This document shows positions 1 through 64,000 of a DNA stretch of 64,000 nucleotides, piece after piece; the first letter of the stretch is position 1; every line of letters begins with the position of its first letter. A program made the position numbers and the translations under genes. The stretch lies in contig NZ_CP102589.1 in NCBI RefSeq assembly GCF_032818155.1, positions 3,582,001 to 3,646,000 of the forward strand. Reading direction: 5' to 3'. The notes under the pieces are model-generated. The model was not told where the DNA came from, did not search any database, and saw only the letters and a program-made list of their open reading frames with translations. Source of the DNA: Niallia taxi. Lineage in GTDB: Bacteria > Bacillota > Bacilli > Bacillales > Cytobacillaceae.

Positions 1-98
1 CAGATGTTAAGGTTGAAGATAAAGATTTGAAATCCGTTCTTGATTCGACATCTACTGATTCCACAAGTGGGTCAACAAACACATCTACAAGCAAGTAA
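1..98 (+). CDS. prsA: PrsA foldase lipoprotein, C-terminal end only
   Basis: Only the last 31 codons lie in the window, in the frame starting at base 3 and ending with TAA at 96-98. The peptide has the charged stretch VKVEDKDLK followed by a Ser/Thr-rich tail ending in SK. This matches the tail I know for Bacillus PrsA, the extracytoplasmic peptidyl-prolyl isomerase lipoprotein that folds secreted proteins. The downstream neighbours yhaL and yhaM, convergent with it, are the same as in B. subtilis. The catalytic parvulin domain lies outside the window, so the call rests on tail similarity plus synteny. Confidence 0.8.
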   Translation, partial: DVKVEDKDLKSVLDSTSTDSTSGSTNTSTSK

Positions 99-101
99 CA
101 T

Positions 102-140
102 AAAAAGGGAAACTAGAGATAATCTCTAGCTTCCCTTTTA
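102..140. terminator. Bidirectional terminator between prsA and yhaL
   Basis: A near-perfect inverted repeat has arms at 103-120 and 121-139 with A-runs and T-runs on the flanks. It can end both the rightward prsA transcript and the leftward yhaL transcript. The yhaL stop codon lies within its right edge. Confidence 0.85.
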
Positions 141-338
141 ATTTTCATACACTCTTTCTTTATCACTGCCTATTTTCTTATGCTTTTCCTCCTCCATCCT
201 TTTTATATAAACATCGCCTTCTCTTTCGATAATCTCCTGCTCCTGCTGCCTGTCCTCTTTTCCAGACTTAACAGCCATAAATGCACTTACAACAATGCCC
301 CCCAATACAAACAGCACCCACATTGGTATCTCAAACAT
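138..338 (-). CDS. yhaL: Sporulation protein YhaL, small membrane protein
   Basis: This 66-residue protein has one N-terminal hydrophobic segment (about residues 5-22) and a highly charged cytoplasmic tail (KSGKEDRQQEQEI...). Size, topology and position between prsA and yhaM match the B. subtilis YhaL family, annotated as sporulation-related but without a defined biochemical role. The ATG is preceded by a GGGAG-type ribosome site. It has its own space from yhaM (a terminator lies between them), so it is probably transcribed separately. Confidence 0.8.
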   Translation of the reverse strand: MFEIPMWVLFVLGGIVVSAFMAVKSGKEDRQQEQEIIEREGDVYIKRMEEEKHKKIGSDKERVYEN

Positions 339-430
339 ACTATTAGCTCCCTTCTTTCGCTTTGTTTTCTCTTAATTACTACATCATATGCTAGAAAAGA
401 AAGGATATTCATCTTTTATAGCAAGACATA

Positions 431-463
431 TAAACAGGCTTCCTTCATAGAAAGGAAGCCTGT
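431..463 (-). terminator. Terminator downstream of yhaM
   Basis: A 12-bp inverted repeat (434-445 with 452-463) lies just past the yhaM stop. On the minus strand it is followed by a short U-rich tract, so it probably ends the yhaO-N-M transcript. Confidence 0.65.
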
Positions 464-474
464 TGTGTAATCTA

Positions 475-1422
475 TTAATTATGGAAGGAAGGCTTGTAAA
501 AGGATCTGTTTTCCAATGGGAAAATTCTTTCAGAGAACTCACCTGGTTTTACACGTTCTAGTGCTCTGTCTAGCATATTCATCTTCGCATCCAAATTATC
601 AATATAGTGAAGAATTTCTGCTTCTTTAATAAGAGGTGCTTTTGGGCTGCCCCATTCTGCTTTTCCATGATGAGATAGCACTAAATGCTGAAGGATCATT
701 ACTTCCTCCCCTTTGATGCCAAGCTCATCTGCTGCTTTTCCTATTTCATTTACCATTATTGTAATATGCCCCAATAGATTTCCCTCTACAGTATACGTGG
801 TTGAAATTGGTCCAGACAGCTCTTGTACTTTCCCTAAGTCATGAAGGATAATGCCGCCGTACAGCAGGTCTGTATCAAGACTCGGATAAAGCCCTGCAAT
901 CGATTTCGCTAAATCAAGCATGCTGACAACATGGTAGGCCAAGCCTGAGACGAACTCATGATGGTTCTTCGTTGCCGCTGGGTACTCGAAAAACTCCTTC
1001 TGATGCTTTTTAACAAGATGTCTTGTTATGCGCTGTATGTTAGGATTTTTCATATCAAAAATATATTGGTTTATTTTTGCTTGCATTTCTTCGCTTTCAA
1101 GTGGCGCTGTTTCAATAAAATCTGACAGTCGCACACTCTCCTCTTGGGAAACAAGCTTTATTTGACGGATTCTAAGCTGCATTCTGCCTCTGTAGTTTTG
1201 GATATCCCCATTTATTTTTACAATTGTTTCAGGCTGATATATTTGCTCATCTGCATCTGTAGCATCCCATAGCTTTGCTTCTATTTCTCCACTTTTATCT
1301 TGGAAAATCAATGTTAAGAAAGGCTTGCCATTGCTGGCCAACGCCCTTGCTGAACTTTTTATCAGTAAGTGGGAATCAAACTGATCTCCAACGTCATAGT
1401 GTAGGACTCCTTTTTTATCCAA
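475..1422 (-). CDS. yhaM: 3'-5' exoribonuclease/exonuclease YhaM
   Basis: YhaM degrades RNA, and single-stranded DNA, from the 3' end. The protein has an N-terminal OB-fold (about residues 20-95, with [10 protein letters not shown] and GEIEAKLWD) and an HD phosphohydrolase domain, with the HD pair at residues 194-195 in ILHDLGKV. Length is 315 residues, against 314 as I know it for B. subtilis. The frame is open for 47 more codons upstream, but that part overlaps yhaN and is unlike the family. The TTG at 1422 has a GGAG site ten bases upstream and begins the family N-terminus, so I use it. It is the last gene of the yhaO-yhaN-yhaM operon, linking RNA/DNA 3'-end trimming with the SbcCD-like pair upstream. 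Confidence 0.93.
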
Positions 1423-1481
1423 GGTACTTTCGCTCCTTTTCCATCTATCTTTATTCGTTCCTAGTATAACATTATTTACTT

Positions 1482-4478
1482 CTACCGGTCTCTCTCTAAA
1501 GAGGGCTGCATAAGAGAATGAATTTGCCCTTCTGGAAAATGTTCTAGTAAATGGCTGTGGCATGTAAAGAAAAGCAACTGATTATCCCTGCATGTTTTCA
1601 AGAGCTCAAGCACCTTCTTTGTCCTTTTGCTGTCAAAATTAACAAAGCTATCATCAATAATAATTGGCAGTGGATATTTCTGATAAAATGTTTGAGTAAG
1701 CGCAAGCCTAATTGCCACATAAAGCTGCTCAGCTGTCCCTCTGCTTAGCTCCTTCGCTTCAAAAAAGGTATTGTTCGCACTTTCCAGCAAAAATCCAATT
1801 CCTTCTTCCTTCGGCAATATCCTAACATATTGACCTTCTGTTAAAATAGCGAAATACTCCTCCGCTTTTTGCAGCATAACAGGCAGCTGCTTATCTTTAT
1901 AGGCATTGACCGTTTTTGTCAGGAAATGCTTTGCGGCAGCATATTTCCCCCATTCCTTGACTTCCTCCTGAAACTCATCTTTCAATTGTTTAAATAAATG
2001 CAATTTCTCTGTATAAGTTCCACCACTTTCCAGTTCGGAAATTGTAATTCCAGTTGTGGCGCTGTCTTTCATAATCTGCTTGATTCTGTCATTTTTTTGT
2101 GCAAGCTTTTCTGTTAAGCGCGACTTTTCTGCTTCTGGATTTTCTAAACTGCCTAGCACGTCTATCTCTTCTTGCGAAAAACGAAAATGAGCTAATTTTT
2201 CCTGTAATGCGAACAGCTTTGCATCCAAGCTGAGTTTTTCTGTATTAAGCTCGCCCTTTTTACGGTATTCCTCTTCTGTTTCTGCTTCAGCAAGGGCAAG
2301 CAATTCAGCAGCTTCTGACGAAAAGATAGAGAGCTCTCCTTCTAAACCATTTAGCTCCTGGATATATTCCTCTATTGCCCTTTGATTCTCCTGCCAGTAG
2401 ATTTTCTTTTCCTTCTCGTCTCTGACACTATTTACTAGCTGAATGGACATAAAGGTGAGCGATTCTGCTCCTGCAGAAAAAAACTGCTCATAATAGCTGG
2501 ATATTTTCGCAGCTATTTGGTCTGATTCTTTCTCTATTTCCGAAATATCCTCTAAAATTGCCCATTTATCCTTTAGCTTCATTTTCCATTCATCCAAAAG
2601 CAAATAGGCATCATAAATAAAATCACGTGCAAGCTGCTCTGGTATTTTCAAAGCAATGCTAAGCTCCTTAAGAACTTGCTGGTGCTCCCTGTATTGATGC
2701 TCCCAGGACTCAAAGCCATGGAGAATTCTATCATATTCCCGTGTTTGCTGCTCCAGCTTCACTAGATTCAAGCTATAATTTTCTCTTGCTTGATTGTCCC
2801 TTTCAAGTGCCTCTTTAAGTGCAAATACGTCAGACACTTCGCCCGTTCCTGACACATCATTAGTGGCTGCATTTTCTCGCTTCAGCCTTTTTGCCTTGCC
2901 TTGGAGATTTGATCGTTCCTTTTGGGCAGATTTTATCCTTGTCATGTAATAAATGATAGCCGCGACTCCACCTATCACAGCTGCAAGCACTAAGTACGTC
3001 AGTTTTTCAGCCGCTCCTGCTAGTCCAATGACAATCAGCATAATCAAAATGAATAGGAACTGCATATTTGCAGCAAAATGGCTTTTTCGATTTGCTTCCA
3101 GCTGATTTTGGACATTATCCAAGTCCCGCGCAAGCATTGCGACCTTTTCTTTATGCCAGCTGATATTTTCCGCTGCTTTAAGCTGGCTTTCTAATTCCTT
3201 CCTGTTTTCATCAGAAAGCAGCCTCGCTTCCATTTCAGCTGTCGAATGTTCAAGCGCTTCAAGCTGCAGCTGCTCTTCCTTAAGCCTTGAATCAAGCTCA
3301 AATCGTGAGGATTTAAGGCTTTTCTGCTTTGCATCTGCATTAGCACATTGCTCTTTCATGAAAATGCTTGTATTAATTTCAGAAATATCATCCGTTGTTA
3401 ATGGAATATGCAATTTTTCTTGAAGGATTTTGATGTCCTTTTCAAGCATGGAGAGCTGACTTATCAGCTGATTTTTTCGCTTTTGCAGCTCTTCATAAAC
3501 AGGCATTTTTCCGCTTGCTTCTGTTATTTCTCCAGCCTCCTCCAATAGCTTTTCATTTGGCTGAAGCTGTGTCTGCTTCTCCGTTAACACCTTCATTTTG
3601 TTTTGTACATGCTGAATTTGACTTTGCACTGTCAGCATTCTGTCCTTAATGCGTTCCCATCTTTCTAACCCGGCATTCGGAAAGGCAAGGTTCTTGTAAT
3701 TCTTCCTATTGCCTTCCGTTACTTCTATTTCAAACACGATCGGAGCAGCCTCCACCCATTTTTCGAGCTTTGTGATGTTCCATGCAAGACTAGCTGTATC
3801 AGCTTCTGCTGCTTCCAATTCCTCAGCAAGCTGTTCTCTTCTCTCCAATAGCTCCCGATATTGACCATTTGTTCTCTCAGCACTTTTCAGCTGCTGATGG
3901 GCATCCTTTAAATCTAGCAACAGCTCATTCAGAACTGGCTTCTTACCATTAGGTCTAAAGCGTGAATCCAGCTCCTTCTGCAGTTCATTGTCTGCTTTTG
4001 AAATGCTGTCTGATCCAATCATACCTGTCGAAAACAAGAATCTGCCAATTTCCTCACTTTTTAAGCCATGGATGTTTTGCAAGCCGTCAAGATTAAAGGA
4101 AAAGATAGATTGATAAAGTCCTTTATCAACACCTTGCAGCAATTCTCCAAGCAATTGCTCTTGTCCTTTTTGACCATTCTCCAATACGACTGTAACATCA
4201 CCAGCAGCTTTCCCTTTTACACGCTCAATTGATGCCAGCCCATGCTCCGGAAACCATACTGTTAGCTTCCCGCCATATTTATGTTGCAGTTTCGGTTCAT
4301 ATCTTAGCTCTGTTTGAACCTTTGTAGGAAATCCGAACAGAATGCTGTGGATGAAGCTCATAATCGTTGACTTGCCTGCTTCATTTTCTCCAAAAAAAAC
4401 TTGGATATCTGCATCTAAATCAATGGTGATATTCTCCAGCTTTCCATATCCATAAATTGTAATTGTTTTAATTCGCAC
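1482..4478 (-). CDS. yhaN: SbcC/Rad50-like ATPase YhaN with a membrane hairpin
   Basis: This 998-residue SMC/Rad50-type ATPase has Walker [10 protein letters not shown] at residues 30-38, long coiled coils, and a C-terminal ABC-type signature ([13 protein letters not shown]) with Walker B ([11 protein letters not shown]). Instead of a CxxC zinc hook at the coiled-coil apex there are two hydrophobic segments, about residues 472-489 and 493-512, separated by AAEK. That predicts membrane attachment at the middle of the coil. It starts with GTG after a GGGAG site, 13 bases after yhaO. Partnership with the nuclease YhaO is expected by analogy with SbcCD/Mre11-Rad50. The substrate is not shown by sequence. 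Confidence 0.9.
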
Positions 4479-4491
4479 TATTTTTCACTCC

Positions 4492-5700
4492 CTAAGAGAC
4501 ACCATTCAGCATGGTGAACAGCAGCCGTTCTGCTTCTTCTGCCAGCTCCTCTTTCTCTCGTTCAGTTAATTCCGAAAGATAGCGGTAAACACCTGGATGA
4601 CGATAAATTGGTGCCACAGCCTCATCAATGGAATCAGTTTCTTTCACAGCTTGAAAAAGCTCTGTAAAAAACGCTGAGTCTGACTCAAGCTTTGCCTTAT
4701 TCCAACTGATATTTTCTGTTATCGACAGACTCGAAATCCATGCAAAATTTGTTTCATCGAGTTCATCCTCCTGTAGTATCTCCAATAATTCTCCTGCTTG
4801 AAGACTGCCGATTCCCTCTGCATTTATAATAGAAATGGCCAAAATAGTAGGCAAGCCTTGATCTCTTTCCTTCTCTTGAGCAATATGGCAAAGCGACAAA
4901 AGCTCGTCGGCATTTTTGGCACCTGCAGCATCTATTTGCACAGACTTCCATAAACATGTTGCTGTTGGAATAAATTCCAGCTCAGCATCCCCGTTGTTCA
5001 ATTTAACATAATAACAGCCCTTTTCTCCGGTTTCCTTTTTATGTCTTCCTTGAATATTTCCCGGATACACAACAGGAGGGTCTGCCTGCAGTACTGCTCG
5101 TTTATGTATATGGCCCAATGCCCAGTAATTCATCCCCTTTGAAGCTAACTCCTGTAAGTTAAAAGGAGCATACGGACTGTGATCGCTGTTTCCCTCCATG
5201 CTGCCATGCAATAGACCTATATGGTAATCTGCAGTGTCTGTTTTTTCGTATGTATTTATTCTTCTATCATATAAATGCCTTGTTTCATAGCTGAAGCCGT
5301 ATAAATGGATTTTCGTGTTCCGTTTTTTGTGCTCGAAAACAGTCACGTCTGAAGGGAAGATATGAACATTATCAGGAAAGCTTACTTCCAGCCAGCTTCC
5401 ACTTAAATGATCATGATTCCCATGGATGATATATACGTCTATCTCCTGAATTTTAAGTCTTTCCATCTCTTTTTTGAAAAGGATTTGTGCCCGCAGACTC
5501 CTGTCTTCTCCATCATAAATATCTCCTGCGATAAGAACGAAATCGACTTGTCTTGCAATCGCCGTATCCACTATTTTCCTGAAGGAGGCGAAAGTACTTT
5601 CGCGGAGCTGTGCCCGAATAGGAGCAGGCAGATTTTTCAGTCCAAGCATCGGGCTGTCCAAATGAAGGTCTGCGCAGTGTATAAATGTAATCTCTTCCAT
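4492..5700 (-). CDS. yhaO: Mre11/SbcD-like metallophosphoesterase YhaO
   Basis: The 402-residue protein carries the calcineurin-like nuclease motifs in order: D11 and H13 in ADLHLDSP, GDIYD at 59-63, HGNHD at 93-97, LLHGS and GHIH near 215. These bind the two catalytic metals in Mre11/SbcD nucleases. The C-terminal third is a capping region. ATG 5700 has a strong AGGAGG site. It is the first gene of yhaO-N-M, separated from yhaN by 13 bases, so nuclease and ATPase are made together. The neighbourhood suggests DNA-end or recombination processing, possibly at the membrane because of the YhaN hairpin. Confidence 0.92.
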   Translation of the reverse strand: MEEITFIHCADLHLDSPMLGLKNLPAPIRAQLRESTFASFRKIVDTAIARQVDFVLIAGDIYDGEDRSLRAQILFKKEMERLKIQEIDVYIIHGNHDHLSGSWLEVSFPDNVHIFPSDVTVFEHKKRNTKIHLYGFSYETRHLYDRRINTYEKTDTADYHIGLLHGSMEGNSDHSPYAPFNLQELASKGMNYWALGHIHKRAVLQADPPVVYPGNIQGRHKKETGEKGCYYVKLNNGDAELEFIPTATCLWKSVQIDAAGAKNADELLSLCHIAQEKERDQGLPTILAISIINAEGIGSLQAGELLEILQEDELDETNFAWISSLSITENISWNKAKLESDSAFFTELFQAVKETDSIDEAVAPIYRHPGVYRYLSELTEREKEELAEEAERLLFTMLNGVS

Positions 5701-5765
5701 ACTACTTCCTCCTTTCTTCTATTTTATATTACCATCATTAAAATACGAATGCACGTTCCTATTCA

Positions 5766-6635
5766 CTATAATTCAAGATGCATTCCTATTGGTATACAGT
5801 GAGAGTCTGCTCCATGTCCTAACTTTTCTGTTTTTGCAATTGGAGTTCTGTATTTTTCAGTGTACTGGAGCAAAAGCTCCTCTACTGAAGGACTGCAAGT
5901 ATTTTTCTCCATATAAGTGAATGTGCCTAACAGAATGCCAGTACATTTTTCAAAAATGCCGAGCTGGTCTAGCTGAGCAAAATACGAGGCAATAGCCGCA
6001 GGGCCACCTCCTAGACTTTCAAGAAAAAGAAGCTTTCCTTCTGGATCAGGCATATATCGAGTGCCTGCTAGCTTCAAAAGGCATCTTGCATTCCCCCCGA
6101 TCACACATCCGCTCATGTCGCTGCCGCGGAGCCATTTATATGAAAAGGTTACACTGTCATTTGGAGATGCCCAGCTTTCAAGAAACACTTTAGCAAATAA
6201 GGCTTTTTGAAAATCTGCGTCCGGTCCTATAAGATTCATTGCCTGGTAATGAAGATTAGCTACACCAGTTAAAGCAAACAATGCATTATTGAGGACAGAC
6301 AAATCGCTAATGCCTATAAAGGGCTTCGGATTTTTCTTAATAACAGTACTATCTATAAAGGAAAGCACCTCATTGGCAGAGTTTCCGCCTGACAGGTCGA
6401 ATATAGCTTTAATTTCCTTATCTGCATATAGCTTCATTAGCTCTGCTGCTCTCTGTTTTGGGGCACCGCTGAATGGAGTATTTTCGTTTGCATAAAAGGT
6501 TTTTGCATAAACGGAATAAATCCCAAACTGTTCAAGCTGCTTTTCTAAAAACGAATAGGCACTTGCTTTCGACTCGTCTCTTCCATCAGAGCAAGCAATA
6601 AAGGCGACTTTGTCCCCCTTTTGTAATAAACTCAT
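5766..6635 (-). CDS. S66 family LD-carboxypeptidase / MccF-like peptidase
   Basis: The S66 family cuts tetrapeptide L,D-bonds of recycled muropeptides or inactivates peptide-nucleotide antibiotics such as microcin C. The family pattern is visible: a GG-containing nucleophile loop (LSGGNSANEVL, 81-91), FIGISDLSVL, the Glu loop LLFLESLGG and the C-terminal LGHGADSHCIPIG with the catalytic His. At 289 residues it is slightly short. By eye the position that normally holds the nucleophile Ser aligns with Ala87, with a Ser one residue earlier, so activity is uncertain. It is monocistronic, 65 bases beyond yhaO on the same strand. ATG 6635 follows an AAGAAGGTG site. Confidence 0.8.
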   Translation of the reverse strand: MSLLQKGDKVAFIACSDGRDESKASAYSFLEKQLEQFGIYSVYAKTFYANENTPFSGAPKQRAAELMKLYADKEIKAIFDLSGGNSANEVLSFIDSTVIKKNPKPFIGISDLSVLNNALFALTGVANLHYQAMNLIGPDADFQKALFAKVFLESWASPNDSVTFSYKWLRGSDMSGCVIGGNARCLLKLAGTRYMPDPEGKLLFLESLGGGPAAIASYFAQLDQLGIFEKCTGILLGTFTYMEKNTCSPSVEELLLQYTEKYRTPIAKTEKLGHGADSHCIPIGMHLEL

Positions 6636-6710
6636 AAAACACCTTCTTTCATCCTCATAGGTTCATTGTACAAGTATGGACGAGACTAGCAATAATTTTT
6701 CTTCATTAAT

Positions 6711-6740
6711 AAAAAAGATTCACGAATTGAATCGTGAATC
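6711..6740 (-). terminator. Terminator after yhaP
   Basis: A hairpin with arms GATTCACGA / TCGTGAATC lies at 6717-6740. On the minus strand it is followed by six U residues (6716-6711). It ends the yhaQ-yhaP transcript. Confidence 0.85.
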
Positions 6741-6749
6741 CTTTAAGCA

Positions 6750-7997
6750 TTATTCCTTTTTCGTTAACTGGAGTGCTTTCTTAATATCCTTGAACGAATT
6801 AGATTTCCCATACATAAGCACACCGCCTTTATAAACTCTTCCGCCAAAGACAGCCAGAATGATGATGGAAGCAGCCAATACGCCCATACCTAAAATCGGC
6901 TCCCACACTGGAAGGCTCAGCATACCTGCCCGCATGAACATCAGCATTGGTGTAAAGAACGGAATATAAGAGGTAATAGTAATAAATGTCGTATCTGGGT
7001 TATTCAAACCAAACATCGCAATCATAAAGCCTGCCACTACCATTAAAGTCATTGGAGTAATCATTTGCTGTACATCCTCAATGCGGCTGACAAGTGATCC
7101 GAGGAATGCTGCCAGCGTTGCATATAAGAAATAACCGAGAACAAAAAATACAACAGCATAGACGATTGTTGCAGCAGGAATGCCGCTAAAACCAAGAAAG
7201 CCATCAAGTGTGCTCATGTTATCATTATTTGTAACAGAAAAATACCCTGCTACAAGCAGAATCGCCAGCTGGGTTATACTCACAAGCCCGATACCTAAAA
7301 TCTTTGCAAACATATGTTTAATCGGAGACACACTGGAAATCAAAATTTCCATAACCCGCGAAGATTTTTCTGTCGCTACCTCCATTGCTATCATGTTAGC
7401 ATATAGGATAACTGCAAAATAAATGAGGAATAACAGCACATAGACAAGTCCTCTTGCCTGATTTAATTCTTCCTCTGTTTTCGCATTCTTTTCAAGGGCA
7501 AAATGCTCAAATGGCACTGGTTCGTTTAATTTCTCCAGCTGTTCACCAGAAAGATTCAATTGTGCTGCTGCCAGCTGACTCTTAACTGCTTGAACGATTG
7601 TTTCTACGCTAGTTGCTGTAGCTGAATCCGTAATATCCATACTATAGTAGGATGCTTGCGGTAAATTTTCATTATCATAGTCAAGAATCAACAGCCCTTG
7701 ATAGGAATCATCCTCTACCTTTTTCTTTGCTTGTGACTCACCATCTACATAGTGCTCCAGTTCCATTCCTTCTTGAATGGATTCTGACATTGCAGCAACA
7801 GATTGATACAATTCGTTCGTTTTATCGATGACCGCAATTTTATCGGATCCATCCTCATCATCGAACATTTCGAAGATAGATTGGATATTTGTTAAGCCAA
7901 GAATAAGCAGTAATGTAATAATCGTTGTAATGATGAATGATTTCGTTTTTACCTTTGTCCAGTAAGTATGAAATAAGATAATCCAAAAACTATTCAA
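6750..7997 (-). CDS. yhaP: ABC-2 type exporter permease YhaP (NatB-like)
   Basis: This membrane subunit has a first TM helix at the N-terminus (SFIITTIITLLLILGL), a large extracellular domain (about residues 45-175) and five or so TM helices in the C-terminal half, the layout of NatB/YhaP permeases. Length (about 415) matches B. subtilis YhaP. I choose TTG 7997 because an AGGTG site lies six bases upstream and the protein then begins LNSFWIIL, the family start. A GTG three codons earlier is possible. It overlaps the end of yhaQ by 8 bases. NatAB-type systems export sodium or respond to membrane stress; the substrate here is unknown. Confidence 0.85.
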   Translation of the reverse strand: MNSFWIILFHTYWTKVKTKSFIITTIITLLLILGLTNIQSIFEMFDDEDGSDKIAVIDKTNELYQSVAAMSESIQEGMELEHYVDGESQAKKKVEDDSYQGLLILDYDNENLPQASYYSMDITDSATATSVETIVQAVKSQLAAAQLNLSGEQLEKLNEPVPFEHFALEKNAKTEEELNQARGLVYVLLFLIYFAVILYANMIAMEVATEKSSRVMEILISSVSPIKHMFAKILGIGLVSITQLAILLVAGYFSVTNNDNMSTLDGFLGFSGIPAATIVYAVVFFVLGYFLYATLAAFLGSLVSRIEDVQQMITPMTLMVVAGFMIAMFGLNNPDTTFITITSYIPFFTPMLMFMRAGMLSLPVWEPILGMGVLAASIIILAVFGGRVYKGGVLMYGKSNSFKDIKKALQLTKKE

Positions 7998-8889
7998 GTG
8001 AAGCACCTACCTTTTCGATAAAAATATCATTTAAAGTCGGCTCCTCAAGCGCAAATTTTCGGATGAAGCCCCTTCCAACAATATCCTTCAAAATATTTTC
8101 TGCAATTTCCTCCCCTTCAATTTGCAATGCTGCTCCTTCTGTCGTTTGTTTCAGCTTAACAACACCAGGAAATTTAATTAAATAAGTCAAATCAAAATCA
8201 GCATGGATAGTGACATTTTTCTTCCCGAAGCTTCGTTTGATTTCCTTCAAGCCGCCATGTACTACCGGCTTTCCTTTATGCATGATACAAAGGTTCTCAC
8301 ACATTTCTTCAACATGCTCCATCCGGTGACTAGAAAAAACAATTGTCGTTCCTGAATTCTTCAAGTCGATAACAGCACTTTTCAACTGTTCCACATTAAC
8401 TGGGTCTAAACCACTAAATGGCTCATCCAAAATAAGAAGCTTCGGCTTATGCAGCACCGCACTGATGAATTGGATTTTTTGCTGATTCCCCTTTGAAAGC
8501 TCTTCTACCTTTTTCTCAAGATAATCAGGTATTTTAAAACGCTCCAGCCAATACTTCAGCTCCGTTAGTGCTTCCTTTTTGTCCATTCCGCGCAGTCTTG
8601 CTAAGTAAACAAGCTGGTCCTTTACCTTTAGTTTCGGGTAAAGTCCCCTTTCTTCAGGTAAATAGCCAATTTCTGGACTTGTCGAATAGTTAATGCCCTG
8701 TCCGTTCCAGGTGATTTCCCCTTCACTTATATCCAATATTCCGAGCAGCATGCGAAAGGTTGTCGTTTTGCCTGCACCGTTTCCGCCCAAAAATCCAAAC
8801 ATTTCATTTTCGGGAATTGATAAAGATACATTATCTACCGCAACAAATGAGCCAAATCCTTTTGTTACATTTTTTATTTCTAATGCCAT
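7990..8889 (-). CDS. yhaQ: ABC exporter ATPase YhaQ (NatA-like)
   Basis: This 299-residue ATP-binding subunit has Walker A GGNGAGKTT near residue 36, signature LSKGNQQKIQ, Walker B LLILDEPFSGLDP and the switch His in VFSSHRMEHVE. The C-terminal 80 residues are the accessory domain of the NatA/YhaQ group. ATG 8889 follows AGGAGGAG. It is the first gene of a two-gene operon with the permease yhaP, overlapping by 8 bases, so the two are translationally coupled and form one exporter. Confidence 0.92.
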   Translation of the reverse strand: MALEIKNVTKGFGSFVAVDNVSLSIPENEMFGFLGGNGAGKTTTFRMLLGILDISEGEITWNGQGINYSTSPEIGYLPEERGLYPKLKVKDQLVYLARLRGMDKKEALTELKYWLERFKIPDYLEKKVEELSKGNQQKIQFISAVLHKPKLLILDEPFSGLDPVNVEQLKSAVIDLKNSGTTIVFSSHRMEHVEEMCENLCIMHKGKPVVHGGLKEIKRSFGKKNVTIHADFDLTYLIKFPGVVKLKQTTEGAALQIEGEEIAENILKDIVGRGFIRKFALEEPTLNDIFIEKVGASLE

Positions 8890-8969
8890 TTCCGATCTCC
8901 TCCTTCACCTTTCATACGAAAAGATATGCAGAAAGTTTCACAAATAACTGTAAAATTGGACAAAATTAT

Positions 8970-9006
8970 AAAAAGTCCCGTGAAGTAATACTTCACGGGA
9001 CTTTTT
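8970..9006. terminator. Strong terminator after pbuG
   Basis: A perfect stem (AAAAAGTCCCGTGAAGT with its complement) is flanked by A and T runs. It works on both strands. On the minus strand it ends pbuG. Confidence 0.9.
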
Positions 9007-9011
9007 AAGCT

Positions 9012-10313
9012 CTAATGGGATAAAAAGACGAGCTGATACAAAAATAATACGGCAAATATATAAACGAGCGGGTGAACAGATTTACCCTTGCCTGTAACTA
9101 ATTTCAACAACGGATGAGATATAAATCCTAGCGCAATCCCTGTTGCAATACTTGAAGTAAGCGGCATACTTAAGATAACAAGGAAAGCTGGGAAGGCCTC
9201 ATCAAATTCAGACCAGCGCACTTTTGCGATAGCTCCCATCATTAAGCTTCCGACAATGATAAGTGCTGGTGATGTGATTGCGGATAACCCTGAAACAGCA
9301 CTAACAAGCGGTGCAAAGAATGCAGCCAATATAAATAAAGCTGAAACAGTAACACCTGTTAAACCTGTCCTTCCTCCAGCAGCAACTCCTGACGTTGATT
9401 CAATAAATGCTGTTGTCGGACTTGTTCCAAACATTGCTCCAATGGAAGTACCAACAGAGTCTGCAAGCAGTGCTTGCCTTGCTTTAGGAAGACGATTATT
9501 CTTCATCAAGCCTGCTTGCTCTGCAACACCGACCATTGTTCCAGTCGTATCAAAAATCGTTACAAGCAAGAAGGAGAACACGACTGCATATAAGCTATGC
9601 TGGAACACATCTCCGATTGCCGCAAAAGGATTTGTGATAATTAATCCTTCTGGCAGATGTGGAACACCAGCAATTCCTTCCGCGAACGAAAGCTGTCCAG
9701 TAAAGAATGCAATAATACCTGTTGCAATCATGCCTAAGAATAAAGCGCCTTTGACATTCATCGCAAATAAAATAATTGTAATAGCAAGACCAACTAATGC
9801 AAGCACAACAGCTGGTGACTGTAAATCGCCAAGACCAACTAGATTTTCTTTGTTATCAACAATGATACCTGTCTGTCTTAAGCCGATAAAAGCAATAAAC
9901 AAACCGATACCTGCCGTAATTCCATGCTTCAGGTTTTCTGGAATCGCTTCAATCAGCTTTTCCCTGAATGTTGTCAAAGACAGAATTAAAAAGATAATTC
10001 CTGCCACGAAAACAGCAGATAAAGCAATAGTGTAATCAATACCGCCATGACTGCCTACAACTGAATAAGCAAAATAAGCATTCAAGCCCATACCTGGTGC
10101 AATTGCAATCGGATAATTAGCAAATAAAGCCATCCAAAGTGTACCGATTACTGCTGCAATTATTGTTGCCATAAACACTTGGTCAAAAGGAATTCCTGCA
10201 CTCGATAAGATAACAGGGTTTACAATAACGATATAGACCATTGTTAAAAAAGTGGTGAAGCCGGCCGTTATCTCCGTTTTCACATTTGTATTGTTCTCTT
10301 TAAGTTTAAACAT
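9012..10313 (-). CDS. pbuG: Hypoxanthine/guanine permease, NCS2/AzgA type
   Basis: This 433-residue membrane protein has about 12-14 hydrophobic segments and AzgA-group motifs: ITAGFTTFLTMVYIVIVNP at the N-terminus, IAIAPGMGLNAYFAYSV in TM3, FDTTGTMVGVAEQAGL and GTSPTTAFIESTSGVAAGGRTG in the C-terminal half. Such proteins import purine bases by proton symport. I place the start at ATG 10313, which has GGAGG five bases upstream; an upstream in-frame TTG would put that ribosome site inside the gene. A pair of PurR-box-like sequences precedes it, fitting purine regulation. pbuG versus the close paralogue pbuO cannot be decided by eye. Confidence 0.85.
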   Translation of the reverse strand: MFKLKENNTNVKTEITAGFTTFLTMVYIVIVNPVILSSAGIPFDQVFMATIIAAVIGTLWMALFANYPIAIAPGMGLNAYFAYSVVGSHGGIDYTIALSAVFVAGIIFLILSLTTFREKLIEAIPENLKHGITAGIGLFIAFIGLRQTGIIVDNKENLVGLGDLQSPAVVLALVGLAITIILFAMNVKGALFLGMIATGIIAFFTGQLSFAEGIAGVPHLPEGLIITNPFAAIGDVFQHSLYAVVFSFLLVTIFDTTGTMVGVAEQAGLMKNNRLPKARQALLADSVGTSIGAMFGTSPTTAFIESTSGVAAGGRTGLTGVTVSALFILAAFFAPLVSAVSGLSAITSPALIIVGSLMMGAIAKVRWSEFDEAFPAFLVILSMPLTSSIATGIALGFISHPLLKLVTGKGKSVHPLVYIFAVLFLYQLVFLSH

Positions 10314-10324
10314 GTATACCTCCA

Positions 10325-10368
10325 AAAAACGAACATTTTAACACAACTCTTATATATTATTCGTTTTC
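10325..10368 (-). promoter_or_regulatory. Pair of inverted PurR boxes upstream of the purine permease
   Basis: The PurR box is AWWWCCGAACWWT. Positions 10325-10337 (plus strand) match 12 of 13 and 10356-10368 (minus strand) match 10 of 13. They are inverted and 18 bases apart, close to the spacing known for B. subtilis PurR control regions. A plausible promoter (TTGCAT, 17 bases, TAATAT on the minus strand) overlaps the distal box. I saw no guanine riboswitch here. Confidence 0.6.
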
Positions 10369-10434
10369 TAACAATAATGCAATCCTTTTCTTACGCTTCC
10401 ATGAGAATAAATGGTCCATTTCTTTGTGCACAAA

Positions 10435-10482
10435 CAAAAAGGAAGATAGTTATAGCAGTTAACTCTGCTCCTTCTATCTTCC
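10435..10482 (-). terminator. Terminator after hemZ
   Basis: A long hairpin with outer arms GGAAGATAG / CTATCTTCC (10441-10449 with 10474-10482) and an inner AGCAG/CTGCT pairing. Five U residues follow on the minus strand. It separates hemZ from pbuG. Confidence 0.8.
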
Positions 10483-10507
10483 TTCATCTTAGCGATTTTT
10501 ATTTGTT

Positions 10508-12007
10508 TCACAGCGATTTTTCTGCAGAAAAATGCTCTTCTAACAATGCCAATTTTTTGTCTGTATACTCCTCAAAGCTGTCATTATATGTTTTAGGATC
10601 TTTTGGATTAGAGAACTGCGTAATTTTCCCTGTAACTGGGTGTATAAATTTACTTGATGCCCCACATCCAAGGCCAATTACCGTTTGAAGCTCCTCCATC
10701 ATCATAATATTATAGATGCTTTCCTGACCGATTTTTGAGTAGCCGACATTCTCCAAATTTCCAAGAATGTTCTTTTGTCTATACAGATAATATGGTACAT
10801 ACTCATACTTCTCTGTCCAATCTTCAGCCATTCTCATCATCTCTTGTATTTCATCTCTGTCTGCAACCTTGTATCTCGCCTTGTTTCGCGTCATTTCAGA
10901 GGCACGTTTAAAGGAAAGGGTATGAACTGTCAGTGATTCTGGCATCAGTTCCTCTGTTTGGTCAAGGCTGTGCTGGAACTCTTCAACACCTTCTCCTGGA
11001 AGACCGATAATTAAGTCCATATTGATATTATTCATTCCATGCTGTCTAGCCAGATGGTACTTATCAATTGTTTCCTCAACAGTGTGATGTCTTCCGATGG
11101 CCTTTAATGTTTGCTGAGTATACGATTGTGGATTGATGCTGATTCTGTCAATATTCCACTTATTCAGTACTTCTAGTTTCTCTGGAGAGATTGTGTCTGG
11201 CCGGCCTGCTTCTACCGTTATTTCTCTTATACTTTGCACATCAGGGAAGGATTGATTCATTTGCTCATAAAGCATGTCCATTTCCTCAGCTGATATGCTA
11301 GTTGGTGTTCCTCCACCATAATAAACAGTCGTGATTTTAATATTTTTCGATTTAAGCCATTCCCCTGTCTTCTGTATTTCATGATGAAGACCGCCTAAGA
11401 AGGAAAATACAGACCCTTGTCTCCCGTTTATCGCATATGCCGGGAATGTGCAATAAGCACATTTTGTTGGACAAAATGGAATTCCTATATAAATGCTTAC
11501 TTCCTTCTTCAAGTCATATAAATCAGGAATGACATCAAGCTGCCTGTCGATGATGCGCTGCATAAGATCGATTTTTTCGTCTGACATTAAATACTCTTCC
11601 TTTAATGCCTGATGCGCCTCAACTTTTGGTGTATTATTTTGCATATGCTTGTGAAGCAGCTTTGTCGGGCGAATCCCTGTAAGAATTCCCCATTTTTGAA
11701 TCATGCCTGTCAAATCTTGCAGTACCTTTAAATATACTTGAGAAATCGCATTTTTTTGTTCTTTAAATCTTTCCTTCTCATCAAGGTTTGCTAAATCCTT
11801 TTCACAATTGAACTGCTGTCTGCCATCCAAATTTCCTTCCACAAAATACCTGTCTTCTTCTTCAGAAACATTAAAATAAATGATAATTTCCGCTTCGTCC
11901 TCCGGAGTGAAAGCCACCTTTGTATCTTCAAAAAACAAGTTGCCGATATGCTCTAATGGTCTTATTAACCTGTCATCCTGCAACCCGCTTATCGTAATTG
12001 ATTTCAT
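10508..12007 (-). CDS. hemZ: Oxygen-independent coproporphyrinogen III oxidase-like radical SAM protein HemZ
   Basis: HemZ belongs to the HemN-type radical SAM enzymes that decarboxylate coproporphyrinogen III without oxygen in haem synthesis. The 4Fe-4S motif CPTKCAYC (CxxxCxxC) is in the first half, followed by the GGGTPTS glycine motif and IDRISINPQSY and MDLIIGLPGEG strands of the barrel. The N-terminal 150 residues are the extra domain characteristic of HemZ. I use ATG 12007, nine bases after an AAGGTG site, giving 499 residues (family about 500); an ATG eight codons upstream has no ribosome site. It is monocistronic with terminators on both sides. Confidence 0.92.
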   Translation of the reverse strand: MKSITISGLQDDRLIRPLEHIGNLFFEDTKVAFTPEDEAEIIIYFNVSEEEDRYFVEGNLDGRQQFNCEKDLANLDEKERFKEQKNAISQVYLKVLQDLTGMIQKWGILTGIRPTKLLHKHMQNNTPKVEAHQALKEEYLMSDEKIDLMQRIIDRQLDVIPDLYDLKKEVSIYIGIPFCPTKCAYCTFPAYAINGRQGSVFSFLGGLHHEIQKTGEWLKSKNIKITTVYYGGGTPTSISAEEMDMLYEQMNQSFPDVQSIREITVEAGRPDTISPEKLEVLNKWNIDRISINPQSYTQQTLKAIGRHHTVEETIDKYHLARQHGMNNINMDLIIGLPGEGVEEFQHSLDQTEELMPESLTVHTLSFKRASEMTRNKARYKVADRDEIQEMMRMAEDWTEKYEYVPYYLYRQKNILGNLENVGYSKIGQESIYNIMMMEELQTVIGLGCGASSKFIHPVTGKITQFSNPKDPKTYNDSFEEYTDKKLALLEEHFSAEKSL

Positions 12008-12111
12008 CTTTATAGTCACCTTATCTATCATAGTTATTATTTATTCTAAAAGCCATTATACTTCAGTCTACAAAAAGTGACCAGCCAGGTCAAAGTATTG
12101 TTAATAAAACC

Positions 12112-12147
12112 AAAAAATCCCTATGTATTTGCAAGGGATTTTTTTTG
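12112..12147. terminator. Terminator after yhaX
   Basis: The stem AAAAAATCCCT / AGGGATTTTTT encloses a short loop. It is U-rich on either strand and lies just past the yhaX stop. Confidence 0.8.
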
Positions 12148-12182
12148 GTTATATTTTTTGGTTATATATAAATTAATAAATG

Positions 12183-13049
12183 CTATTTAATAATATTCAT
12201 CTTGCGGAGAAACTCAATCGGCTGTTGTTTGCGGAAATGCTCCTTCACCATATAAGCAACCCCGTCCTGATTGTTGGACCTTGTTACCCAATCTGCCGAA
12301 AACTTTAGTTCACTTGGTGCATTGCCCATGGCAACACCAAGTCCGACCGCTTCTATCATTTCCTTATCGTCAAGACTATCACCAATAACGACTATTTCTC
12401 TTCGATTAATCCCAAGATGCTCAGCCAAATAAAGCAGGCCATTCAACTTGTTAACGCCCTCAGGCAAAATTTCAAGACGCAAATCATTCATTTGAACAAT
12501 ATTGACTTCCTCAAACATTTTGTCTAGAACCTCTTTTGCATCTAAACAATCCTTCTTCTCTTCGAAATACACTTCTATCTTGGGGGCACTGACAGGCTCC
12601 TCCAGCAAAACTTCACTGAGGACGTCGACAAACTGATGGGAGTAGAACACAGGATCACCTGAGTTAAACACAGTTTTGGCGAGCATATTATGATTAAGCC
12701 TTGACTTGTTAGCAAGGGAAAACTTCTCATGCACAAGTCTGATTTGGCAAATAAAGCCTTCAAGGAAACGGACAATTTCATATGTAAGCTCTTCTGTCAG
12801 TCTGTTTACGTATAATGTTTGATCTGCATTGTCCGAAATAAGTGCACCTTGATGTGTCACAATATAATTCTCCAGCTTTAAAGCTTTTGCAACCTTTCGT
12901 GCTGAAGGCAGGCTTCTTGATGTGACTAATGTTACATAAATGCCTTTTTGCTGGACGTACTCTATTGCCTCTTTAGAGGATTTACTCAGACGCCCATTTG
13001 ATTGGATAAGAGTCCCATCAATATTTAAAGCCAATAAGCGATAAATCAT
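12183..13049 (-). CDS. yhaX: Cof-type HAD-like protein YhaX, nucleophile Asp replaced by Asn
   Basis: At 288 residues this equals B. subtilis YhaX in length and shares long stretches with it. HAD motifs are visible: motif I as LALNIDGTL (residues 6-14), motif II TLVTSR, the conserved Lys in EGVNKLNG and motif IV VIGDSLDDKEMIEAV. In active HAD phosphatases motif I is DxD and the first Asp is the nucleophile; here it is Asn (codon AAT). As I recall, B. subtilis YhaX has the same change, so the family may bind ligands rather than hydrolyse them. YhaX is known there as a sigma-E-dependent spore coat protein. A loose CATACA-type -10 lies upstream. Confidence 0.88.
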   Translation of the reverse strand: MIYRLLALNIDGTLIQSNGRLSKSSKEAIEYVQQKGIYVTLVTSRSLPSARKVAKALKLENYIVTHQGALISDNADQTLYVNRLTEELTYEIVRFLEGFICQIRLVHEKFSLANKSRLNHNMLAKTVFNSGDPVFYSHQFVDVLSEVLLEEPVSAPKIEVYFEEKKDCLDAKEVLDKMFEEVNIVQMNDLRLEILPEGVNKLNGLLYLAEHLGINRREIVVIGDSLDDKEMIEAVGLGVAMGNAPSELKFSADWVTRSNNQDGVAYMVKEHFRKQQPIEFLRKMNIIK

Positions 13050-13196
13050 CTTGTTCCCCCCAATTTCAGTTTCTAATGTCTTTATATATCATGTATGAAA
13101 AAACTCCCTACATTAGAACCCGCGGTCTTTAATTCCCCGGTATACTGCAACAAAGATAATTAATATCTTTTGGAAACATTTACAAATCATCTATGC

Positions 13197-13225
13197 GAAT
13201 ATATCAGCAAACTTTTAGCAAACTA
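13197..13225 (+). promoter_or_regulatory. Sigma-G-type promoter of the first SASP gene
   Basis: GAATA at 13197-13201, a 17-base spacer and CAAACTA at 13219-13225 fit the forespore sigma-G pattern (GHATR, 17-18 bases, CATWHTA) with one mismatch. It lies 40 bases before the SASP start. Confidence 0.6.
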
Positions 13226-13264
13226 TTGAATGTAACATCCAATTCACTTAAGGAGGAAACAACA

Positions 13265-13459
13265 ATGTCTAACAATTCTAATCAACTTTTAGTACCTGGA
13301 GTATCTCAAGCTTTGGATCAAATGAAATATGAAATTGCGACTGAGTTTGGAGTAAACCTTGGTGCTGAAACTACTGCACGTGCCAATGGTTCTGTTGGTG
13401 GAGAAATCACGAAGCGTTTAGTACAAATGGCTCAACAACAGTTACAAGGTTCTAAATAA
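13265..13459 (+). CDS. Alpha/beta-type small acid-soluble spore protein
   Basis: This 64-residue protein coats spore DNA, converts it to an A-like form and protects it from UV and heat. The family hallmarks are present: [20 protein letters not shown] with the GPR protease site at the TEFG region, and the DNA-binding helix [16 protein letters not shown]. The ATG follows AAGGAGGAAACAACA. The frame is open further upstream, but the ribosome site and the family N-terminus fix this start. A second, very similar SASP lies at 23928. Expression in the forespore is expected from the sigma-G promoter. Confidence 0.96.
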
Positions 13460-13501
13460 GAGTCTGCTGCTCTTGGCTAAACAACTGTATACTTTGGAAT
13501 T

Positions 13502-13533
13502 GTGCCCAGAGCTTAGGCTGTGGGCACTTTTTT
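13502..13533 (+). terminator. Terminator after the first SASP gene
   Basis: Stem GTGCCC / GGGCAC (13502-13507 with 13522-13527) followed by six T residues. Confidence 0.8.
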
Positions 13534-13716
13534 CATTTGAAAGAGCTGTCCAACATTCGCTTCAAGCTTAACTAAACCATTGAGGTAGTAGAATTATTTA
13601 TAGTTTTTTCTCAGTAAGGGGAAATAATGATATTGTGTTAGCCGCGCCAAGCTGCATCTAGCGCTGAACTAGGCTGTCTCGCTAATCCTTAAGTATTCAC
13701 ACAATTGTCATATAAA

Positions 13717-13850
13717 AAGAGGATGAGAAGTGACAAGAATTTCCTTATTGTTTTTAGAACAAAAACACAAAAAACCAAACTATTAATCAATAAACGAAAA
13801 AATAGTTCGGTTTTTTAATTAGACTTACATACTAATGTCTCAGCCTATTT
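13717..13850. repeat. Intergenic repeat, short copy with AACTATT hairpin
   Basis: This is a shortened relative of the repeat at 21488-21842. It keeps the hairpin (13770-13817, arms around ACCAAACTATT / AATAGTTCGGT) and a decayed right end (13834-13850, GTCTCAGCC instead of GTCCCAGCC). The left end AAGAGGATGAGAAGTGACAA resembles the terminal repeat only loosely. The GC-rich middle is missing. The hairpin has U-rich flanks and may also end the yheA transcript. Nothing else is seen in the rest of this 398-base gap (13460-13857). Confidence 0.6.
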
Positions 13851-13857
13851 GAATATA

Positions 13858-14211
13858 TTATTGTTGTGGTGCTCCATATAATTCTTCAAGCGGCTTCATG
13901 ATAATTTGGTTAAGCTCAGCAATTACCATGCTCATGCGTTGTTCTGCTTCCATCAATTTAGAGATGGACTCATGCTGTTGCACTAATGCCACTGTCTTTT
14001 GGGCTTGTTCTACTTCTTCTTGTGTGATTTCAATCCCTGACATTTGCTTTTGCTGCAGCTGCATTTGGATGTTGCGGAAGTTTTCAAACATTGCCTTTGC
14101 AGATGGATCACCATTTACTAAGTCATACATTTTTTTTAAGTTTGTATATTCATCACTTTGACGAATAGCTTTTTCTAGCTCATAACCTGCATCATGAAGG
14201 TTTACTGCCAT
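13858..14211 (-). CDS. yheA: YheA, YlbF/YmcA-family helical protein (UPF0342)
   Basis: This 117-residue, almost entirely alpha-helical protein shares long identical runs with B. subtilis YheA, for example MFENFR, LQQKQMSG, EITQEEVEQAQKTVALVQQH and IIMKPLEELYG. The paralogues YlbF and YmcA form a complex with YaaT that affects biofilm, competence and RNase Y; the role of YheA itself is not settled. I use ATG 14211 because it follows GGAGTTGTTTAAT and gives the exact family length. An open frame of 11 more codons upstream runs through the ribosome site and is rejected. Confidence 0.93.
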   Translation of the reverse strand: MAVNLHDAGYELEKAIRQSDEYTNLKKMYDLVNGDPSAKAMFENFRNIQMQLQQKQMSGIEITQEEVEQAQKTVALVQQHESISKLMEAEQRMSMVIAELNQIIMKPLEELYGAPQQ

Positions 14212-14391
14212 ATTAAACAACTCCTTTTTAACAATTGTCTCCACTATAACAAACTATGCTCTATATTGCCAGAAAGACCCTTTATTTCCTAAAGGCAAGA
14301 AAAGCATGTACCTCTAACAATGTGATCATCTTTATATGTTATTAACTCGGAAACACTTAGATAACTTCCCTTTTCTCCCATCCCTTCATGC

Positions 14392-14418
14392 ACAAATTAT
14401 TTGCTTTAACATACGATA
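14392..14418 (+). promoter_or_regulatory. Sigma-K-like promoter of the YheC/D operon
   Basis: AC at 14392-14393, a 16-base spacer and CATACGATA at 14410-14418 match the late mother-cell sigma-K consensus (AC, 16-17 bases, CATAnnnTA). It lies about 60 bases before the first ATP-grasp gene. This is inferred from pattern only. Confidence 0.5.
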
Positions 14419-14476
14419 ATATCAGCTTTAGCCTATGTATTTTAAATAACTATCACCTTATAAATGAGGAATTGCG

Positions 14477-15874
14477 ATGAGAATAAATTTACTTCCGCTG
14501 TTCATAAAAGAAAATTCCTCCTTTCCGGCAAACAAGGAGCCAATACTGCGTATTAGCACTTCCTTATTCCATTTCTGGGAAATAGAAAATAATAATCCTG
14601 TTATGCTCCAGTTAGGCAGTATGGCAGTTCCTGTATTAGTTGAAGCTGTTCATAATGATAAACAAGTTATCTCTTTCAGTGACAGCTTGACCCAAACGTT
14701 AATGCTTCCAAATCAGGAATTAACACTGCTCAGCTTTTTTGAAAAGCAGAGCCGTACACTTACACTTGGTCCTGTAATAGCAATATTGACTGATGCTCCT
14801 GCATTTGAGTTAGAAAGCGGTGCTTCCTTCCGCTCCATTCATCAATTTTGCCAAGAATTCCAGCAAGAGATCGCGCGCATTGGCGGAATTCTGTATGTAG
14901 TAAGCCTCGATGATTGGATGGAAGGCTATGTTGACGGCTATTCCTTTCAACAAGATAAATGGATAAAAACATCTCTCCCATATCCTAATGTTGTTTATAA
15001 CCGCCTTCATCTCCGAAAGGCAGAAGCAAGCAATATGTTCTATGAGCTTAAAAATGATTTAGCTCAGCAAAATATTCCGATTTTTAACACACAATTTTTT
15101 TCTAAATATGATATTTCCGAAATGCTTCAAAGTGACAATATATTAAAAAATCATGTCCCAGAGACAAACTTGCTCTCAAAAGAAACGCTTGAATTAATGG
15201 TAAAAAAACACAATACACTTTACATTAAGCCGATTCACGGCAGTCAAGGCCGGCAAATCATTCAACTGCACAAAGAAGAAAACGCGTGGAAAACGAGCAT
15301 TTCTTCTGGTAAAGAAAAAGGAAAAATCCACTTCTTTTCTACAATTGAAAAGCTATGGAAATGGCTGCAACGGTTCACACAAAAACGAGCATATATTTGT
15401 CAGCAAGGAATTAATTTTCAGCAATACTATAACCGCTCCCTTGATTTTAGAATTCTTTGCCATAAGGATATTCGGCAGAACTGGAAAATCACCTCCATTG
15501 TCGCCAGATGCGCTCAGCCTGATTCGTTTGTCGCCAACTTGTTTCAAGGAGCAGAAATGATTCCTGCAAAATCAGTTCTCCAAACATTATTTGGCGAACA
15601 TTTAGGAAAAAGTGTTGAGGTTCAATTCAAGGACATTTCCCTGCAAACAGCCGCTGCTCTCACCTCTCAAATAGATGGAGACATAGGCGAGCTTGGCATT
15701 GATATGGGCATTGACGTACATGGTAATCTATGGATTATTGAAGTTAATTCTAAGCCTTCAAAAAACCTTGATTCTGTCATAAACAAAGTCAGACCCTCTA
15801 CAAAGGCATTACTGGAATATTGTCTAAGTCTTTCTTTTCCACATATAAATAAAGGAGAAAAACAAGATGTCTAG
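14477..15874 (+). CDS. YheC/YheD-family ATP-grasp protein, paralogue 1
   Basis: This 465-residue protein has the C-terminal ATP-grasp domain of the YheCD family: the phosphate-binding YIKPIHGSQG, SLDFRILCHKD, and the Mg2+-binding end GELGIDMGIDVHGNLWIIEVNSKPSK. The N-terminal part carries the family VGILT-like segment (LGPVIAILTD). ATP-grasp enzymes join a carboxylate to an amine or thiol through acyl phosphate. The substrate for this family is unknown; YheC and YheD are annotated as spore-coat associated. It is the first of four overlapping paralogues, overlapping the next gene by 8 bases. ATG 14477 has a weak GAGGAATTGCG site. Confidence 0.85.
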   Translation: MRINLLPLFIKENSSFPANKEPILRISTSLFHFWEIENNNPVMLQLGSMAVPVLVEAVHNDKQVISFSDSLTQTLMLPNQELTLLSFFEKQSRTLTLGPVIAILTDAPAFELESGASFRSIHQFCQEFQQEIARIGGILYVVSLDDWMEGYVDGYSFQQDKWIKTSLPYPNVVYNRLHLRKAEASNMFYELKNDLAQQNIPIFNTQFFSKYDISEMLQSDNILKNHVPETNLLSKETLELMVKKHNTLYIKPIHGSQGRQIIQLHKEENAWKTSISSGKEKGKIHFFSTIEKLWKWLQRFTQKRAYICQQGINFQQYYNRSLDFRILCHKDIRQNWKITSIVARCAQPDSFVANLFQGAEMIPAKSVLQTLFGEHLGKSVEVQFKDISLQTAAALTSQIDGDIGELGIDMGIDVHGNLWIIEVNSKPSKNLDSVINKVRPSTKALLEYCLSLSFPHINKGEKQDV

Positions 15875-16961
15875 TTTCGGTATTATGACACTTTCATTAG
15901 AAAATGAAAAAAGCTATATCACAGAAATTGCTAAATTTGGTGAAGCTACAGGCTTTAATGTTTATCAATTTGTCCCTTCCAGCTATAATCCCCTTACTGA
16001 AAAGGTATCTGGCAAGGTTTTTGACAAGGATAAAAACGCTTGGTATAAACAAGACTTTCCTATTCCAGCCTTTTTATATGATCGCTGTTATTATCAGGAA
16101 GACGCTCATTCTAGACAGTGCAAAAACATTGTCGAGTGGCTGAAGCAAAAGGAAGATACGGTTTTTATCGGCAATGGGTTGCCAAACAAGCTTAAGCTTT
16201 ACGATGTCTTAAAGGCTTCCAAACTGAATGCCTATATACCAAAATCGAAGCCGGTACTTTCTGCAGAAGAGCTATTGGAGGAACTTAGCTTTATTAATCC
16301 CATAATGATAAAACCGATAAACGGCTCACAAGGTAACGGCATTTATTTCATAAAAGAACAAAATAGCTGTATACATGTAAGAACAGACAAAAAGGCAAAG
16401 CATGTTGAGCATATTTTTTCAGATAAAGATAAATTCTCACGCTGGCTGGCACAGCTACTGCAAAAGAATGACTACTTCAGCCAAGTTTACCTTCCTTTAT
16501 GCACTGCTCAAAAACAGCCCTTTGACATTCGAGCCTTATTACAAAAAAACGAACAAAACACATGGGAAATCGTCGAAAAAGGTATCCGACTCGGTACAGA
16601 AGGCAGAATTATTTCTAACCTTAGCGCTGGAGCAGCCGTAATACCATTTAAAGAGTGGCTGGAGACTGCTCCATACAAAATGAAGAGTTTTATTGAAACT
16701 GAAATAGATGATATTTTAACAACCCTCCCTCCCATTTTAGAGCAAACATTTCCTGCTCTTTTTGAGTTAGGTGTTGATATTGGCATAACAGAGAATGGCT
16801 CGCTGTGGATACTTGATGTTAACAGTAAGCCTGGCAGAAAGGTCATCCTGCAGGCATATCCAGATTTAAGTGGAAAGCTGTACAGAGCACCATTGGCCTA
16901 TGCAGCCATGCTGAGAGACGGCCAGAGGAGGAACAGCAATGAAAAAACTTTATTCTATTGA
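15867..16961 (+). CDS. yheC: YheC-like ATP-grasp protein, paralogue 2
   Basis: The 364-residue length matches B. subtilis YheC (363 as I recall), as do the start (GIMTLSLENEKSY) and YDRCYYQEDAHSRQ. ATP-grasp motifs are MIKPINGSQGNGI, PFDIRALLQKNE and the metal-binding FELGVDIGITENGSLWILDVNSKPGRK. It lacks the longer N-terminal region of the other three paralogues. ATG 15867 follows AAAGGAGAAAAACAAG and overlaps the preceding gene by 8 bases; the next gene overlaps its end by 23 bases. Tight overlaps imply co-translation. It is assigned to late sporulation from the upstream promoter and the family, and its substrate is not known. Confidence 0.85.
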   Translation: MSSFGIMTLSLENEKSYITEIAKFGEATGFNVYQFVPSSYNPLTEKVSGKVFDKDKNAWYKQDFPIPAFLYDRCYYQEDAHSRQCKNIVEWLKQKEDTVFIGNGLPNKLKLYDVLKASKLNAYIPKSKPVLSAEELLEELSFINPIMIKPINGSQGNGIYFIKEQNSCIHVRTDKKAKHVEHIFSDKDKFSRWLAQLLQKNDYFSQVYLPLCTAQKQPFDIRALLQKNEQNTWEIVEKGIRLGTEGRIISNLSAGAAVIPFKEWLETAPYKMKSFIETEIDDILTTLPPILEQTFPALFELGVDIGITENGSLWILDVNSKPGRKVILQAYPDLSGKLYRAPLAYAAMLRDGQRRNSNEKTLFY

Positions 16962-18303
16962 AGTGATAGATGATTGTGAAAATACAATCCTACTTCCTGC
17001 AGATGCCTCCATTCCTGCAAATCTCAAGCGAGCGGCCTTCGGAACAATAAAGGCAGATTGCTCCATCGCCCTGCAAAAATTCGGCGGTAATATTGTTAGG
17101 ATCAGCCAAGACTTATTGCAAACATTAAAAATCCCACCTGTTTCTCCTGTCTTACATGTTTTTTTTAAGGGTGACATTCTCTATCTCGGCCCTCTTGTTG
17201 GAATATTCACTTCTGGCTTCGGTTCTGGTGAGGCCAAACCAATTGGCGACCGCTCCATTATCTTCTCCAAGCTTTTAGCCGTGCAAAATACTGCTGGTGT
17301 TACTGCCTTTTTATTTGGAGCCCAGCATATTAACTGGGATGCAGGCACAATAAACGGATTATTTTATCATGATGGCTGGAAACGGTTTGAGGTGCCATTT
17401 CCCGATGTTATATATGACCGCATCCCAAACCGGCGCACAGAGAATATGCCGAAAATAAAAAGGGTGAAGGAGCGGCTCCAAAAGGATTACTTAATTCCAT
17501 GGTACAATCCAGGATTCTTTAACAAGCTCGACATTTATGAACGACTGCTTCAGGAGAACAGTATTGCAGACTTTTTGCCAGAAACCCTTCCATTTACCTC
17601 CTTTTCCATCGTGGAACGAATGCTAGGAAACTATGGGCATATTTACATTAAACCGAAGAACGGCAGCCTTGGAAAAGGGATCCACCAAGTCATCTTTGAT
17701 AAAAAAGATCAAAATTACTATATGCGCTTTAAAGAACAAAGCGGTGAGAAGCGGCTGCTGAAATTCGATACACTTGAAAAGCTCGTACAGCATATTACCG
17801 CAAAGCAAAACATTTCGAATTTGATTGTCCAACAAGGCATACATCTAATGCGCTCTGAACAAAAACCAGTCGATTTCCGTGTCCATACCAATAAGAATAA
17901 ACAAGGAATTTGGGAAGTTACGGCCATCGCTGCAAAGATTGCCGGCGCAGGCAGTGCTACTACACATATGAACAGCGGCGGTATTGTCAAAGCAGTCGAC
18001 GAGCTAACAGATCTCGATAAGGATCAGGAACTGCTTAAGGAAAAACTGATCAGCTCAGCATTAAAAATCAGCAAATCATTGGAAAAGCATACGGAGGGTA
18101 CAATCGCCGAAATCGGCTTTGATATCGGAATTGACCGTAAAGGGAGAGTATGGCTGTTTGAAGCAAATTCAAAACCAGGGCGAAGCATCTTTAAGCATAG
18201 CTCCTTAAAAAAGGATGATTTGCTTACGAGAAGATTGTCATTAGAATATGCCGTCTTCCTGCATGAACAAAGCATCAAAAAGCCTGAGGACATTTACAGA
18301 TGA
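16939..18303 (+). CDS. yheD: YheD-like ATP-grasp protein, paralogue 3
   Basis: This 454-residue protein is close to B. subtilis YheD in length (453 as I recall). Visible motifs are the family segment LGPLVGIFTSGFGSGE, PDVIYDRIPNRR, the ATP-binding YIKPKNGSLGKGI, PVDFRVHTNKNKQG and the metal-ligand end AEIGFDIGIDRKGRVWLFEANSKPGRS. YheD is known in B. subtilis as a mother-cell protein that localises around the forespore. The ATG follows GAGGAGGAACAGCA. It overlaps both neighbours (23 bases before, 4 bases ATGA after). Confidence 0.86.
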   Translation: MKKLYSIEVIDDCENTILLPADASIPANLKRAAFGTIKADCSIALQKFGGNIVRISQDLLQTLKIPPVSPVLHVFFKGDILYLGPLVGIFTSGFGSGEAKPIGDRSIIFSKLLAVQNTAGVTAFLFGAQHINWDAGTINGLFYHDGWKRFEVPFPDVIYDRIPNRRTENMPKIKRVKERLQKDYLIPWYNPGFFNKLDIYERLLQENSIADFLPETLPFTSFSIVERMLGNYGHIYIKPKNGSLGKGIHQVIFDKKDQNYYMRFKEQSGEKRLLKFDTLEKLVQHITAKQNISNLIVQQGIHLMRSEQKPVDFRVHTNKNKQGIWEVTAIAAKIAGAGSATTHMNSGGIVKAVDELTDLDKDQELLKEKLISSALKISKSLEKHTEGTIAEIGFDIGIDRKGRVWLFEANSKPGRSIFKHSSLKKDDLLTRRLSLEYAVFLHEQSIKKPEDIYR

Positions 18304-19472
18304 TAATCTATTATGATGGTAATGCAAAGTCATGGCATTCCAATCATTCTGGTTTCACATTAGGAAGCAATAACCAGCCGCTGTTGCCCTCATTCCCTTT
18401 TCCACTTGAATTTCTGTCATTTAAAATGATGACAAAGGGAAATAATATTGGGCCAATTGTCGGTATATTAACCTCCTATAATTCTAAAAACAAACTTATC
18501 GGCAATCGTCCCCTTTTCGAGAAGCTGCAAAGAGAATTAGATGCGTTCGGGGGGATGATTGTCATCTTTCCTCCCGAACAACTAACAAACATGAAAGTGG
18601 AGGGATTTACGTATATATCCTCTCAGGATAAATGGTTGCCCATTACAACCCCTCTTCCACATGTAATCTATAATCGTGTTCCATTCCGCAAGACTGAGGA
18701 AGGCTATTCTTTTGCAGCAGCAATTGAGCTTATTAAAAATAATAGCCTTCCTTTTTTTAATCCGCACTTCATTAATAAGTACGAATTAAGCCAACTTCTC
18801 AAACAGGATAAAATGCTAAAAAACTGCCTTCCTGATACTGAATTGCTTCAATCAGAACAAATATTAACAGATTTCATAACAAAATATGGCTCAATTTATG
18901 TTAAGCCAGCAGCAGGATCTAAAGGCAAGAATATTTACAGACTCAGCAAAAAAAAGGATCACACCATACTGTTGCAAAGTATTCAAGGAGAAGAGCATTT
19001 TTCCTCACTCCACGAAGTAGTTAATGATTATTTACCTATATGGATGACAAAAGAACATATTATCCAAGAGGAAATAAATGTGGACGTCTTTAATGGGCAT
19101 CGCTATGACTTTCGGATACTTGCAACATTTCTTGATGGCAATTATGTACTGACAGGAGTTGGCATAAGGCAATCCTCACTTCAGGATGTCACTACACATG
19201 TGCCTGCAGGCGGAAAAATCATTCCTTATGAGCTTGTACAAAATCAGGAGCATGACCGTTTTTTTCAGCTTGCTGTTGAACATTGCGGTGCATTGTTAAC
19301 AAGCAGGTTTGGCTTTTTCGGTGAATTTTCGATAGATGCCTGCATAGATAAAAATGGAAATTATTATATTTTTGAAGTAAATTCGAAACCAATGCTGTTT
19401 GATGAGCCTGAAATCGAAACAAACCGCTGCAGACAGCTTGCCAAGCTTTTCTATGAGCTATCCGGCTTTTAA
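18300..19472 (+). CDS. YheC/YheD-family ATP-grasp protein, paralogue 4
   Basis: At 390 residues this fourth paralogue has the family segment GPIVGILTSYNSKNK, HVIYNRVPFRKTE, the ATP-grasp motifs YVKPAAGSKGKNI and RYDFRILATFLDG, and the metal-binding end GEFSIDACIDKNGNYYIFEVNSKP. The two acidic positions in this last motif are arranged like those of the paralogues, so it is probably active. It starts within the stop codon of the YheD gene (ATGA). B. subtilis has only two such genes; four in a row here is an expansion. The downstream 58-codon gene may be in the same transcript, which ends at the terminator at 19711. Confidence 0.84.
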   Translation: MIIYYDGNAKSWHSNHSGFTLGSNNQPLLPSFPFPLEFLSFKMMTKGNNIGPIVGILTSYNSKNKLIGNRPLFEKLQRELDAFGGMIVIFPPEQLTNMKVEGFTYISSQDKWLPITTPLPHVIYNRVPFRKTEEGYSFAAAIELIKNNSLPFFNPHFINKYELSQLLKQDKMLKNCLPDTELLQSEQILTDFITKYGSIYVKPAAGSKGKNIYRLSKKKDHTILLQSIQGEEHFSSLHEVVNDYLPIWMTKEHIIQEEINVDVFNGHRYDFRILATFLDGNYVLTGVGIRQSSLQDVTTHVPAGGKIIPYELVQNQEHDRFFQLAVEHCGALLTSRFGFFGEFSIDACIDKNGNYYIFEVNSKPMLFDEPEIETNRCRQLAKLFYELSGF

Positions 19473-19527
19473 GCAGCCAGAATGAAATATATCTTCCTGA
19501 CACATTCTAACAGCAGGAGGGATAATG

Positions 19528-19704
19528 ATGGACAAAAAATACGAAGACACTGGCTTTGAAGGCAGAGAAAAAGCTTATGTAGACATCGACAGAATGATAA
19601 ATGAAGGCTTATCTGGCGGAAAAGTATTTCGACACGACAGCACCACGAATATAGAAGAAGCACGAGAACTGGCAGAAGAAGCCCCCCCACATGTTTCAGA
19701 GTGA
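19528..19704 (+). CDS. Small acidic conserved-looking protein, function unknown
   Basis: A 58-codon frame (59 if the adjacent upstream ATG is used) starts after a strong AGGAGGG site. It encodes a soluble acidic protein with DTGFEGREKAYVDIDRM, GLSGGKVFRHD and EEARELAEEAPP. It has good codon structure, a consensus ribosome site and is closely followed by a strong terminator, so I take it as real. I do not recognise the family. It lies 55 bases after the fourth ATP-grasp gene and is probably co-transcribed with it. The 16 bases around its start (AGGAGGGATAATGATG) are identical to those at the next gene's start. Confidence 0.7.
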   Translation: MDKKYEDTGFEGREKAYVDIDRMINEGLSGGKVFRHDSTTNIEEARELAEEAPPHVSE

Positions 19705-19710
19705 ATTAGC

Positions 19711-19760
19711 GGCAATGAAAAACACAGCTACATCAGGCTGTGTTTTTCATTGCCGTTTTT
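19711..19760 (+). terminator. Strong terminator ending the YheC/D operon
   Basis: An 18-bp perfect stem (GGCAATGAAAAACACAGC with its complement) around an 8-base loop, followed by GTTTTT. Confidence 0.92.
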
Positions 19761-19837
19761 CTGTAACTATTATAAGATTATGGTAGCGATTTCATATAAC
19801 TAAGATAGTGCAATTCACCCTTATAGGAGGGATAATG

Positions 19838-20743
19838 ATGAAGCAAAAATTATTAACCTATTTTCATGGTGCAGTAGAGCAAACAACACCTCCTTCCGAT
19901 TTCCAGCTTGATAGCTACCACTGGTTTCACATTGATGGGGAAAACGGGTGGTTTGGGTTTCAAAAAAACGAAATGGACCTTTCCCAATTCGATTTATTAA
20001 AAACCTTATTTAATCATTATTTACCAGAAGGAACAAAGGAAAATCGTGAAGAAGCTATGTGGAGCGAATATTTGTTTTTTGGCGGCATGCTTCCAGATAA
20101 TCCTTGTGAAAACTTCCGAATCATCCAATTTCAAATAAATGATTCACATGTCGACAAAGACGCAATTGAAACTGTATTTAAAGGGTTTACCCATAGCAGC
20201 AGTATGGTGATCTGGAATGGTGGTAACAGAGGAATTATTGTAGAACGTAACGGAAATTTCCTTGAAGACGAGGAATATTCCTCTTTTGCAGAGGCTATCC
20301 AGTCTGATTTTTATTTTACAATAACCTTTTATATAGGCAAAGTTATGGCATTTCTTACAGAAAGTGCAGCAATATTCTCGCAAGAAAAAAGTTTTTTCAC
20401 AGCAGGCTTGGCTATAAACCCTGGAGACAGAACTCTTTCTTTTGAGACAATTCTGCCCCACTTACTCATAAGCAGACTTGGTGACCAAGAACTGGAGCCC
20501 TTTAAAAAATGGTTTTCCATCCTGGAGGAAGATAAGGAATTGCTTCTCACGATAAAAACATTTATTGAAAACAATGGACATAATACTAATACAGCGAAAA
20601 AACTGTTTATCCACCGCAATACATTACAATATCGACTTGATAAATTCACTGAAAGAACAGGGCTGCCATTAAAAAACTATCATAACTTTTTTACAGCCTA
20701 TCTTGCTTGTTTATACTTTAGCAATAAAAAGCCTAGAAATTAA
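19838..20743 (+). CDS. PucR/CdaR-type helix-turn-helix transcriptional regulator
   Basis: The C-terminal 60 residues form the PucR/CdaR HTH: KTFIENNGHNTNTAKKLFIHRNTLQYRLDKF, where the recognition helix is in HRNTLQYRLDK. The N-terminal 230 residues have no domain I can name and presumably sense a ligand. The gene is alone, with a terminator before it and the YdjM-like gene after it. I choose ATG 19838, six bases after AGGAGGG; an ATG immediately upstream is an alternative. Its target cannot be inferred from context. Confidence 0.8.
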   Translation: MKQKLLTYFHGAVEQTTPPSDFQLDSYHWFHIDGENGWFGFQKNEMDLSQFDLLKTLFNHYLPEGTKENREEAMWSEYLFFGGMLPDNPCENFRIIQFQINDSHVDKDAIETVFKGFTHSSSMVIWNGGNRGIIVERNGNFLEDEEYSSFAEAIQSDFYFTITFYIGKVMAFLTESAAIFSQEKSFFTAGLAINPGDRTLSFETILPHLLISRLGDQELEPFKKWFSILEEDKELLLTIKTFIENNGHNTNTAKKLFIHRNTLQYRLDKFTERTGLPLKNYHNFFTAYLACLYFSNKKPRN

Positions 20744-20752
20744 AAAACGATA

Positions 20753-20806
20753 AGAACATATGTTTCCATTTATTTACTGGTCAACTCTAACTTCCTATCA
20801 TATAAT
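20753..20806 (+). promoter_or_regulatory. LexA-like SOS box and promoter before the YdjM-like gene
   Basis: AGAACATATGTTTC at 20753-20766 matches the Gram-positive LexA (DinR) box CGAACRNRYGTTYC at 13 of 14 positions. A promoter follows: TGGTCA at 20778-20783, 17 bases, TATAAT at 20801-20806. E. coli ydjM, the namesake of the downstream family, is a LexA-regulated gene, which supports the reading. Confidence 0.6.
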
Positions 20807-20857
20807 AGAGTATTAGAATACTAACTTTTATGTTAGAAAGAAATGAGGATCAAAAGT

Positions 20858-21484
20858 TTGAAAGGTACAGCACATTCTTGTATTGGCGCAGGGGTCGGAT
20901 TTGCAGTTGCCAATTATGTTGATGCCTCTCCATCCGCTACTCTTCTTTTAGTTGGAATCGGCGGTATTGCGGCACTTATGCCTGATATGGATATTGACGG
21001 TAAGCTGAGTAATAAAATAACAATATCCCATAAGGTATTTCGAGCAATTGCTCAAGCGGTTGGCGCGCTGATGATTTTATACAGTATTTACGCTGGAAAC
21101 GAAACAGAGCTTTTGTTCAGTATAGGAGCAGGGCTTGCCATTATCCTGATTTCTTGTCTGATCAAGCAAAGGCATATGCTAACGATAACGGGGGCTGGTG
21201 TCCTGTTTGGCGGGATTTCTCTTCAGGAAACCTGGCTAATACTTTTGGCGATTTTCATTATTATTGCCTCCTTCACCCCACATAGAAGCTATACCCACTC
21301 CATTATCGGAACCATTTATTTTGCTTATATTTCGTTCCAATTTGCACAATCACTGCAAATGGATGGTGTTTATCTAACATGTTTGCTTGCCTACATAAGT
21401 CATCTTGTCGCAGACATGTCCATTTTTCCCTTCAACAAAAGGGGCGTCAAATTATTTCTGCCATTGTCATCAAAGGATTTCTAA
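20858..21484 (+). CDS. YdjM-family membrane-bound metal-dependent hydrolase
   Basis: This 208-residue polytopic protein has about five or six hydrophobic segments and the family's polar motifs KGTAHSCIGAG, LMPDMDIDGKLS, HRSYTHSIIGT and ISHLVADMSIFP; the His/Asp residues are the presumed metal ligands. I place the start at TTG 20858, nine bases after GAGG, because the family normally begins MKGxxH; an ATG five codons upstream (20843) is an alternative. YdjM-type proteins are membrane-bound and in E. coli SOS-induced; the substrate is unknown. It is followed at once by the 355-base repeat. Confidence 0.8.
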   Translation: MKGTAHSCIGAGVGFAVANYVDASPSATLLLVGIGGIAALMPDMDIDGKLSNKITISHKVFRAIAQAVGALMILYSIYAGNETELLFSIGAGLAIILISCLIKQRHMLTITGAGVLFGGISLQETWLILLAIFIIIASFTPHRSYTHSIIGTIYFAYISFQFAQSLQMDGVYLTCLLAYISHLVADMSIFPFNKRGVKLFLPLSSKDF

Positions 21485-21487
21485 ACG

Positions 21488-21842
21488 AAGAGGCTGGGAC
21501 AAAAGTATGTGAATTATTGTAAAAACCGAACTATTTAATCGTATATCGATTTAATAGTTCGGTTTTTTAGTTTTAATACAATAATTAGAAATCTTAGTGA
21601 AATGGAGCGGAGGCCACTCGACTCCTGCAGGAAATAGAGGAAAGGATGAGACCACGCAGGCGAAGACGAGGAGGCTCAGCTTCCTCCCCGCGGAAAGCGC
21701 GAGGATGAGCGCGTAATGAAACGAGCTAATTTTAACTCCAAATTCAATTTAGTCACAAGCTTCATTTTTCATTTTTTAAATATTGATGTAATTTTATTAT
21801 TCGTGTTTAAAAAGGTTATCTTTTGTTTTGTCCCAGCCTCTT
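21488..21842. repeat. 355-bp intergenic repeat with 17-nt terminal inverted repeats (MITE-like)
   Basis: The ends AAGAGGCTGGGACAAAA (21488-21504) and TTTTGTCCCAGCCTCTT (21826-21842) are perfect inverted repeats. Inside are a long hairpin (21521-21567, arms AAAAACCGAACTATT / AATAGTTCGGTTTTT) and a GC-rich block (about 21612-21712) with CGACTCCTGCAGG and GACGAGGAGGCTCAGC motifs. Relatives of this block are common between genes in Bacillaceae, as I recall. No coding potential is seen. Degenerate copies are at 13717-13850 and 23104-23426. It is either a non-autonomous mobile element or a structured RNA/terminator unit. Confidence 0.75.
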
Positions 21843-21914
21843 TTCCAATATAAAGAAAGCGCTTTATGCAAATTGTTCAAAACAAGCTGTTATTTTTCAT
21901 GCAAACCGCCGATG

Positions 21915-21928
21915 TGAAAACGTTATCA
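21915..21928 (+). promoter_or_regulatory. CcpA cre-like site upstream of msmX
   Basis: TGAAAACGTTATCA at 21915-21928 matches the core cre pattern TGNAANCGNWNNCA at all fixed positions. It lies 45 bases before msmX, over the likely promoter region. A palindromic AAAGCGCTTT at about 21856-21866 is a weaker second candidate. Carbon catabolite control of an ABC sugar ATPase would make sense, but is inferred. Confidence 0.5.
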
Positions 21929-21972
21929 ATCATGTTACATTATATATATCAAATAGCAGGGGGTATGGAACG

Positions 21973-23070
21973 ATGGCAGAATTAGTATTGAAGAATATCT
22001 ATAAAATATATGACGAAAAGGTAGAAGCTGTACGCGACTTTAATTTACATATTGAAGATAAGGAATTTATCGTGTTTGTCGGACCTTCAGGCTGTGGTAA
22101 ATCTACAACACTTCGGATGATTGCAGGATTAGAGGATATTTCCAAAGGAGATTTCTTTATTGATGAACAGCGTGTCAATGACGTCGCTCCAAAGGATCGC
22201 GATATTGCAATGGTATTCCAAAACTATGCTTTGTATCCGCATATGACTGTTTACGATAATATGGCATTTGGATTAAAGCTGCGAAAATTCCCAAAAGCTG
22301 AAATTGATGAAAGAGTTAAAAACGCAGCGAGAATCCTTGGCTTAGAAGAGTATTTAAAGAGAAAACCAAAAGCTTTATCAGGTGGTCAGCGTCAAAGGGT
22401 TGCACTTGGCCGTGCGATTGTCCGTGATGCAAAAGTATTCCTTATGGATGAGCCGCTTTCCAACCTTGATGCTAAGCTTCGTGTACAGATGCGTGCAGAA
22501 ATTTCAAAGCTTCACCAAAGACTGCAAACAACTACAATTTATGTAACACATGACCAAACAGAAGCAATGACAATGGCTACAAGACTTGTTGTTATGAAGG
22601 ATGGCGTAATCCAACAGGTCGGCGCTCCAAAAGAAGTATATGAAAAGCCTGAAAATGTTTTTGTAGGCGGATTTATCGGATCACCTGCAATGAACTTCTT
22701 TACAGGAAAAATCACTGACAATAAATTAGAAATTGGCAATGCATCATTCGTTATCCCTGAAGGAAAGCTGAAAATTCTTCGTGAGCAAAACTACATCGGC
22801 AAAGAAGTTGTTTTCGGAATTAGACCAGAGGATATCCATGATGAGCTTGTATTCTTAAGCAGCTCTGAAAATACAAGCTTTGATGCTAGAGTAGATGTAT
22901 TTGAATTGACTGGTGCAGAAAGCTTAGTCTACTCTACACTTGCTGGTAAAGAGTTTGTTGCACGCCTTGATTCAAGAGCTAATTTAGCAGCAGGAGCGAC
23001 TGTACAATTAGGTTTTGACATGAACAAAGGCCATTTCTTTGACAAAGATTCAGAAAGCCGTATCCGCTAA
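21973..23070 (+). CDS. msmX: MsmX/UgpC-type sugar ABC transporter ATPase
   Basis: The 365-residue length equals B. subtilis MsmX, the multitask ATPase that energises several oligosaccharide importers. Walker A GPSGCGKST is at residues 37-45, with the Q-loop VFQNYALYPHMTVYDNM, signature LSGGQRQRVALGRA, Walker B VFLMDEPLSNLDA and the switch His in VTHDQTEAM. A C-terminal TOBE-type regulatory domain covers about 240-365 (FGIRPEDIHD). No permease genes are adjacent, in keeping with a shared ATPase. The ATG at 21973 follows CAGGGGG; the open frame upstream runs into the repeat and is not used. Confidence 0.94.
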   Translation: MAELVLKNIYKIYDEKVEAVRDFNLHIEDKEFIVFVGPSGCGKSTTLRMIAGLEDISKGDFFIDEQRVNDVAPKDRDIAMVFQNYALYPHMTVYDNMAFGLKLRKFPKAEIDERVKNAARILGLEEYLKRKPKALSGGQRQRVALGRAIVRDAKVFLMDEPLSNLDAKLRVQMRAEISKLHQRLQTTTIYVTHDQTEAMTMATRLVVMKDGVIQQVGAPKEVYEKPENVFVGGFIGSPAMNFFTGKITDNKLEIGNASFVIPEGKLKILREQNYIGKEVVFGIRPEDIHDELVFLSSSENTSFDARVDVFELTGAESLVYSTLAGKEFVARLDSRANLAAGATVQLGFDMNKGHFFDKDSESRIR

Positions 23071-23103
23071 TACTGGAACATCATAAGTAGTTAAACTAGA
23101 TTA

Positions 23104-23426
23104 AAACTGAACTATATTATCGAATGTCTATAATTCGATTAATAGTTCAGTTTTTTTAGTTTGTGTTTTCAATTTTAAATGCAATAAATAAATGAAAAAT
23201 CTTAGTGAAATGTAGCGTAGGTCAAATCGACTCCTGCGGAGAATAAAGGACGATTCAGACCCCGCAGGTGAAGTGAAGACGAGGAGGCTCAGCTTCCTCT
23301 CCCTGCAGCGAAATGAAATGAACTAATTTTAATGCCAAAATTCATTGAAATCATAAGGTCCAATGTTTCAAAGTTAAATGGTATTATATTTTTTAGTATG
23401 AAATGTTTTTGTCCTATCCCCCTTTT
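23104..23426. repeat. Degenerate copy of the intergenic repeat; also msmX terminator
   Basis: It starts with a long hairpin (23104-23157, arms around AAAACTGAACTA / TAGTTCAGTTTTTT) that doubles as the msmX terminator. The GC-rich block follows (about 23216-23320, CGACTCCTGCGGAG, CCCCGCAGG, GACGAGGAGGCTCAGC). The right end (23406-23426, TTTTTGTCCTATCCCC) is a decayed version of the terminal repeat. The left terminal repeat is not recognisable. Confidence 0.65.
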
Positions 23427-23666
23427 CTATTCCTGAATAAACACCAAATCCTCCAGCCCGCATGATTCGCATAATACAAGATGCGGACATAAATGCTTCT
23501 CCAAATCTGGATAGCCGTTCTCTAGCTTCATTTGATCAATTGGCATATACGCGCTGTAGTCATCATAATAATCCATGATTCTTCCCTTATCCTCTACCTG
23601 CTGTCCGCAATCCTTACAGACTTTATTAAGCTGTTCCAAGCCATTGCATAAAGGGCAAATATTCAT
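23427..23666 (-). CDS. Small zinc-ribbon-like protein, function unknown
   Basis: This 79-residue protein has two CxxC knuckles near the N-terminus (C4/C7, C17/C20) and a second Cys/His group near the C-terminus (C60, H62, C66, C69), with an acidic DYYDDYSAY stretch between them. This suggests one or two bound zinc ions. I do not recognise the family. ATG 23666 follows GAGGTGTAGAA. A possible small membrane protein frame ends immediately upstream, its stop codon overlapping this ribosome site. Confidence 0.7.
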   Translation of the reverse strand: MNICPLCNGLEQLNKVCKDCGQQVEDKGRIMDYYDDYSAYMPIDQMKLENGYPDLEKHLCPHLVLCESCGLEDLVFIQE

Positions 23667-23668
23667 TT

Positions 23669-23893
23669 CTACACCTCATTAATAAAAAGTTTACGTTTAT
23701 TTTCTGTTTGATCAGAAAAAACTATTCGAGATTGATAATTCTCCACACAGTTAATTGGAAGATATTTCATCAAAAAATAAATGCATAGAAAAGCTCCTGA
23801 CAACCATAATAAGAGTACAAGCAGCGCATCAATGGACCATATCAAGCGATAGTAAGATTCTCTTACTAGCTGGTGCAACTCCAGCTGGTCCAA
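23669..23893 (-). CDS. Possible small single-pass membrane protein (uncertain)
   Basis: A 74-codon frame begins with TTG without a clear ribosome site. It encodes a strongly hydrophobic segment (about residues 17-41, [18 protein letters not shown]) and a charged tail. Its stop overlaps the ribosome site of the next minus-strand gene, as in translationally coupled pairs. Against it, the frame runs antisense through the sigma-G promoter and leader of the second SASP gene and lacks initiation signals. It could be real with a different start, or chance. Confidence 0.35.
23783..23811 (+). promoter_or_regulatory. Sigma-G promoter of the second SASP gene
   Basis: GCATA at 23783-23787, exactly 17 bases, and CATAATA at 23805-23811 match the sigma-G consensus at every position. 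It gives a leader of about 110 bases before the SASP start. Confidence 0.75.
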
Positions 23894-23927
23894 CCAAAAA
23901 ACTATTTATCAAGGAGCTGGAAACAAA

Positions 23928-24131
23928 ATGGCAAACAACAATTCATCTAACAACCTTTTAGTACCAGGAGTATCTGAAGCTCTAGACCAAATGAAATACG
24001 AAATCGCATCAGAGTTTGGTGTTAACTTAGGTGCAGAAACAACTGCTCGCGCTAACGGATCTGTTGGTGGAGAAATCACAAAACGCTTAGTACAAATGGC
24101 TGAACGTCAACTTGGCGGTTCTCAATTCTAA
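23928..24131 (+). CDS. sspB: Alpha/beta-type small acid-soluble spore protein
   Basis: This 67-residue SASP is nearly identical in its core to the one at 13265: [20 protein letters not shown] with the germination protease region, and [18 protein letters not shown]. It binds spore DNA. ATG 23928 follows AAGGAGCTGGAAACAAA. The position next to the yheI/yheH genes corresponds to sspB in B. subtilis, hence the symbol, though alpha/beta SASP paralogues are hard to tell apart. Forespore expression is expected from the consensus sigma-G promoter. Confidence 0.95.
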
Positions 24132-24158
24132 TTTGCAAAACTTAATATAAAATGGCAA

Positions 24159-24196
24159 GAAGCCCCCATTTAAATGGGGGCTTCAGCAATTTTTAT
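24159..24196 (+). terminator. Terminator after the second SASP gene
   Basis: Perfect stem GAAGCCCCCATTT / AAATGGGGGCTTC (24159-24184) followed shortly by a T-rich tract. Confidence 0.85.
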
Positions 24197-24204
24197 GCTT
24201 CTCT

Positions 24205-26208
24205 TTAACCTGCTTTCGAACCTTGTTGAAGCTGGTACATTTGATAATATCTTCCTTTAAGCTCCATCAATTCTTCATGATTTCCTTTTTCAACTATTTC
24301 ACCGTGATCAAGAACGATTATTTGATCGGCATTACGGATGGTAGAAAGACGATGGGCAATAATAAACGTCGTTCTTCCCTTTTTAAGTACCTCCATTGCC
24401 TGCTGAATAATCTGCTCTGTTTCCGTATCAATACTGCTTGTCGCTTCATCCAAGATAAGGATAGCAGGATCAAAGGCGAGTGCGCGTGCAAAGGAAATGA
24501 GCTGGCGCTGTCCACTCGACAACGTGCTTCCCTTTTCGATAACCGGTTCATCATAGCCTTTCTCAAGATTTTTGAGAACTCTGTCTGCTCCAACATCCTT
24601 TAATGCTTTTTCAACCATCTCTCTTGTAATGGCAGGATTGTTGAGCGTCACATTAGAGGCTATCGTTCCTTTAAAGAGAAACGGGTCTTGCAAAACGATG
24701 CCCATATGCTTCCTTAAATCTTGTCTCGACATTTCGGAAATATCCATACCATCAATCGTTATTTTCCCTGACTGAATATCATAAAAACGGAACAATAAAT
24801 TCATAATAGAACTCTTACCTGAACCGGTATGCCCAACAAGTGCGACCGTATCTCCGTGCTGCGCTTCAAATGAAATGTCTTTTAAAACATATTCATCCTC
24901 CTTGTAAGCGAAGTTGACGTGCTCAAAGGCAACATTGCCTTTATACCTCGTTATGCTAGGCTTAGCTACGTCAATACCGTCCTCACGAAGCAATTCAAAT
25001 ACTCTGTCACCTGCAACCAGAGCCTGCTCTAAATTCGCCAATTGGTTGACGATTCCCTGAACTGGCTGAAACAAACGGTTAATATAATCGACAAACGCGT
25101 AAAGAACACCTAATGAAATGGCAGAGGATACACTCAATGTCTGCCCTGCAACAAACCAGATAAATGCAACAAAAATAAGATTTCTGAGTACAGCGACTAA
25201 ATTATGTGAAGTCAAGCTGTTCAAGTTCAACATCTTGTTCTGGTACTTAAAATGCTCTTCGTTTAAAGTCTCGAATTCACTAGAGGTTTGTTTTTCCTTG
25301 CCAAAGGCCTGAATGATATTCATCCCTTGAATGGATTCATTCACCATTCCGTTAATATCACTGATCCTAGCTCTAATAACATGGTTATACTTTGCTGCAA
25401 AACGTCTGTATCCGATCATCCATAAATAAAGGATCGGCAGAAGAACAAGACAGATTGCTGCAAGCTTCGCATTAAGGATAAATAATGCAACATATATGCC
25501 AATAATATAAATACCACTTGAAAAGAAGTTAGAAAGAACTGTCACATATAGCTCTCTGATTGCTTCTGTATCATTTGTTACCCTTGCAACAACCTTGCCT
25601 GCTGGCAGGTTATCGAAATATTTAATTGGCATCCGCTGAATTTGGGCAAATACGTCCTCCCTCATCTTCTGGATTATTCTGTTTGCTGATTTCTGCAAGT
25701 ATAGATGCTGTCCATATTGAAACACGGAAGCTATAATAACAAGCCCGAAATAAAAGGCCAGCAGTTTAATAATCGAGGGCACTTCTAGTTTAAAGAATGC
25801 AAAGACTTCCTCCATACTGAGACGTGCTGCTTCATACTTAGCAACATCACCGCCTGAGGTAATGGTCAAAACCCCATCTTTATAGCTTCTTTCTCCATCA
25901 AAGCTAATATCTTCTTGGATAAACAAAAAGTTTCTTCCGACTTGAAAAATCCTCGCATCTGCTGTATCACTTTCTCCTGTCGGCTTAACTTTCGTGTACA
26001 AATTACCATCATACTCGACTGCTCCTGTAGTTGAGGTAGTTTCGTACCATTTATTTTCAATCCCCATAATATGGTCATCGATAATTTTTTTGGCGATAAA
26101 CGGCCCAGCTAAATCTGCAACAACCGCTATCGTCAGCATGATGAGAGCGAATATTATTATTTTTTTAAATTGTAATGCATATTGAAGTAATCTTCTTCCA
26201 GTGCTCAT
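24205..26208 (-). CDS. bmrD: Heterodimeric multidrug ABC exporter subunit BmrD (YheH)
   Basis: This 667-residue fused TM-ATPase half transporter carries a long extracellular insertion between TM1 and TM2 (about residues 35-140), as in B. subtilis BmrD. The C-terminal nucleotide-binding domain has Walker A GHTGSGKSS, signature LSSGQRQLISFARAL and canonical Walker B ILILDEATSSID with the catalytic Glu. It pairs with BmrC to export drugs such as Hoechst 33342 and doxorubicin. It starts within the bmrC stop (4-base ATGA overlap). This subunit supplies the active ATPase site. Confidence 0.93.
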   Translation of the reverse strand: MSTGRRLLQYALQFKKIIIFALIMLTIAVVADLAGPFIAKKIIDDHIMGIENKWYETTSTTGAVEYDGNLYTKVKPTGESDTADARIFQVGRNFLFIQEDISFDGERSYKDGVLTITSGGDVAKYEAARLSMEEVFAFFKLEVPSIIKLLAFYFGLVIIASVFQYGQHLYLQKSANRIIQKMREDVFAQIQRMPIKYFDNLPAGKVVARVTNDTEAIRELYVTVLSNFFSSGIYIIGIYVALFILNAKLAAICLVLLPILYLWMIGYRRFAAKYNHVIRARISDINGMVNESIQGMNIIQAFGKEKQTSSEFETLNEEHFKYQNKMLNLNSLTSHNLVAVLRNLIFVAFIWFVAGQTLSVSSAISLGVLYAFVDYINRLFQPVQGIVNQLANLEQALVAGDRVFELLREDGIDVAKPSITRYKGNVAFEHVNFAYKEDEYVLKDISFEAQHGDTVALVGHTGSGKSSIMNLLFRFYDIQSGKITIDGMDISEMSRQDLRKHMGIVLQDPFLFKGTIASNVTLNNPAITREMVEKALKDVGADRVLKNLEKGYDEPVIEKGSTLSSGQRQLISFARALAFDPAILILDEATSSIDTETEQIIQQAMEVLKKGRTTFIIAHRLSTIRNADQIIVLDHGEIVEKGNHEELMELKGRYYQMYQLQQGSKAG

Positions 26209-27971
26209 GCTTGCACCTCAATCCCTGTAGACTGTGCCGTTTTCGTTTGCTGAATTTCAAACTGCTCTTTATACCATCCGTTTTTCTGCAGCAGCTGTTC
26301 ATGTGACCCATGCTCTATAATTTTCCCATCCTCTAGGACGATAATTTGGTCTGCATGCTGAACCGCTGTCATTCTATGTGTTGTAATAATTGTCGTTTTA
26401 CCTGAACGTTCTTTTTTTATATTTTGGATAATATTCTGTTCTGTTTTGGCATCAACTGCAGATAAGGAATCGTCCAAAATTAGAATTTCAGGATTTCTTA
26501 TTAAAGCTCTCGCGATAGAAATTCTTTGTTTTTGCCCGCCAGATAAAGCAACACCCTTTTCTCCTACTAGCGTTTCCAACCCTTCTGGAAGCATCTCAAT
26601 ATCCTGGTTAAATGAGGCTAAGCGAATTGCTTCCTCTAGCTGCTCCTCTGTTGCACTCTCCAAATTTCCAAATAGAATATTATCTTTCACTGTTTTTGAG
26701 AATAGAACATGATCTTGCGGCACATAGCCAATCCAGCTACGGAGCTTTTGCAAATTTATTTCGTCAATGCTCGTGCCATTGATGGAGAGTTCTCCTTGTC
26801 CTTTTGGGTACTCTCTCAGCAGCTGCTTTACTAGTGTCGTTTTACCGCTACCGGTCTTCCCGACAACCCCAATTGTTTCGCCTCTGTTAATCCGCAAATT
26901 AATATCATTAAGATTAGTTACGGCAGAAGACGGATATTGGAATTGTACGGAATCAAATAAAATAGCGTCAGGAACAGCTAATTCATTACTTGCGCTAGGA
27001 TTTAAGACATCTGGCTTATAATCTAATGTTTCCTGCACCCTGTCTAATGAAGCGTTTCCTCTTTGCATGACATTCATTAATTCACCAATAGCAAACATCG
27101 GCCATACTATCATTCCAAGGTAGACGTTAAAGCTAACAAGCTGGCCAATGGTTATTTGCTGCTGAAAAACAAGATAGGACCCGTAACCCAAGCCAATAAT
27201 ATAGCTTAACCCGACAAGAATACGAATCGTCGGTTCAAATAAAGAATCAATCTTCGCAACCTGAATGTTTTTGTTATAAACATCCTCTGTCATCTGATGA
27301 AATTCTTTTTCATCATCCTTCTCCAATACATATGCCCGAATAACACGGACACCACCGATTGACTGAAGAACACTATCATTTAAGTCTCCAAAAGCATCCT
27401 GAGCCTCTGTAAATCGTTTATGAATTCGATCACCGTATATTTTCATGATGATAGCCATAATTGGTAGCGGCAATATCGCTGCAAGTGTCAGCTTCCAGCT
27501 TACTAAAAGACACATCGTAATAAGAATGGTAATCATAAACGCTGTAGAATCAATCAATGTTAATATTCCGAATCCTGCTGTAATACTGATTGCCTTCAAG
27601 TCATTTGTCGCCCTTGCCATTAAATCACCAGTACGGTTCTTTTGAAAAAATGTCGGTGTCATTTTAAGCAAATGTCCCATAAAATTGCTCCGCAGCTTTC
27701 GCTCCAACACAAAAGCGCCACCAAACAGCTTATACATCCAAAAATAGGTTATTGCGTATGAGCTAATTGTGATTATTGCTACCGCAGCAATATATTGCAT
27801 TGTCTTTACGCTTGTCAGCGAACCTACATTTATTTCGTCAATAAACATTCCTAGAATTTGCGGCGGCAAAATATCAATAACCCCCACAAGGATAAGTAAG
27901 GTGATGGCTATCGTATACCTTTTCCAGTGTTCTTTAAAAAACCATTTTAATTTAAATAAAATTGAAAACAT
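26205..27971 (-). CDS. bmrC: Heterodimeric multidrug ABC exporter subunit BmrC (YheI)
   Basis: This 588-residue half transporter has six TM helices then an ATPase domain with Walker A GKTGSGKTT, signature LSGGQKQRISIARAL and Walker B EILILDDSLSAVDA. The position of the catalytic Glu is Asp here, the degenerate site expected of BmrC in the asymmetric BmrCD pair. ATG 27971 follows GAGGGGAGAAAAAT. The gene is preceded by about 330 bases of leader with two mini-ORFs and a terminator, resembling the bmrB attenuation leader that in B. subtilis induces the pump when ribosomes stall. Confidence 0.93.
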   Translation of the reverse strand: MFSILFKLKWFFKEHWKRYTIAITLLILVGVIDILPPQILGMFIDEINVGSLTSVKTMQYIAAVAIITISSYAITYFWMYKLFGGAFVLERKLRSNFMGHLLKMTPTFFQKNRTGDLMARATNDLKAISITAGFGILTLIDSTAFMITILITMCLLVSWKLTLAAILPLPIMAIIMKIYGDRIHKRFTEAQDAFGDLNDSVLQSIGGVRVIRAYVLEKDDEKEFHQMTEDVYNKNIQVAKIDSLFEPTIRILVGLSYIIGLGYGSYLVFQQQITIGQLVSFNVYLGMIVWPMFAIGELMNVMQRGNASLDRVQETLDYKPDVLNPSASNELAVPDAILFDSVQFQYPSSAVTNLNDINLRINRGETIGVVGKTGSGKTTLVKQLLREYPKGQGELSINGTSIDEINLQKLRSWIGYVPQDHVLFSKTVKDNILFGNLESATEEQLEEAIRLASFNQDIEMLPEGLETLVGEKGVALSGGQKQRISIARALIRNPEILILDDSLSAVDAKTEQNIIQNIKKERSGKTTIITTHRMTAVQHADQIIVLEDGKIIEHGSHEQLLQKNGWYKEQFEIQQTKTAQSTGIEVQA

Positions 27972-28001
27972 ATTTTTCTCCCCTCATCTCACAAAACTTA
28001 A

Positions 28002-28058
28002 CTAGCCGCTTTCCAGATCCATTCTGTTTGCTCCATAACTTCTGCTACCTACAATCAT
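28002..28058 (-). CDS. Mini-ORF 2 in the bmrC leader (18 codons)
   Basis: An 18-codon frame with a strong site AAGGAGG nine bases before its ATG (a second in-frame ATG lies two codons upstream). It encodes MIVGSRSYGANRMDLESG and stops 31 bases before bmrC. It lies after the terminator, so it would be translated only in read-through transcripts and could couple translation into bmrC. No similarity is known to me. Confidence 0.4.
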   Translation of the reverse strand: MIVGSRSYGANRMDLESG

Positions 28059-28133
28059 TAACATCTTCCTCCTTAGATTTTCAGTAATATATATAGAAAA
28101 GAGGCAAATTATTATTTCCCTCTATTTCTCGAA

Positions 28134-28175
28134 CACAAAAAAAGAGACAGACCGCCCCATGCGATCTGTCTCTTT
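28134..28175 (-). terminator. Leader terminator (attenuator) upstream of bmrC
   Basis: An 11-bp stem AAAGAGACAGA / TCTGTCTCTTT (28141-28151 with 28165-28175), 13-base loop, then seven U residues on the minus strand. It sits between the upstream mini-ORF and bmrC, so transcription of the pump needs read-through. Confidence 0.75.
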
Positions 28176-28228
28176 TGATGCTTGCCATTTACATAATAGC
28201 CTTAAAGTCGGCAATTATCCTTTGTGCA

Positions 28229-28306
28229 TCAATTATCCAGATAGAAGCAAAGGCCACTGATATATACAATTCCCAGGTTGATATCCATCATTTTGTTGTT
28301 CCACAT
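28229..28306 (-). CDS. Leader mini-ORF upstream of the bmrC attenuator (25 codons)
   Basis: A 25-codon frame begins with ATG after a strong GGGAGG site (minus strand, spacing 8) and ends about 54 bases before the terminator stem. The peptide begins MWNNKMMDINLGIVYISG. By position it corresponds to the B. subtilis bmrB leader peptide, but I cannot confirm sequence similarity. A second open frame overlaps it (+1) and runs to 28189, closer to the hairpin, without its own ribosome site. Confidence 0.5.
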   Translation of the reverse strand: MWNNKMMDINLGIVYISGLCFYLDN

Positions 28307-28609
28307 ATCAGTCGCCTCCCTTCTTTTCATTAATTTTCCAATATAATATAATTGAAGATTAACATGCTAAAATATTAAAGTCAATTGCTAATATTTCGAC
28401 AAATAATGCTTATAATTGGAAACCTACTACCTCCCCCCCTACTTCAGTATATTTATTCCTCCTTAAGTCGGAGTTACTTTAGTATTTAAGTCACAATTTA
28501 TCTAAATAACGTTTAACCAACTGCCATTCGGGTACTTGATTGTTACATACAAATAAAAATAATGGACGATTATCTTTAAAATAACATGTAGAAAAAAGGA
28601 GCGATAATA

Positions 28610-28894
28610 ATGGAGACATTTTTGAAAAGGGTAACTCTTCATGAAAATATGACGGTAAAGGATATTCTTTCCTTTTACGAGGCAACAAAAAAATTCAATG
28701 TGAAATGTCAGCTTTTATGCAGCAAACACGTCGTGGAAACAACTAGCCTTCCGAAGCTTGTTTCTTTTTTCTTAACAGCAGGCTCAAAGCAGGACATCCA
28801 AATTAAATTAGAGGGAACACAGGCAAGTTCTTTCTGGAAGAGCCTTAAGGAAAACTCCTTTGTAAAGGCCTATAACCAAAATGGCATAGCTTAA
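28610..28894 (+). CDS. HPr-like protein with Thr at position 15 and Ser at position 46
   Basis: This 94-residue protein can be aligned without gaps to HPr, the PTS phosphocarrier. The beta-strand starting KRVTL and the segment LPKLVSFFLTAGSKQDIQIKLEG fit the HPr fold. At position 15, where HPr has the His phosphorylated by enzyme I, it has Thr; at position 17 Lys replaces Arg; at position 46, the HPr kinase site, Ser is kept. This resembles the regulatory paralogue Crh, which has Gln15 and Ser46. It therefore cannot work as a PTS carrier but might be a regulatory partner. ATG 28610 follows AAAGGAGCGATAATA. It is monocistronic with a terminator. Confidence 0.65.
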   Translation: METFLKRVTLHENMTVKDILSFYEATKKFNVKCQLLCSKHVVETTSLPKLVSFFLTAGSKQDIQIKLEGTQASSFWKSLKENSFVKAYNQNGIA

Positions 28895-28904
28895 ATAAGA
28901 AAAA

Positions 28905-28935
28905 GCTTGAAATGCAACCATTTCAAGCCTTTTTT
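28905..28935. terminator. Terminator between HPr-like gene and Xre regulator
   Basis: Stem GCTTGAAATG / CATTTCAAGC (28905-28914 with 28919-28928), followed by T6 on the plus strand and U5 on the minus strand. It serves both convergent genes. Confidence 0.85.
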
Positions 28936-28977
28936 ATTTGCATTAGAAACTAATTAACCATCATGAATGCAAGGCTA

Positions 28978-29433
28978 TTACTGTGCTGTTGACAACTCCT
29001 GGAATCGCTCCATCGACTCTTTTTCATCAAAGCTTGAAAAGATGCGGAAATGATCTTCATCAATAATTCTGAAATGCTGGCTGATGATGTTCTGCTGAAG
29101 AATAAACCCGTTTTTCCTATCCGCTTCACGCCACCATACTTTACCGCCAAGTGTTTTTTCCTTTCTGTAATCCATGCCGTCACGTGCTACTGTTTCTAAC
29201 ACTTCTAACGGCTCATTTCCAAACAAGAAACGCACTGTTTCTGTTTCTCTGAATAAAGCGCAAACTGCCACAACAGTTGACCAGCCTGCATACAATCTGC
29301 CTTTTTCAATTTGAACGAGAGTTTTTTTTGAAAGACCAATAACCTCAGCCATCTTGTCCTGAGTGTAGCCTGCCTCAGTCCGTATTAAGCGCATTTTTTC
29401 CGATACATTAAAAATAATCTCTTCTCTTGTCAA
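28978..29433 (-). CDS. Xre-family transcriptional regulator
   Basis: This 151-residue protein has an N-terminal Cro/C1 helix-turn-helix at about residues 12-65: MRLIRTEAGYTQDKMAEVIGLSKKTLVQIEKG. The C-terminal 80 residues hold no domain I recognise (GGKVWWREADRKNGFILQQN, HFRIFSSFDE) and may sense a signal. The start is TTG 29433 after AAGGGAATG; no in-frame ATG exists before residue 14. A near-consensus promoter with a palindrome at its start lies just upstream, so self-control is likely. It is monocistronic; its targets are not indicated. Confidence 0.85.
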   Translation of the reverse strand: MTREEIIFNVSEKMRLIRTEAGYTQDKMAEVIGLSKKTLVQIEKGRLYAGWSTVVAVCALFRETETVRFLFGNEPLEVLETVARDGMDYRKEKTLGGKVWWREADRKNGFILQQNIISQHFRIIDEDHFRIFSSFDEKESMERFQELSTAQ

Positions 29434-29459
29434 AATGCATTCATTCCCTTATAAGTTAT

Positions 29460-29512
29460 GTGTAATTTTACACTGTTATTTTTATTATAAGCCTATAAAA
29501 GGCAAATTTCAA
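29460..29512 (-). promoter_or_regulatory. Promoter and palindromic operator of the Xre regulator
   Basis: On the minus strand TTGAAA (29512-29507), 17 bases and TATAAT (29489-29484) form a strong sigma-A promoter. The palindrome GTGTAA-TT-TTACAC at 29460-29473 covers the start of the transcript, a typical place for autorepression. A further TGTAAT half-site lies near 29534. Confidence 0.65.
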
Positions 29513-29552
29513 TTTTTAGCTTGGTGAATTTAAGTGTAATTGTTATGGGAAG

Positions 29553-29578
29553 AAAAAATGCCTGCTAAATAGCAGACA
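29553..29578 (-). terminator. Terminator after the chemoreceptor gene
   Basis: On the minus strand TGTCTGCTA / TAGCAGGCA pair (one G-U) with a two-base loop and are followed by six U residues. Confidence 0.75.
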
Positions 29579-29585
29579 TATTTCT

Positions 29586-30866
29586 TTAATGCTGTTTGTA
29601 ATTTTTCAATATATCCTGCAGCTTTTCTCCATGTTTAACCATTTCTTCGGCAGCATTTGTTACATTTGCGATTGCTGTAATTTGTTCGTCTGTTGAAGAG
29701 GCTACTTCCTCGACAGATGCTGCGTTTGATTCAGATACAGCTGAAATAGCTGTAATAGATTGGAGAATATGACTATTCTGCTCTACTATTGTCTTAAGCT
29801 CTGCACCAAGATCTTGGACTGCATGAATCGTTTCATTAACAGCTGAGGATATGTTTGTGAATTCATTTTCAGTGCCATTAACCGCATTATTTAATTCCTC
29901 TGATTGTGTAGTAGTTTCAAATAATGCCTGGACTGTTTTTTCCGTTTCCTTTTCAATCGACTGAATCATTTCCTGAATTTGCTTTGTCGCAAGGTTTGTT
30001 CCTTCGGCAAGCTTTCTGACCTCACTTGCTACAACGGAGAATCCTTTGCCATGCTCACCTGCTCTGGCTGCTTCAATACTTGCATTCAATGCAAGCAGGT
30101 TCGTTTGATCTGAAATTCGGTCAATTGTAACGGTAATATTGGATATATCGAGAATCTTTGTATAAAGGCTCGATATTCCAACACTCACTTCGTCTGTAGC
30201 CCTTTTTGCAAGCTCATTCGATTTTTTCAGCTGATTGATCATTTCTTGACCTTTTTTGGTTGCCGACTCTGAAACTTGAGCAGCATCCTTAATTTGATCA
30301 TTTTTTTCATTCATTTTATTAATAGAATTATTTAATCTACCCATTTCCTTGTTTACGTCTTCTAATTCAGCCGCCTGCTCTCCAGCTCCATGAGCCATAT
30401 CTCCCATTGCTCTGCTTATTTCCTCTGAGCTTGCAGACGTTTGCTCAGCAACTGCTGATAATTCTGCAGACGATTCAAGAATCAAATTACTGATATCACT
30501 GCTTTGACCAAGCAAATACTCAAGCTGGCCTTTTAAGCTTTCTATACTCAAAACTAGCTTGCCAACTTCATCCTTAGAAGTATGAGAGAGCTCCTGTACG
30601 TTCAGATTCCCCTCAGATAGTCTCATGAAGGATTCGCTTACATTTGCTAAAATCACAAATTTCCTTCTCCACGCTATGTAGAATACTACCGAAAGTACCA
30701 CTGCTGAAATTATTACTGCTGCTCCAATCAAAGCAAGAGGCTGTGTAAAGCCATTCTGAAACGCATAATATCCAGCCATACCAGAAGCGGCTGCACCAAC
30801 AAGGATAACTATAAATACAAGTGCCACCATTTTCGCCAATAAGCTTTCCCTCTTTTTCACTACCAT
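29586..30866 (-). CDS. Methyl-accepting chemotaxis protein without a large sensor domain
   Basis: This 426-residue chemoreceptor-like protein has two TM helices close together (about residues 12-31 and 38-64), leaving almost no extracellular loop. A HAMP-like segment and the cytoplasmic signalling domain follow, with the conserved hairpin tip [21 protein letters not shown] and [10 protein letters not shown]. Such receptors sense via the membrane or inside the cell. ATG 30866 follows GGGAGATAG. A GCCGATAG -10 element upstream suggests sigma-D, the motility sigma factor. The gene is monocistronic. Confidence 0.9.
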
Positions 30867-30967
30867 CTATCTCCCTTCTAGCATACTGTTACTATCGAGG
30901 CACACCTCAACAATAAAGCGTTATCAAATTAACTTACTATAAAAAAACAACTACTTATTTACTAAGT

Positions 30968-30994
30968 CTATCGGCTTATAAAAACAATTATTAA
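30968..30994 (-). promoter_or_regulatory. Sigma-D-like promoter of the chemoreceptor gene
   Basis: On the minus strand GCCGATAG (30975-30968) matches seven of eight bases of the sigma-D -10 consensus GCCGATAT. The -35 at the right 15-base spacing is TTAA rather than TAAA. It would give a leader of about 95 bases. Confidence 0.55.
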
Positions 30995-31132
30995 GCTGTT
31001 TTTGAATTTTTTTCTTCCTTTGAAGCATTTGCCCATTATGTTCAAACGGCGGCTTTTTTTATATCACCTGCTGTTAAGGTCGCATAAGCTAAAGGGAAAA
31101 TGATCATTTAAGGAAGGGAGTGAACTCCCATT

Positions 31133-31687
31133 TTGCATATACCCGTAGATCAAGAAACCCATATTCGTATGCTGCTTTTACAGGACAGCAATGAACTGTT
31201 TCAACTTATTGACCAAAACCGTACTTATTTAAAGGAATGGCTTCCATGGATCGATCATATTATCTCTCCTTATCAATATCAGTCAATCATTCCAGATTGG
31301 CATAAGCAGCTTTCGGACAATAATGGCTTTCAAGCAGGAATTTTTCACAGAGACAAACTTGTTGGCATGATTTCTCTTCAGCAGCTTGATTGGATGAGCA
31401 GGCAAGCAAGCATAGGCTACTATTTAGGAGAATCTGTGCAAGGAAAAGGAATTATGACTAAATGTGTTGCTGCTGTCTTAAATCACGCTTTTTATTACTT
31501 AAACCTTAATCGCATTGAAATCCGGTGTGGTATCAACAATGTCAAAAGCCAAGCTATTCCTAAAAAGCTCCACTTTAGAAAAGAGGGTATTATTCGAGAT
31601 GGAGAATGGCTTTATGACCATTACCATGATTTATATTTATACAGCATGCTTGAACGAGAATGGACAGCACTACACCAACGTAAATAA
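31133..31687 (+). CDS. GNAT acetyltransferase, RimJ/RimL (YdaF-like) group
   Basis: This 184-residue N-acetyltransferase of the ribosomal-protein-acetylase group has RTYLKEWLPWID at the N-terminus, the acetyl-CoA-binding stretch YYLGESVQGKGIMTKCVAAVLNHAF, IEIRCGINNVKSQAIPKKLHF and FRKEGIIRDGEWLYDHYHDLYLYSML, all typical of YdaF/RimL proteins that acetylate N-termini or amino acids. The start is TTG 31133. A small hairpin GGGAG-TGAA-CTCCC (31116-31129) lies over the ribosome site and may reduce translation. It is a single gene with no clear partners. Confidence 0.88.
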   Translation: MHIPVDQETHIRMLLLQDSNELFQLIDQNRTYLKEWLPWIDHIISPYQYQSIIPDWHKQLSDNNGFQAGIFHRDKLVGMISLQQLDWMSRQASIGYYLGESVQGKGIMTKCVAAVLNHAFYYLNLNRIEIRCGINNVKSQAIPKKLHFRKEGIIRDGEWLYDHYHDLYLYSMLEREWTALHQRK

Positions 31688-31866
31688 TTCTCCTTTTTTC
31701 CCCTTTCTATTAACTTTAAAAAGAAAAATGTTTAAAAAAACCCAAAATGCGCTAATAGTTTAATGATGTGATAAACCTTAGGCTAATTCATACTAGGAAT
31801 GATTCATTTGGTGTACACTAATACAAACTTACGTATATGTAGGATTAACAGCAAAGATAATAACGA

Positions 31867-33180
31867 ATGGTGTTGAGCGCAATGATAGTATCAAATCTTC
31901 TGCTTATTTTTGTATTAATAGCCTTCTCGGCCTTTTTTGTTGCAATTGAATTTGCCATGGTTAGAGTAAGACCAAGCCGGCTCAACCAGCTGGTGGTTGC
32001 AGGACATAAAAACGCTGCTTCAGCCAAAACGATTACAACCCATTTAGACAGCTACCTATCCGCATGCCAGCTTGGAATAACTATTACCTCGCTCGGCCTT
32101 GGGTGGTTAGGTGAGCCAACTGTACTAAAGTTAATGGCGCCTGTTGTGGAAAAGCTGCAGCTTCCTGATTCTGCCGCACACATTATCTCATTTGTGCTGG
32201 CATTTTCAATTGTAACTTATATTAATGTTGTGATTGGTGAGCTTTTTCCAAAGTCGATTGCAATCGGATATGCAGAAAAAGTGACATTGGCTTTGTCTAA
32301 ACCACTGATCATATTCTACAAGGTGACCTTCCCTTTCATATGGGTATTGAATAATGCGGCAAGGTTAGTAGCCCGCCTATATGGTGTCAAAAGCACAGAC
32401 GCAAACGAAAATGCCCTTTCAGAGGAAGAGCTTCAGCTCATTTTGAAGGAAAGCTACCAAACTGGGGAAATAAACAGGACAGAGTACCGCTATGTCCAGC
32501 GAATTTTTGAATTTGATAACAGGATAGCAAATGAAGTGATGGTTCCACGGACAGAAATGGCTGTCTTGTCCGAGGATATGTCTCTTAAGGATGTCATCAG
32601 TTCCATCAGCTCCCAACGCTACACAAGATACCCGATTACAAAGGATGGGGATAAGGATGCTGTCGTCGGGTTTATTCATGCAAAACAAATTTTGACTGAT
32701 TGTATAAGACAGAATTGTATGGAAGAAACTCCATTAAAAGAATATATACAACCGATTATTCATGTAATGGAAACAATTCCTATCCAACTGCTTTTATTAA
32801 GAATGCAGAAGGAACGAATCTCCATCGCGATTCTCCATGATGAGTTTGGAGGCACAGCTGGACTTGTTACTGTTGAGGATATACTGGAAGAAATAGTTGG
32901 TGACATTATGGATGAATTTGATGTAGATGAATTACCATCCATTCAAAAAATTAGTGATAGCCATTATAGGTTTGATTCCAAACTCCTTCTAAATGAAGTA
33001 AGTAACCTGCTTGGCATTTCGATAGAAAATGACGGAGTTCATACAATTGGCGGGTGGCTTCTTTATAAAAAGCCTGATATAAGTCTAGGTGATTCAATCG
33101 AATACGAAGGCTATTATTTTAAAGCAATTGATTTTCAAAACGGACACATATCTTCTATTGAAGTAACAAAAGAGGCATAG
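31867..33180 (+). CDS. CNNM/CorC-HlyC-type transporter (DUF21-CBS), first of two paralogues
   Basis: At 437 residues it has the DUF21 membrane domain (about 1-200, with LSACQLGITITSLGLGWLGEP and VVIGELFPKSIA), a CBS pair (about 210-340, VMVPRTEM, YTRYPIT, ILHDEFGGTAGLVTVEDILEEIVGDI) and a CorC/HlyC C-terminal domain. Family members such as B. subtilis MpfA (YhdP) and eukaryotic CNNM export or exchange Mg2+. A close paralogue follows at 33615. The ATG at 31867 has little ribosome site; ATG 31882 is an alternative. Here GELFPKS replaces the usual GELAPK, a small difference from the second copy. Confidence 0.88.
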   Translation: MVLSAMIVSNLLLIFVLIAFSAFFVAIEFAMVRVRPSRLNQLVVAGHKNAASAKTITTHLDSYLSACQLGITITSLGLGWLGEPTVLKLMAPVVEKLQLPDSAAHIISFVLAFSIVTYINVVIGELFPKSIAIGYAEKVTLALSKPLIIFYKVTFPFIWVLNNAARLVARLYGVKSTDANENALSEEELQLILKESYQTGEINRTEYRYVQRIFEFDNRIANEVMVPRTEMAVLSEDMSLKDVISSISSQRYTRYPITKDGDKDAVVGFIHAKQILTDCIRQNCMEETPLKEYIQPIIHVMETIPIQLLLLRMQKERISIAILHDEFGGTAGLVTVEDILEEIVGDIMDEFDVDELPSIQKISDSHYRFDSKLLLNEVSNLLGISIENDGVHTIGGWLLYKKPDISLGDSIEYEGYYFKAIDFQNGHISSIEVTKEA

Positions 33181-33194
33181 CATTACATAAAATC

Positions 33195-33220
33195 GGCAGC
33201 CTCTAATATGGCTGCCCTTT
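33195..33220 (+). terminator. Weak terminator after the first DUF21-CBS gene
   Basis: Stem GGCAGCC / GGCTGCC (33195-33201 with 33210-33216) followed by a short CTTTAAT tract; the U-run is poor. Confidence 0.45.
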
Positions 33221-33332
33221 AATCGTGGGAAAATGTCTTTTTTACCTTAAACATATTTTAGCATCACTCACATAAAATATTATATAAGAGCTATAATTAT
33301 TTAAAAAACTGAAAATTGAGAAATTGCACCGT

Positions 33333-33362
33333 TTGACTGCGCAGTTTGGCTTAAAGTATAAT
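33333..33362 (+). promoter_or_regulatory. Sigma-A promoter of the second DUF21-CBS gene
   Basis: TTGACT (33333-33338), 18 bases, TATAAT (33357-33362): near-consensus. It implies a leader of about 245 bases before the gene, which contains a three-codon ORF (ATGGGATCGTAA after GAGGTGG) and three hairpins near the start codon. Confidence 0.7.
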
Positions 33363-33553
33363 TATTAATACATCTAACGGAAAGATTGAGGTGGTAAGAT
33401 GGGATCGTAAACCTAAAAAGAACCTCTGATTCTTTTCCTATAATTGATCATATCCTAAAACCTACAATCAGCATTCTAACAAACTGGAATAGATCGGTAT
33501 ATTAAAAGAAATCAGAATAGCAGCAGACCTATATACGTACAGCCATAAAAAAC

Positions 33554-33603
33554 TTAATACATGTATTAATCAGGAGGTGACTCCTTACTCGCATCCGCGG
33601 GAT
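33554..33603 (+). promoter_or_regulatory. Cluster of three small hairpins just before the MpfA-like start
   Basis: In order: a perfect 16-base palindrome TTAATACATGTATTAA (33554-33569), AGGAG-GTGA-CTCCT (33572-33585), which hides a full Shine-Dalgarno sequence, and ATCC-GCG-GGAT (33593-33603). The gene starts 12 bases later. The arrangement could control translation, perhaps by Mg2+, but I recognise no known Mg2+ riboswitch (M-box) in it. Confidence 0.4.
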
Positions 33604-33614
33604 AGGGAAACTTA

Positions 33615-34991
33615 TTGGACATATTTAACTTGGTTATAATAGCCATTTTGATTGCTTTTACTGCATTTTTTGTAGCTTCAGAGTTTGCTATTATCAGAGT
33701 GCGCAGTTCTAAAATCGACCAGTTAGTGGAGGAAGGCAACAAAAATGCCATTGCTGCAAAAAAAATCATCACACATCTTGATGAATATTTATCAGCATGC
33801 CAGTTAGGCATTACTATTACTGCACTTGGAATCGGCTGGCTTGGGGAGGAAACGATACATGAAATACTTTCTCCATTATTCCAACTGATCCACATTCCAG
33901 AAACAGCTGTGACCATTATATCCTTTTCTTTATCATTTGCCATTATTACATTTCTTCATGTAGTAGTGGGAGAATTGGCTCCGAAAACATTTGCTATTCA
34001 TAAAGCTGAGGCAATTACCTTATTATCAGCAAGACCATTAATTGCTTTTTATAAGGTTCTCTTCCCATTTATATGGGTCTTGAACGGATCTGCCAGAGTT
34101 ATTACACGCATGTTTGGACTTAAGCCCGTTTCTGAAAATGATTTAGCTCATTCGGAGGAAGAACTTCGCATCATTGTCTCTGAAAGTTTTAAAAGCGGCG
34201 AAATAAACCAATCAGAGTTTAAGTATGTAAACAAAATTTTCGATTTTGATGATCGAATTGCAAAGGAAATTATGGTTCCGCGCACGGAAATCATCTCATT
34301 GGAACAAGCAAGCTCCCTTGATAACTTAATGGAAGTCATTCAAGGTGAACAGTTTACAAGATATCCAATTACAGATGGTGACAAGGATCATATTATTGGC
34401 ATGATTAACGTCAAGGAAATCATGACTGCATTGATTCGCTCAAAAGACTTGAGTGCCAAAAAGCTAGATTCGTATATTCGCCCTGTCATCCGTGTTATTG
34501 AAACCATTCCAATTCACGATCTGCTTGTCAAAATGCAGAAAGAACGAATTCATATGGCGATATTGATGGATGAATACGGCGGTACTTCAGGCTTAGTCAC
34601 TGTTGAAGACATTATTGAAGAGATTGTCGGCGATATCCGTGATGAGTTTGACATGGATGAAATTCCAAGCATTCAAAAGGTAAAGGAAAATCACTTTATC
34701 CTTGATGCAAAGCTGTTGATTACCCAAGTTAACTCCCTTCTTTCCATCGAATTGGATGATGAAGACATTGACACATTGGGCGGTTGGATTCTTACATCCA
34801 ACTATGATGCAACAGAAGGAGACATTCTTACATTTGATTCCTATAGCTTTAAAATAATCGAAATGGAAGACCATCATATCAGATATGTGGAAGTAATGAA
34901 GATGCGTGAAGTTGAAGAACTTCCGGAAACCGCAGGTCAAAGGCAACTTGCTCAATCTGCTGTGTCCACATCTGAAGCCGAAATAGTATAA
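33615..34991 (+). CDS. mpfA: Magnesium efflux protein MpfA/YhdP-like (DUF21-CBS-CorC)
   Basis: This 458-residue protein is very similar to B. subtilis YhdP, now called MpfA, which exports Mg2+. The N-terminal DUF21 domain has FFVASEFAIIRVRSSKIDQL, LSACQLGITITALGIGWLGEE and FLHVVVGELAPKTFAI; the CBS pair has MVPRTEI, FTRYPIT and EYGGTSGLVTVEDIIEEIVGDI; the C-terminal domain has DTLGGWI. It starts at TTG 33615 after AGGG. It has its own strong promoter and long leader, so it is controlled separately from the paralogue upstream. The last 25 residues are a low-complexity tail. Confidence 0.88.
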   Translation: MDIFNLVIIAILIAFTAFFVASEFAIIRVRSSKIDQLVEEGNKNAIAAKKIITHLDEYLSACQLGITITALGIGWLGEETIHEILSPLFQLIHIPETAVTIISFSLSFAIITFLHVVVGELAPKTFAIHKAEAITLLSARPLIAFYKVLFPFIWVLNGSARVITRMFGLKPVSENDLAHSEEELRIIVSESFKSGEINQSEFKYVNKIFDFDDRIAKEIMVPRTEIISLEQASSLDNLMEVIQGEQFTRYPITDGDKDHIIGMINVKEIMTALIRSKDLSAKKLDSYIRPVIRVIETIPIHDLLVKMQKERIHMAILMDEYGGTSGLVTVEDIIEEIVGDIRDEFDMDEIPSIQKVKENHFILDAKLLITQVNSLLSIELDDEDIDTLGGWILTSNYDATEGDILTFDSYSFKIIEMEDHHIRYVEVMKMREVEELPETAGQRQLAQSAVSTSEAEIV

Positions 34992-35021
34992 AAAAAGGAG
35001 GGACAAATCCCTCCTTTTTTT
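34990..35021. terminator. Bidirectional terminator between mpfA-like gene and response regulator
   Basis: Stem AAAAAAGGAGGGA / TCCCTCCTTTTTT with a 4-base loop; serves both convergent genes. Confidence 0.9.
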
Positions 35022-35027
35022 CATTGC

Positions 35028-35729
35028 TTATTCTCCATTTCCAACGGTTTCGTCAAATTTATAACCTACTCCCCAGATCGTATGGATAAACGGCTGCTCC
35101 TTTGTGCCAATCTTATTGCGGAGCCTTTTAATATGCACATCTACCGTTCTTTCGTCTCCATAAAATTGATAACCCCATACTCGGTCCAACAGCTGCTCTC
35201 TTGTAAATACCTGCTTAGGATTGCTGATTAAATAATATAGGAGATCAAATTCCTTTGGAGTTAAGTTGGAAAGCACCTTGCCATTGTAAATAACTTCTCG
35301 CGTTTCCTTGCTGATTTTGAAATGCTCGCTTGTCAGGAAGTTTGAATCCACTTTACTGACAGCATCCTTTTGATAACGGCGGGTAACTGCCTTAATTCTT
35401 GCCATCAGCGTTAAAGGGCTGAAAGGCTTCGTTACATAATCATCTGCACCCATTTCGAGACCTAACACTTGATCTGACTCACTGTCTTTGGCTGTCAACA
35501 TAATAATAGGTACAGAGCTGACCTCTCTTATCCTTCTACAGATAGTGACTCCTTCCATTCCAGGCAGCATCCAGTCAACAATGATGATATCCCAATCCTG
35601 GTTCTCTAGAAAAAAATCAAGCGCTTCTTTACCATTATGTATAAACTTTCCATCATAATTTTCCTTTAGAAAAAACATCTCCAGCATGGAGCATACACTT
35701 TCATTATCCTCTATAACTAATATCTTCAT
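35028..35729 (-). CDS. OmpR/PhoB-family response regulator, no adjacent kinase
   Basis: This 233-residue protein has a receiver domain (1-115; phospho-acceptor Asp52 in IIIVDWMLPG, Thr/Lys in MLTAKDS and VTKPFSP) and a winged-helix domain (about 135-230; LTPKEFDLLYYLISNP, RTVDVHIKRLRNKIG, TIWGVGYKF). I use ATG 35729, ten bases after GAGG; an ATG two codons upstream is possible but too close to the ribosome site. No histidine kinase gene lies nearby, so it is an orphan in this window, and its regulon cannot be inferred. Confidence 0.9.
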   Translation of the reverse strand: MKILVIEDNESVCSMLEMFFLKENYDGKFIHNGKEALDFFLENQDWDIIIVDWMLPGMEGVTICRRIREVSSVPIIMLTAKDSESDQVLGLEMGADDYVTKPFSPLTLMARIKAVTRRYQKDAVSKVDSNFLTSEHFKISKETREVIYNGKVLSNLTPKEFDLLYYLISNPKQVFTREQLLDRVWGYQFYGDERTVDVHIKRLRNKIGTKEQPFIHTIWGVGYKFDETVGNGE

Positions 35730-35850
35730 ATTCATTCATCCTCACGGCATTGACATGCTTTTTACTATTCTCTATTATAGCAAAAAAAGACTATAAGCAT
35801 TACTTACATAGAAAAAATCCCTTTAAGGATGGACCTATAGTGTTGAATCT

Positions 35851-35891
35851 AAAAAAACTGCAGGCAACCTAAAGTTTGCCTGCAGTTTTTT
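35851..35891. terminator. Terminator after the nitroreductase gene
   Basis: Stem AAAAAACTGCAGGCAA with its complement and a 7-base loop, U-rich on both strands. Confidence 0.9.
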
Positions 35892-35895
35892 AGAT

Positions 35896-36522
35896 TTATA
35901 TCCAAGTTGTTGTCTTTTCTAATGGAAGCCGGTCTGTTTCTCTTCCAGGTGCAGCTGCTTTACCAACAGTAATTAGCATTAGCGGCAAGTAGCGTTCAGA
36001 GATTTGGAACTCTTCAACGAACTTTCCACGGTTGAATCCGCCAATAGCACATGTATCCAGTCCTTTTCCTTTCGCTGCAAGCATCAATTGCATAGCTGCC
36101 AAGGAAGCATTTGAGTTTGCCGCATCCCTAGGATATACGTCGTTTGAATAAGCTCCATTAATTTGTCCTTTAATGACTTCTGCAAGCTCTTCTTTTATTC
36201 TGCCTTTTTCAATATCCTGACCGAATACTTCTTCTGCGTTTTTATCTGCTTCTAAATCACCAAGTATTGCGATAACACAGGATGATTGTGTTATTTGCTG
36301 TTGATTAAAAGCTATTGGAAGAAGTCTTTCCTGAGCTTCTGTTCCGTGAAAAACAACAAAATGCCAATGCTGCAGATTCCAAGCAGACGGCGCTCTTCCT
36401 GCCAGCTCGAGTAGCTCCTCAATTTCTTGCTTCGATAATTGATGGCTCTCATCATAAACCTTCACTGCTCTGCGTGCTTTTAATATATCCAAAAATTGCC
36501 CACTGCTAATTTCTGTAGTCAT
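35896..36522 (-). CDS. Nitroreductase family flavoprotein (YdgI/MhqN-like)
   Basis: This 208-residue FMN-dependent oxidoreductase has the family N-terminus ILKARRAVKVYDESHQLS (FMN phosphate-binding Arg pair), AGRAPSAWNLQHWHFVVF, SNASLAAMQLMLAAKGKGLDTCAIGGF and PLMLITVGKAA. Such enzymes reduce nitroaromatics or quinones with NAD(P)H. It resembles B. subtilis YdgI. ATG 36522 follows TGGAGGGAACCA; the open frame extends 62 codons further upstream but crosses the promoter and is not used. It diverges from the corA-like gene. Confidence 0.88.
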   Translation of the reverse strand: MTTEISSGQFLDILKARRAVKVYDESHQLSKQEIEELLELAGRAPSAWNLQHWHFVVFHGTEAQERLLPIAFNQQQITQSSCVIAILGDLEADKNAEEVFGQDIEKGRIKEELAEVIKGQINGAYSNDVYPRDAANSNASLAAMQLMLAAKGKGLDTCAIGGFNRGKFVEEFQISERYLPLMLITVGKAAAPGRETDRLPLEKTTTWI

Positions 36523-36570
36523 TGGTTCCCTCCATAAATACTTACTTTTTGTAACTAACTTATTAATGAA

Positions 36571-36599
36571 ATAATAACCTTGAAAACTTTTTTCGTCAA
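36571..36599 (-). promoter_or_regulatory. Promoter of the nitroreductase gene, with a nearby palindrome
   Basis: On the minus strand TTGACG (36599-36594), 17 bases, TATTAT (36576-36571). Downstream of it, at 36542-36554, TTAC-N5-GTAA forms an inverted repeat over the early transcript that could be an operator for a redox- or quinone-sensing repressor; this last point is a guess. Confidence 0.6.
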
Positions 36600-36676
36600 G
36601 AATAGAATATGATATACATACACTGTTGTTTATATGGAATAAGACCTTCCATACTTTACTTATACAAGGAGAAATC

Positions 36677-37627
36677 ATGATTGAGATTATTGCACTAACA
36701 AAAAACAAAACAATTGAAACTGGTCTGACAATGGAGGATTGGAAGAAAGGGACATATGAATGGTATTGGATTGATTTTCATGCGCCTGATGATAAGGAAG
36801 TCGATTATTTAAGGAACCCCCTTCAATTCCATCCCCTTTCAATTGAAGATTGCCTCCATAATTTGCAACGACCTAAAATAGACTATTTTGATGAATATAC
36901 TTTTTTTGTAACACATAGCCTCGAAGCGAAAACATTTGCGAAAGAAGAGCTTAATCTTTTTGTTGGTGATAATTATATCGTCAGCTTTCATAAAAAGCCT
37001 TCCATCGAGGTTCAATATGTTGCTAAAAAGCTTTTAGGTGATAAATCTCCAGCTAAGTGGAGCCAATTTACGGTGTTGTATGAATTACTAGACCATCTTG
37101 TCGATAACTATATCCCAATTATCTATGAAATTGAGGATTTTTTGAATGAAATCGATGAAAACACTGACAACAAATCAATGGAAGTATTGCTAGACGACCT
37201 TTATGACACAAGACACCGCCTATTATCAGTTCGCCACACTGTTGTGCCGATGCGTGATCTCCTTTATACATTGCTGAATACGAAAAAGCTGACAGCCGTG
37301 TCAAATAAGCGGGAATATTACTCCGATATTTATGACCACCTGCTAAAGCTGACAGAGGTAATCGAGTCGAACAGAGAAATGACAGCGGATATTAGGGACA
37401 GTTATCTATCTTATAATGCCCACCAATCTAATCGCATTATGCAAATCCTAACAGTGATTACGACCATCTTTATGCCTTTGAGCTTTCTTGTAGGCCTTTA
37501 TGGTATGAACTTTCAATATATGCCTGAGCTCGCTTGGAAATATGGCTATTTCACCTTATTAGGCATTATGGCTACAATCGCAGTTTGTATGTTTGTATTC
37601 TTCAAAAGAAAAGGCTGGTTTAAATAA
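36677..37627 (+). CDS. corA: CorA-family Mg2+/metal transporter
   Basis: This 316-residue protein has the CorA layout: a long cytoplasmic alpha/beta and helical part, then two C-terminal TM helices with the signature YGMN in LVGLYGMNFQYMPEL between them and a short basic tail (FFKRKGWFK). The GMN motif and the MPEL loop form the pore entrance. It imports Mg2+ or other divalent ions as a pentamer. ATG 36677 follows AAGGAGAAATC. It lies two genes from an MpfA-like efflux protein, so uptake and efflux proteins for Mg2+ are grouped within 6 kb. Confidence 0.93.
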   Translation: MIEIIALTKNKTIETGLTMEDWKKGTYEWYWIDFHAPDDKEVDYLRNPLQFHPLSIEDCLHNLQRPKIDYFDEYTFFVTHSLEAKTFAKEELNLFVGDNYIVSFHKKPSIEVQYVAKKLLGDKSPAKWSQFTVLYELLDHLVDNYIPIIYEIEDFLNEIDENTDNKSMEVLLDDLYDTRHRLLSVRHTVVPMRDLLYTLLNTKKLTAVSNKREYYSDIYDHLLKLTEVIESNREMTADIRDSYLSYNAHQSNRIMQILTVITTIFMPLSFLVGLYGMNFQYMPELAWKYGYFTLLGIMATIAVCMFVFFKRKGWFK

Positions 37628-37632
37628 GCTAT

Positions 37633-37673
37633 GCAAATCAACTTCGAATTGAAGGTTGTTGATTTGCTTTTTT
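37633..37673 (+). terminator. Terminator after corA
   Basis: Stem GCAAATCAAC / GTTGATTTGC (37633-37642 with 37658-37667), followed by T6. Confidence 0.85.
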
Positions 37674-37821
37674 CTCTTTTTGCAGTTCAGAACAATGCCA
37701 AACATAACATTCGTATGGTAAAATAATGATATCCCCTTTATTTTGAGTATCCCCATGACTCATTGCCTTTTCTATATTTTTAAAATTCATAAAATTCTAC
37801 ATAAAGATTGGAGGAAACTAA

Positions 37822-38724
37822 ATGGAAGCACCGCAACTCGAAACGTCTATTGGCGATCAAAAACCTCAGCATAAAGTGCTGCCAAAAAGCGTGTTATTAA
37901 AAAGAGGACTTTTTATCATTTTAGGAAGTGTCATGATGGGTGTTGGCATTGAGGAATTCCTCGTTCCTAACCAAATCCTTGATGGAGGAATTGTCGGCAT
38001 TTCCATTATTCTTTCCCACTTGTTTTCCATTAAGCTCGGTTTCTTCATTTTCCTGCTTAATATTCCATTTTTCTATATTGGCTATAAACAAATCGGAAAG
38101 ACTTTCGCCCTCTCTACTTTGTTAGGAATCACCGTATTATCCATAACCACCATTCTGCTTCATGATGTTCCAGTATTTACGGAGGATCTGCTCTTAGCAA
38201 CCGTCTTTGGGGGAATTATATTAGGTGTCGGTGTGGGAATTGTTCTCCGCTTTGGAGGGTCTTTAGACGGCACCGAAATCCTGGCACTTCTTTTTAGCAA
38301 AAAGCTTCCCTTTTCAGTCGGAGAAATCATTATGTTTTTTAACTTTTTTATTTTCATTACAGCAGGTTTTGTTTTCACATGGGACAGAGCAATGTATTCC
38401 ATTATTGCTTACTTTATCGCCTTTAAGGTTATTGATATTGTAATAGCAGGTCTTGATGAGTCGAAATCTGCCTGGATTATCAGTGACCATGCTGAAGTTA
38501 TTGGCGAAACCATTATTGCTAGATTAGGACGAGGGGTTACTTATCTTAAGGGAGAAGGTGCTTATACTGGTGATAATAAGAAGGTCATATTCTGTGTCAT
38601 TAACAGGCTTGAGGAAGCAAAGCTGAAATTGATTGTAGAAGAACTAGACCCGACGGCCTTTCTTGCTGTAGCTAATATCGCAGAAGTCCGAGGCGGCCGC
38701 TTTAAGAAAAAAGACATCCATTAA
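37822..38724 (+). CDS. YitT-family membrane protein (DUF161-DUF2179)
   Basis: This 300-residue protein has five or six TM helices (about 25-215) with glycine-rich family motifs IEEFLVPNQILDGGIVGISI and LRFGGSLDGTEILA. A C-terminal soluble DUF2179 domain follows (about 215-295, SKSAWIISDHAEVIGETI and RGVTYLKGEGAYTG). B. subtilis has several (YitT, YvjA, YqfU, YpjC). Their function is unknown; transport has been suggested. ATG 37822 follows TTGGAGGAAACTAA. A shorter relative without DUF2179 is at 51986. Confidence 0.9.
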   Translation: MEAPQLETSIGDQKPQHKVLPKSVLLKRGLFIILGSVMMGVGIEEFLVPNQILDGGIVGISIILSHLFSIKLGFFIFLLNIPFFYIGYKQIGKTFALSTLLGITVLSITTILLHDVPVFTEDLLLATVFGGIILGVGVGIVLRFGGSLDGTEILALLFSKKLPFSVGEIIMFFNFFIFITAGFVFTWDRAMYSIIAYFIAFKVIDIVIAGLDESKSAWIISDHAEVIGETIIARLGRGVTYLKGEGAYTGDNKKVIFCVINRLEEAKLKLIVEELDPTAFLAVANIAEVRGGRFKKKDIH

Positions 38725-38732
38725 TAATCTTC

Positions 38733-38766
38733 AAAAGAAGAGCTTCGCCTAAGCTCTTCTTCTTTT
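38733..38766 (+). terminator. Terminator after the YitT-family gene
   Basis: Stem AAAAGAAGAGCTT / AAGCTCTTCTTCTTTT around a five-base loop, ending in a T-rich tract. Confidence 0.8.
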
Positions 38767-38902
38767 GTTTCACTTTCCTGCCTGCAAATCGTCTATTTAA
38801 CTTTATATTTGTCAACACTTGAAACAGGCTATTATTTGATTCCGTTTACAAGCATCGTTAGAATATGACTAAAGAAAATAAATGTATAAAGGGGGAGAAA
38901 AT

Positions 38903-39691
38903 TTGAAAAAGAATGCAACCATCTACATCCTTTCGCTTTCTTCACTCGTTTGTTTGATGTGGATGCTTGGTCTCGGCTGGGTACTTGTCGATTATGCACA
39001 AGGCTCAAAAAAGGAACTGAACACACCTAATACACTTACAGCAAAGGCACCTTCTGGCGGTGTCCAGCTTCTTGCATTAGGAGATTCACTAACAAGAGGA
39101 ACAGGTGATCAGGCTGGAAAAGGTTATATCGGCTACCTGAAGGACAAGCTTGCAGAGAAAACAAATGAGAAAATTACTCTAACAAATTACGGTGTTAAAG
39201 GCGCAACCTCTAAGGAACTTGCTGCACAAATCAAGCAGCAGGAAATCCAAAGACAGGCAAAAAATGCTGATATTATTTTTATTACAATCGGCGGGAATGA
39301 TTTGTTCCAAGGCGGGGAAACCCTTTCCCATATTGACGACAATACCATTGCTGATCTATCTGCATCTTATAATCAAAACTTGAAGGAAATATTAACTACC
39401 ATCAGATCTACAAACAAGGAAGCACCAATTTACTTGATCGGTCTTTACAACCCATTCAGCGATTTGGAAAACAGTGAAGCTACATCCAAAATTGTCCGTG
39501 ATTGGAATTATGCAAGTGCTGAAACAAGCTCTGCCTTTGCAAAGACAATTTTTGTTCCTACATATGATATTTTCCAGCAAAATGTACAGACTTATCTTTA
39601 TTCAGACCACTTCCATCCTAACAAACAGGGGTATGAATTAATGGCAGATAGAGTTGCTTCCTTAATTTCATGGGAGGTGGAGGAAAATTGA
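38903..39691 (+). CDS. Membrane-anchored or secreted GDSL (SGNH) esterase/lipase
   Basis: This 262-residue hydrolase starts with a hydrophobic signal or anchor (about residues 6-30). The SGNH blocks follow: block I ALGDSLTRG with the nucleophile Ser62, block II Gly in NYGVKGATS, block III GGND and block V DHFHPN with Asp235 and His238. It probably deacylates lipids or cell-wall substrates outside the membrane. I use TTG 38903, five bases after GGGGGAG, rather than the ATG seven codons upstream, which includes that site. Its stop overlaps the start of the next ABC ATPase gene (TTGA), so the three genes to 41572 form one operon. Confidence 0.88.
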   Translation: MKKNATIYILSLSSLVCLMWMLGLGWVLVDYAQGSKKELNTPNTLTAKAPSGGVQLLALGDSLTRGTGDQAGKGYIGYLKDKLAEKTNEKITLTNYGVKGATSKELAAQIKQQEIQRQAKNADIIFITIGGNDLFQGGETLSHIDDNTIADLSASYNQNLKEILTTIRSTNKEAPIYLIGLYNPFSDLENSEATSKIVRDWNYASAETSSAFAKTIFVPTYDIFQQNVQTYLYSDHFHPNKQGYELMADRVASLISWEVEEN

Positions 39692-40599
39692 GTGAGACTA
39701 CCTTATCGGTTAGAAATTTAACCAAAACAATCGGAAAAAGACAGATTATTAAAGATATCAGCTTTGAACTGAAAAGCGGTGAGGTGTTTGGCTTTCTCGG
39801 ACCGAACGGTGCCGGAAAGACAACAACAATTCGGATGCTCGTCGGTTTAATTAAACCTACATCAGGTTCCATTCAAATATGTGGATACGATGTAAAAAAG
39901 GATTTCTCTAAAGCGATGGAAAGACTCGGATGTATTGTAGAAAACCCAGAGCTTTATCCCTATTTAACAGGCTGGGAAAACCTGCAATTTTTTGCCCGTA
40001 TGCTAAAGGGCGTTGATGACAAAAGAATACAAGAAATTGTGGAGCTTGTTGGGCTGAAGGAAAGAATTCATGACAAGGTTAAAACATACTCCCTCGGAAT
40101 GAGACAAAGGCTGGGAATAGGCCAAGCTCTGTTAAGCAGACCTAAGGTTTTAATCCTGGATGAGCCTACAAACGGCTTAGACCCGTCTGGTATAAGGGAA
40201 ATGCGGCAGTTTATTCGCTTTCTGGCAAAGGAAGAAGGATTGAGCGTTTTAGTTTCAAGCCATCTCCTTAGTGAAATCCAATTGCTGTGTGACAGGGTGT
40301 CCATTATATTGAGCGGGAAAATCATTCACACAGAAACCGTTCATTCCTTGCTGACAGCACAGGAAAAGATATTTTGGCGTTTTACTCCAATGGATGCTGG
40401 TGTGGAAATACTAAGAAGTGTCTCACCATCTGTCAAAATTGATGGAGATACAGTAATCACTCCATTTATTGAAGAAGAAGCGGGCCAGTGGAGCAGGCTG
40501 TTATTCGAGGCAAATGTACAAGTAAAGGAAATGAACAGACAAATCCCTTCCTTAGAGCATCTCTTCCTTGAGCTGACAGGAGGTGAGTCTATTGAGTAA
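39688..40599 (+). CDS. ABC exporter ATPase (BcrA/YhcH-like)
   Basis: This 303-residue ATP-binding subunit has Walker A GPNGAGKTT, Q-loop ENPELYPYLTGWENL, signature YSLGMRQRLGIGQAL, Walker B VLILDEPTNGLDPSG and switch His VSSHLLSE. The TNGLDP and PELYPYLTG features are typical of the bacitracin/lantibiotic-immunity type ATPases. The start TTG 39688 follows GGAGGTGGAGGAAAA and overlaps the esterase stop. It forms an exporter with the next gene; the substrate is not shown, and an antimicrobial or lipid export role is only an inference from the group. Confidence 0.9.
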   Translation: MSETTLSVRNLTKTIGKRQIIKDISFELKSGEVFGFLGPNGAGKTTTIRMLVGLIKPTSGSIQICGYDVKKDFSKAMERLGCIVENPELYPYLTGWENLQFFARMLKGVDDKRIQEIVELVGLKERIHDKVKTYSLGMRQRLGIGQALLSRPKVLILDEPTNGLDPSGIREMRQFIRFLAKEEGLSVLVSSHLLSEIQLLCDRVSIILSGKIIHTETVHSLLTAQEKIFWRFTPMDAGVEILRSVSPSVKIDGDTVITPFIEEEAGQWSRLLFEANVQVKEMNRQIPSLEHLFLELTGGESIE

Positions 40600-41572
40600 A
40601 CTTGTCTACAATGAAATGCTTAAGCTCGTTAAAAGCAAGCGGCTGTTTGTTGTTACATTGATTATCGGCATCATGATTGCTATGTTCACATATGCACAGT
40701 TTAGAGAAATGGAAAATGTGAAGAAACGCTTAGGGGATGTTGACTGGCGCACTACCTTGCAGCAATCAATCATCGATACACAAAACAGGATTGGCTCAAG
40801 CGGTATTTCAGATGAATGGCGAAACCAACTAAAGGTCCGCATCAGTCAATCTCAATATTATCTTGATCATGACATCAATCCGCAAGAACCGGGTGCTCCA
40901 ACATTCCTTCGTGTTTTTCTAGATAACTCGATGCAGCTGTTACTGCCATTAATGGTGATGATTGTCGCTGCTGACCTTGTTTCATCTGAGCGAAGTATCG
41001 GCACCATTAAGCTGCTCTTAACACGGCCAGTCCGCCGTTGGAGGATTTTGCTCAGCAAATACATTACATTGGTTTTGTCCATTTCGTTCATTCTCTTTAT
41101 GTTCGGATTATTCGCTTATATTATCAGTGGACTATTCTTCGGATATGTAGGCTGGACAGCTCCTATTCTTACCGGATTTACAGTTGAAGCAGGCGAGCTA
41201 AATACTGCCGGAGTCCATCTTGTACCACAATGGCAATATATAATGATGGTATTTGGACTAGCCTGGTTTGTTTCCCTCGTTGTTGGTACTCTATCCTTTA
41301 TGCTGTCAATCCTGATTAGGAGCACAGCTGCTGGAATGGGAGTAATGCTTGCATTTTTAATTTCCGGGACAATTATCAGCAATATCGCTTCCTCTTGGGA
41401 ATCTGCAAAGTATTTGTTCATGGTAAACCTGAGGCTCACAGACTACTTGCAAGGAAATATCCCCCCTATTGAAGGAATGTCCTTGCCCTTTTCCTTGACT
41501 GTACTGGCAATATGGGGAGCAGCAGCATTAGTCATTTCCTTTTTCACCTTTACTAAAAAAGATATATATTAA
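40592..41572 (+). CDS. ABC-2 exporter permease
   Basis: This 326-residue membrane subunit has a first TM at about residues 15-32 (RLFVVTLIIGIMIAMF), an extracellular domain to about 105, then five TM helices. The motif SSERSIGTIKLLLTRPVRRWRILLSKY between TM2 and TM3 is the coupling region of ABC-2 permeases. I place the start at TTG 40592, five bases after AGGAGGTGA, giving an 8-base overlap with the ATPase gene. It is the third gene of the esterase-ATPase-permease operon and is followed by a strong terminator. Confidence 0.88.
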   Translation: MSKLVYNEMLKLVKSKRLFVVTLIIGIMIAMFTYAQFREMENVKKRLGDVDWRTTLQQSIIDTQNRIGSSGISDEWRNQLKVRISQSQYYLDHDINPQEPGAPTFLRVFLDNSMQLLLPLMVMIVAADLVSSERSIGTIKLLLTRPVRRWRILLSKYITLVLSISFILFMFGLFAYIISGLFFGYVGWTAPILTGFTVEAGELNTAGVHLVPQWQYIMMVFGLAWFVSLVVGTLSFMLSILIRSTAAGMGVMLAFLISGTIISNIASSWESAKYLFMVNLRLTDYLQGNIPPIEGMSLPFSLTVLAIWGAAALVISFFTFTKKDIY

Positions 41573-41602
41573 AAAAATCTGGGATCCCCAGATTTTTTTT
41601 TT
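41571..41602. terminator. Bidirectional terminator
   Basis: Stem AAAAAATCTGG / CCAGATTTTTT (roughly 41572-41600) with a GATCCC loop; it ends the ABC operon and the convergent DUF3889 gene, whose stop lies in its right arm. Confidence 0.85.
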
Positions 41603-41930
41603 ATGGCTGATCAGGTTCACTCACAGTCAAAGAGATGAACTTATCATTTTCTAAATCATGCTTTATTACTACTTGTACTGTTTTTTCTTTGCTGTTTTCC
41701 TTAACAATGAACTTAAAGCTGTCTTCCACTTCCATTGTTGTGATTTTCTTTCTGCCCATATACTTATAGTCAGTAACTGCTTGATCTGGATAATCTGCTT
41801 TGACTACAGCAATAGCAATGCTACCGTATTTTTCATAATCCGATTTTTGAACCGCAATATTATGAGATGGAAATAAGAATGCCATAATTAGTATGGATGC
41901 AACTAATATAGGAAAAGCCCGATTCTTCAT
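41601..41930 (-). CDS. Secreted DUF3889-like protein
   Basis: This 109-residue protein has an N-terminal signal sequence (about 5-25) and a mature part with YEKYGSIAIAVVKADYPD, VTDYKYMGRKK and FKFIVKENSKEKTVQVVI. This matches my memory of the DUF3889 family, small secreted Bacillus proteins of unknown function. ATG 41930 follows GGAGGTTAAC. It lies 27 bases after the carboxypeptidase gene on the same strand and may be co-transcribed with it. Confidence 0.75.
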   Translation of the reverse strand: MKNRAFPILVASILIMAFLFPSHNIAVQKSDYEKYGSIAIAVVKADYPDQAVTDYKYMGRKKITTMEVEDSFKFIVKENSKEKTVQVVIKHDLENDKFISLTVSEPDQP

Positions 41931-41957
41931 GTTAACCTCCTAAAACCTTTTTTCCTA

Positions 41958-42950
41958 TTATCTGTAATCCAAGTTCTTTTTATGTACATTCTCCAATTGT
42001 TTTGCTTCTTGAAGCAAAACCTCTGTCACATTCCTATTTCGTTGCCATTCCTCTGCAAATGTACCGAGAGGAGGACTAGTCTCTTCAACAGCAGGACATA
42101 TTTCAATTGTAAAAGCAGGCAAATGATATGTGGTAATAAACCAGTCCGTGTAGCCTGCTCCAATGGCATCTGGGTCTGGTTTGCCAAGCTCATACCCTGT
42201 TGTTGCTGCTAATTTAGAGGCAATCGCCCTGTCCCTTTCACTGTTCTCCTCATTGTTGTACTGCCAGAATATTTCTTGTCCTGATGAATGATAGGCTACA
42301 GCCAAAGTTGGCTTTATTTTGTCTGTTAAGCTGACAATTGCTTGAACCTCTTTGGCCTCAAGCGGTTTTTCTCCTTTATAGTTTTTAAAGGAAGGTTTTG
42401 GACTTTCCCCCTCCAGCTCCTCCCAGCCTGCAGGGTATTGACGGTTCAAATCAACTCCCCTTCCATTGCTCTTCCAATGAGTAAAATCTTTAGAACCTTC
42501 ATTCATTTTTTTAATAGCCATGCGTGAAAACAATGGAAATTTCCGAACCTCCCCCTGCTGAATGATAACCCCGTCTGGATTAAGCATTGGAACAAACCAG
42601 ATCGAATAATCTCCCATCCTATTGTAAAGATCCTCTTCTTTTACTTGGTTCTCGACCATTTTCATCACCATGAGTGCTGTGATCCATTCCCTGCCATGAT
42701 GGGTTCCACTTATCAAAATGGATTTTTTTCCTGTCCCTACTTTTATTCCATACAGCTTTCTGCCGTATTCAGAATAGCCAATTGTATGTACTTCGAGCTT
42801 CTTTTTGTATTTGCTTTTCATTTTCCATATATCGCGCTGATACTCTTCATATGTGTATTGCTCCTGCCTGCTTAACTCCTTCGCCAGAATATTCCCTGGA
42901 AATGGGAGAACGAATACAAGGCAAAGCATCATTACAGTTATTTTTTTCAT
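41958..42950 (-). CDS. Secreted zinc carboxypeptidase, M14 family
   Basis: This 330-residue protein has a signal peptide (about 1-23, ending near NILAKE) and M14 motifs: the zinc ligands H85 and E88 in HHGREW and H221 in AYHSSGQ, the substrate-binding Arg in VDLNRQYP (R170) and the catalytic Glu283 in FTIEICPA. M14 enzymes of this type act on peptides or on gamma-D-glutamyl-diamino acid bonds in the cell wall. ATG 42950 follows AGGAGGCACT. Probably secreted, and possibly in an operon with the DUF3889 gene. Confidence 0.9.
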   Translation of the reverse strand: MKKITVMMLCLVFVLPFPGNILAKELSRQEQYTYEEYQRDIWKMKSKYKKKLEVHTIGYSEYGRKLYGIKVGTGKKSILISGTHHGREWITALMVMKMVENQVKEEDLYNRMGDYSIWFVPMLNPDGVIIQQGEVRKFPLFSRMAIKKMNEGSKDFTHWKSNGRGVDLNRQYPAGWEELEGESPKPSFKNYKGEKPLEAKEVQAIVSLTDKIKPTLAVAYHSSGQEIFWQYNNEENSERDRAIASKLAATTGYELGKPDPDAIGAGYTDWFITTYHLPAFTIEICPAVEETSPPLGTFAEEWQRNRNVTEVLLQEAKQLENVHKKNLDYR

Positions 42951-43122
42951 AGTGCCTCCTTTTCCTTTTTATAATTTGATAATAGAAGATTTTTATTCAG
43001 CTTTTTATACAGGTAAAATAAGAAAAGCCTTTTAAATCAGGATAGCCAAGTTTTAGAATGAAATATTATCGTGATCAATCGCATACTAAAATCATCTCCT
43101 TAAAACAAAGGAGGCGGACAGC

Positions 43123-43368
43123 TTGAATAAAGTTGATTATGATCGTGCACTGTACTACACCCATCGTTCTGAGTGGGATAATCTTTTAATACTGATGGTG
43201 CGCACGAAGGATCATTTTCTTTCAAAAAAAATAGAACATTTCCTGCACGCATACAATTTTGAACATGATTATACTGTAATCGAAAATAACTTGTATTCAT
43301 TACTGCGCTACATTGACCACGCCAACGACAATGTAAGCGAAACTGACATTCACACAACCATAATGTAA
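43123..43368 (+). CDS. yhdB: YhdB-like small protein
   Basis: This 81-residue soluble protein has YDRALYYTHRSEWDNLLILMVRT and KKIEHFLHAYNFEHDY, which resemble B. subtilis YhdB (about 80 residues), a protein of unknown function. The start is TTG after AAGGAGGCGGACAGC. It is monocistronic and ended by a strong terminator. The symbol rests on memory of the family. Confidence 0.75.
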   Translation: MNKVDYDRALYYTHRSEWDNLLILMVRTKDHFLSKKIEHFLHAYNFEHDYTVIENNLYSLLRYIDHANDNVSETDIHTTIM

Positions 43369-43382
43369 TAAAGAATTCCACC

Positions 43383-43418
43383 AAAAAAAACCGCGGTCAG
43401 GGTTCCGCGGTTTTTTTT
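43383..43418. terminator. Bidirectional terminator between yhdB and yhcX
   Basis: Stem AAAAAACCGCGG / CCGCGGTTTTTT around an eight-base loop, U-rich on both strands. Confidence 0.9.
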
Positions 43419-43423
43419 ACAGG

Positions 43424-44971
43424 TTAAAACTTTTTATGTTTATAATCAATTTCGTAAAGGTCTGTTCTTCTATCCTTTAATTGTCTAACAGTACCATTTT
43501 GGCGTTTTCTGCGAAGCACCTCTAAATCCACATCACCAATCATGACCATTTCAATATTCGGGTTCGTCTCCCCGACAATTCCATCTCTTGCAAATTCAAA
43601 ATCAGATGGCGCAAAGATTGCTGACTGAGCATATTGAATGTCCATGTTTTCCGTTTGTGGAAGATTACCGACAGTACCTGCAATCACAGTATAAATCTGA
43701 TTTTCAACAGCTCGCGCCTGTGCACAGTAGCGGACACGCAAATATCCTTGACGGTCTTCCGTACAGAATGGAGTAAAGATAATTTTAGCACCCATATCTG
43801 TGGCGATCCTTGCAAGCTCTGGAAATTCGATGTCATAACAAATAAGGATTGCAATCTTTCCGCAATCTGTATCAAACACTCGAACTTGATCTCCTCGGCT
43901 TATTCCCCACCATTTTTGTTCATTCGGCGTAATATGTAGCTTATATTGCTTTTCAATGCTGCCATCTCTTCTAAATAAATAGGAGATATTGTAGATTTCC
44001 TCATCATCCTCTTGCACAAAGTGAGAGCCGCCAATAATGTTGATATTGTATCTGATAGCAAGGCTTGAGAACAGCTCCATATATTGCTCCGTATATTCTG
44101 TCACCTTACGGATTGCATTAATGGGGATTTTCTCATCTAGAAACGACATAAGCTGTGTCGTAAATATTTCTGGAAAAACAACAAAATCAGATGAAGCATC
44201 TGATGCGACGTCCGTATAATATTCAACCTGATTAGCAAAATCTTCAAAGCTGTCAATTTGCCTCATCATGTACTGAACAACACAAATTCTAACAGGATAG
44301 CTGCTTTTAAAGAAACGTTTTGACTGTGGAAGATACTCAACATTATTCCATTCCATCAATGTTGCATATTTACTTGATTGTCTATCGTCTGGAAGATAAT
44401 TCGGATTAATCCGCATTAAGGTAAACCCATTGATTAATTGAAAGGAAAGAACAGGATCATAAATGCGATGATGGATTACCTCTTCGACATATTCTCTCGC
44501 AGACATTTCACTTTCGTATTTATAATAATTAGGTATCCTGCCGCCAATAATAATGCTTTTCAAATTAAGCCTGCGTACTAGCTCTTTTCTTGCTTCATAT
44601 AGTCGGTGTCCTATTTTCATCCTTCTATATTTTGGATCAACCATCACTTCAATACCATATAGATTATATCCATCTGGATTATGGTTCGTTATATATCCTT
44701 TGTCTGTTACATCATCCCAGGAATGTCTGTCATCATACTCATCGAAATTAATGATAAGACTTGAACAAGACCCGATAATTTCTCCATTATATTCTGCGAC
44801 AAATTGTCCTTCCTGAAACAAATCTAAATGGCTTTTAAGCTGTGCCCTCGTCCATGGCTCCATCCCTGGAAAGCACTCCGCTTGAAGCTGCAGGATTTTA
44901 TCAATGTCCTTGTATTCCGTATTTCTTATCATCAAACGCTTTTCAAACTTGGATAAATCTAGTTTAGTCAT
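43424..44971 (-). CDS. yhcX: YhcX: GNAT acetyltransferase fused to a carbon-nitrogen hydrolase
   Basis: This 515-residue two-domain protein matches B. subtilis YhcX in size. Residues about 12-190 are a GNAT domain (EVMVDPKYRRMKIGHRLYEARKEL, the acetyl-CoA loop). Residues about 225-490 are a nitrilase-superfamily amidase with the Glu-Lys-Cys triad in VFPEIF, KQYKLHITPNE and AILICYDIEFPE. The substrate is unknown. It could couple acetyl transfer and amide hydrolysis on one metabolite. ATG 44971 follows GGGAGCAAGCTTAA. It is monocistronic. Confidence 0.92.
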   Translation of the reverse strand: MTKLDLSKFEKRLMIRNTEYKDIDKILQLQAECFPGMEPWTRAQLKSHLDLFQEGQFVAEYNGEIIGSCSSLIINFDEYDDRHSWDDVTDKGYITNHNPDGYNLYGIEVMVDPKYRRMKIGHRLYEARKELVRRLNLKSIIIGGRIPNYYKYESEMSAREYVEEVIHHRIYDPVLSFQLINGFTLMRINPNYLPDDRQSSKYATLMEWNNVEYLPQSKRFFKSSYPVRICVVQYMMRQIDSFEDFANQVEYYTDVASDASSDFVVFPEIFTTQLMSFLDEKIPINAIRKVTEYTEQYMELFSSLAIRYNINIIGGSHFVQEDDEEIYNISYLFRRDGSIEKQYKLHITPNEQKWWGISRGDQVRVFDTDCGKIAILICYDIEFPELARIATDMGAKIIFTPFCTEDRQGYLRVRYCAQARAVENQIYTVIAGTVGNLPQTENMDIQYAQSAIFAPSDFEFARDGIVGETNPNIEMVMIGDVDLEVLRRKRQNGTVRQLKDRRTDLYEIDYKHKKF

Positions 44972-45063
44972 TTAAGCTTGCTCCCTTTTTCCTCTTTTTC
45001 TTCTACATTTCCCTTTTTTCTCGCAAGATAATCTTTTAGAGGTGCATAACTTTATATATATGC

Positions 45064-45099
45064 AAAAAAAAGAGCCACATATCTTCTGTGGCTCTTTTT
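45064..45099. terminator. Terminator downstream of yhcU
   Basis: Stem AAAGAGCCACA / TGTGGCTCTTT (about 45069-45097), U-run on the minus strand after yhcU and T5 on the plus strand. Confidence 0.85.
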
Positions 45100-45115
45100 C
45101 CCTGTAAGGAAAAAA

Positions 45116-45502
45116 CTATAATAAATACTCGTTTGCTGCCTCTGAATAGATGCTCAAACTTTTATCTTTTTTTGAGAAATTGTCCAGACGGAAAGGGAAA
45201 AATAACTCGAACTCATCTAATATCTCGACATTTCTTTCGAATAAATGATCGTATTCATCACTTTCATCCGAATTCTCAACAATTGATATAATTGTCTGCA
45301 ATGCAGCAATCACTTGATAGGAATTCTTTAATGTACTTAGCATATATGATTGCTCTTGTGTTAAACGCAAAACATTCAAGTTCGAAAACTTGTTTATTTC
45401 GTCATCAGAAAAAAAGTCGGGAAAAATGGACGTATAAAAAGTTTGGATAAGTTCATTTATTTGCTCTTCCTGTGCAGGCGTTGAAGCATAAGCTACCTTC
45501 AT
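45116..45502 (-). CDS. yhcU: YhcU-like protein (DUF5365)
   Basis: This 128-residue acidic, mainly helical protein begins MKVAYASTPAQEEQINELI and has FPDFFSDDEI and NVLRLTQEQ. It resembles B. subtilis YhcU (about 131 residues), whose function is unknown. Its position between the yhcX and yhcT homologues supports the call. ATG 45502 follows GAGGGTGGTAAAATCCA. It diverges from yhcT. Confidence 0.8.
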   Translation of the reverse strand: MKVAYASTPAQEEQINELIQTFYTSIFPDFFSDDEINKFSNLNVLRLTQEQSYMLSTLKNSYQVIAALQTIISIVENSDESDEYDHLFERNVEILDEFELFFPFRLDNFSKKDKSLSIYSEAANEYLL

Positions 45503-45656
45503 TGGATTTTACCACCCTCTAAATAATAATTATAATTGTTAACAATAGAATAACATACACCCCCTACAGTTTTCCGTGGTAATTAAAACCATGATATGAT
45601 GGGTTATGCAATACTATTAAAATTTAACAAAAGAGAAATAACGGAGGTTTTTAATC

Positions 45657-46586
45657 ATGCATTTCGACAGAAAGGGCGAATGGATGTTACTTGAAATCCC
45701 TGAAAAATGGAATTCAATATCAATAGATGAACTGTTCCGCACCATACTTCTCGCATCAAAAAAGCAAGTACATTTATTTAAGATGCAGAAAAAAGTGATG
45801 CTGAATAATACTGTCATAACAAATTGGTCAACTCCACTAAAAACTGGAGATTTATTATCGATAAAAATGTTTGATTCTCAGCCTAATAATATCGAAGCAT
45901 CCTATATGGAGCTCAGCGTATTGTATGAGGATGACTTTTTAATGATTTTTAATAAACCTCATGGAATTGATACACATCCTAACGCACCAGAAGATGTTTC
46001 TTCCTTAACAAATGGGGCAGCTTTTCATCTGCTGATGAATGGAGAAGAACGGCAGCTTAAGCATATACATCGCCTTGATCGGAACACAACTGGCTGTATA
46101 TTATTTGCCAAGCACGAATTGATAGGAAATATGCTTGATCAGAACTTAAGAGAACGAAAAATCAAAAGAACATATTTAGCCCTTGTTCATGGAAATGTGA
46201 AAGGAAAAAAAGGTAGTATTAACAAGCCAATAGGCAGGGACAGGCATCATGCCACAAAAAGAAGAGTTTCAGAAAACGGACAGGCTGCTGTCACTCATTA
46301 CAAACGGCTGCAATACTTTCCTGAAACTGATTTGACACTTGTTTCCTGCAGTCTTGAAACTGGCCGCACACATCAAATCCGTGTTCATTTCAGCTCAATT
46401 GGCCATCCTCTTGCAGGTGATGTTCTTTACGGGGGGAGAGCTGCCGCTTACAACAGACAGGCACTGCATGCAGCAAAGCTGGAGTTTGCACACCCAATAA
46501 CAGGAGAATATATAAAGGTCTTTGCTCCATTTCTGGACAGTCCCGCAATATTCCCTGTAAATGGGCTTGAATTACTGGAAAAATAA
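45657..46586 (+). CDS. yhcT: RluA-family pseudouridine synthase YhcT
   Basis: This 309-residue enzyme isomerises uridine in rRNA or tRNA. The catalytic Asp is in HIHRLDRNTTG; other family motifs are VLYEDDFLMIFNKPHGI, LETGRTHQIRVH and GHPLAGDVLYGG. An N-terminal S4-like segment (about 20-80) precedes the catalytic domain. Length is close to B. subtilis YhcT. ATG 45657 follows AACGGAGGTTTTTAATC. It is monocistronic; the exact target uridine cannot be read from sequence. Confidence 0.92.
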   Translation: MHFDRKGEWMLLEIPEKWNSISIDELFRTILLASKKQVHLFKMQKKVMLNNTVITNWSTPLKTGDLLSIKMFDSQPNNIEASYMELSVLYEDDFLMIFNKPHGIDTHPNAPEDVSSLTNGAAFHLLMNGEERQLKHIHRLDRNTTGCILFAKHELIGNMLDQNLRERKIKRTYLALVHGNVKGKKGSINKPIGRDRHHATKRRVSENGQAAVTHYKRLQYFPETDLTLVSCSLETGRTHQIRVHFSSIGHPLAGDVLYGGRAAAYNRQALHAAKLEFAHPITGEYIKVFAPFLDSPAIFPVNGLELLEK

Positions 46587-46622
46587 AAAAGCGGGAAAGG
46601 CTGTCTGCCTTCTCCCGCTTTA
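46585..46622. terminator. Terminator between yhcT and the GlsB-like gene
   Basis: Stem AAAGCGGGA(A/G)... with complement, slightly imperfect, with a strong U-run only on the minus strand; the plus strand also has a short T-rich end. Confidence 0.75.
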
Positions 46623-46630
46623 ATTGATTA

Positions 46631-46885
46631 TTAGGCTGTTTTGCGCATTTTTCTTAAGATGAAGCTTAATACAAATACTAAGATAACAGCTCCAATGATA
46701 CTTGGGATAATCGCGAAGTCAGCAAGTGATGGACCCCAATCTCCAAGAATTAATGAACCAAGCCACGCACCTACAAAACCGGCGATAATGTTACCGATAA
46801 TTCCACCTGGTACGTCTCTGCCTACAATGATACCTGCAAGCCAACCGATAATTCCACCTATAATTAATGACCATAGAAAGCCCAT
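46631..46885 (-). CDS. GlsB/YeaQ/YmgE-family membrane protein (transglycosylase-associated)
   Basis: This 84-residue protein has three hydrophobic segments with the glycine-rich family pattern IIGGIIGWLAGIIVGRDVPGG and GNIIAGFVGAWLGSLI. Members are stress-induced small membrane proteins whose function is unclear. I use ATG 46885, eight bases after GGAG; an in-frame GTG three codons upstream overlaps that site. A sigma-B-like promoter lies upstream, which would fit general stress control. Confidence 0.88.
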   Translation of the reverse strand: MGFLWSLIIGGIIGWLAGIIVGRDVPGGIIGNIIAGFVGAWLGSLILGDWGPSLADFAIIPSIIGAVILVFVLSFILRKMRKTA

Positions 46886-47001
46886 GTAAAACACTCCTTT
46901 TTTATAATTCCATTTTTGTTAAAATAAATAATGCAATAGCAAAGGGTTAATAAGCTGCAGCTAATCTGTAATTTCTTTTGCTATTTGCTTGTACTCTATA
47001 T

Positions 47002-47026
47002 TTACCACAGGAATATATTTTTAAAC
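47002..47026 (-). promoter_or_regulatory. Sigma-B-like promoter before the GlsB-like gene
   Basis: On the minus strand GTTTAA (47026-47021), 13 bases, TGGTAA (47007-47002). The -35 is perfect for sigma-B (GTTTAA), and the -10 matches four of six bases of GGGTAT. It implies a leader of about 110 bases. Confidence 0.4.
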
Positions 47027-47041
47027 CTTGCATTTTAAAAC

Positions 47042-47076
47042 AAAAAAAAATGCAAGCCATCCTTTGATAGCTTGCA
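47042..47076 (-). terminator. Terminator after the aldo/keto reductase gene
   Basis: Stem TGCAAGC / GCTTGCA (47051-47057 with 47070-47076), followed on the minus strand by nine U residues. Confidence 0.85.
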
Positions 47077-47089
47077 CTCGTATTTATAT

Positions 47090-47914
47090 TTAAAATAGTA
47101 ATTTATCTGGATCTTGCCCAATCCGTTCATTCATATTAAGACTGTCGATTAAGTTCATTTCCTCCATACTTAGCCGAAAATCAAAAATACTCGCATTTTC
47201 TACAAGCCGCTTTTTCGAGGATGTTTTAGGAATAATAATAATATCATTTTGAATATGCCATCTTAATATGATTTGCGCAGGTGTTCTGCCGTGCTTTTTG
47301 GCAATATAATTGATTGTCGGTTCATTCAACAGCCTGCCGTTGGCCAATGGAGACCATGCTTCCACCTTAATGTCCATTCTTTTACAATACTCTCTCAAGC
47401 TTTCAGATGTAAGACGAGGATGAAGTTCAATCTGATTAACAACAGGCTTTTCATTGCTTGCTGACATTAGTGTTTTTAAATGATGCTCTTTAAAGTTGCT
47501 GACACCGATTGCCTTAACAAGTCCTTCATCATACAGACGCTCAAGAGCCTTCCATGTTTCCACAAATTTATCCTTGCCAGGCCAATGAATTAAATATAAA
47601 TCAACATAATTCAAATCAAGCCTCTGCAAGCTTGCTTCAAAGGCTTTTAAAGCTTTATCATATCCATGATCATCATTCCAGAGCTTTGTTGTAACAACAA
47701 TATCACCTCTATAGACAGCGCTTTCTTTTATTCCTTCTCCTACCTCTTTTTCATTATTATAGAAGGAAGCTGTATCAATCGAACGATATCCAAGCTCAAG
47801 GGCAGCTTTCACCGTTTCTGCTGTCGTTCTTCCTCCGTCTGCGCTGTAAGTACCAAGGCCGAGAATAGGTATTTCTGTTCCATTATGCAGTTTTAACTTA
47901 TGATGGATGTTCAT
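47090..47914 (-). CDS. Aldo/keto reductase (YtbE/YvgN-like)
   Basis: This 274-residue NADPH-dependent TIM-barrel reductase shows the catalytic tetrad: Asp and Tyr in RSIDTASFYNNEKEVG, Lys in VTTKLW and His in YLIHWPG. The cofactor segment IIPKTSSKKRLVEN is at the C-terminus. Such enzymes reduce aldehydes such as methylglyoxal. ATG 47914 follows GGAGGTGTATT. It lies 84 bases after the SDR gene on the same strand, so the two may share a transcript. Confidence 0.92.
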   Translation of the reverse strand: MNIHHKLKLHNGTEIPILGLGTYSADGGRTTAETVKAALELGYRSIDTASFYNNEKEVGEGIKESAVYRGDIVVTTKLWNDDHGYDKALKAFEASLQRLDLNYVDLYLIHWPGKDKFVETWKALERLYDEGLVKAIGVSNFKEHHLKTLMSASNEKPVVNQIELHPRLTSESLREYCKRMDIKVEAWSPLANGRLLNEPTINYIAKKHGRTPAQIILRWHIQNDIIIIPKTSSKKRLVENASIFDFRLSMEEMNLIDSLNMNERIGQDPDKLLF

Positions 47915-47998
47915 AATACACCTCCGAACGCGAAATGACGACATAAAAAATTTTGCAGCAAATCAATTGCTGCATTATCCAGTTACTACCTATATGTA

Positions 47999-48838
47999 TT
48001 ATTTTTTTAAATTATATAGAACAATTTTTTCCCACCATTTCCACGGTAAACACGCTTTAAGGAAGATAGTCATTCCCACTCCTTTACCGAGCTTATAACG
48101 CAGCTTTGGTTTTTTGGCTTCAGCTATAAAGACTATTTTTTTCGCCACCTCTAATGGATTTCCATAATTCTGTTCACTTTTTTGCAAGTATTGCTCCACA
48201 CTTTTCATTTGCTGTGCATAAGGAGAATTTTCTTGAATTGATTTTTCCGTAATTCTCTTACCATCCGTCCAAATACTTGTCTTGTATGATCCTGGCTCTA
48301 CTAATGTGACATAAATGGAGAATGGCAGCAGCTCTAATCTAAGCGACTCACTAAAGCCTTCAAGAGCAAATTTAGAGGAAACATACGGACTTAAACCGGG
48401 GAACCCTATCTGGCCGCTTACACTGCTCATCATAATAATTCTACCGCTTATCCTTTTTCTCATTAACGGAAGAAAGGCTTGTGTCACTGCAATTGCTCCG
48501 AAAAAATTAGTCTCCAGCTGTTCCCGATATTCATCGACTGGTATTTCTTCGGCAAAACCAGCACCAGCATACCCGGCGTTGTTTACAAGAATATCCAGCC
48601 TGCCCTTTGCTTCGACTTTTTCTGCTAATGCAGCAATAGACTTAACACAGGTTACGTCAAGAGTTTCCAAAGTAATTTTATCCTGCAGTTTAAGCTTTGT
48701 TGCTTCCTTTATAAGCCTTGCCCCTTTTTCCATATTACGGACTGCAGCTATTACTTTATAACCCTTTTCAGCAAATTCCAATGCAGTTAAATAACCAAAA
48801 CCACTGCTTGCACCAGTTATTAAAACAACTTTTCCCAT
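47999..48838 (-). CDS. Short-chain dehydrogenase/reductase
   Basis: This 279-residue classical SDR has the cofactor motif TGASSGFG, NNAG in ILVNNAGYAG, the catalytic Ser in MSSVSGQIGF and YVSSK (YxxxK). The C-terminal part is longer than in minimal SDRs and contains a basic, hydrophobic tail (KACLPWKWWEKIVLYNLKK) that might contact membrane. ATG 48838 follows AAAGGGGTGAAGCTA; the open frame upstream has no such site. The substrate is unknown; the neighbour is an aldo/keto reductase. Confidence 0.9.
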   Translation of the reverse strand: MGKVVLITGASSGFGYLTALEFAEKGYKVIAAVRNMEKGARLIKEATKLKLQDKITLETLDVTCVKSIAALAEKVEAKGRLDILVNNAGYAGAGFAEEIPVDEYREQLETNFFGAIAVTQAFLPLMRKRISGRIIMMSSVSGQIGFPGLSPYVSSKFALEGFSESLRLELLPFSIYVTLVEPGSYKTSIWTDGKRITEKSIQENSPYAQQMKSVEQYLQKSEQNYGNPLEVAKKIVFIAEAKKPKLRYKLGKGVGMTIFLKACLPWKWWEKIVLYNLKK

Positions 48839-49169
48839 TAGCTTCACCCCTTTTATCCATTTTTCTTTTTTTATGATTAACATCATATCATTTTCCAACA
48901 TATCACTCACTCTTTTAGCAAATAATAAAGCATATATATTAAGCAAAAACCTGCTGCATTTATGATAGAAATAGGAGAAAAAAGGGAAGGTTATTGTAAA
49001 GCCAGTTTTAAGAATGTAAATTGCAAAAGCTGGTATTTTATAGTTTTAGTAAACCAATTATTAAGATTTTGTAAATTTTTCGCCGAAATACTTTAAGAAT
49101 CGACAAATTTCCTATAAACTATGTAAGGCTTAACTAATTTGGGGTCTAAATTAATTTGGGGGTAACAAA
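48839..49169. other. 331-base intergenic region between divergent SDR and ykaA genes
   Basis: AT-rich with no open frame of note. It must hold the divergent promoters. Close to ykaA there is a near-duplicate TAATTTGGGG-N7-TAATTTGGGGG, the second copy being the ribosome site. A TATAAA at about 49112 is a possible -10 for ykaA. I see no Pho box or riboswitch. Confidence 0.4.
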
Positions 49170-49787
49170 ATGGTTTTCAAAAAACAAGATAAATTCGCTG
49201 TACTTTTAAATAACATTGCAACGAACTTAAAGGAAGGCGCTGACTACTTCGCTGATTTCAAAATCAGTAATGTAACTGATTTAAAGACGTTTTCCGAAAC
49301 CATGAAAGAAATTGAAACAAAAGGTGATACATACATCCATGATGTAATTACTGAATTAAATAAAGCTTTCATCACTCCGATTGAAAGAGAAGATATTCTT
49401 GCATTATCCATGAGCATGGATGATGTTTTGGACGGTCTTGAGCACAGCGCAGCATTATTCGAAATGTACAATATTACAACTGCTGACGAATTCATGAACC
49501 GTTTTGCAGAAGCAATTAAAAGCTGTGGAGTCGAAATCCAAAAATCAGTTGAACTTCTGTCTACGAAGAAGCTACCGAAAATCAGAGAATACGCAATCCG
49601 TATTAAAGATACAGAATCTAAATGTGACGGCATCCTTCGCCAATCAATCAAGCATTTGTTCTCAGTGGAAAAAGATCCAATTCGCATTATTCAATATAAA
49701 GAAATTTACGAAAACCTGGAAGACGTTGCTGATTACTGTCAAAACGTTGCCAACACACTTGAAAGCATCATAATGAAGAATGCGTAA
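49170..49787 (+). CDS. ykaA: PhoU-like DUF47 protein YkaA, partner of Pit
   Basis: This 205-residue helical DUF47/PhoU-like protein contains the metal-binding-type repeats AEAIKSCGVEIQKS and IRIKDTESKCDGILR, plus IYENLEDVADYCQNVANTLESI. Proteins of this group are encoded next to Pit phosphate transporters and are thought to regulate them. ATG 49170 follows GGGGGTAACAAA. Pit follows after 16 bases with its own ribosome site, as in B. subtilis ykaA-pit. Confidence 0.92.
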   Translation: MVFKKQDKFAVLLNNIATNLKEGADYFADFKISNVTDLKTFSETMKEIETKGDTYIHDVITELNKAFITPIEREDILALSMSMDDVLDGLEHSAALFEMYNITTADEFMNRFAEAIKSCGVEIQKSVELLSTKKLPKIREYAIRIKDTESKCDGILRQSIKHLFSVEKDPIRIIQYKEIYENLEDVADYCQNVANTLESIIMKNA

Positions 49788-49803
49788 GGAGTCCTAAACA
49801 AAA

Positions 49804-50802
49804 ATGGATATGATTTTATTTGTAACAATTCTAATCGTCTTTTTTGCTTTGGCATTCGACTTCATTAACGGCTTCCATGATACAGCAAACGCAATTGCTA
49901 CATCTGTATCAACTAAAGCCTTAAAGCCAAGGCATGCCATAATTTTGGCTGCAATCATGAACTTTGTTGGTGCGATGACCTTCACAGGTGTGGCAAAAAC
50001 CATTACAAAGGATATCGTTGACCCATTCACATTGGCTAACGGTTCGACAGTTATTTTGGCAGCATTAATCGCTGCTATTTTCTGGAATCTTTTGACATGG
50101 TATCTCGGGATACCAAGCAGTTCTTCTCATGCCATCATCGGATCAATCGCTGGTGCTGCTATTGCCTCTTCTGGCTTTGAAGCCCTTAACTATGCTGGTT
50201 TCATGAAAATAATCCAAGCTTTGATTATTTCACCAATCATCGCTTTCGTTATTGGTTATATTGTTTATACACTGTTCAAGATTTTCTTTAAAGATTTAAA
50301 CTTAACAAAAACAAACCGCAGATTCCGTTATTTCCAAATTTTCACTGCGGCATTGCAATCATATACACATGGTACAAACGATGCTCAAAAAGCAATGGGT
50401 ATTATTACAATGGCCCTTATTGCAAACGGCTATTTAACAACAAGTGATATTCCACATTGGGTTCAATTTGCCTGTGCGGCAGCAATGGGACTTGGAACAT
50501 CTGTCGGTGGCTGGAGAATCATTAAAACAGTTGGCGGAAACATCATGAAAATCCGTCCTGTAAACGGAGTTGCTGCAGACATAACTGGTGCGATGATTAT
50601 CTTCGGTGCAACATACATTCACCTGCCTGTCAGCACAACACATGTTATCTCCTCCTCTATTCTTGGAGTTGGTGCATCACACCGTCTAAAAGGGGTTAAA
50701 TGGGGTACAGCACAAAGAATGCTGATTACTTGGGTAATTACACTTCCTATCTCAGCAACTGTTGCGGCATTAGTATATTATATACTGAATCTGTTCCTAT
50801 AA
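49804..50802 (+). CDS. pit: Low-affinity inorganic phosphate transporter Pit
   Basis: This 332-residue membrane protein has about ten TM helices and the duplicated PiT signatures: FINGFHDTANAIATSVSTKAL near the N-terminus and YTHGTNDAQKAMGIITMAL in the second half, plus SSSHAIIGSIAGA and PVSTTHVISSSILG. It imports metal-phosphate complexes by proton symport. It is the second gene of ykaA-pit, with ATG 49804 after AAGGAGTCCTAAACAAAA, and is followed by a strong terminator. Confidence 0.95.
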   Translation: MDMILFVTILIVFFALAFDFINGFHDTANAIATSVSTKALKPRHAIILAAIMNFVGAMTFTGVAKTITKDIVDPFTLANGSTVILAALIAAIFWNLLTWYLGIPSSSSHAIIGSIAGAAIASSGFEALNYAGFMKIIQALIISPIIAFVIGYIVYTLFKIFFKDLNLTKTNRRFRYFQIFTAALQSYTHGTNDAQKAMGIITMALIANGYLTTSDIPHWVQFACAAAMGLGTSVGGWRIIKTVGGNIMKIRPVNGVAADITGAMIIFGATYIHLPVSTTHVISSSILGVGASHRLKGVKWGTAQRMLITWVITLPISATVAALVYYILNLFL

Positions 50803-50834
50803 AAAAAGAGGTCCTATTGGACCTCTTTTTTTTC
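50801..50834. terminator. Bidirectional terminator between pit and the LacI-type gene
   Basis: Stem AAAAAAAGAGGTCC / GGACCTCTTTTTTT around a four-base loop. Confidence 0.92.
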
Positions 50835-51804
50835 ATACGGTGGAACGGATGACAAGCTTTGCCTTCAGCTCAATTGGAGTTTCCTGCTTCTTCTCCTGAA
50901 GCTGCTGAAAAAGCTGGAAAGAACGCCTTCCCATCTCGACAATTGGAAGATCCATTGTCGTCAGCTCAAGAGCTTCTGAAATCGGATGGTTATCATAGCT
51001 CAACAGTGCTAAATCCTCTGGAATATTAAGCTTGTGCCGCCTCGCTTCTGTCATTATACCAGCAGCTACCTGGTCACTCGTTACAAGCAGCGCATTTGGT
51101 CTATCCTCTAATTCTAAAAATTCCTTAACGACTCTTTTTCCATCCTCTATCGTCAGGCAATTGTCAAACACCCACTCTTTAGCCACATGCAAATCTAGCT
51201 CAGCTAAGCCTTCATAAAACGCTTTTTCTCTTAGCTTGCTGTTTAAGCTTTTCGCTCTGTTAACACAATAGCCAATTTTTTTGTATCCATTCTCATGGAG
51301 AAAATCAATACCTTGTCTGAAAGCGCTATAATGGTCAATATAAACTGCTGCAATATTCTTTTCTGCAACCTTTTCACAGACAATGATTGGATGCTCTTCT
51401 GCATATTTACGGATAATATCCATATTTGCAGTGTGGGAGCAAATAATCATACCGTCCACCTGCTTGCTTTTTAATTTCTCCAGTGCCTCCATCTCTTTTT
51501 TCTCATCATAATTAGTCTGAAAAAGATTGATACTGTAATTATTCTTTAAGGCTGCCTCTCCAATGCCTTCTAAAAGGTTTCCATAATAAGGGACTGCAAT
51601 ATAAGGCACCATAACACCGATCATGCTTGTCTTGCCACGGGAAAGGTGAACAGCATTTAGGTTTTGACTGTAATTTAATTTATTAATAGTCTCAAGGACT
51701 GCTTTTCTTTTGTCTTCTTTTACATAAGGATGGTTATTTAACACACGAGATACGGTTGTAACAGACACTCCTGATAATTCTGCGATTTTTTTTATATTTC
51801 CCAT
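50833..51804 (-). CDS. LacI-family transcriptional regulator
   Basis: This 323-residue repressor has an N-terminal LacI HTH (MGNIKKIAELSGVSVTTVSRVLNNHPYVKED) with the hinge helix, and a periplasmic-binding-protein-like sugar-sensing domain (MIGVMVPYIAVPYYGNLLEGI, DGMIICSH, NALLVTSDQVAAGIMTEA, LALLSYDNHPISE). I use ATG 51804; the frame is open for 18 more codons without a ribosome site. No sugar operon is adjacent. An AACGGTTT element next to its promoter may be its own operator. Confidence 0.9.
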   Translation of the reverse strand: MGNIKKIAELSGVSVTTVSRVLNNHPYVKEDKRKAVLETINKLNYSQNLNAVHLSRGKTSMIGVMVPYIAVPYYGNLLEGIGEAALKNNYSINLFQTNYDEKKEMEALEKLKSKQVDGMIICSHTANMDIIRKYAEEHPIIVCEKVAEKNIAAVYIDHYSAFRQGIDFLHENGYKKIGYCVNRAKSLNSKLREKAFYEGLAELDLHVAKEWVFDNCLTIEDGKRVVKEFLELEDRPNALLVTSDQVAAGIMTEARRHKLNIPEDLALLSYDNHPISEALELTTMDLPIVEMGRRSFQLFQQLQEKKQETPIELKAKLVIRSTV

Positions 51805-51835
51805 TCGCTCTCTTACTCCCATACGTTTTTGTCTT

Positions 51836-51877
51836 AACGGTTTCCTATAAAATACCAAGCATCACCGAAATTATCAA
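51836..51877 (-). promoter_or_regulatory. Promoter and possible operator of the LacI-type gene
   Basis: On the minus strand TTGATA (51877-51872), 17 bases, TATTTT (51854-51849). AAACCGTT (51843-51836), just downstream, has the central CG typical of LacI-family operators. Autoregulation is an inference. Confidence 0.5.
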
Positions 51878-51985
51878 TGGTGATTTTGAAGTGTTTCCTA
51901 ACTTGTACCAAATTCTCCTTCTATTTTAGTTAACTTGTCCATATAAATATACTAATCTGTTGTACTTAGTTAGGGTGATTGTTTA

Positions 51986-52558
51986 ATGTCTGAAAAAATC
52001 AGCGCTATATTAATTGGAAGTCTTCTTATTGGCATTGGTGTAAATGGCTTTTTAGTTCCCCATCATCTTCTTGATGGTGGCCTTATTGGGATAGGGCTCA
52101 TCCTTCATTACCATTATGATATCCCGACAGGCTTGTCGATGATTCTAGTCAGCATACCAATTTATATCATCATATGGTTTTACAATAAGCGATATATAGC
52201 GTATGGATTACTAGGTTTTTTAATATCATCTGGCATGATTGACGTGTTTTCTTTTATGCGCGAAACATTCTCTACTAATATTATCATAAGCTCTGTTATC
52301 GGCGGGAGTGTCATTGGCATCGGCATTGGGATAATGCTCCGGTTTGATACGAGTACAGGCGGTACCGATATGCTTGCACAAATGCTTGCAAACATCTTCA
52401 GATTTCCTGTAGGCATCATTATATTTATAATAGATGGACTCGTCTTGTTAGGCGGATTAAAGATTGTTGGACTTTCCGTTTTAGCTGCTTCATTTTTAAC
52501 GATTATATCTGTCGCCATCTTCACTACATTACTTACGAAAAAAATAGCTTCTGCATAA
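51986..52558 (+). CDS. Short YitT-like membrane protein (DUF161 only)
   Basis: This 190-residue protein has five TM helices and the YitT motifs VNGFLVPHHLLDGGLIGIGL and MLRFDTSTGGTDMLAQML, but no C-terminal DUF2179 domain, unlike the paralogue at 37822. The function is unknown. ATG 51986 follows AGGGTGATTGTTTA. It diverges from the LacI-type gene and converges with the six-gene operon. Confidence 0.87.
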   Translation: MSEKISAILIGSLLIGIGVNGFLVPHHLLDGGLIGIGLILHYHYDIPTGLSMILVSIPIYIIIWFYNKRYIAYGLLGFLISSGMIDVFSFMRETFSTNIIISSVIGGSVIGIGIGIMLRFDTSTGGTDMLAQMLANIFRFPVGIIIFIIDGLVLLGGLKIVGLSVLAASFLTIISVAIFTTLLTKKIASA

Positions 52559-52588
52559 AAAAACTGCACTCCAATTATCGGAGTGCAG
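52557..52588 (-). terminator. Terminator of the six-gene exopolysaccharide operon
   Basis: Stem CTGCACTCC / GGAGTGCAG (52564-52572 with 52580-52588), followed on the minus strand by seven U residues. It closes the operon that starts near 63.4 kb. Confidence 0.85.
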
Positions 52589-52596
52589 CATACTCA

Positions 52597-55461
52597 CTAT
52601 TCTTGCTCTTCTGGGATTAAAACTTGCCCGATTTTGCCCATTTTCAGCAATGTTTGCAGGATGGAACGAGAAAGCTGGCTTGGCGGATATGGTTTTACTA
52701 AATAGTCATTTGCGCCTAGTGCTATCCCTTTTTCCTTTTCATCTAATGCAGTGGAAACAACAATGGGTATATTTTTCATATTCTCTGAGTTCTTCATTGC
52801 CTTCATAATATCCCAGCCATCCATTTTGTTGTCCTCTAGCATGATGTCAAGAACGAGGGCATCTGGCTGCACCTCCTCCATCTTCTTCAGTCCTTCTATT
52901 CCATTTTTTGAATAGAAGACATGGAAGTCGCTTTCCTGCAGTTCTTGAATAATAAGCTCTGCCAAGCTGTAGTCATCTTCCACTACCATTACCTTATAAC
53001 GGACTTTTTCATCTGTACTTACATCCGATGTAGACGTCTCCATATTCCACTCAACACTCGGGAAGCTCATGGTGAATGTGCTGCCATTGCCATATTCGGA
53101 ATTAATCGTTATATCTCCTTCATGTGCTAGCATGATTTCCTTCACAATTGCTAATCCCAAACCAGTTCCGCCAATTTTACGACGGTCTGAATTATCTATT
53201 CTATAAAACTTTGTAAACAGTTTATCAAGTGCTGTTTCTGGAATTCCCAAGCCTTGGTCCTTCACAGCAACCTTCAGGTATCCAGCCTCTTGATAGATGC
53301 TGATATCTATATTACCGCCGTCAGGTGAATATTTGATAGCATTATTAATAATATTTGTGAACGCCTGCTCAACTTTTGATCTGTCACCAAGGATAAACGT
53401 GTTCTTTTGTGAGTTATGAATATTAATCTGATGTTTTGTAATATTCACCTCTTGGTTTTCAACAACTCTTTCTAAGATTGGAAGCAATTCAATATATTTT
53501 TTCTCATATGTCTGTTTGCCTGCTTCCATTCGTTGAACATCAAGGAAGTCATTAATTAAAGAAGTTAATCTTTTTGTTTCTCCATAGATTGTATTCAAAT
53601 ACTTTTTCTGTCTTTCAGGCTTCAAATCACGGTTTATTATTAGCTCTGTAAATCCAAGGATACTTGCAAGCGGTGTACGAAGCTCATGACTAACCGTGCT
53701 GACAAACTCAGACTTCATTTTGTCCACTTCATATTCCATCGTGATGTCTCTGTAGACGAAAACAGTCCCGAATTTTTCATCCCCTCTGTATAAATGTTCA
53801 CTATATACTTTGACTATCTTATCTTCCCTCAATTTATAAATGAATGAATCTGTTTGAGAAACCTTCATCGACTGTTTGATATAGGCAATTAATGCATCTG
53901 TATCCTCTAGATTTTCTTGCAGCTGTCCTGTCCATTCCTGCCACTTCTGCCCGCCAAGAATCTCTAGCTCGCCCTTATCAGACATAATTTCATAAAACTT
54001 GCTGTTCGCGTGAATAATATCACCTTTAGTGCTCACTAATTGGATGCCTTCTTGGACGTTGTTAAGAATATCCCTGTTCAAGATTCTATCCTTTTCTGTT
54101 TGTTCGAATAAATGAATCTTATCTAAAGAAATTCCAATTTGTTTTGCCAAAGCAATAAACTCTTCCATTTCCAATTCCGTGAAGCCACAAGCAAATCTGC
54201 TAAGCATCATAATCGCTGAAATATCACCAGAAGTTGCTAAAATTGGCACATAAAGATCATGTACTCTTCCAGTTTCAAGATGGTAGCCTTTTTCAGATAG
54301 ATGCAAATCCCTTAAGATTGTAAAAGGTGATTTTTCCAATTCAAGGCGATGAAACATCCCTGTATAAAGATGTCTTGTAAATTGCTCTGCTCCTTCATTT
54401 GAAATACCGAATGCTGCAAAGGCACTGCTTTCAACTTCTATAATAATTCCTCTGTCAGCACGAACAACGTCACACATATTTACAATGATGCTCTCAAGCA
54501 CCTCCTGTTTATCAAGAGAGCTTGACAGACCATTAATAAACCTATTTCTGCGCATTAATGCATCTTCATTTAACTGAACGGTCTCAAGTACCTTTTCCAA
54601 TTCAAATTGCTGTGCCTGCAGTTCATCCTGCTGTGCCTGCAGCTCTTCATTTTGGGCAAGTAAATCTTGTTCTTTTTCTTGAATACTTAAATACATCTGT
54701 TCAAATGCAATCGACAATGTTGCCAATTCATCTTCCCGGTTTTTAACAAGTGTAATTTCTGCTTCATTTCCTTTGGCTACTTCATTTGCTGTAACGGCAA
54801 AATCAGTTAATGGTTTGCCAATTCTCCTTACCATCATTCGGCCGAGAAGTAACACTATTGCTAAAACGATAATGATATATACAAGAAAAGCGACTTGCAG
54901 CATGGCAATATGACTTGTAAGCTTACTTACTTCATCCGTCAGCGAATTAGATACCGATTGAAGATAGCTTGTTTGCAATTGTTGAAAGGTATTAATTCTA
55001 TCAGTTGCACCATTATTGGCAATGGAAGACACAGCATCATTATCACCAGATTCAAAGTATGCAATTGCTTCAGGCATAGCTTCATCAAAATAAAAATGGT
55101 AAAAGGACGAAAGTTCTGTTGAAAAACGAATATCCTCCTCAGATGTCACCATTTTATCTAATTCATTAATCAGCTTTACAATATCAGCTTGCTGACTTAA
55201 TGCTGACTCCTTTAAATTCTCGTTATCAAAGGCAAAATACCCTCTGATATTAAACATTGCGCTATTCAGCTTTGTTTCTATCTGTCTTACCGTTGCCTGC
55301 TTTTCAACAAGCTCTTTGCGGTTATTAACATATTCATTGTTAACAGAGTCCTGTAGAAAGACTAATACAAGCCCTCCTAATATAAACAATAGAATGAAAA
55401 AGCATATTAAGGCCATAAATTGCCTTGATATGCTTTTTCTAATATAGGAATTAATCTTCAT
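52597..55461 (-). CDS. Hybrid sensor histidine kinase (extracellular domain-HAMP-GAF-PAS-HisKA-HATPase-REC)
   Basis: This 954-residue membrane kinase has TM1 (about 16-37), a helical CHASE3-like extracellular domain (45-185), TM2 (187-207), HAMP (208-260), a coiled coil rich in QAQQDELQAQQ, a GAF-like domain (about 305-450), a PAS-like domain (460-575), HisKA with His592 in VSHELRTPLAS, HATPase with NIINNAIKYSPDG (N box) and GGTGLGLAI (G box), and a C-terminal receiver with Asp872 (VLDIML) and VKPYPP. It is the last gene of the operon; ATG 55461 overlaps the preceding receiver gene by 11 bases. It probably starts the phosphorelay feeding the receiver and Hpt domains encoded upstream. Confidence 0.9.
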   Translation of the reverse strand: MKINSYIRKSISRQFMALICFFILLFILGGLVLVFLQDSVNNEYVNNRKELVEKQATVRQIETKLNSAMFNIRGYFAFDNENLKESALSQQADIVKLINELDKMVTSEEDIRFSTELSSFYHFYFDEAMPEAIAYFESGDNDAVSSIANNGATDRINTFQQLQTSYLQSVSNSLTDEVSKLTSHIAMLQVAFLVYIIIVLAIVLLLGRMMVRRIGKPLTDFAVTANEVAKGNEAEITLVKNREDELATLSIAFEQMYLSIQEKEQDLLAQNEELQAQQDELQAQQFELEKVLETVQLNEDALMRRNRFINGLSSSLDKQEVLESIIVNMCDVVRADRGIIIEVESSAFAAFGISNEGAEQFTRHLYTGMFHRLELEKSPFTILRDLHLSEKGYHLETGRVHDLYVPILATSGDISAIMMLSRFACGFTELEMEEFIALAKQIGISLDKIHLFEQTEKDRILNRDILNNVQEGIQLVSTKGDIIHANSKFYEIMSDKGELEILGGQKWQEWTGQLQENLEDTDALIAYIKQSMKVSQTDSFIYKLREDKIVKVYSEHLYRGDEKFGTVFVYRDITMEYEVDKMKSEFVSTVSHELRTPLASILGFTELIINRDLKPERQKKYLNTIYGETKRLTSLINDFLDVQRMEAGKQTYEKKYIELLPILERVVENQEVNITKHQINIHNSQKNTFILGDRSKVEQAFTNIINNAIKYSPDGGNIDISIYQEAGYLKVAVKDQGLGIPETALDKLFTKFYRIDNSDRRKIGGTGLGLAIVKEIMLAHEGDITINSEYGNGSTFTMSFPSVEWNMETSTSDVSTDEKVRYKVMVVEDDYSLAELIIQELQESDFHVFYSKNGIEGLKKMEEVQPDALVLDIMLEDNKMDGWDIMKAMKNSENMKNIPIVVSTALDEKEKGIALGANDYLVKPYPPSQLSRSILQTLLKMGKIGQVLIPEEQE

Positions 55462-55819
55462 CAAGAATATCCCCTACTTTGTCTAGTAATGCGAGGGGAC
55501 TAAAAGGCTTCGCCATAAAGTAATCTGCCCCGACCTCTAATATATAATTTTGTTCTGATGCTTGATTTTTTGCTGACAGCATTAATATTTTCAAATGCTT
55601 CTTCGCATCATTAGCCCTGACCTTTTGGATGACTTCCAACCCAGTCATAATTGGCATCATATAATCTAAAATAATTAAGTCGTAGTCATGCTTTTCAATC
55701 AGCTGGAGAGCCTCTTCCCCATCTGGCGCTTCATCAACTGTATAATCTTCATCTTCAAGTGTGTCTACTATTAACATTCTCAAAACATCTTCATCTTCAG
55801 CCAACAATATTCTCTTCAT
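55451..55819 (-). CDS. Single-domain CheY-like response regulator
   Basis: This 122-residue stand-alone receiver has the acidic pocket LLAEDEDV, phospho-acceptor Asp52 in LIILDYMMPIMTG, the Ser in MLSAKN and Lys in MAKPFSP. It has no output domain, so it is likely a phosphorelay intermediate or acts by protein binding. ATG 55819 follows GGGGAGAGAGAATAC, 14 bases after the glycosidase gene, and its end overlaps the kinase gene. In the operon it lies between polysaccharide enzymes and the hybrid kinase, suggesting His-Asp transfer with the kinase and the Hpt domain of the cyclase. Confidence 0.92.
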   Translation of the reverse strand: MKRILLAEDEDVLRMLIVDTLEDEDYTVDEAPDGEEALQLIEKHDYDLIILDYMMPIMTGLEVIQKVRANDAKKHLKILMLSAKNQASEQNYILEVGADYFMAKPFSPLALLDKVGDILDED

Positions 55820-55833
55820 GTATTCTCTCTCCC

Positions 55834-58800
55834 CTAATTCCCTATTTTAGAGAAGGCCTCTTGTAATATATAATAAGATTCTTTTAGTCGTTCATGATAG
55901 GCAGGTTCCTCCCAATTGTCCCAGGTAAACTGCTTCGTGTTTTCTAGATGAATTTTGTTGTCACTTCCCATTTCAGGAAGTGTTTGCACAATCTTTTTAT
56001 CCTTTTCCATCACGATAGCCATATGTATACCTTCGATTACTTGGCTGCCTTCCATGCCCTTCTTCCACAAGTCGGCCAATATTTCCTTCTGACTCGGATC
56101 TTTGATATTCAATAAAGCCCATGGTATGCGGAGCTCTATTGTCTTTTTATCCTCACTTACACTAATATCGGTAAGGCTGTTAAAATCTTTACTGGTTGGA
56201 TTACCATTCCCGTATAATAATTTCCCTGTTTCATACGAATTGAACGGAATCGTTTCCCCTTGAATTTCCAACTCTTTATTAAGGGCAAGTCTGATTGGAT
56301 GGTATACACCATTATTCTTTTTACTTGCATAGCTTTCTTTCTTTATCATGTTTAAAAGATGTCCATAATGCAAGTAATAAGAATCATAGTAGCTGTCGAT
56401 AAGAATATGGGAATCATTCTTTTCACCAATTTTAACAGCAAAGTCGACGCCAAAATCTGTATCCACTTTTTCGTTTCCTTCTAGTGCTGTACTTTTCTGA
56501 CCTTGATCTGCAATTGTATCTAACAAGAGATAAGTATGATCTGTTTTAAGGTTAATCGAATCCTTATAATTAATCTTAAAGCTCAGCTGCTGCTCATCTG
56601 AAGTAACACTTACATCTTGAACAGTATTTTCTTCCTTGTCAGATGCAGTATATAATGGCGGAACATTTAGCTTATTCCAATCCTCTGTACTTCCATCTAT
56701 GTAGATGGTTGGCTCATACTTGCCAGGATCAAAGCTTAATAGACCAAAATGCTGCTCATTTGTTTGGATATTGGACCAGAACGGCCGTCTGTTTGGATTA
56801 TCATAATCCATTGTGTTCCATGTCCTTTTAAACCATTCATCCTGCCATGTGAAGACAAGGCCACCTGCATATTTCTCGTCGAGTATCATCTGGTAAAGGC
56901 TCTTATCGATATTACCCTGCTCTTTCTCGGAAATAAAGCCTTGATTCATCCCATTAACATTCTCATGCGTTTTTCCCCGCGATGCTGGCACACCAAACTC
57001 AGCCACCATTACTGGCATGTCATGCATCTTACGCAGCTGGTTTAAATATGCTGCATAATTGCTTTGCTCACCTTGTTTGTTTTTATAGGTGGAATAACCC
57101 TTCTCATAGTTCAAAAAGTCTGGGTAATACGGATAAACATGATAGGCTGCAAACAGACCTGCATGGAACTTATCTGTTTTCTTAATATGATTCGGATCAA
57201 CGACTGCCTTGTCTTCGTCCTTACTCGGCTCTGCTGGATGGTCAAGCATGTCTGTTGTCACCCAGTTGGTAAAGCTCATCGTATGCTGCCATTTGTATTG
57301 CTTTGCTTCATAATCAGCTGAGTAATCCATTAGCTTCGCAAGCCAAACCTCAAATGGAGATGCTTTTTCTGTCTTAAAGTAAGTACCTACATAGTTTTTT
57401 GCACCCTTGTGTTTATCATCCGTATAGTTGACAACATCAGGGTCCCACTCTGTTCCAAGCATAAACCCAAGAACATATGGAGATACGTCATACTCATACT
57501 TACCTGAAGCGTGTCCTGTTCTCTCCGGCAAATCCGCCTTTCCATGGATGATGTCAATCATGTTCTTGATTTCTTCCTTCGCATCCGCTGTTACTTCTTC
57601 CGAATAAGCGTCTTGCTTTTCTGTCAAAACATCTTCATTAACCCAAGTGCCGTGAATAAGATACAACGGTTCTTTTGCACTTTGGTTATATTCATATAAT
57701 GCTTGATAAAAGCCTGGGGGATGCAATGTGTAAACCCTGATTGTATTGGCATGCATTGCTCCAATTTCATTAAACCAACGATAATATTCATCCTTTGTTA
57801 TGGATGTTTCACCAGGAAATGCTCCAGGCTTGGAAATCCCCATATTAACACCTTTAATTACGAGGTCTTCCCATTTCCCATCCTTTTTAATCTGAATAAA
57901 TTCATCATTTGTCCGGCTGTTTGTTTCTATTTGACCAACCTTCACTGTTTCTACACTGTTTTCTTTAGCTGCTGGTTTATGTAGACCATCCCTCAAAATA
58001 CTCTTCATAATCGGTACATAAGTATTCCAGTAAAAGGACTTTCGATAGGTGATGTATTTTTTCCACGTATCAAACCCGACTGTTTGATACAAACTCGGCA
58101 CTTCTGCTTCATCTGCATAATCCCCAGCAAAATAATAGGAGGTATATTGTCCATTTGCATTTTGAACAATCGCTGGAAAAGAGCTTGGTATATTATAACC
58201 TTTAAGTTTCTCCTTGCCTGCTTTCGATACTGGCAATGTATATTGTGCAAGCACACCATCCTGATCGTTTGCTTCAATAATGTCAAACCAGTAATCATAT
58301 TGGGATGTCAACTCTTTATGCAAAACAGAGGTGCCTTTGTTCGTTGTTGTAAACTCGATACCAGTATCTGTTAAATCCTTATTATTCAGAACAACAATAT
58401 AATCTTCTTTATTTATTAAAACAATACCAGAGCCTGTGAAACTCCATTCCTTGCCACTTTGCTCTTTATAGTTATCCCTTACCCAAACAGGAACTTCATC
58501 TCCGTTCAAATCGGAAAAATTCCTGCCAATCCAGCCACTCCACGATACATTAAGCAAAGTGGTGATTTTTTCTCTTGCCTCGTCATTTGTCGGACTAGCA
58601 AATGTATTAAACTCAGCAATTAATGTCTTATTATCTGATTGGAAAAGAGCATTCTCTATTTTGTCAACATCCTCTGTTTCCAACCCGCCATATAATTTAT
58701 CTGATCTCTCTCCAAGCGAATTGCTGCCATAGAATTCCTCTTCGTATACACCATACTGATCTGTCAAATACAGTACATCATAATTACTTAAATCGTCAGG

Positions 58801-59082
58801 AACCTCACTTATCTTGTAATTATTGTCATCTGTTGGCTTAAAGCCTTTATAATCACTTTGACTGTAATACTTGTCTTTATTGGCCTTCACATATTTTTGG
58901 TTATTTAATATGTAAACAAGCCCACTATGCTCCCTATATGTTTTATCTGGAACAGTCTTATCCATTATCAGTACATCCAGTTCCTTCGTCTCCTTCAACT
59001 GCCAAAGCCAAAAGGGACTTAAAATGATGCCAATACCAAGAATGATTAACAGGAAAAACAACCATGTAGTTCTTCTTTTCAT
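55834..59082 (-). CDS. Membrane-anchored multidomain glycosidase-like protein (clan GH-A-type barrel, CBM9-like tail)
   Basis: This 1082-residue protein has one N-terminal TM anchor (about 7-27) and the rest outside. Residues about 33-300 form an alpha/beta domain resembling class I amidotransferase-like or DUF-type sugar-enzyme domains. Residues about 400-770 look like a GH-A TIM barrel (VNMGISKPGAFPGE, NTIRVYTLHPP), with candidate acid/base Glu545 in GTEWDP and nucleophile Glu695 in VAEFGVP. Residues about 790-1060 look like a CBM9-type carbohydrate-binding domain (YIDGSTEDWNKL, WALLNIKDP). ATG 59082 lies in the stop of the glycosyltransferase gene (ATGA), so the two are translationally coupled. 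It probably trims or modifies the polymer made by that enzyme. Substrate unknown. Confidence 0.75.
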   Translation of the reverse strand: MKRRTTWLFFLLIILGIGIILSPFWLWQLKETKELDVLIMDKTVPDKTYREHSGLVYILNNQKYVKANKDKYYSQSDYKGFKPTDDNNYKISEVPDDLSNYDVLYLTDQYGVYEEEFYGSNSLGERSDKLYGGLETEDVDKIENALFQSDNKTLIAEFNTFASPTNDEAREKITTLLNVSWSGWIGRNFSDLNGDEVPVWVRDNYKEQSGKEWSFTGSGIVLINKEDYIVVLNNKDLTDTGIEFTTTNKGTSVLHKELTSQYDYWFDIIEANDQDGVLAQYTLPVSKAGKEKLKGYNIPSSFPAIVQNANGQYTSYYFAGDYADEAEVPSLYQTVGFDTWKKYITYRKSFYWNTYVPIMKSILRDGLHKPAAKENSVETVKVGQIETNSRTNDEFIQIKKDGKWEDLVIKGVNMGISKPGAFPGETSITKDEYYRWFNEIGAMHANTIRVYTLHPPGFYQALYEYNQSAKEPLYLIHGTWVNEDVLTEKQDAYSEEVTADAKEEIKNMIDIIHGKADLPERTGHASGKYEYDVSPYVLGFMLGTEWDPDVVNYTDDKHKGAKNYVGTYFKTEKASPFEVWLAKLMDYSADYEAKQYKWQHTMSFTNWVTTDMLDHPAEPSKDEDKAVVDPNHIKKTDKFHAGLFAAYHVYPYYPDFLNYEKGYSTYKNKQGEQSNYAAYLNQLRKMHDMPVMVAEFGVPASRGKTHENVNGMNQGFISEKEQGNIDKSLYQMILDEKYAGGLVFTWQDEWFKRTWNTMDYDNPNRRPFWSNIQTNEQHFGLLSFDPGKYEPTIYIDGSTEDWNKLNVPPLYTASDKEENTVQDVSVTSDEQQLSFKINYKDSINLKTDHTYLLLDTIADQGQKSTALEGNEKVDTDFGVDFAVKIGEKNDSHILIDSYYDSYYLHYGHLLNMIKKESYASKKNNGVYHPIRLALNKELEIQGETIPFNSYETGKLLYGNGNPTSKDFNSLTDISVSEDKKTIELRIPWALLNIKDPSQKEILADLWKKGMEGSQVIEGIHMAIVMEKDKKIVQTLPEMGSDNKIHLENTKQFTWDNWEEPAYHERLKESYYILQEAFSKIGN

Positions 59083-60491
59083 TTAGATACTCCTTTACGA
59101 CTCATGTCTCCCCAAGACTTCTCCCCTTTAATGAGCTGGAATATCCCTTCACAGCGCCAAAAAACGGTTAATGGCCTGTACCAGAGTGACTCTGTCAGCG
59201 AAAAGAAAAACAGCTTCAGCAAATGAGTTACCTTTGGATACTTGCGGAGGCTCCATTCCTCCAATAAAACTGCTGCCATAGAAAAAATTGATCCATATAT
59301 GCAGGATAATAAAAATATTAAAATGGCAAATTCTAAATAAATACCACCAAAAAAGATCGCAATAACAGCGTATATATACCCTAATATTTCTACAATTGGA
59401 CCGAAAAACTCAATCAACCAAAAATACGGGAAGGAAATCATCCCAATGCTTCCATACTTCGGATTGAATGTCAGTTTTCTGTGATTCCAGAGACTTTCAA
59501 ACAATCCTCTATGCCATCTGCGCCGCTGTCTTCTCAGGAATTTAATATCCTCAGGAACCTCTGTCCAGCAAACAGGATCTGGAACATAGACAATTCTTTT
59601 ATTGACTTTAGATTCCTTCAAGATTCTGTGTATACGGACAACAAGCTCCATATCCTCTCCAACCGTATCTGTTTGATAGCCGCCAGCCTTAATTACCCAT
59701 TGTTTAGAAAACACGCCGAAAGCACCGGATATTATTAACAATAAATTATGTTTACTGAGACCGATTCTGCCCATTAAGAATGCTCTCAAATATTCAATAA
59801 TTTGCATAATAACAAGAGGATGGTTCGATAAACCAATCTCCAGTATATTTCCGTCCTTAATCTTACAGCCATTGGCAATTCGGATGCTTCCGCCTGAAGC
59901 CACTACCTCCTCATTGCTGTCCATAATCGGCTTCATCACCTTCAAGAAAGCATCACTTTCAAGAACAGAATCGCCATCAAGGGAGCATATATAAGGATAG
60001 TTAGAAAAGTTCAGGCCCACATTTAAAGCATCTGCCTTCCCTCCATTATCCTTATCTATCAGAAATAGCCTTGGCAAAAGCTTAGATTGATAAATTGCCT
60101 TGATTGGCTTTGTTTCCACTTGCTTGCGGACAACCTTTTGAACCAGCTCCATATCATAATAATCAATCACCTTTTGCAGTGTTTGATCCTTTGAGCCGTC
60201 ATTTACGACAATAATCTCATACTGAGGATAATCAACACTAAGCAACGAGCGAATACTCGGTATGATTCCCGCCTCTTCATTGTATGCAGGTACAATGATA
60301 GATACAGGCTTTGTGTACAGCCCATCTGCTATGTCCTCAAAGGATTGCTCCCTATTAAGTTGATATTCTCTGCGAAGCTGTACCATTGACACGATAAGAA
60401 TTGCTGTGTAAAAAGTAATAATTATCACCATATATATGGAAATAAATCCACCAAAAAACAATACAGCATTTGTCCACCATTCTAAAACCAA
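59079..60491 (-). CDS. Membrane family 2 processive glycosyltransferase
   Basis: This 470-residue polysaccharide synthase has an N-terminal TM (about 8-38), the catalytic GT2 domain (62-330) and C-terminal TM helices (about 352-372, 375-412 and a final amphipathic region). Motifs: SIIVPAYNEEAG (63-74), VVNDGSKD, the DxD at D172-D174 (SLDGDS), ED at 279-280 (GEDMELVVR) and Q(R/Q)xRW at 322-326 (QRRRW), i.e. the D,D,D,QxxRW set of cellulose, hyaluronan and PNAG synthases. It most resembles the PgaC/IcaA group. TTG 60491 follows GGAGCTAATTAAG. No PilZ domain is attached, so c-di-GMP control, if any, must act through a partner. Confidence 0.9.
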   Translation of the reverse strand: MVLEWWTNAVLFFGGFISIYMVIIITFYTAILIVSMVQLRREYQLNREQSFEDIADGLYTKPVSIIVPAYNEEAGIIPSIRSLLSVDYPQYEIIVVNDGSKDQTLQKVIDYYDMELVQKVVRKQVETKPIKAIYQSKLLPRLFLIDKDNGGKADALNVGLNFSNYPYICSLDGDSVLESDAFLKVMKPIMDSNEEVVASGGSIRIANGCKIKDGNILEIGLSNHPLVIMQIIEYLRAFLMGRIGLSKHNLLLIISGAFGVFSKQWVIKAGGYQTDTVGEDMELVVRIHRILKESKVNKRIVYVPDPVCWTEVPEDIKFLRRQRRRWHRGLFESLWNHRKLTFNPKYGSIGMISFPYFWLIEFFGPIVEILGYIYAVIAIFFGGIYLEFAILIFLLSCIYGSIFSMAAVLLEEWSLRKYPKVTHLLKLFFFSLTESLWYRPLTVFWRCEGIFQLIKGEKSWGDMSRKGVSK

Positions 60492-60492
60492 C

Positions 60493-61542
60493 TTAATTAG
60501 CTCCTTTTATTTGACCTTTATTGATCCATTCCCAAGCCATATCTCTTGCGAAGGGATCTGTTGAATGCCGAAGTACATCTTCAAGCACTATCGTTCCCGT
60601 CTTAAATTTCATAATTGATTCAGCTGCTTGAGACCTAACCCACCATGACCTATCATGAAGCAGCTCCTTTAAGAGCAATAAAGAGGTATCTCCCTTAACA
60701 AACCCAAGCAGTCTTGCAGCCATCATTCTTTCCTGCCAAATATCTGATTGACATAATGGCAGATAAGTATCTATGCTTGAAACAATTCCAATATTAGAAA
60801 TGGCCTTTAAAGCTCTTAGTCTTAGCTCTCCTTCATAGGCGTTGAACACATCCTCCAAGAATTGGATATACTCAAGCTCCTTTCTAACACCCATTACGTC
60901 AATAATTGCCAGCTTAAGCTCCTCCACACATTCATCAAACTGCTCGAGCATGCTCGCAAAGATGTCTTTGTCCAGTCTTGTCAATATACTTCGAAAATCC
61001 TTTTCTGCTAGGAATTCCTGCTTATTGATAAGTGAAAAGATCCCATCATACTGGAAAGAAGCAAGAATCCGGTAAATTTGGATTTTTTCCTCCTTCGATC
61101 GCTTAGAATCTGCCTCAGCCAAGTGAATCAATTCATCTTTTAGCATTTCAAGATGGAAGCTTTCAATATGATAAAGTGTATTCATACGCGTGCTCCATTT
61201 TCGAGCAGTTACGTTTTTCCGATAATAATCTGTCAAGTTTGCTGCAGCTAGCATTCTTAAGCTTTCCTTCTCCTGTTGACCTTCAAGCACTTCCGTATAC
61301 TTTGTAAGAAGCTCTTCAAGCGCCTCCTTTTCAAGCAATGACTCAGCAGTAAAGACAAGCTCATTACGTTTGTCCTGAAGAGTTAGAAAGACATCCTGTG
61401 CTATATTTTCCTTTATTTCGTTTATCTGTTTACGCCTGCTGTTTTCTAATACCTTTCTAATTACTAGATAGGCAAGGAGCATAAGCAAGATCAGAATGGA
61501 GCCTGCAGCCACAACCACTAATAAAATAATTTCCTTCGCCAC
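60493..61542 (-). CDS. Membrane-anchored HEAT-repeat protein
   Basis: This 349-residue protein has one N-terminal TM (about 5-30) followed by a charged helical region and alpha-helical HEAT-like repeats, clearest at about 235-345 (LRALKAISNIGIV, MMAARLLGFVKGDTSLLLLKELLHDRSWWVRSQAAESIMKF). HEAT repeats usually bind proteins. I use GTG 61542, which follows AAGGATGG and lies one base after the cyclase stop; the frame is open upstream into the cyclase gene. It sits between the cyclase and the synthase and may connect c-di-GMP or receiver state to the synthase. No catalytic motif is seen. Confidence 0.8.
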   Translation of the reverse strand: MAKEIILLVVVAAGSILILLMLLAYLVIRKVLENSRRKQINEIKENIAQDVFLTLQDKRNELVFTAESLLEKEALEELLTKYTEVLEGQQEKESLRMLAAANLTDYYRKNVTARKWSTRMNTLYHIESFHLEMLKDELIHLAEADSKRSKEEKIQIYRILASFQYDGIFSLINKQEFLAEKDFRSILTRLDKDIFASMLEQFDECVEELKLAIIDVMGVRKELEYIQFLEDVFNAYEGELRLRALKAISNIGIVSSIDTYLPLCQSDIWQERMMAARLLGFVKGDTSLLLLKELLHDRSWWVRSQAAESIMKFKTGTIVLEDVLRHSTDPFARDMAWEWINKGQIKGAN

Positions 61543-61543
61543 G

Positions 61544-63160
61544 TTAAACCATCCTTTTAATGAGACGGACAATTCTCGCCTGCAGCTCTGTCAAACTAAA
61601 AGGCTTTGTCACGTAATCATCCGCTCCAAGCTTCAATGCTTCCGCAATATCATTTTCACTTTTTCTACCAGTTAGCATGAGTACATGAACATTATTGCGG
61701 TGCTGGGACTTCTTCACTATTTGTAAAATTTCAAGACCGTCCATAACAGGCATAATCCCATCCAAAATTAAGAAGTGGATTCCATTTTGTGTTAGCCTGT
61801 CTGAATCAAGGAATTGCATTCCATCTTCATAGGCTTTCACATCAAGACTGATATTATCAAACTCCAAGGAGCTGAAAATATTAATTAAGATGGAGCGGAT
61901 TAGTGCATCATCATCCACAATCGACACATTCAATTGCTTTGTGGCTTTTGAAATCTTGAGCTTGTTGGCTGTTTCCACCCTTGCTCTGCCACTCTCCTTC
62001 GCCAAATATAAAGCTTCATCTGCAGTTTTTATTGCTGAGTGCAAGCCTATTTCTTTGTTCTCAATTCGATAGATTCCGGCTGAAAATGTAAGTCGGAAGG
62101 TTTGTTCACCCTCTTTAAAGTCTATTTGTGAAAACTCTTCAAGCATACGCTCCAACACTTCTTTTATTTCTGTTTCTGTCGCCCTCTGGAACAGAATGAC
62201 AAATTCTTCTCCACCATAACGGAACAGTGTATCTGTACTTCTAATACTTTTTTTCAAAAATTGAGCGAATTCCATCAGCACCTTGTCACCGACAATATGC
62301 CCATATGTATCATTAACGCGCTTAAAGTAATCAATGTCTAAAACAGCAATTGTTCCGTTAGCATTAAGCCTTGCCATATCACTGATAAACCTACTGTATG
62401 AATCCTTAAGAAATTTACGATTATATACCTGGGTCAATTCGTCAATTAACACAGATTGATCGAATATTTTCTTTCGTTCTAAATGCCGTTCCACTCGTAT
62501 TAAGAATTCCTCGACATCAATCGGCTTCTCAATAAAGTCATCCGCACCCTTTTTGTAAGCCTCGATTCTTGATTCCCTGTCTGTTTTAATACTGCACATT
62601 ATTTTCGGAATGAAAGCTCTATTTGTATGTTTTTGGATAACACTAAGCACCTCAAAGCCAGATTGCTCAGGCAGGTTAATATCAATAATGATGCAATCAG
62701 GATGCATATTATAGTATTGCTCTATCGCCTTTTCTGCAGTCGTGTTGGCAATAACCATCCATCCTTTGCTTTCTAATTTATCCTTAAGGAAGATAAGCAG
62801 GGAAATGTCATCATCAATAATTTGAATAAGTGGTGCATCACCATCCCTTAAATCGGGTGTTTTCCCTATTTCCTCGTGGAAATGTTCATATTCATAGCTA
62901 ATTTCCATAAGGCCGTTCAAAAAGTCTCTTAACTCCTGTATGGACCACGGGTTTTTTCTATTTTCCACCTTCGCAAGCAGCTCTGAGGAAATGCTGTAAA
63001 GCAAATCAAGCTCCAATGTTCCAGAAGTCCCTTTAATAGAATGCAAAAATCGATAAACATCTCTGTTTTCAATCGATGCTTGCTCATTATTATCAAACCA
63101 GCCTGTAAGCTGATTTTTCATCTTCATAATCAATATGCTTTTATATTTATCGAAAATCAT
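61544..63160 (-). CDS. Hpt-REC-GGDEF-REC diguanylate cyclase
   Basis: This 538-residue cytoplasmic protein has four signalling domains. An N-terminal Hpt has His40 in FLHSIKGTSGTL. Receiver 1 (about 112-230) has Asp160 in IIIDINLP. A GGDEF domain (about 240-400) has an intact active site GGEEF (316-320), the inhibitory I-site RSTD (307-310) five residues before it, and DIDYFKRVNDTYGH. Receiver 2 (about 412-535) has Asp467 in LILDGIMP and VTKPFSL. It should make c-di-GMP under phosphorelay control. I use ATG 63160, eight bases after GAGG; an in-frame GTG three codons earlier overlaps that site. First gene of the operon. Confidence 0.92.
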   Translation of the reverse strand: MIFDKYKSILIMKMKNQLTGWFDNNEQASIENRDVYRFLHSIKGTSGTLELDLLYSISSELLAKVENRKNPWSIQELRDFLNGLMEISYEYEHFHEEIGKTPDLRDGDAPLIQIIDDDISLLIFLKDKLESKGWMVIANTTAEKAIEQYYNMHPDCIIIDINLPEQSGFEVLSVIQKHTNRAFIPKIMCSIKTDRESRIEAYKKGADDFIEKPIDVEEFLIRVERHLERKKIFDQSVLIDELTQVYNRKFLKDSYSRFISDMARLNANGTIAVLDIDYFKRVNDTYGHIVGDKVLMEFAQFLKKSIRSTDTLFRYGGEEFVILFQRATETEIKEVLERMLEEFSQIDFKEGEQTFRLTFSAGIYRIENKEIGLHSAIKTADEALYLAKESGRARVETANKLKISKATKQLNVSIVDDDALIRSILINIFSSLEFDNISLDVKAYEDGMQFLDSDRLTQNGIHFLILDGIMPVMDGLEILQIVKKSQHRNNVHVLMLTGRKSENDIAEALKLGADDYVTKPFSLTELQARIVRLIKRMV

Positions 63161-63253
63161 TTGCCACACCTCTTTTACATATTCCCTTACAAAAAAAAAC
63201 GTATCTATCTCTGCCGTTCTTTATTTTGTCTGGTTAGCTTTCCCCTCATAAAT

Positions 63254-63338
63254 AAAAAAAAAACCAGCTAAACTCATGAATAACGGCCGGTTGCACTAGT
63301 TGCTCCAAACAGTTTAAGTGCCCAAATAAAAGCTGTTT
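63254..63338 (-). promoter_or_regulatory. Putative attenuator RNA in the leader of the exopolysaccharide operon
   Basis: On the minus strand a hairpin (arms 63338-63327 and 63316-63307, AAACAG..TTTA with TAAA..CTGTTT) presents the loop TTTGGGCACT. Ten bases downstream, GTGCAACCGG (63296-63287) can pair with the loop (UUGG-GCAC with GUGC-AA-CCGG). The same bases form the 5' arm of a terminator AACCGGC / GCTGGTT (63292-63286 with 63268-63262) followed by ten U residues. The two pairings exclude each other, the layout of a pseudoknot-type switch. In the rest of this 434-base gap I see only the promoter-like and proC terminator elements listed. Confidence 0.45.
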
Positions 63339-63415
63339 TTCATTGCAGTCCAAAAGGTCTATTATTATCATAAATAAGCTAGTATTATTGATGTTATTGT
63401 TATTGAATAATGCTT

Positions 63416-63444
63416 ATTATACATAAATCATGCTGAACTTAAAA
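63416..63444 (-). promoter_or_regulatory. Candidate promoter of the exopolysaccharide operon
   Basis: On the minus strand TATAAT (63421-63416) with the weak -35 TTTTAA (63444-63439) at a 17-base spacing. It would give a leader of about 250 bases that contains the putative attenuator. The -35 is poor, so an activator or another sigma factor may be needed. Confidence 0.4.
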
Positions 63445-63491
63445 GCTGAAATAAAAGAAATCCAAAGGATTAATGACCTATTTTTGACAAC

Positions 63492-63538
63492 AAAAAAAGT
63501 CCAAGTTGTTAGGAAAGACTCACAGCTTGGACTTTTTT
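63492..63538 (-). terminator. Terminator after proC
   Basis: Stem AAGTCCAAG / CTTGGACTT (outer arms near 63497-63505 and 63525-63534), U-rich on the minus strand. It separates proC from the six-gene operon. Confidence 0.75.
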
Positions 63539-63594
63539 GTATTATTTTTATAATAAGCAAAACGAATATACCTAGTACATACATCCTATCCTGC

Positions 63595-64000
63595 TTATTT
63601 TTGTAATTCTTTGTTCTTTCTTGTACAGTTATCCATTGCAGCCATAATTGTTCCCCTAAACTGCAATTGCTCCAATGTGGCGATCGCTTCAATTGTCGTA
63701 CCACCTGGTGTACAAACCTCATCCTTGAGAATGCCAGGATGCTTACCGGTTTCTAGAACCATCTTCGCTGCACCAAGCAAACTTTGCGCTGCGAGACGAT
63801 AAGAGGTTTCTCTCGGGATGCCGCTTCGAACACCACCATCTGCCAGCGCTTCAATAAACAGAAATGCATATGCAGGGGAGGAGCCGCTGATAGCAGGTAT
63901 AGCATCCATCAAACGTTCTTCCATTACTTCAACCTTACCGAAAGACGTAAACAGGTCGACTGTATACTGTAATTCTTCTTCCGTTATATTTTTATTCGGA
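63595..64000 (-). CDS. proC: Pyrroline-5-carboxylate reductase, C-terminal part
   Basis: The last 134 codons lie in the window and the frame runs off the right edge. The sequence PNKNITEEELQYTVDLFTS then FGKVEVMEERLMDAIPAISGSSPAY and CTPGGTTIEAIATLE are the P5C reductase C-terminal domain (dimerisation and substrate loop). The enzyme makes proline from pyrroline-5-carboxylate with NAD(P)H. The NAD(P)-binding Rossmann half lies outside the window. Bacilli have several paralogues (proG, proH, proI), so proC is used generically. Confidence 0.9.
   Translation of the reverse strand, partial: PNKNITEEELQYTVDLFTSFGKVEVMEERLMDAIPAISGSSPAYAFLFIEALADGGVRSGIPRETSYRLAAQSLLGAAKMVLETGKHPGILKDEVCTPGGTTIEAIATLEQLQFRGTIMAAMDNCTRKNKELQK

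Follow-up and report, generated by a model that had tools for sequence, protein, structure and literature searches.

The six minus-strand genes at positions 52597-63160 of the window (the 64,000-nt stretch of Niallia taxi DNA analysed here) form one unit. This unit is best explained, with a probability of roughly 0.6, as an operon that is switched by c-di-GMP and serves a synthase-dependent surface polysaccharide, in which a membrane HEAT-repeat protein would act as the adaptor; its central pair, the GT2 synthase and the HEAT protein, probably makes the surface polysaccharide on command. The six genes represent one version of a REC/GGDEF-HEAT-GT2 core, and the part that is conserved, a HEAT gene followed by a GT2 gene, is smaller than six genes. 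The features are as follows:

63277-63360, minus strand: c-di-GMP-II riboswitch aptamer (Rfam RF01786) heading the operon
63252-63292, minus strand: terminator-like hairpin (AACCGGC...GCTGGTT plus a T-tract), with its 5' arm inside the aptamer at positions about 68-75
61544-63160, minus strand: putative Hpt-like/REC/GGDEF/REC diguanylate cyclase with intact GGEEF and I-site (R310, D313, R341)
61547-61939, minus strand: C-terminal receiver of the cyclase, the part retained alone in four loci (L053-L056)
60493-61542, minus strand: membrane-anchored HEAT-repeat protein, a long N-terminal helix followed by a solenoid
59079-60491, minus strand: processive-type GT2 synthase (D, D, D, QxxRW; Glycos_transf_2)
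55834-59082, minus strand: 1082-aa membrane-anchored protein with a GH-A-like barrel from about residue 378, an inserted beta-rich part and a C-terminal helix
55451-55819, minus strand: single-domain response regulator (Response_reg, E-value 1.6e-28)
52597-55461, minus strand: hybrid histidine kinase (TarH-like sensor region, HAMP, weak PAS, HisKA, HATPase, REC)
52554-52589, minus strand: intrinsic terminator of the operon (stem 52563-52589, 12 pairs, T-tract)

All six open reading frames that a sequence-only reading of this DNA had described as overlapping or abutting are present, and its spacings (gap 1, gap 1, overlap 4, gap 14, overlap 11) were reproduced with GTG 61542 as the HEAT start, which fits the starts of relatives and has TTG 61572 as its alternative, and with ATG 55461, rather than 55464, as the start of the kinase. 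The cyclase begins at GTG 63169, from which its residue numbers are counted, or preferably at ATG 63160 behind AAAAGAGGTG. The single terminator closing the operon was also found where it had been placed; the end point of 63444 given for the module lies beyond the start of the first gene. When conservation of the gene order was checked, the order was kept in 19 of the 20 relatives with a full-length glycosidase, far beyond chance, at protein identities of 30-60%.

Among the best 80 of 589 matches, the module occurs in Bacillaceae, Planococcaceae, Paenibacillus, Cohnella, Alkalibacterium and one Clostridiaceae MAG, and it is also found in genomes of other classes of the phylum. In 70 of 71 loci the HEAT and GT2 genes are direct neighbours, and in most a receiver or GGDEF gene precedes the pair. 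Of 33 HEAT matches in distant genomes, 23 adjoin a GT2 or are fused with one (13/13 in loci fetched for a glycosidase match, 10/20 in those fetched for HEAT alone), and 18 of these 23 have a receiver- or GGDEF-profile match directly upstream. Two distant ORFs are fusions, one of HEAT, GT2 and N-module (1378 aa), the other of GH barrel and HEAT (1081 aa). The earlier description of a membrane HEAT protein agrees with the HEAT_2 match in Pfam (E-value 6.7e-17; AlphaFold2 mean pLDDT 95.2) and the N-terminal helix, the solenoid being probably cytoplasmic, and that of a D,D,D,QxxRW synthase agrees with the motifs and the Glycos_transf_2 domain. By E-value, the top row for the GT2 is a chondroitin synthase, matched over a short stretch. 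As for the proposal that HEAT replaces a PilZ/PgaD/BcsB partner, its close association with the GT2 is borne out by the 70 of 71 loci, the two fusions and the lack of any BcsB-family match in the whole genome, and the gating of the GT2 that it implies is retained as a prediction.

Pfam analysis of the upstream protein revealed two REC domains and a GGDEF domain (143.6 bits). Its GGEEF (at 319) and RSTD I-site are both intact, as had been read, and by its GG[DE]EF signature it is predicted to be an active diguanylate cyclase. The REC/GGDEF/REC part of the architecture proposed earlier stands, and the N-terminal Hpt is sub-threshold in Pfam (PF01627; 15.8 bits in the window and 21.3 in relative L165, curated cut-off 24.6; E-values 0.016 in the window and 3.2e-4 in a relative, both below the cut-off). 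For comparison, 63 upstream genes were available, that is, 71 HEAT loci less three without an upstream ORF >100 aa and five with an ORF unlike the cyclase. These range from intact cyclases through pseudo-cyclases, such as the 294-aa Lysinibacillus protein of L106, to lone receivers. The signature is altered, or the GGDEF domain missing, in 29 of the 63 (four have no GGDEF at all), and c-di-GMP synthesis was consequently rejected as the conserved core.

Of the 25 GGDEF domains with an altered signature, 20 retain all three I-site residues, which is what a c-di-GMP receptor of the PelD or YdaK type would be expected to show. Seven of the 25 have near-intact signatures (such as GSDEF and GGDKF) and may still be working; where the signature is clearly gone, the trio is kept in 17 of 18. 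Among 15 short forms, 14 retain any given one of R310, D313 and R341 (the mean column is kept at 47%), and 14 have lost the phosphate-accepting Asp of the receiver. Since four loci have a receiver alone, without a c-di-GMP domain, and the Asp is lost in these short forms, neither signal is universal. Given that most proteins with an altered signature still carry the I-site, the GGDEF protein is more aptly regarded as combining the roles of cyclase and receptor. The window protein itself keeps its signature and so differs from a degenerate-GGDEF receptor, which has lost the signature and kept the I-site; with 20 of 25 altered relatives being of the PelD/YdaK kind, it may function as such a receptor although it does not belong to that class. 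Tree-aware pairs were used since the relatives share ancestry (62 of the 63 loci, one being dropped for a GT2 ORF outside 440-500 aa); by this test, a change of signature leaves the I-site in place in 3.6 of 6 pairs and is accompanied by its loss in 2.1 (median p 0.5).

The lone receiver and hybrid kinase reported earlier were confirmed by Pfam (Response_reg; HisKA/HATPase/REC). The Hpt histidine is retained in 39 of the 63 upstream genes, and the receiver and kinase genes are present in 32 of these 39 loci versus 0 of the 24 without it. Thus, of the relay suggested by the sequence-only reading, the co-occurrence of its parts stands, but it is not significant once descent is counted (4 pairs, median p 0.25; contig-end loci L059 and L095 were left out of the receiver-and-kinase label in this tree-aware test), and the phosphate flow would be as drawn below. 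For the GGDEF signature against the receiver and kinase genes, 7 pairs gave a median p of 0.031 (range 0.031-0.0625).

The c-di-GMP-II riboswitch was overlooked in the sequence-only reading and is the strongest clue of the present analysis. The whole RF01786 model is matched (positions 1-84 of 84; 56.9 bits versus a gathering score of 53.5; E-value 1.3e-10), and the aptamer was recovered again, at 70.3 bits, by a model built from 11 matches outside this operon. It ends 116 nt upstream of the cyclase ATG (63160), is the single class II riboswitch found in its own genome, and heads the same operon in five other genomes. A terminator-like hairpin overlaps the aptamer in all six riboswitch-bearing module loci; in the window its energy is weak taken alone (-7.0 kcal/mol, z -1.4), and three other loci have stronger ones (-11.3 to -13.7). 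It is therefore probable, judging from sequence, that c-di-GMP acts on transcription too. Searches across the module genomes ruled out the riboswitch as a general feature of the module: of the module genomes examined, only six have a class II riboswitch immediately ahead of the module, and a class I riboswitch occurs in two loci, preceding the gene ahead of HEAT-GT2 (L101) or the pseudo-cyclase (L080). The limitation of the riboswitch to certain lineages and the energetically weak terminator in the window count against the c-di-GMP reading.

The mechanism proposed for the c-di-GMP-switched operon takes HEAT docking, gating, switch direction and polymer type as predictions. Transcription would start ahead of the riboswitch, and c-di-GMP would hold the 3' strand of the aptamer, preventing the terminator and making it a putative ON switch. 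The operon would then yield the cyclase, whose GGDEF domain also carries the I-site, and the kinase, the lone receiver and the Hpt-like domain may form a relay that sets cyclase activity. Judging by what relatives keep, c-di-GMP at the I-site would alter the GGDEF-REC protein so that its C-terminal receiver docks on the membrane HEAT protein. HEAT would in turn open the GT2 synthase, with which it is observed to be paired and fused, and the glycan would be extruded. Outside the cell, the anchored GH-A-like protein, judging by its fold and two invariant Glu, may trim or remodel the polymer. Riboswitch and cyclase together would give a positive feedback loop.

Control might instead be exerted by phosphorylation at the protein level, with HEAT reading the receiver, and GGDEF and riboswitch being additions in some lineages. 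A receiver-like domain is indeed common to most variants, stands alone in the four loci L053-L056, and in L211, L214 and L225 the gene ahead of HEAT-GT2 carries a receiver and no GGDEF by Pfam. This explanation is nevertheless unlikely, because the largest pseudo-cyclase clade has lost the acceptor Asp (in 14 of 15 short forms) and kept the I-site, the opposite of what it predicts, and because the gene upstream in L213 encodes a GGDEF protein without a receiver. A mere operon of unrelated neighbours, joined by chance or shared expression and including a generic HEAT protein, is very improbable: HEAT_2 is a common domain, and, among the 20 distant loci retrieved through a HEAT match only, 10 lack an adjacent GT2 (one, L222, at a contig end), but the kept order, the HEAT-GT2 adjacency, the gene fusions, the recurrence of the module in other classes and its conservation at 30-60% protein identity all speak against it.

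Under the same regulation, the GT2 and glycosidase could serve to decorate or assemble a glycan attached to the wall (teichoic, capsule-like or S-layer-linked) rather than a free matrix polymer. The membrane anchor of the glycosidase (helix 3-29) is in keeping with this, as are the GT2 scores, which lie below every named polymer model listed, and a DivIVA-like part on the regulator in two relatives, a hint of a fixed cell location. On the other hand, the GT2 profile aligns with hyaluronan synthase over most of its length (13-402; E-value 6.3e-10), its best curated model is PgaC/IcaA, and the six include no gene for sugar precursors, a ligase or a flippase. A wall-attached product is rather unlikely, and the c-di-GMP-switched surface polysaccharide remains the preferred reading.

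Known c-di-GMP-controlled synthases use PilZ, BcsB, PgaD or PelD-type partners. BcsB and DUF2334, presumably the families of YdaN and YdaL, had no match in the whole N. taxi genome and were both found in a B. subtilis control; the single PilZ of the genome lies outside the window. GGDEF-type partners of such synthases are described in PMC7112168 and PMC7064775. According to PMC7064775 and PMC13274460, ydaJKLMN of Bacillus subtilis resembles the window in combining a GT2 synthase, a glycosidase and a GGDEF-type I-site receptor in one operon, and YdaK needs its own I-site and clusters with YdaM/YdaN; the operon is SigB-driven (PMC13274460). The window, in contrast, has a HEAT partner, a phosphorelay, an intact cyclase and a riboswitch, with no match to BcsB or DUF2334 in its whole genome. 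The I-site of pelDEADAFG in Bacillus cereus (Arg363, Asp366, Arg395; PMC7112168) is spaced by 3 and 32 residues, versus 3 and 31 in the window; unlike Pel, the window has an intact signature and a HEAT partner, and the complete NCBIfam lists of its HEAT, GT2 and glycosidase proteins contain no Pel model.

The nearest curated model of the GT2 is that of pgaABCD/icaADBC (PgaC_IcaA, TIGR03937), but it scores 126 bits (117.7 in the whole-genome search) against a cut-off of 422.3, and by Pfam no PgaD/IcaD-type or deacetylase domain is present in the six proteins. The second-nearest, the XrtG-associated glycosyltransferase (TIGR03111), is also under its cut-off (111.9 versus 363.95 bits), and Pfam lists no exosortase domain for any of the six. 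The bcs loci share a c-di-GMP-linked processive GT2, yet the CelA/BcsA model (TIGR03030) reaches 39.9 versus 699.1 bits. PleD-type cyclases share the receiver-GGDEF arrangement with an I-site; they differ in score (PRK09581, 237.6 bits versus 474), and the window protein has an extra Hpt-like domain and C-terminal receiver and is tied to a synthase operon. In the comparison with the yda, pga and bcs loci that the sequence-only reading had raised, none equals the window module; with defining parts not found in Pfam, NCBIfam and whole-genome searches, its assignment as a yda, pga, bcs or pel operon was rejected. No description of a HEAT-GT2 system was found in the open PMC literature.

It is tentatively suggested that the module represents a widespread, undescribed class of polysaccharide synthases in Bacillota, in which a membrane HEAT adaptor and a GT2 are steered by a GGDEF-receiver protein, a c-di-GMP maker having repeatedly decayed in place into a reader with the I-site kept and catalysis and phosphorelay lost, and in which the Niallia operon loops transcriptionally via its own c-di-GMP riboswitch. 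If true, coupling a HEAT adaptor to a receiver-GGDEF partner would add a further mode of GT2 switching. At a single operon position the gene runs from cyclase through pseudo-cyclase to lone receiver, which makes the change from cyclase to receptor directly testable, and the six-gene Niallia form holds RNA, enzyme, receptor and output within an 11-kb piece.

The 1082-residue anchored glycosidase of the earlier description is upheld in its length, its anchor and its barrel, which in the structural model is a GH-A-type TIM barrel whose presumed catalytic Glu residues lie at strands 4 and 7; E545 and E695 are invariant in 60 of 60 sequences, and the protein is probably extracellular. It had no Pfam or NCBIfam match at an E-value of 0.01 and no PDB sequence match, apart from one chance row in one search. 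The CBM9-like tail was not recovered in Pfam; in the model, the beta-rich part (about 790-1060) follows the last barrel strand and precedes the C-terminal helix and thus looks inserted. Assignment to GH113 was rejected, this family being weakly matched in 4 of 14 members (best E-value 6.8e-5) and absent in the window protein; GH157 (beta-1,3-glucanase) was considered as a candidate family by sequence. The glycosidase was also rejected as a fixed part of the module: it occurs without HEAT in the fetched stretch in L078, L084, L088, L100, L102, L116 and L129 and in the distant L167, L172, L173, L175, L176 and L180, and L211-L215, L217 and L219-L221 have HEAT-GT2 with no glycosidase match up to four genes away. 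L094 and L114 likewise have a glycosidase without HEAT, both on short contigs, and two genomes of the L211-L221 set (G337 and G075) carry a glycosidase match elsewhere. The N-terminal alpha/beta module spans about 30-370 (the fold rows covered residues 374-1082), and in other Bacillota this N-module and the barrel are encoded by separate genes.

The six-gene operon of the window was described in the sequence-only reading as a run of abutting or overlapping minus-strand genes. With the starts chosen here, the spacings were reproduced and one terminator was found at the end, so that this observation is confirmed, and it is extended below to other genomes. The genes encode, in order, a cyclase (Hpt-like, REC, GGDEF and REC domains), a membrane-anchored HEAT-repeat protein (HEAT), a processive-type synthase (GT2), a GH-A-like glycosidase, a lone receiver and a hybrid kinase.

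52597–63160, minus strand: six-gene operon, genes abutting or overlapping, single intrinsic terminator at the end
63277–63360: c-di-GMP-II (class II) riboswitch aptamer (Rfam; E-value, 1.3e-10; above the gathering score)
near 63494–63537: terminator-like hairpin behind proC, recognized by eye
63595: end of the upstream gene, which, from its protein sequence, we take to be proC

As proC appears to be terminated by a hairpin of its own, the six-gene operon probably has a separate promoter. The glycosidase (55837–59082, minus strand, 1082 aa) has 883 relatives in the protein database, the nearest being Niallia taxi proteins (96%), and no Pfam or NCBIfam family matched it at an E-value of 0.01.

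In a 61-genome sample drawn from the genus, family and order (the window's own counted), 23 genomes gave a glycosidase match. The other 22 neighbourhoods were fetched, and 20 of them carry a full-length match. The conserved gene order proposed earlier (cyclase, HEAT, GT2, glycosidase, receiver, kinase) was kept in 19 of these 20 loci, two of which have one gene read as two pieces (the cyclase in L033, the kinase in L041). The exception, L047, is without receiver and kinase; outside the 20, L049 is rearranged and L050 is a fragment. In a scan of species genomes, the best 80 of 589 loci were kept, and came from Bacillaceae, Planococcaceae, Paenibacillus, Cohnella, Alkalibacterium and others. The six genes occur in the window's order in 29 of these best 80, and HEAT and GT2 are both present in 71. 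The latter two are same-strand neighbours in 70 of the 71 loci (median spacing, −4 bases, longest ORFs taken), the sole non-adjacent case being L068, whose GT2 reads as two pieces. In 59 of the 71 loci, the glycosidase comes right after HEAT-GT2; in seven it is encoded on the opposite strand, in four elsewhere on the same strand, and in one it is cut off.

A phylum sample of 398 genomes was searched with the glycosidase and a HEAT profile. Glycosidase matches were found in 25 genomes and HEAT matches in 130, many of the latter confined to generic repeats; nine genomes had HEAT E-values below 1e-25, eight of them among the 25 with glycosidase, the ninth being G180. For 33 distant HEAT matches, all in selected loci, the neighbouring genes were inspected. 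HEAT adjoins or is fused to a GT2 of the operon's family in all 13 loci fetched via the glycosidase and in 10 of the 20 fetched via HEAT alone, another of the 20 lying at a contig end. In 18 of these 23 distant HEAT-GT2 loci, the gene immediately upstream matches a receiver or GGDEF profile, and several have no glycosidase match within four genes. The conserved core is smaller than six genes, and the earlier interpretation is supported in part. Elsewhere, the glycosidase occurs as two separate modules, an N-terminal one (~380 residues) and a barrel (~700 residues), and the following architectures were found at three loci.

L161:11634–15767, plus strand: HEAT, GT2 and N-module fused in one ORF of 1378 aa
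L171:7348–10590, minus strand: GH barrel and HEAT fused in one ORF of 1081 aa
L161:9427–11634, plus strand: receiver protein with DivIVA-like part, upstream of HEAT-GT2
L169:11085–12029, minus strand: receiver protein with DivIVA-like part, upstream of HEAT-GT2

Unless the two fused ORFs are assembly faults, they support a physical complex. The DivIVA-like part may fix the machine at one cell site, a hint of polar or septal placement. The same glycosidase, again of ~1080 aa, was also found without HEAT in the fetched stretch at L078, L084, L088, L100, L102, L116 and L129, which suggests that it may serve further polymers.

In the 71 loci with HEAT, an upstream ORF is present in 68 and is cyclase-like in 63. 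The GG[DE]EF signature is intact in 34 of the 63, altered within a retained GGDEF domain in 25, and in four only the C-terminal receiver is left; such lone receivers (140–159 aa) precede HEAT in the Neobacillus-type loci L053–L056, where no receiver-kinase pair was found. Seven of the 25 altered signatures are near-intact and may still work (L070, L074, L079, L080, L103, L125, L126), and 18 are clearly gone. The I-site residues R310, D313 and R341 (counted from GTG 63169) are all retained in 20 of the 25 altered domains, and in 17 of the 18 with the signature clearly gone. Their spacing is consistent with that of Arg363, Asp366 and Arg395 in the I-site of Bacillus cereus PelD, as given in an excerpt of PMC7112168. 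In 15 short forms (274–324 aa), each I-site residue is found in 14, versus a mean top-residue share of 47% across that domain, and the receiver acceptor Asp is replaced by Asn in 14.

A GT2 tree built from the window and 62 loci requires at least nine changes of the signature; in one of its clades, all 15 rows lack the signature and all retain the I-site. Selection that preserved c-di-GMP binding but not synthesis would leave such a pattern, and YdaK, whose I-site is required for c-di-GMP binding according to an excerpt of PMC7064775, is a comparable case. Of the independent pairs with differing signatures, 3.6 of 6 show an I-site that stays and 2.1 of 6 one that is lost along with the signature; thus, strong retention rests largely on that clade. 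We infer that the cyclase came first, the tree counts themselves being unable to separate gain from loss.

Of the 39 upstream genes that have the Hpt histidine, 32 are accompanied by receiver and kinase genes, compared with 0 of the 24 that lack it; contig ends account for two of the seven exceptions. With descent allowed for, an average of 5.7 of 7 independent pairs link the intact signature to receiver and kinase, and none show the reverse (median p, 0.031; range, 0.031–0.0625); the Hpt comparison gave four pairs and no significance. Thus, kinase and receiver tend to travel with the predicted active cyclase. Further tests would gain most from the HEAT-GT2 core and the series from cyclase to receptor.

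The comparison with yda and bcs loci suggested in the sequence-only reading was also carried out. Neither BcsB-family nor DUF2334 proteins were matched anywhere in the window's genome (B. subtilis controls positive for both), and its one PilZ gene lies outside the window; by those marks the operon is therefore neither yda nor bcs. The proposed c-di-GMP step may be like that of yda and pel. The open PMC library, searched for HEAT proteins in c-di-GMP, GGDEF, response-regulator, PgaC or glycosyltransferase contexts and for Niallia, yielded no description of the system; it does contain papers on yda, pel and the riboswitch.

The aptamer before the operon is the only class II match found in the window's genome, next to ten of class I, likewise a c-di-GMP riboswitch class. 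Of 30 chosen genomes, six have a class II match immediately upstream of this operon (the window's genome, G002, G005, G006, G011 and G036), and 11 others have one elsewhere only. A second class II model, built from eleven matches away from the operon, was run on 132 loci and the window; it recovered these six loci only, L051 of that set being a repeat of the G002 locus. Two further loci carry class I matches.

L101:16821–16909, minus strand: class I match 38 nt before a 291-aa gene preceding HEAT-GT2, Planomicrobium soli
L080:4679–4771, plus strand: class I match at the start of a 311-aa ORF, followed by an altered-signature cyclase and HEAT-GT2-glycosidase

The 291-aa protein of L101 has no Pfam family above cut-off. 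All six class II loci have a downstream hairpin and T-tract, the 5' arm being the aptamer's AACCGGCC-type strand. Binding of c-di-GMP would occupy this strand, shared by aptamer and terminator-like hairpin, from which we infer an ON switch; the window's hairpin behind the aptamer is thermodynamically weak. The window's genome (G000, 5.3 Mb), with 21 GGDEF, 10 class I, one class II and one PilZ match, is a c-di-GMP-rich Gram-positive genome.
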